In this document: positions 1-12,853 of the stretch, one piece after another | Layout: every line of letters begins with the position of its first letter | Numbering within the stretch: the stretch's first letter is position 1 | NCBI GenBank assembly: GCA_946408315.1 | Contig: CAMJRV010000027.1 | Coordinates: forward strand, 1-12,853 | Direction of reading: 5' to 3' | From: an uncultured Bacillota bacterium | GTDB lineage: Bacteria; Bacillota; Clostridia; Peptostreptococcales; Anaerovoracaceae | Length of the DNA stretch: 12,853 nt | Made by a program: the position numbers and the translations under genes | Notes under the pieces: model-generated | The model's database searches: none | Told to the model about the DNA's origin: nothing | The model's input: the letters and a program-made list of their open reading frames with translations, nothing else

Positions 1-1507
1 GGATAAAAAACTGACAAATGAGGTCGGCGCACCGGTTGCCGACAATGAAAACTCCATCACCGCCGGTCCCCGGGGCCCCGTGGTGATGCAGGATGTATGG
101 CTGATGGAGAAAATGGCCCACTTCAACCGCGAGGTCATTCCGGAACGCCGTATGCACGCCAAGGGCTGGGGAGCCTACGGCAATTTCACCGTCACAGGTG
201 ACATTTCACAGTTCACCAAGGCCAAGGTGCTGCAGCCCGGAGCAAAGACCGACGTATTCGTCCGCTTCTCCACAGTTGCAGGCGAACGAGGCGCCGCAGA
301 CTGCGAAAGGGACATCCGAGGCTTTGCCTGCAAGTTTTACACTGAGGAAGGCAACTGGGATCTGGTTGGAAACAACACGCCTACCTTCTTCATCCGCGAC
401 GTACATAATTTTTCCGACTTAAACCGCGCCGTCAAGCGCGATCCCCGTACCGGACGCCGTTCCGCCCAGAACAACTGGGATTTCTGGACGCTGCTGCCCG
501 AAACATTCCACCAGCGGACCATCGTCATGTCGGATCGCGGGATTCCCGCCTCCTTCCGTCATATGCACGTTTTCGGAGAGCATACCTTCAGCTTCTACAA
601 TGAAAACAACGAACGGGTATGGTGCAAGTTCCACCTGCATACCCAGCAGGGCATCAAGTGTCTGTCCAACGAGGAAGCCGCTGAGATCAACGGGATGGAC
701 CGCGAGTACCACGGCAAGGACCTTTACGAAGCGATTGAACGGGGCGACTATCCACGCTGGAAGATGTCCGTTCAGATCATGACGGAGGAACAGGCAAAGA
801 ACCACTACGAGAATCCGTTCGATATCACAAAGATCTGGCGTCATAAGGAATTCCCGCTGATCGAGGTGGGCGTTCTGGAACTCAACCGCAATCCCGAAAA
901 CTATTTTGCGGAGGTGGAGCAGTCTGCGTTCACCCCTGCTCATGTGGTGCCCGGCATCGGCTTTTCTCCCGACCGTTTCCTCCAGGGGCGTCTGTTCTCC
1001 TATGGCGACGCGCAGCGTTACCGCCTGGGCGTAAACCACAATCAGATACCGGTCAACCGCGCCCGGGTCGAGGTCAATGAGTACCACCGCGACGGAGCGA
1101 TGCGGGTGGATGGAAACTACGGCGGCATTCCTGCCTATTCCCCCAACAGCTACGGATACTGGACGGCCCAGCCTGAGGTTGCGGAGCCTCCTCTGGAGAT
1201 CGAGGGTGCGATGTGGCGTTACGATCCTAAGGACGACCCCACCGACGACAATTTCCGTGCCGGCGGCGACCTGTGGAGAATCCTGACCGAGGAGAAAAAA
1301 CAGATTCTCATCGGAAACACGGCGGCCGACATCGCTCCGGTAACCGTCAACATCAAGTACCGCCACGCGGTCCACTGCTATCTGGCCGATCGGGAATACG
1401 GCGAGCGCATGACCGAGGCTCTCGGTCTGAGCCTGGAAAAGGTGAAGGAACTCGCCAAGCTGGACAACAGGGGCCTGATCGAAGCCACACTGTCTCCGGA
1501 CATGTAA
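1..1507 (+). CDS. katA: Monofunctional haem catalase (5' end cut by window edge)
   Basis: Haem catalase that dismutates hydrogen peroxide to water and oxygen in the cytoplasm. The reading frame is open from base 2 and its first codons read [18 protein letters not shown], a typical catalase N-terminus. Base 1 is G, so the ATG almost certainly starts two bases before the window, which gives about 502 residues, the usual small-subunit length. Visible hallmarks are the distal histidine region [14 protein letters not shown] (His about 53), the [11 protein letters not shown] segment with the active-site asparagine (about 126), WDFW with LPETFHQ, and the proximal haem-ligand motif [16 protein letters not shown] with Tyr about 335. 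No truncation is seen at the C-terminus. perR follows after 27 bases with no terminator between, so the two are probably co-transcribed. The promoter lies outside the window. Family assignment is very secure; the katA symbol is by similarity. Confidence 0.96.
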
Positions 1508-1534
1508 AAAATCACAAAGGAAGGTTCTTCTCTC

Positions 1535-1924
1535 ATGAAGCAACTGCGAAATACCAGGCAGAGACAAATCGTGCTGGATACCGTTAAGGCCCACAGCGAT
1601 CATCCTTCTGCCGATCAGCTCTATCTGGACGTGCGGGCGCTTGATCCGAAGATCAGCCTGGGAACGGTCTACCGCAACCTGAAGGTTTTATCGAAACGCG
1701 GTGACATTCAGCATATCAACGTATCGGGAGTCGAACGCTTTGACTGGCGCTGCGACCCTCACGCTCATCTGATCTGCACCGAATGCGGTTCCCTGTGCGA
1801 CGCGCCGCTGCCCTATGATACGAAGCTGGACCAATTGCTGTCGGAGCAGACCGGATATGAGATCTCCTTTCATCGAACCGTCTTTGAAGGGCGCTGCCCG
1901 GCTTGTGTCAAAGGCCGGAAATAG
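1535..1924 (+). CDS. perR: PerR peroxide-sensing Fur-family repressor
   Basis: Fur-family metalloregulator of 129 residues with an N-terminal winged helix (about 1-65, with SLGTVYRNLKVL as recognition region) and a C-terminal metal-binding dimerisation domain. The regulatory metal ligands of Bacillus PerR have clear counterparts: His23 (in HPSADQ), Asp70 (RFD), His76 and His78 (PHAH), and Asp89 (five residues after the first CxxC). The structural zinc site is present as Cys81/Cys84 and Cys121/Cys124. The Asp at position 89, rather than Glu, is the feature usually used to tell peroxide-sensing PerR from iron-sensing Fur. In the known family, peroxide oxidises a histidine at the iron site and releases DNA, derepressing catalase and peroxidases. 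The start is set by AAAGGAAGG at 1516-1524, 10 bases upstream of the ATG. The position directly behind catalase supports the PerR call. The protein is somewhat shorter than typical PerR, mainly at the N-terminus. Confidence 0.92.
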   Translation: MKQLRNTRQRQIVLDTVKAHSDHPSADQLYLDVRALDPKISLGTVYRNLKVLSKRGDIQHINVSGVERFDWRCDPHAHLICTECGSLCDAPLPYDTKLDQLLSEQTGYEISFHRTVFEGRCPACVKGRK

Positions 1925-1946
1925 CGAAACTATAATAAACGGAACT

Positions 1947-1993
1947 ATAATAGGCAGACTATACAAGTATTTTATGTATGGTCTGCCTATTAT
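1947..1993 (+). repeat. Long inverted repeat after perR (possible terminator)
   Basis: Stem arms 1947-1965 and 1975-1993 pair over 19 positions with a single U.G wobble (1960/1980) and a 9-base loop. It starts 22 bases after the perR stop, so it may end katA-perR transcription or stabilise the message. There is no convincing U-run on either side, which is atypical for an intrinsic terminator. A 10-base direct repeat (aactataata at 1928-1937 and 1943-1952) runs into the left arm. A small mobile-element remnant is an alternative reading. The structure is certain; the function is not. Confidence 0.7.
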
Positions 1994-2062
1994 TCTTAAG
2001 GTCCGAAACGAATCTTCACCAAGTAACTAATATGGTTAAGTGTTCCTACTCCTGTAACACAT

Positions 2063-2068
2063 TATAAT
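2063..2068 (+). promoter_or_regulatory. Candidate -10 box for the downstream gene
   Basis: A consensus TATAAT lies 47 bases upstream of the start codon at 2115 in an AT-rich leader. No good -35 element is found at 16-18 bases spacing (the 2040-2045 segment is gtgttc). The change of base composition and the inverted repeat upstream suggest that the next gene has its own promoter, but this site is only a candidate. Confidence 0.35.
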
Positions 2069-2114
2069 ATCAGGAAATATACTGATTTATCAATAGTTAA
2101 GGGGGCCTTTACCC

Positions 2115-3290
2115 ATGGTGCAAAAGTTTAACTTCAACGAACAGTGCATTACATACAGCCAAATGAACATGATCTCTAATGCAAGATTATTCTGGAGAAG
2201 ATATACGACATGGATCAGAGTATATTTAATCAGCAGATATCTGGGATTAGGAACGGAAGAAGAAGCCTTTGACAGAATGTATTTTGAAACTTCCGGGATA
2301 GGAAACTTTCTGCAGATTTTATTCGAACTTCAAAGCTCAAATGAGATTTCTCAACAACTGAGTCAAATTACGATTTCTTTACGCGACCTCGTTACAGCTC
2401 AATTTCAAGGAGATACGGAAGCGATGAATCAAAGCGTTGATCGTTTATACCAAAACGCTGAGAATTTCGCAGTACTCCTATCTACAATTAATCCTTATAT
2501 AAATGAAGCAGAGTGGAAAAATATGATGAATTTATATATTCAGTATACCATTCAGCAAGCAAATTCTTTTGTAACCGGAAACTACAGTGAGGATATAGAA
2601 TTATTCAGGCGTCTTACAGAGCTGACGGACAGAATGGGAGAGATCTTTGCAGAGTCCATTTATAACTATATCAATTCCGGAGCGCAAGTCATACCATTGG
2701 ACGATCAGCAGTGTGTTACACTGGAACAGATGAATCAGATCTATATCATCAGAATGTTTTGGTTTGAACTCGTGACCTGGACCAGAGCTTATATGCTAAG
2801 CAGATATTTAAAAATCGGAAATGAAAATGAAATAATGGCTCGGTTAAGACAGGTTCCTGAAGAATATGTAGGAACTCTGAGACAGATATTTGGTGAAGGG
2901 ATCGAACCTTCCCTTCAGCTCATCAACGAATATATTGATTTGATCGACGCTTTAATTACTGCCCAAATTGAAAACGACACGGAAGAAATCGATAGAATCG
3001 TACAGCTTTTATATCAGAATGCCGACCAGAGAGCAGCTGTAGTAGCTTCAATCAATCCTTATTGGGATCAAAACGAATGGGAGAATCGATTGCGCAATCA
3101 CGTCAGCTATACGATTGATGAATCTGTAACCTTGCAAACCGGTGATTATGCAAGAAATTTAGATGTATTCAGGGCGCTGTTGGATCAGGCGGAAAGCGCC
3201 AGCGGTTATTATGCAAGAGGCATTTTTAGATACATTACGAGCCAACAGATGCAAATTCAGAAGTTAATTAAAACTTATGTCGGCAAATAA
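2115..3290 (+). CDS. Uncharacterised helical protein with two tandem copies of one domain
   Basis: A 391-residue protein of unknown function without signal peptide or membrane segment, rich in Gln, Asn, Ile and Tyr and probably almost entirely alpha-helical. Residues about 11-186 and 200-374 are two copies of the same domain, offset by 188-189 residues. Matching landmarks are Cys11/Cys200, FW at 26-27/215-216, TWxR at 32-35/221-224, SRYL at 40-43/229-232, LYQNA at 111-115/299-303, INPY at 125-128/313-316, EW at 133-134/321-322, and GNY/GDY at 155-157/343-345. From memory, single-domain proteins with the same TR..IS, NAD, INPYW and EW landmarks are common in Bacillus and Clostridia and are sometimes misnamed acetylglutamate kinase. 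No kinase motif is visible here. The start is set by AAGGGGG at 2099-2105. The gene is clearly AT-richer and uses AGA for arginine far more than the adjacent catalase does, which suggests separate ancestry. Confidence 0.85.
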   Translation: MVQKFNFNEQCITYSQMNMISNARLFWRRYTTWIRVYLISRYLGLGTEEEAFDRMYFETSGIGNFLQILFELQSSNEISQQLSQITISLRDLVTAQFQGDTEAMNQSVDRLYQNAENFAVLLSTINPYINEAEWKNMMNLYIQYTIQQANSFVTGNYSEDIELFRRLTELTDRMGEIFAESIYNYINSGAQVIPLDDQQCVTLEQMNQIYIIRMFWFELVTWTRAYMLSRYLKIGNENEIMARLRQVPEEYVGTLRQIFGEGIEPSLQLINEYIDLIDALITAQIENDTEEIDRIVQLLYQNADQRAAVVASINPYWDQNEWENRLRNHVSYTIDESVTLQTGDYARNLDVFRALLDQAESASGYYARGIFRYITSQQMQIQKLIKTYVGK

Positions 3291-3296
3291 CAAAGA

Positions 3297-3332
3297 GGCA
3301 AGCCTTTCAATATAGGGCTTGCCATTTTGTTA
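3297..3332 (+). terminator. Intrinsic terminator, probably bidirectional
   Basis: Stem 3297-3306 with 3314-3323 (ggcaagcctt / agggcttgcc) gives 10 pairs with one G.U and a 7-base loop. It is followed by attttgtta on the + strand. On the minus strand the stem is followed by tctttgttattt. It sits between the converging 391-residue gene and the zinc-ribbon gene, so it can serve both. Confidence 0.8.
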
Positions 3333-3362
3333 GCTTAGGTGCTATTGATCTCTGGCCGGAAA

Positions 3363-3611
3363 CTACCGTTCAAAATATTCTTTCCAGGCGGGAAGCATTC
3401 TCATGGCATCCTCAGCCTGCTTCGCAGCCGCCTTTTCGTCAAAGCCCTGCGTTCTGACGATAAATTCCGTCATACCGGCCTTCTTTTCTTCAAAGGATTG
3501 CATGGTGCCGTCGGGCCTCGCGCAATAGACGCAGTAATCTTTCTCCGGGTCTCCCCCGGCAAAGTCGGCGGCCTCCTTCATCGGCATACCGCAAGCAATA
3601 CAAGTTTTCAT
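3363..3611 (-). CDS. Small zinc-ribbon protein
   Basis: An 82-residue protein beginning MKTCIACGMPMKEAADF. Cys4/Cys7 and Cys27/Cys30 form two CxxC knuckles of a zinc ribbon, followed by a charged, probably helical C-terminal half (about 40-82). It resembles the 'putative zinc ribbon domain' family of small Firmicute proteins; no enzymatic function is known to me. The start is chosen at 3611, not at the in-frame ATG at 3617, because GGAGGT (3624-3619) is one base from the upstream ATG but seven from this one. It lies 18 bases after the TetR stop and is expected to be on the same transcript, so it may be an accessory or target of that regulator. Confidence 0.8.
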   Translation of the reverse strand: MKTCIACGMPMKEAADFAGGDPEKDYCVYCARPDGTMQSFEEKKAGMTEFIVRTQGFDEKAAAKQAEDAMRMLPAWKEYFER

Positions 3612-3629
3612 TTTCATTACCTCCTGTGT

Positions 3630-4211
3630 TCAGAATTGAATCAAATTCAAAAATGTTGATGTGAGTTCCGGACCGTACCGCAAAAGCAGCGGACCTTCCG
3701 GGGAAAAGGAGTCCTTATTCTGCAGGTAATAATGGACCAGCCCCAGCCAGGTGTTGAACGCCATATGGGAGGGAATTGCCTTTACCGTCCGATTTTTTAT
3801 TTCCCGATCCAGTACCTGACTGAAATGATAGGCCGCCGTCGTCTGAAGGCCTGCCAATATGGTCTGGGCATCTTCGGGAAGCAGGCTCTTTTCCGTGATG
3901 AGGCGGATATAAAAGTCCTCATACCGGCTCAGTATATCCAGATGCGACTTGAGCAGAGCTTCCATATCGCCGCTTTTTTCCGTCAGTTCATGCAGTTCAA
4001 GTCCCAGCCGGTCGGCAAAATCCTGGGTCAGGCAGGTCAGAAGTTCGTTCAGCGTCGGAAAGTGAACAAATACCGCCCCGTGAGATATTCCGGCCTCTTT
4101 GGCAATGGCGGCGGTGGCAGCGGTAAAGCCCTGGGCGGAATAGACCTGATACGCCGCTTCCATAATCCTCCTTCTCGTATTCTCCTTTTGAAGCTGCCGT
4201 TTCGACTCCAT
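3630..4211 (-). CDS. TetR/AcrR-family transcriptional repressor
   Basis: A 193-residue TetR-family regulator. The N-terminal helix-turn-helix covers about residues 12-55 (TRRRIMEAAYQVYSAQGF, then AAIAKEAGISHGAVFVHF), and the remaining ~135 residues form the variable helical ligand-binding and dimerisation domain. The ligand cannot be predicted. An in-frame ATG exists at 4229, but AAAAGGAG at 4226-4219 lies seven bases before the ATG at 4211 and overlaps the upstream codons, so 4211 is the better start. It is the first gene of a two-gene unit with the zinc-ribbon protein. A dyad operator covering its own transcription start (4233-4263) indicates autorepression. Confidence 0.9.
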   Translation of the reverse strand: MESKRQLQKENTRRRIMEAAYQVYSAQGFTAATAAIAKEAGISHGAVFVHFPTLNELLTCLTQDFADRLGLELHELTEKSGDMEALLKSHLDILSRYEDFYIRLITEKSLLPEDAQTILAGLQTTAAYHFSQVLDREIKNRTVKAIPSHMAFNTWLGLVHYYLQNKDSFSPEGPLLLRYGPELTSTFLNLIQF

Positions 4212-4232
4212 AGCGTGACTCCTTTTCATTAT

Positions 4233-4263
4233 ATGAGTAACAACTCACTGAGTTTATACTCAT
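4233..4263 (-). promoter_or_regulatory. 31-bp dyad operator for the TetR regulator
   Basis: Arms atgagtaacaactca (4233-4247) and tgagtttatactcat (4249-4263) match as an inverted repeat at 13 of 15 positions around one central base. Each arm is itself a near palindrome of the form TGAGT-N4-ACTCA, so two dimers could bind side by side. It overlaps the -10 box by two bases and extends over the expected transcription start, the classic layout for a TetR autorepression site. Binding by this particular protein is inferred. Confidence 0.75.
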
Positions 4264-4290
4264 TATAAGATGCTGATTCCGATCTGTCAA
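4262..4290 (-). promoter_or_regulatory. Consensus sigma-A promoter for the tetR-zinc-ribbon unit
   Basis: On the minus strand, TTGACA (4290-4285) and TATAAT (4267-4262) are separated by exactly 17 bases. Both boxes are perfect consensus. Transcription would start near 4255, giving an untranslated leader of about 44 bases. Such a strong promoter needs tight repression, in keeping with the overlapping operator. Confidence 0.88.
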
Positions 4291-4322
4291 GCAGAATAAT
4301 TCCTCTTCACCTGCTTTTTCTT

Positions 4323-5372
4323 TTATTTTTCCCGTTCCAACTGAAAGGTCACGCGCCAGTTTCCTTCCGTCCTCATGCCGGCGGTAACAAAATTGCCGTA
4401 CAGCTTGTATGCTGCAATTTCTTCTGCCGGGATATCGAAGACAGATTCGTGATAATCAACTCTGCCGGACTCTCCGGAACTGATGAAGTAGAGGCCATAG
4501 GCCTCATTGACGTCGTTGCCCTCCGCATCCTTCAAATAGAAGAAACCGTGGTTATCGTTTTCCAGGCGATTGGGAACAGCCGTCTGAACGTGAAGCCTTC
4601 CGTCAATATATCCGATCCCCGTCAGATCAATCCCATCTACGGGAAATTCCTTCATCGGCTGCCCAGGGACAAGGGTGTCCGCAGAAGATTCGTTCCAATG
4701 CTTTTCGTAGTACATTCCGCCGCCGCCGGACGCCGCCACTGTTTGCACCCTACCTCCTGCCGTGAACGACGGGAGGTCCACCGGGATCTCGATATTCTCA
4801 TAATAATTCTTATGGCTTAAAAATTCCCTTACGGAAAACGTTATTTTATCTCCCTCCATATTTCCGCTTCCCTGCTCCTGGATCATAATTAAGAAGGTCG
4901 CTGTCTTCGTCGCCTCATCATACTCCACAAGACGGCAGGATGCAGAACTGTCAAAAGCCCTGTTGATAGAATAGCTGTCATAAAGATCGGTCGAACTGTC
5001 GATACGATCTCCGGTCAGGTCCTGCATTGCAATATAGATTTCCGCGGTGTTTCCGTGGAGATAGGCGGATATCACTTCCATCCTGATTCCGTTATCATCA
5101 TCGGATTTCTGAACAGGTATGAAAAATTGCGCCGCCCCCGGAGAAATCTGATACAGGGCATGATAGGCGAAATCCGACGTGGCTGCCAGTGTCGGAGCGG
5201 CCACGGAAATGCAAAGGCAGATCAGGCCGGCGGCCGCGACGGGTTTGGGAATCAGACGAAAGATTTTTCTTTTTCTGGTCTCCGCATCATGTGCGGACTT
5301 CAGAACCTGATCCATCAGCTCAGGATCTGGAAAAATCTGATGATTCATATGCATATACTTTTCCCTAAACAT
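4323..5372 (-). CDS. Membrane-anchored DUF4179-type anti-sigma factor
   Basis: A 349-residue single-pass membrane protein. Residues 1-43 form a short charged cytoplasmic part, 44-64 a hydrophobic segment (PVAAAGLICLCISVAAPTLA), and the rest an extracytoplasmic domain. The segment after the membrane (SDFAYHALYQISPGAAQFFIPVQKS, then MEVISAYLHGNTAEIYI and LTGDRIDSSTDLYDSY) matches what I know of the DUF4179 family, usually encoded next to a sigma factor. The inferred role is to hold the sigma factor at the membrane until an envelope signal arrives. ATG at 5372 is chosen over GTG at 5375, with GGAGGAGGA at 5386-5378. It overlaps the sigma gene by eight bases (atgtttag), implying translational coupling. 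The cytoplasmic part is shorter than a classical zinc anti-sigma domain and no HxxxCxxC motif is present. Confidence 0.82.
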   Translation of the reverse strand: MFREKYMHMNHQIFPDPELMDQVLKSAHDAETRKRKIFRLIPKPVAAAGLICLCISVAAPTLAATSDFAYHALYQISPGAAQFFIPVQKSDDDNGIRMEVISAYLHGNTAEIYIAMQDLTGDRIDSSTDLYDSYSINRAFDSSASCRLVEYDEATKTATFLIMIQEQGSGNMEGDKITFSVREFLSHKNYYENIEIPVDLPSFTAGGRVQTVAASGGGGMYYEKHWNESSADTLVPGQPMKEFPVDGIDLTGIGYIDGRLHVQTAVPNRLENDNHGFFYLKDAEGNDVNEAYGLYFISSGESGRVDYHESVFDIPAEEIAAYKLYGNFVTAGMRTEGNWRVTFQLEREK

Positions 5373-5853
5373 CACAATCCTCCTCCAAAATATTCCTCAG
5401 CATCGCTCTCGCCCGGGTGAGCTGCGTCCTCACCGTAGACTTTTTCCGGTCGAGGATTTTTCCGATTTCTTCAACCGACAGGTCCTCATAGTAGAACAGG
5501 TGAATCACCTCGCGATATTTGGGCGCCAATTGCTGCAGCTCATGATGGAGATCTGCGTCTTCCCGCGTTTCAAAGCAAGGGGCTTCCTCTAAATATTCCA
5601 CCTTCCTTTTCCACCACGATCTCCAAAAATTTTTTGAGCAATTGATCGTCACCCGGATCAGCCACGCCTTGCGATGCTCCTCCGTCTGAAACAAGGGCCG
5701 CTTTTTGACGTATCGCAGAAACACTTCCTGAAAGACGTCGTCCGCGTCATTTTTGCTTCCCGTCCGGGCGAAAGCGAGACGGTAAACCATATTGGAATAA
5801 AATCTGATCACGTGATCCGGGCAATTATCTCCAAGCAACGGTTGTCGTTCCAT
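5365..5853 (-). CDS. ECF-type RNA polymerase sigma factor
   Basis: A 162-residue sigma-70 family protein with only regions 2 and 4. Region 2 covers about 16-80 (YRLAFARTGSKNDADDVFQEVFLRYV, then KAWLIRVTINCSKNFWRS, which carries the -10 recognition helix). Region 4 covers about 105-158 (LAPKYREVIHLFYYEDLSVEEIGKIL, then STVRTQLTRARAML, the -35 recognition helix). Region 1 and most of region 3 are absent, as expected for ECF factors. AAAGGAGGA lies eight bases upstream of the ATG. It is the first gene of a pair with the membrane anti-sigma protein. The signal and regulon cannot be deduced. Confidence 0.92.
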   Translation of the reverse strand: MERQPLLGDNCPDHVIRFYSNMVYRLAFARTGSKNDADDVFQEVFLRYVKKRPLFQTEEHRKAWLIRVTINCSKNFWRSWWKRKVEYLEEAPCFETREDADLHHELQQLAPKYREVIHLFYYEDLSVEEIGKILDRKKSTVRTQLTRARAMLRNILEEDCDV

Positions 5854-5911
5854 TATCCGAATCCTCCTTTTATCATGAACACTCCTGAGAGATGGAAAAG
5901 GCTACAGGATT

Positions 5912-5940
5912 ATTATAATATATAAAAAAGAATATATAAA
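5912..5940 (-). promoter_or_regulatory. Candidate promoter of the sigma/anti-sigma pair
   Basis: On the minus strand TATAAT (5917-5912) stands 17 bases from TTTATA (5940-5935), in a very AT-rich stretch directly behind the kinase-operon terminator. The -35 box is weak. No obvious ECF-type AAC/CGT boxes were found, so autoregulation by the sigma factor is not evident. Confidence 0.4.
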
Positions 5941-5968
5941 AAAAATAGCGCGTAATCAAACACGCTAT
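5937..5968 (-). terminator. Intrinsic terminator of the transporter-kinase operon
   Basis: On the minus strand the stem ATAGCGTG (5968-5961) and CGCGCTAT (5952-5945) has eight pairs with one G.U, an 8-base loop, and a run of eight T directly behind it (5945-5938, the first T shared with the stem). It lies 17 bases after the kinase stop codon and marks the end of the operon. Confidence 0.9.
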
Positions 5969-5984
5969 CGATGCTCTTTTTCTG

Positions 5985-7463
5985 CTACAGGATCGTCTTA
6001 AACGCAGGATAAATTTTCAGGTAACGGCTGTACAGCCGGTGATACCGCTCCGTATTCTCCGGATTCGGCATATAGCATACCCTTTCACAGGAATCGAGGA
6101 GCGAATTGACATAGGACGCGTAGTCCGGGATTCTGCCCTGCGCAACCAGGGCTGCCCCTGCGATTGCGGCGGCAGGCAGGTATTCCGCGCCGCTGTATAC
6201 GGTGATCTTATGTCCCAGAACGTCTGCAAGAATCTGACACCACGCCGTCACCTTTGCACCTCCGCCGATCAGCGATATTTTCCGGGGCGTCCGTCCGATG
6301 CTCTCCAGTCCCTGGCGGATGGAGAAGGCGACGCCTTCCAGTACGCTCCCTGCCAGGTCTTGTCTGGTCGTTTCCGCCGTAATCCCAATGTAGCCGCCCT
6401 TGATATCCGTATCCATGACCGGAAAACGTTCGCCGACCAGGTAGGGGAGGAACAGTACTCCGTTGCTTCCGGCCACTCTTTGGGAAAGCAATCGGTTCAA
6501 ATGCTCATATTTGTCCGCCGAATCGGACTCAGGGGCGAGAATTCCGCTGATCCACTTATGCACATTTCCCGCATTGAGGAACGGTACCACGTTGATATAA
6601 AGCCCCTTCTGCATGGCCGCCAGGTTGAAAACCTCCGGCTTTGCCATAATATCCGAAGCGACACAGGCAATCCAGCCCGAGGTTCCCAGATTGATGTTAA
6701 ATTCCCCGTCATGGGCAATTCCGCTGGCAAGGGTCGTAGCCCCCGCGTCGCCGGTACCGGCGTAAACCGGGGTGCCCTCTGCAAAGCCCGTCTCTTCCGA
6801 CGCTTTGAGAGTGACAGTCCCCACCGGTTCTTCCGCATAGCGGATTTCCGGCAGCTTCTCTCCATCCAGACCGATTTTTTCCATCCAGTCCAGATTCCAG
6901 CATTTTTTATGAATATCCATCAGTCCCGCCGTCGAAGCCGAAGTGACGTCTGTGGTGAATTGTCCCGTCAGCCTGGCATTCACATAATCCTTGGAGCTGA
7001 TCAGAACCTTTTCCGCGGCATGGTAGAGAGCCGGCTCCTCTTCCTTCATCCAAAGCAGCTTTGGAAACGGCATAGAACCGTCGAAATGGTTTCCGGTGCT
7101 CGCCACAATCTCTTCCATGCCGATGCGTCCGGCAATCTCCCGGGCCTGGGCTTCCGCCCTGCCGTCAGAATAAAGAATCGCGTTGCAGGCGGGGCTCAAA
7201 TCCCCCGCAACCGGGATCAAGTCCTGCATCTGACCGCTCATAGCGATCCCGCTCACCTCGCCGGGCTGCAAACCTTCCTCAAAAAAGTAATTTGAAATTT
7301 CACAGAAAGCGGAATACCAGTCCAGAGGGCGCTGCTCCTTATCATCTCCCCGAAACAGGGTTTCCAGGGTGACGCTTTTCTCCATGACACTCTTTCCGTC
7401 CGACGACATCAGCACCCCTTTTACCGCAGTCGTTCCGATATCATAAGTCGCAATATAACTCAT
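5985..7463 (-). CDS. FGGY-family carbohydrate kinase, xylulokinase/LsrK-like
   Basis: A 492-residue kinase of the FGGY family, which phosphorylates ketoses, polyols or related compounds with ATP. The N-terminal half carries the phosphate-1 motif DIGTTAVKG (8-16), the substrate loop SGQMQDLIP (76-84) and LYSDGRA (97-103). Catalytic aspartate 239 lies in TGDAGATT, followed by the NLGTSGW loop (258-264). The C-terminal half has EGVAFSIRQGLE (376-387) and the adenosine motif GGGAKVTAWCQILADVLG (400-417). Length and motif order fit xylulokinases, but canonical xylulokinase has GQMHG where this one has GQMQD, so the substrate need not be xylulose. It is the last gene, nine bases after the TrpA-like gene, with AGAGGA just before the ATG. 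With the SorC regulator and transporter upstream, an autoinducer-2-kinase-like or polyol kinase role is plausible. Confidence 0.92.
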   Translation of the reverse strand: MSYIATYDIGTTAVKGVLMSSDGKSVMEKSVTLETLFRGDDKEQRPLDWYSAFCEISNYFFEEGLQPGEVSGIAMSGQMQDLIPVAGDLSPACNAILYSDGRAEAQAREIAGRIGMEEIVASTGNHFDGSMPFPKLLWMKEEEPALYHAAEKVLISSKDYVNARLTGQFTTDVTSASTAGLMDIHKKCWNLDWMEKIGLDGEKLPEIRYAEEPVGTVTLKASEETGFAEGTPVYAGTGDAGATTLASGIAHDGEFNINLGTSGWIACVASDIMAKPEVFNLAAMQKGLYINVVPFLNAGNVHKWISGILAPESDSADKYEHLNRLLSQRVAGSNGVLFLPYLVGERFPVMDTDIKGGYIGITAETTRQDLAGSVLEGVAFSIRQGLESIGRTPRKISLIGGGAKVTAWCQILADVLGHKITVYSGAEYLPAAAIAGAALVAQGRIPDYASYVNSLLDSCERVCYMPNPENTERYHRLYSRYLKIYPAFKTIL

Positions 7464-7472
7464 TCTATCCTC

Positions 7473-8246
7473 TCACTTTCCTCTCACTTTTTCTACCGCT
7501 GCGGAAAGCCCCTCTATAAAAGAGGTCAGTTCCTCCTGGGAACGGTTCAGCTTCGCCATCATCGCCGTTCCGATGATCACGCCGTCAAAGCCGCTTTCCA
7601 GAAGCTGCGCCGCCCGCTCGGCGGTATTGATTCCGAAACCTGCGAATACCTTGATATCCGCATGCTTCTTTGCCCGGGCAAGAATTTCTTCATAGTCGGT
7701 CGTTTCCACCGACATTCCTGTGGGCCCCGCATAAAGCTGCTGATAAACCAAAGGGAACGCGTCGAAACAGGCTTCCTGCTCTTCCGGGTTCATTTCCGGA
7801 TCGACAAAACCCATAACGTCGACGCCATACGGCCGAAGCTCCTCAAGCAGCTCCAGCCGCCGCTCAAGCGGAATGCCGGGGACCACGAAAGCGTCCGCCA
7901 GTCCGCGCTGTGCAAGCAATCGATAGAATCCCGAATCAATCAGATCTTCCTGATATGCCATGATCCAGATGGGAGCATTCACCGCAGCCCTTATTTTCTC
8001 CCAATAACCGAGATCTGTCTGTATGGTAAGGTCCACAAGGGAATGGGCGTTCCGGATCACCTCGCCGTCCGCAGCCGGATTTCGGGACGGATATCCGATC
8101 TCAAAGATATCCAGTCCTGCCTCTTCACAGCCTGTCAGCAGGGGCAGGAAGCCCTCCTTTTCGGGAAAACCGGCCAGCAGATAGCCGACGGAAAGCTTCT
8201 CCCTTTCAAGATAAATGCGATTTCGCTCTGATGCAAGTTTTTTCAT
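7473..8246 (-). CDS. TrpA-like (beta/alpha)8 enzyme, probable stand-alone lyase or isomerase
   Basis: A 257-residue homologue of tryptophan synthase alpha subunit. The opening strand VGYLLAGFPEKEG, FEIGYPSRNPAADGEVI (48-64), PIWIMAYQEDL (92-102), VVPGIPLE (121-128), GPTGMS (174-179) and FAGFGINTAER (201-211) align in order with TrpA. Glu49 and Asp60, the catalytic pair, are kept at the same numbers as in the enterobacterial enzyme, and the glycine-rich phosphate loops (GFGI, IIGTAMM) are present. Asp56, which contacts TrpB, is Asn56, and the aspartate of TrpA's VPDxP (Asp130) is Gly124. No trpB or other tryptophan gene is nearby. Its ATG overlaps the permease stop (ATGA), and the kinase gene follows after nine bases. 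It is therefore probably a repurposed enzyme acting on the phosphate product of the kinase, for example retro-aldol release of glyceraldehyde 3-phosphate. That reaction is inference. Confidence 0.85.
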   Translation of the reverse strand: MKKLASERNRIYLEREKLSVGYLLAGFPEKEGFLPLLTGCEEAGLDIFEIGYPSRNPAADGEVIRNAHSLVDLTIQTDLGYWEKIRAAVNAPIWIMAYQEDLIDSGFYRLLAQRGLADAFVVPGIPLERRLELLEELRPYGVDVMGFVDPEMNPEEQEACFDAFPLVYQQLYAGPTGMSVETTDYEEILARAKKHADIKVFAGFGINTAERAAQLLESGFDGVIIGTAMMAKLNRSQEELTSFIEGLSAAVEKVRGK

Positions 8247-9196
8247 TTCGCGTCACCACGGCCAATCTTCTGAACAACCACCGCCAGAATGATGATGCAT
8301 CCCGTAAGCAGGTCCTGCATGAAGGTAGGAACTTGCATAATCGTAAGGCCGTTTGCCAGAATTCCAAGAATCGCAGCCCCCACGAAGGTTCCCCAGATAT
8401 TCGGGACCCCTTCCTTAAAGACGGTCCTCCCGAGGAATGCGGCCGCATACGCCTGAAGGAACAGTCCGTCCCCTCCCGTAGGATGAGCGGAGCCCAATCT
8501 GGAAGCCATCAGAACTCCCGTCAAGGCCGCCAGCGCCGCGCATAATGCAAAGGCCATATTTTTATGAAACGTCACAGGAATCCCTGAGATCTGGGACGCC
8601 GTTTCATTGCCGCCGATGGCGTAGAGCTTTCTCCCAAAGGAGGTGTGCCGCATGACGAACCAGAAAAGCACGGTCAGAAAAATCATGATCAGTGACAGCA
8701 AAGGCAGGCTGAACAAGCTTTTCGTCCCGATAAAGGTGAAGCTTCTCGGAATGTTCTCAAAAATGGTGGCGCCGCCGGTAAACCAGAAGGTAAAGCCCCC
8801 GAGGATCGTGCTCATGGCCAGCGTCGTAATGAAAGAGAGCACCCGGAACTTCGTTACGATCCAGCCGTTTAAAAGCCCGATCACAAAGCATATGGCTACC
8901 GGGAAAACAAAGCACAGGAGCATCGGCATACCTGACACAGCCATCCTTGCCGCCACCACGCCTCCAAGGCTTGCCATAGCGCCTACAGAGAGGTCGAACT
9001 CCTCCACCGACATGACGAGAGTAGCTCCCAGCGCGATGACGACGAGGAGCGAAATCTGCCTCGTGATATTGATAAAGTTTCCGAATGTAAAGAAGGCGTC
9101 AAAGCTCAGAATACTAAATGCAATAACGATGATAATACCGGCGAAAATGGTGCCGTATGCCCTCATAAAGTCGGCAAGCTTTCTATTTTTATCCAT
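8243..9196 (-). CDS. RbsC/LsrC-type ABC transporter permease
   Basis: A 317-residue integral membrane protein of the ribose/autoinducer-2 class of sugar permeases (BPD_transp_2 family). It has many hydrophobic segments, with clear ones near 15-35, 48-65, 90-112, 120-140, 160-182, 212-232, 265-285 and 293-310. Family motifs are ATLVMSVEEFDLSVGAMASLGG (58-79), the ATPase-coupling loop FGRKLYAIGGNETASQISG (187-205), and AYAAAFLGRTVFKEGVPNIWG (249-269). GGGGGA lies seven bases upstream of the ATG, and the gene follows the ATPase gene by 15 bases. Only one permease is encoded, so the channel is expected to be a homodimer as in RbsC systems, unlike the LsrC/LsrD pair of enterobacteria. The glutamate pair in the first motif replaces the more usual glycine pair (GGIDLS). 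Confidence 0.93.
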   Translation of the reverse strand: MDKNRKLADFMRAYGTIFAGIIIVIAFSILSFDAFFTFGNFINITRQISLLVVIALGATLVMSVEEFDLSVGAMASLGGVVAARMAVSGMPMLLCFVFPVAICFVIGLLNGWIVTKFRVLSFITTLAMSTILGGFTFWFTGGATIFENIPRSFTFIGTKSLFSLPLLSLIMIFLTVLFWFVMRHTSFGRKLYAIGGNETASQISGIPVTFHKNMAFALCAALAALTGVLMASRLGSAHPTGGDGLFLQAYAAAFLGRTVFKEGVPNIWGTFVGAAILGILANGLTIMQVPTFMQDLLTGCIIILAVVVQKIGRGDAK

Positions 9197-9211
9197 AATT
9201 TATTCCCCCAA

Positions 9212-10693
9212 TCAGTCAGCATAACAGCAGGCAAGCACCTGCTCCGCCGTTAACCCGTCGTTTGCAAAAAGTTCCTTCGTCTTCCCGCCTGCCATAATCA
9301 AAACGTTATCCGCCACCTCAAGCATTTCCTTCAGATCGGAGGAAACGAATACCACGGCATTTCCATCGTCGGCCCTCTTGCGCAGAAGCTTATGTATCTC
9401 CTGCCGGGTCTTTACGTCCACCGCCTGGGTCGGCTCGTCACACAGCAACACCTTCGGCTCCGACAACAGCGCCTTTGCAAAGACCACCTTCTGCTGATTG
9501 CCTCCGGAGAGCTGCAAGACCGGCTGCTTCGGTCCTTCCGTCTTGATGCTCAGTCTGTCGATCTGATCCCGGGCATCGCTGACTTCCTTCTTCTCATCGA
9601 CCACCCCAAAGCGCGCATAATGATCTATCGTTGAAAGTACAATATTCTGTTTTACATTCAGTGAGCCGACCAGGGCTTTTCCCCTTCTGTCCTCACTGAT
9701 CAGCACAACGCCCTGTTTCAGAGAGTTGGCTGGGGAAGCTTTCCCCACCGGTTTATGATCGATGGCAACCGTCCCGCCCGCGACGGACCGGTGACCGTAA
9801 ACACATTCCAGCAGCTCTGTCCGTCCGCTGCCTCCAAGGCCGAAGATGCCCAGAATCTCTCCCGCGCGGGCGTTAAAGCTGGCATCCTTTATGATCCCGT
9901 CTCTGGACGAGAGATGTGCCACATCCAGCCGACTGCCTCCGAATTGCCGCGCCGTCTTCATCTTTTCGCTGACCCAATTATCGGTCATCATTGAAATAAT
10001 CTGCTCTTTATTCACATCTGCCGTCTGTACCGTATTCACCAACTGTCCGTTTTTAAATACCGTGATGCGGTCTGTGAGTCGAAAAATTTCATCCATCCGG
10101 TGAGTTACGTATAGGATAGAAGTGCCTTTTTTCTTAAGCCCCTCGATGGTTTCAAACAGCATCTCCGCTTCCCGGTCCGTAAGGGAGGCTGTCGGTTCGT
10201 CGAGAATCAGCAGCCTAGATCGCGTCATCATCGCCCTGACGATCTCCAGCATCGTCTTCTGTGGAGGGGTCAGCAAGGCTGCGGGGATATTTAAATCGAT
10301 GTCGATACCCAATTCCTCCATTACCGCCGTCACCCTCTGCTTCATCTTTTTCCAGTCGACGGCAACGCCTCCCTTCTTTTCGTAGGGGAGACCGAGAAAC
10401 ACGTTTTCGATCCCATTAAAAGAAGGAACCAGATTCCTGTCCTGATGGATTACGTTGATCCCCAAATCCCGGCTCTGACAGGGGTTATGAATCTCAGCCG
10501 GATTGCCTTCCCAGAGGATTTCGCCGCTGTCAAGGCGGTATACTCCTGTCAAAATTTTAATCAGGGTAGATTTTCCCGCGCCGTTTTCTCCGACAAGCCC
10601 GAGAACTTCCCCGTTTTCTATCTCAAAATCAATATCCTTCAGTGCATAGATACCGCCAAACTGTTTGCACAGTTTTTTTGTCTGCAAAAGCAT
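9212..10693 (-). CDS. RbsA/LsrA-type double ABC ATPase
   Basis: A 493-residue ATPase with two fused nucleotide-binding domains, which energises sugar-type ABC import. Domain 1 has Walker A GENGAGKS (35-42), a degenerate signature LTPPQKTM (140-147), Walker B LLILDEP (161-167) and His198. Domain 2 has an atypical Walker A GLGGSGRT (285-292, Arg for Lys), signature LSGGNQQ (395-401) and Walker B VLLCDEP (415-421). Degeneration of one site per half is normal in the RbsA/MglA class. The start is set at ATG 10693 because GGGAG (10706-10702) is eight bases away. In-frame GTG 10702 and ATG 10699 are too close to it or overlap it. A strong hairpin (10713-10745) lies just upstream, between this gene and the binding-protein gene. 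Confidence 0.94.
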   Translation of the reverse strand: MLLQTKKLCKQFGGIYALKDIDFEIENGEVLGLVGENGAGKSTLIKILTGVYRLDSGEILWEGNPAEIHNPCQSRDLGINVIHQDRNLVPSFNGIENVFLGLPYEKKGGVAVDWKKMKQRVTAVMEELGIDIDLNIPAALLTPPQKTMLEIVRAMMTRSRLLILDEPTASLTDREAEMLFETIEGLKKKGTSILYVTHRMDEIFRLTDRITVFKNGQLVNTVQTADVNKEQIISMMTDNWVSEKMKTARQFGGSRLDVAHLSSRDGIIKDASFNARAGEILGIFGLGGSGRTELLECVYGHRSVAGGTVAIDHKPVGKASPANSLKQGVVLISEDRRGKALVGSLNVKQNIVLSTIDHYARFGVVDEKKEVSDARDQIDRLSIKTEGPKQPVLQLSGGNQQKVVFAKALLSEPKVLLCDEPTQAVDVKTRQEIHKLLRKRADDGNAVVFVSSDLKEMLEVADNVLIMAGGKTKELFANDGLTAEQVLACCYAD

Positions 10694-10712
10694 TCTCATC
10701 ACTCCCTATATC

Positions 10713-10745
10713 GAAGTAGGTTCCGGTACCCCCGAAACCTACTTC
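10713..10745 (-). other. Intercistronic mRNA hairpin between binding-protein and ATPase genes
   Basis: Arms 10713-10726 and 10732-10745 pair over 14 positions with one U.G and a five-base loop. On the transcribed minus strand no U-run follows, so it is not a normal intrinsic terminator. It begins 23 bases after the binding-protein stop codon, and its foot is six bases from the ATPase ribosome binding site. Such hairpins commonly protect the upstream message from 3' decay and let the binding protein be made in excess over the membrane complex. That role is inferred here. Confidence 0.75.
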
Positions 10746-10768
10746 ATTTTGCGACTCCTTCTGGGACT

Positions 10769-11722
10769 CTACTCTTTTGTTATGATGGTGGCAGGCGCGT
10801 ACTGCTCGCCCTTTGTGATTTCTTCACCGTTGAACAGCTTCGTCATTTCAGTCACGACGATTTCCGCCATTCCTTCAAAGTTCTGCGCTACGGTTGCTTT
10901 CAGGTTGGTTCCCTGATTGATCATCTCGACAGCCTGGCTGTTTCCGTCCACGCCTACGACCATGACCTCATTTCTCCCCGCATCCTGCAAAGCCTGTGTC
11001 GCTCCGATAGCCGGTTCGTCCCATGCACACCATACTGCGGTGATGGAATCCTTGCCCGAGTTGGAGAGGATCAGGTTCTCCATTACCTTCCGGGAGTTTT
11101 CGATCGGTCCCGGCACCTCGATGTGCTGTTCCGTGATCAGTTTAATATCGGGATAGTCCTTTAAAATCGTGTCAAATGCGGTGCATCTCTTCGCTACGCC
11201 CGGATGAGGACGGTGAGTCAGCGCGATGACCGTTCCCTTGCCTCCCATGAGATCGTCAAAGAGATACTTGGTAATCATTTCACCCATCGCCGCGTTATCG
11301 CTGGTCGCATTTACCATCATGCCGTCGACAAATCCGCTGTCGCAGCCGAACACCGGGATTCCGGCGTCAAAAGCACTCTGAAGCTGAGTCGCCACCTGAG
11401 TGGGGTCTGCGCTGACCAGTACGATGGCGTCTGCCTTCGACGAAACCGTATCTTCGATCCTGCTGGCAAGCTGAGCGAAGTCACCTTTCGTATCGACGAC
11501 GGTAACGACCATTCCCTGCGCTTCCATCCCCGCTTTCATTTCCTCGACCATCTGATTTGTCGTGACCGAGCTGAGATAAGGGGTGAGCAGAGAGACCTTT
11601 TTCCCCGAAGGTCCGTTTGATTCATCGGAAGATGAATCGCCGCCGGACGAAGCCCCGCCTCCGCAGGCAACCATCGAGAAAATCAAAACTCCTGTTAAAA
11701 CCAACATTAAAAATCTTTTCAT
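10769..11722 (-). CDS. Sugar-type ABC substrate-binding lipoprotein
   Basis: A 317-residue binding protein of the periplasmic-binding-protein type I class (RbsB/LsrB-like). Residues 1-20 are a lipoprotein signal with lipobox SMVAC, so Cys20 would be lipidated and the protein tethered outside the cell. A Ser/Gly/Asp linker covers 21-40. The mature domain shows family landmarks: VSLLTPYLSSVTTNQMVEEMKAG (43-65), ADAIVLVSADP (97-107), IPVFGCDSG (122-130), NATSDNAAMGE (138-148), AVWCAWDEPAIGA (229-241), VVGVDGN (255-261) and VAQNFEGMAE (278-287). The substrate is likely a sugar, polyol or furanosyl-type signal such as AI-2, but cannot be fixed from sequence. GGAGGAGGA lies at 11736-11728. The gene follows the SorC regulator by 26 bases. 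Confidence 0.93.
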   Translation of the reverse strand: MKRFLMLVLTGVLIFSMVACGGGASSGGDSSSDESNGPSGKKVSLLTPYLSSVTTNQMVEEMKAGMEAQGMVVTVVDTKGDFAQLASRIEDTVSSKADAIVLVSADPTQVATQLQSAFDAGIPVFGCDSGFVDGMMVNATSDNAAMGEMITKYLFDDLMGGKGTVIALTHRPHPGVAKRCTAFDTILKDYPDIKLITEQHIEVPGPIENSRKVMENLILSNSGKDSITAVWCAWDEPAIGATQALQDAGRNEVMVVGVDGNSQAVEMINQGTNLKATVAQNFEGMAEIVVTEMTKLFNGEEITKGEQYAPATIITKE

Positions 11723-11748
11723 TTTTTTCCTCCTCCTGATTGAAACAT

Positions 11749-12690
11749 TTATTCTGCTATTTCACGAGCAGTATCCAGACTCGTTATGAATACGTCCAGA
11801 TATCCGCTCGACAACGCCGCCTTGATGGCTTCCACCTTGCTCTGACCAATCGCCAGGGCGATGGTTCTGCTTTTTTTCAACTGTCCCAGTGTCACGCCGA
11901 TCGACCTTTCATTCAGTTCCGTCTCGATCATCTTTCCCTGCGCGTCCAAATAGGACGTACAGACAGACGCAACGGCTCCCGCCTCTTTCAGCCTCCTGAT
12001 ATCCTCATTATCCAGGGTGCCTGCCTTCACCGTAGAGGAGTTCATATTGAGCTGGCCGATCCCTACAATCGTCACATCACAGGAAGCGCCCTTCTGAAGT
12101 ACGGCAGCGATTTCAGGTTCCCGGACCAGAATATCGCGCGACTGCCTGCCCTGCACGATGACAGGCGCGTTCAGGACATAACAGCGCCCTCCCGAGCATT
12201 CCGCCAGACGCTGGGCGATGACATTCGCGTGCCAGCTGGCGCTGATGGCGCCCATCCCGCCTACCAGAGGAACGAACTCCAGACCCCTGCGGTTCAGGCA
12301 TTTGATGGAGCTTGCCAGACTGCTTATGGTTCGGCCGCTCATCACGCCCACGCGGTTATGGTCCATAATGTAGGCGTCGATGCAATCCGCCGCCAGCCTG
12401 CCGAATTCCTCCAGCTCACTGTTCGAATCTCCCGCCTTGCCTGTGTTCAGAACCAGCGCATCCTTCAACCCGTAACGCTCCATCAGGATGCGTTCCAGCC
12501 TTGTTTCATCCAGAAACGGGTTGTTGATTTTGATTGAGACGACATTGTTGTTCCGGGCATTCGACAGCATACGGCTTATCTGAGGACGGGAAATCCCAAG
12601 CTGGGATGAAATTTCCTTTTGGCTCAGGTTCTGCTCATAATACAGCTGACAAACCTTCAGAGTCATTCTTAAATTATCGGTAATGGCCAT
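11749..12690 (-). CDS. SorC-family (LsrR/DeoR-like) transcriptional regulator
   Basis: A 313-residue SorC-family regulator. The N-terminal helix-turn-helix is at about 22-45 (LSQKEISSQLGISRPQISRML). The remaining ~255 residues form the sugar-phosphate-binding domain, with GVMSGRT, EFVPLVGGMG, a central VGIGQLN and the final GYLDVFITSLDTA (the family usually ends in VLITD near here). Members such as LsrR, SorC and Bacillus DeoR respond to the phosphorylated product of the pathway they control. GGGAGGA lies five bases before ATG 12690. The upstream in-frame GTG 12708 has no such site and is rejected. As first gene of the operon it probably autoregulates through sites at 12705-12735 and 12790-12807. 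Confidence 0.92.
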   Translation of the reverse strand: MAITDNLRMTLKVCQLYYEQNLSQKEISSQLGISRPQISRMLSNARNNNVVSIKINNPFLDETRLERILMERYGLKDALVLNTGKAGDSNSELEEFGRLAADCIDAYIMDHNRVGVMSGRTISSLASSIKCLNRRGLEFVPLVGGMGAISASWHANVIAQRLAECSGGRCYVLNAPVIVQGRQSRDILVREPEIAAVLQKGASCDVTIVGIGQLNMNSSTVKAGTLDNEDIRRLKEAGAVASVCTSYLDAQGKMIETELNERSIGVTLGQLKKSRTIALAIGQSKVEAIKAALSSGYLDVFITSLDTAREIAE

Positions 12691-12704
12691 AGGTTCCTCC
12701 CTTT

Positions 12705-12735
12705 GCACATTTGTTCAATACCGCAATTTTGTTCA
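12705..12735 (-). promoter_or_regulatory. Two 13-bp direct repeats, candidate SorC-regulator half-sites
   Basis: On the minus strand TGAACAAAATTGC (12735-12723) and TGAACAAATGTGC (12717-12705) match at 11 of 13 positions and are 18 bases apart in register. They lie in the leader between the candidate promoter and the regulator gene. TGAACAAAAT is close to the half-site I recall for Bacillus DeoR, a member of the same family. Repression by roadblock or loop formation is inferred. Confidence 0.6.
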
Positions 12736-12740
12736 GCTCC

Positions 12741-12769
12741 ATATTATCACCGTAAGATTTCAGAGTAAA
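12741..12769 (-). promoter_or_regulatory. Candidate promoter of the SorC-ABC-TrpA-like-kinase operon
   Basis: On the minus strand TTTACT (12769-12764) and TAATAT (12746-12741) are 17 bases apart. An overlapping alternative -10 is GATAAT (12748-12743) with a shifted -35. Both boxes deviate from consensus, fitting a regulated promoter. It lies between the upstream palindrome and the direct repeats. Confidence 0.5.
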
Positions 12770-12789
12770 CTGTTTTTTCACTGCAAGCC

Positions 12790-12807
12790 GTCGAAATTAA
12801 TTTCAAC
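12790..12807. promoter_or_regulatory. 18-bp near-perfect palindrome upstream of the operon promoter
   Basis: gtcgaaattaatttcaac reads the same on both strands except at one symmetric pair. It lies about 20 bases upstream of the candidate -35 box. The TTGAA...TTCRA ends resemble the palindromic operator of the SorC-family DeoR protein, so it may be the primary regulator site that works with the two downstream half-sites. Confidence 0.5.
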
Positions 12808-12833
12808 ATAAAAAGAACGCTGAATTTCAGCGT
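12807..12833 (-). terminator. Intrinsic terminator of an upstream minus-strand gene outside the window
   Basis: On the minus strand the stem ACGCTGAA (12833-12826) and TTCAGCGT (12824-12817) is followed by TCTTTTTATG. The eight-base arms are separated by a single base, so about six pairs with a five-base loop are realistic. It insulates the SorC operon from whatever lies upstream on the same strand. Confidence 0.75.
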
Positions 12834-12853
12834 CCTTCGTATTGGATCATCGC

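Follow-up and report, generated by a model that had tools for sequence, protein, structure and literature searches.

Organization of the operon

The window analysed here (the whole stretch of DNA, 12,853 nucleotides) raises the question of what a TrpA-like protein does in an operon otherwise built from sugar-type transport, kinase and regulator families. All six open reading frames of the operon lie on the minus strand and run in one direction, and the reading frames and Pfam together bore out the gene content given in the first-pass annotation. From the head of the operon, they encode a SorC/DeoR-type regulator (11749..12690; PF04198, the SorC-type sugar-binding domain), a substrate-binding lipoprotein (10769..11722; PF13407) with a lipobox-like start, MVACGG, recognized by eye, the double ATPase of a CUT2 importer (9212..10702; two PF00005 stretches), a single CUT2-type permease (8243..9196; PF02653), a TrpA-like barrel enzyme of 257 aa (7473..8246; PF00290), putatively a stand-alone lyase producing indole and glyceraldehyde 3-phosphate, and an FGGY-family kinase of 492 aa (5985..7463; PF00370/PF02782), putatively an indole-polyol kinase. 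The intergenic gaps are 26, 66, 15, −4 and 9 bases, the negative value being the ATGA overlap between the permease and TrpA-like genes, and a terminator-like hairpin with a T run (5944..5969, minus strand) lies just past the kinase gene; the short gaps, overlap and hairpin had all been described correctly.

For the regulator, the ATG at 12690 behind AAGGGAGGAA looks a better start than the GTG at 12708 in the open reading frame list. The palindrome GAAATTAATTTC, a putative SorC operator, occupies 12793..12804 (no strand assigned). The window and 15 of 28 related loci have exact copies at the operon head (18 copies, with 0.056 expected from base composition), and 960,222 bases of 98 control loci contained none. 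An Rfam search of the window gave one match, at chance level.

Conservation of the operon

The permease, TrpA-like and kinase genes are adjacent in 26 of the 28 related loci, so this order is not due to chance. The TrpA-like and kinase genes are fused to encode one protein in two genomes (L040 and L042), and a search of 66 genomes found a kinase orthologue in four, each of which carries a TrpA-like gene. Given the 26 conserved loci and the two fusions, the six-gene operon is, as judged by sequence comparison, an old functional unit. The co-occurrence survey suggested in the first-pass annotation thus found the TrpA-like and FGGY genes together, and the import, phosphorylation and TrpA-type cleavage proposed there would fit the conserved operon, the fusions and the active-site positions retained by the TrpA-like protein. 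The binding lipoprotein is 53–91% identical to 14 relatives in the aligned loci.

Family assignment of the importer, kinase and regulator

The kinase showed the Pfam domains FGGY_N and FGGY_C and an invariant Ser-Gly-Gln-Met-Gln-Asp motif; its best model was XylB (TIGR01312), at 319.3 bits against a cut-off of 380.25, which falls below the xylulokinase level. The regulator matched a DeoR model (NF053881) best, with 211 bits where 420 are needed. The permease was ribose-permease-like but below every equivalog cut-off listed, the double ATPase resembled xylose/arabinose/ribose ATPases, and the binding protein was nearest to ribose-type proteins.

Characterization of the TrpA-like protein

The TrpA-like protein scored 111.1 bits against PF00290 (gathering cut-off 27), but only 96.1 bits against TIGR00262 (cut-off 102.35) and 101.1 bits against NF009621 (cut-off 234); the true TrpA of L034, for comparison, reached 294.8 bits to TIGR00262. 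The protein is therefore a family member that is not called tryptophan synthase alpha. In the phylogenetic analysis, a branch with SH-aLRT support of 100 separates all 28 TrpA-like rows (representing 27 distinct proteins) from 79 true TrpA sequences, so that on this tree the TrpA-like proteins are a single clade separate from true TrpA. Row extraction had skipped three proteins by length, namely L022 (88 aa) and the two fusions, L040 and L042. Separate true TrpA proteins are encoded alongside the TrpA-like protein in 15 of 29 genomes, and the original description of the latter as a paralogue holds. With the kinase and TrpA-like genes also conserved together, neither outcome that the first-pass annotation named as refuting it was observed.

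The Glu49 position was kept in 68 of 68 TrpA-like rows and Asp60 in 67 of 68 (28 locus rows plus 40 A1 rows, with some proteins in both). As in true TrpA, Tyr98, Tyr168, Gly177, Phe204, Gly205 and Gly226 are retained, residues with roles in the indole pocket and phosphate site. Trp94, Gln170, Leu171, Tyr172 and Ala202 are peculiar to the TrpA-like proteins and could accommodate a different ring or side chain. The invariant columns include Glu49 and Asp60, with no lysine and no histidine, and an AlphaFold2 model of the protein had a pLDDT of 96.2. Passages of PMC9100643 describe Glu49 and Asp60 as catalytically important in Salmonella TrpA and stand-alone lyase activity as absent from E. coli and Salmonella TrpA, so membership of the TrpA family alone is insufficient for such activity.

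Association with tryptophan genes

Fifteen operon genomes encode a true TrpA, and 11 of them had neither TrpC nor TrpD over cut-off; TrpC was not over cut-off in 25 of the 29 genomes with a TrpA-like gene. In the class background (393 genomes), 179 of 181 genomes with a strong TrpA have TrpC and two do not. Absence of TrpC in TrpA-bearing carriers relative to the class gave a Fisher p of 3e-13 with relatedness ignored, and a phylogeny-corrected pair test, underpowered at five independent pairs, was not significant, with averages of 2.4 pairs in favour, 0.1 against and 2.5 showing no difference; the true-TrpA tree comprised 49 rows (15 carriers and 34 non-carriers of known TrpC status) rather than all 181. 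We considered whether true TrpA is catalytically inactive in trpC-less genomes, where Asp60 is replaced by Glu, and rejected this, as 51 of the 113 rows of true TrpA show the change, TrpC-bearing genomes included.

Of the 11 trpC-less TrpA carriers, 6 have trpBA no more than about 2 kb from the operon. Three have these genes directly upstream, namely L034, L050 and G081, the last across a contig break that is not joined. In G073 (start of trpB) and, across a contig break, in G067 they are directly downstream, and in G068 they lie about 2 kb downstream, on two contigs with an exact 99-base common end. The three downstream cases form one clade on the TrpA tree and thus represent a single event; in the window itself, no trpBA linkage to the operon was seen. 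Leaders before trpB carried TGG (Trp) in a specifier context in 8 of the 11 trpC-less carriers, and Rfam at its own cut-off recovered only three of the T-boxes read by motif. In L034, a tryptophan T-box and trpBA occupy the place of SorC; the operator is absent, and a 33-residue SorC tail, 58% identical to the SorC protein of the window, remains ahead of the binding-protein gene.

Genes for TrpB or a TrpB2-like protein occur in 23 of the 27 operon genomes, both types being missing in the other four (G063, G065, G083 and G084), and four further operon genomes carry TrpA, TrpB, TrpC and TrpD; tryptophan salvage is therefore not the sole use of the operon. The genome of the window, which is 67% complete, has the TrpA-like protein as its sole PF00290 match, with neither true trpA nor trpB over cut-off and only a TrpB2-type protein. 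Overall, the link to tryptophan genes, which the first-pass annotation overlooked in proposing a polyhydroxylated compound or signal as cargo, makes an indole compound a likelier substrate than a signal or a plain sugar.

Proposed function of the operon

We propose, at roughly even confidence, that the operon salvages indole that arrives attached to a polyol; the simplest such compound is indole-3-glycerol, the dephosphorylated form of indole-3-glycerol phosphate. The lipoprotein and CUT2 importer would take up the compound, and the FGGY kinase would phosphorylate its terminal hydroxyl to give indole-3-glycerol phosphate. The TrpA-like enzyme would then split this product without TrpB into indole and glyceraldehyde 3-phosphate, the triose phosphate entering glycolysis, and a TrpB or TrpB2-type enzyme encoded elsewhere may join the indole to serine, forming tryptophan. 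SorC may control the operon through the palindrome GAAATTAATTTC, presumably by sensing the phosphorylated intermediate. Gene adjacency, the TrpA-like::kinase fusions and the kinase co-occurrence are best read as marking consecutive steps. Against this proposal, the true TrpA of 15 genomes could itself cleave indole-3-glycerol phosphate, in which case the TrpA-like enzyme would be redundant there or have a different substrate. Free indole crosses membranes, according to passages of PMC11085991, so import of a conjugate is not required for trpBA-only cells.

Literature searches returned no paper, among the matches listed, on natural uptake of indole-3-glycerol, and none that linked a TrpA-like enzyme to an FGGY or sugar kinase or dealt with cross-feeding of indole glycerol; searches on indole salvage with trpB/trpC and on T-boxes with trpB contained no such system among the matches listed. 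A broader proposal, to which we give somewhat less than even confidence, is that bacteria which have lost the chorismate-to-indole part of the pathway take up excreted indole-3-glycerol through a dedicated transporter, phosphorylate it with a new FGGY kinase and cleave the product with a new lyase of the TrpA family, so gaining indole-3-glycerol phosphate or its indole. This would be a TrpC-independent entry to tryptophan and a case of intermediate cross-feeding. If true, this would add an indole-polyol nutrient and a kinase activity, neither found described in the searched literature, together with a new bacterial route to tryptophan; it would account for tryptophan synthesis without TrpC in some trpBA-only anaerobes and reassign a clade that several sources label tryptophan synthase alpha.

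Alternative explanations

Plain sugar or polyol catabolism appears unlikely. In this reading, the cell would take up a pentulose or polyol, phosphorylate it and use the TrpA-like protein as the aldolase or epimerase for the resulting sugar phosphate, and the tryptophan link would be a side effect of auxotrophic lifestyles. Transporter, kinase and regulator do all belong to sugar-operon families, the kinase being closest to XylB and the binding protein to the ribose type, and the four operon genomes devoid of any TrpB type agree with such a role. However, sugar aldolases of this fold generally need a lysine or a metal, whereas the invariant columns hold Glu49 and Asp60 and lack lysine and histidine, and the trpBA genes near the operon (6 of 11) and the T-box replacing SorC in L034 would be left unexplained.

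A different indole conjugate, such as a ring-substituted indole-glycerol or one with a longer C3 side chain, whose phosphate true TrpA could not cleave and which would hence call for a second TrpA-family enzyme, we likewise consider improbable. Trp94, Gln170, Leu171 and Tyr172 would suit it, as would the occurrence of both proteins, TrpA-like and true TrpA, in 15 of the 29 genomes, but no named natural compound is known to be imported, and indole-3-glycerol takes fewer assumptions.

It is very doubtful that the kinase acts on an imported Amadori compound to re-form carboxyphenylamino-deoxyribulose phosphate, with the TrpA-like protein also replacing TrpC. This would account for the missing TrpC, the nearest kinase model is a ketopentose kinase, and the TrpA-like protein has a weak match (21.8 of 380 bits) to one TrpC model, a haloarchaeal one; however, the TrpA catalytic residues are kept, and PF00218 is not among the protein's Pfam matches.

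The lsr likeness drawn in the first-pass annotation, with the TrpA-like protein replacing LsrF/LsrG in an autoinducer-2 system, did not stand and is extremely improbable. Neither LsrF nor LsrG was found among 10 window proteins scanned with Pfam or 7 with NCBIfam. The operon does have the same functions as lsr, including a SorC-family regulator, CUT2 importer and FGGY kinase. However, the components are not orthologous by model cut-offs, as the kinase reached 127.6 of 528 bits against LsrK and the regulator 114.4 of 486 against LsrR, no LsrB match occurred among the binding protein's 15 matched families, and a single permease gene stands where lsr has LsrC and LsrD.

That the TrpA-like protein is the genome's own drifted trpA, as its sole PF00290 match in a 67% complete genome might suggest, deserves almost no credence, since the separate clade and the 15 of 29 genomes that also encode true TrpA refute it as the only or true trpA and its constant neighbour is the kinase rather than trpB.

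Comparison with known systems

XylB and the ribose/xylose CUT2 systems are the nearest families for the kinase, ATPase, permease and binding protein, but the proteins of this operon fall below the listed equivalog cut-offs, no isomerase gene is present and a TrpA-like enzyme is added. The indole-3-glycerol phosphate lyases that act alone (plant BX1 and IGL, and Corynebacterium glutamicum TrpA) are TrpA-family barrels that free indole without TrpB, as we suggest for the present enzyme, and C. glutamicum TrpA keeps Glu49 and Asp60 according to passages of PMC9100643 and PMC12727527. These enzymes use endogenous indole-3-glycerol phosphate, whereas here an importer and kinase adjoin and 25 of 29 genomes are without TrpC over cut-off; BX1 is no closer to the TrpA-like protein than ordinary TrpA is (58 bits compared with up to 101). 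The trpRBA genes of Chlamydia trachomatis represent indole salvage by a trpBA-only bacterium. Indole salvage through TrpB is described for Bifidobacterium in passages of PMC11085991. In such salvagers, TrpB uses indole from a source other than the TrpC of the cell itself, as we propose here; however, they take up free indole, whereas in the present system a transporter, kinase and lyase would supply it from a polar conjugate.

Operon organization and conservation

Analysis of the window revealed that all six genes lie on the minus strand, with the order and families given in the first-pass annotation (SorC regulator, binding lipoprotein, double ATPase, CUT2 permease, TrpA-like barrel enzyme, and FGGY kinase). 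The short gaps and overlap (26, 66, 15, -4, and 9 bases) also agreed with it, as did a terminator-like hairpin that follows the kinase. The SorC start at 12690 is preceded by a good ribosome site.

Relatives were collected by a one-genome-per-species scan with an alignment of 40 TrpA-like proteins (A1), and the best 80 of 114 were kept. Twenty-eight loci (L025–L052) from Clostridia, Anaerolineaceae, and Spirochaetes showed at least 40% identity to the window's TrpA-like protein, with the following group at 33% or less. The survey proposed earlier for co-occurrence of the TrpA-like and FGGY genes found both together in 26 of the 28 loci, where ATPase, permease, TrpA-like, and kinase genes are consecutive on one strand; this count includes L049, in which a run of N interrupts ATPase and permease. 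The binding protein was found in 24 of the 28 loci, the records of L043 and L048 starting inside the ATPase gene, and a SorC gene in 18; L036 and L051 have this SorC gene in divergent orientation, L050 has it downstream of the kinase, and L046 has it but no operon. With a kinase profile (A3), orthologues were detected in 4 of 66 genomes at 736–839 bits, exactly the operon-bearing ones, the next best protein scoring 334 bits.

TrpA-like and kinase form a single open frame in L040 (Clostridium vitabionis, 10001-12307) and L042 (7925-10165), with Trp_syntA, FGGY_N, and FGGY_C in one protein. Because the two are fused in two genomes, there is strong evidence that they catalyse consecutive steps, and these natural fusion proteins are ready-made for a coupled assay. 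In a sample of the window's order, TrpA-like was present in 6 of 393 genomes, none new by contig places (G651, G695, and G631 are G067, G068, and G069). In a class-level sample of 393 genomes, the TrpA-like profile was applied to the 43 that had at least two TrpA matches, scored middling for TrpA, or had TrpA but no TrpC; TrpA-like was found in G000 and in G372, which is L028's genome (identical contig places).

The two loci without the operon, L033 and L046, come from genomes (G069 and G082) in which A3 detected no kinase orthologue despite TrpA-like. In L046 (2-4042), TrpA-like lies between an ABC importer and the SorC gene. The importer most closely resembles the 2-aminoethylphosphonate type, with scores to the PhnT2/PhnU2 models far under their cut-offs; this one genome gives only a hint that it would carry an already phosphorylated compound, making a kinase needless. 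L033 (Tepidibacter mesophilus, 2940-3722) is a lone TrpA-like gene, flanked by a hexapeptide acetyltransferase-like gene and by a gene that by eye looks phosphoglycerate-mutase-like.

Elsewhere in the window, the plus-strand gene at 2115-3290 encodes a 391-aa protein with no Pfam or NCBIfam match, whose two halves of about 190 aa look alike by eye, and adjoins catalase-like and Fur/PerR-like genes (by eye). On the minus strand, an ECF sigma factor gene (5365-5853) is followed by a gene (4323-5375) whose 350-aa product matches no Pfam family and may be the anti-sigma partner; also there, a TetR gene is preceded by a perfect TTGACA-17-TATAAT promoter (4290-4262).

The TrpA-like enzyme

Phylogenetic analysis of 107 rows, with distant true TrpA sampled every third row, separated 28 TrpA-like rows (27 distinct proteins, that of the window being entered twice) from 79 true TrpA rows by a branch with SH-aLRT 100; a warning from the tree program concerned L065, a long row that meets the TrpA-like branch. 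PF00290 scores likewise fell into two classes, 288–305 bits for true TrpA and 73–137 bits for TrpA-like, one further match in G065 (91 bits) being assigned to neither. The barrel enzyme had been called a TrpA paralogue, and this reading is borne out by the tree and by true TrpA also occurring in 15 of the 29 genomes with TrpA-like.

The catalytic positions are retained, with Glu49 in 68 of 68 TrpA-like rows and Asp60 in 67 of 68 (the 28 tree rows plus 40 A1 rows, partly the same proteins). Tyr98, Tyr168, Gly177, Phe204, Gly205, and Gly226 are common to both families, whereas Trp94, Gln170, Leu171, Tyr172, and Ala202 are specific to TrpA-like. In true TrpA, position 56 is Asp in 112 of 113 rows, and in TrpA-like it is variable; if it is at the TrpB interface, as we presume, this variability would suit an enzyme that no longer depends on TrpB. 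The AlphaFold2 model of TrpA-like is confident (pLDDT 96.2). Among true TrpA, Asp60 is replaced by Glu in 51 of 113 rows (Clostridia), TrpC-bearing genomes included.

Tryptophan genes in operon-bearing genomes

The 28 loci and the window represent 29 distinct genomes (G016 = G077 and G055 = G074, with identical places and scores). TrpB exceeded the cut-off in 16 of these, and TrpC in only four, the same four as TrpD; 11 genomes carry trpBA without trpC or trpD, and G074 trpB alone. In the class comparison (393 genomes), TrpC accompanied strong TrpA in 179 of 181 genomes, a count leaving out five genomes with middling TrpA scores, none with TrpC and one of them the operon genome G372. Incompleteness is not the cause of the missing TrpC, because three of the 11 genomes are 94–97% complete (G067, as G651, 96%; G068, as G695, 94%; G016, 97%). 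Relatedness is accounted for only in part. When 49 true TrpA were placed on a tree, the TrpC-less carriers implied at least four changes on supported branches and seven on the best tree, and a relatedness-aware paired test, with only five pairs, was not significant.

Seven of the 13 genomes without TrpB over the cut-off have a protein scoring 139–157 bits to the TrpB model, the window's own included; the latter exceeds both TrpB2-type cut-offs, and those of two other genomes are 68–69% identical to it. The TrpB model detected neither TrpB nor TrpB2-like protein in G063, G065, G069, G082, G083, and G084, of which G069 and G082 are also without the operon. One or the other is present in 23 of 27 operon genomes (TrpB2-like mostly by TrpB-model score; the count covers operon genomes only). 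The other four speak against tryptophan supply as the sole role, unless their assemblies are incomplete.

In six of the 11 TrpC-less TrpA carriers, trpBA lies near the operon, upstream in three and downstream in three. In L034 (Flexilinea, G070) and L050 (G086), the binding-protein gene comes directly after trpB and trpA, which are headed by a T-box or T-box-like leader. In G081, a contig edge cuts off a binding-protein gene that comes after trpA, leaving its front part, and the operon contig starts inside a binding-protein gene, the middle being unseen. In G073 (L037), the kinase is directly succeeded, within one contig, by a T-box-like leader and the trpB start; the remainder of trpB, together with trpA, is on another contig. 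The kinase of G067 is divided between two contig ends (query residues 1-338 and 337-491), with trpBA next; in G068, the operon and trpBA contigs share an exact 99-base end, placing the trpB start some 2 kb beyond the kinase; other small genes and a T-box-like leader occupy the interval. The downstream arrangement is one event, because its three genomes group as a single clade in the TrpA tree.

In 8 of the 11 genomes, the leader preceding trpB has TGG in a common specifier context (place read by eye). No TGG specifier was found in the stretches of G066 and G081, and no T-box motif in G067. At its own cut-off, Rfam called T-boxes in L034, L140 (G074), and L142 (G077) and none in the other six leaders. 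In L140 (5741-12132, minus strand), a second, different CUT2 sugar-type ABC system is closely followed by the T-box leader, with TGG by eye, and a lone trpB; this system is another possible importer of an indole conjugate.

Predicted regulation

The palindrome GAAATTAATTTC occurs exactly once in the window (12793-12804), before SorC. It was present in 15 of the 28 loci in 18 copies, always at the operon head, against 0.056 copies expected by composition in their 411,123 bases, and was absent from 98 control loci (960,222 bases). Initial recognition of the motif came from the window and L050, making the other 14 loci the real test; we take it as the predicted SorC operator.

Between trpA and the binding-protein gene, L034 (6033-6218) encodes a 33-residue stretch with 58% identity to the C-terminus of the window's SorC, and GAAATTAATTTC is missing there. 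The SorC gene was apparently replaced by the T-box–trpBA block, and this remnant and the operator loss suggest that the operon passed from substrate to tryptophan control. The binding-protein gene of L050 is preceded by a TTGACA/TATAAT promoter and two operators, so the operon there may be transcribed independently.

Discussion

Beside the observed gene content, order, fusions, residues, TrpC deficit, adjacency, leaders, and operator motif, we infer the ligand, the kinase and lyase reactions, and the effector. Indole-3-glycerol is the simplest candidate compound for successive action of a glycerol/xylulose-type kinase and a TrpA-type lyase encoded beside trpBA. The kinase would convert it to indole-3-glycerol phosphate, which TrpA-like would split into indole and glyceraldehyde 3-phosphate, and TrpB would turn the indole into tryptophan. 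Tryptophan-pathway mutants release indole-3-glycerol.

Known TrpA-family enzymes differ in their independence: stand-alone lyases are described from plants, and C. glutamicum TrpA works as one, whereas E. coli and Salmonella TrpA show no such action (PMC9100643, PMC12727527). No system like the one proposed here was found among the matches listed in the open-access literature, which omits most subscription papers. The single parts belong to known families; their combination and the proposed substrate appear new.
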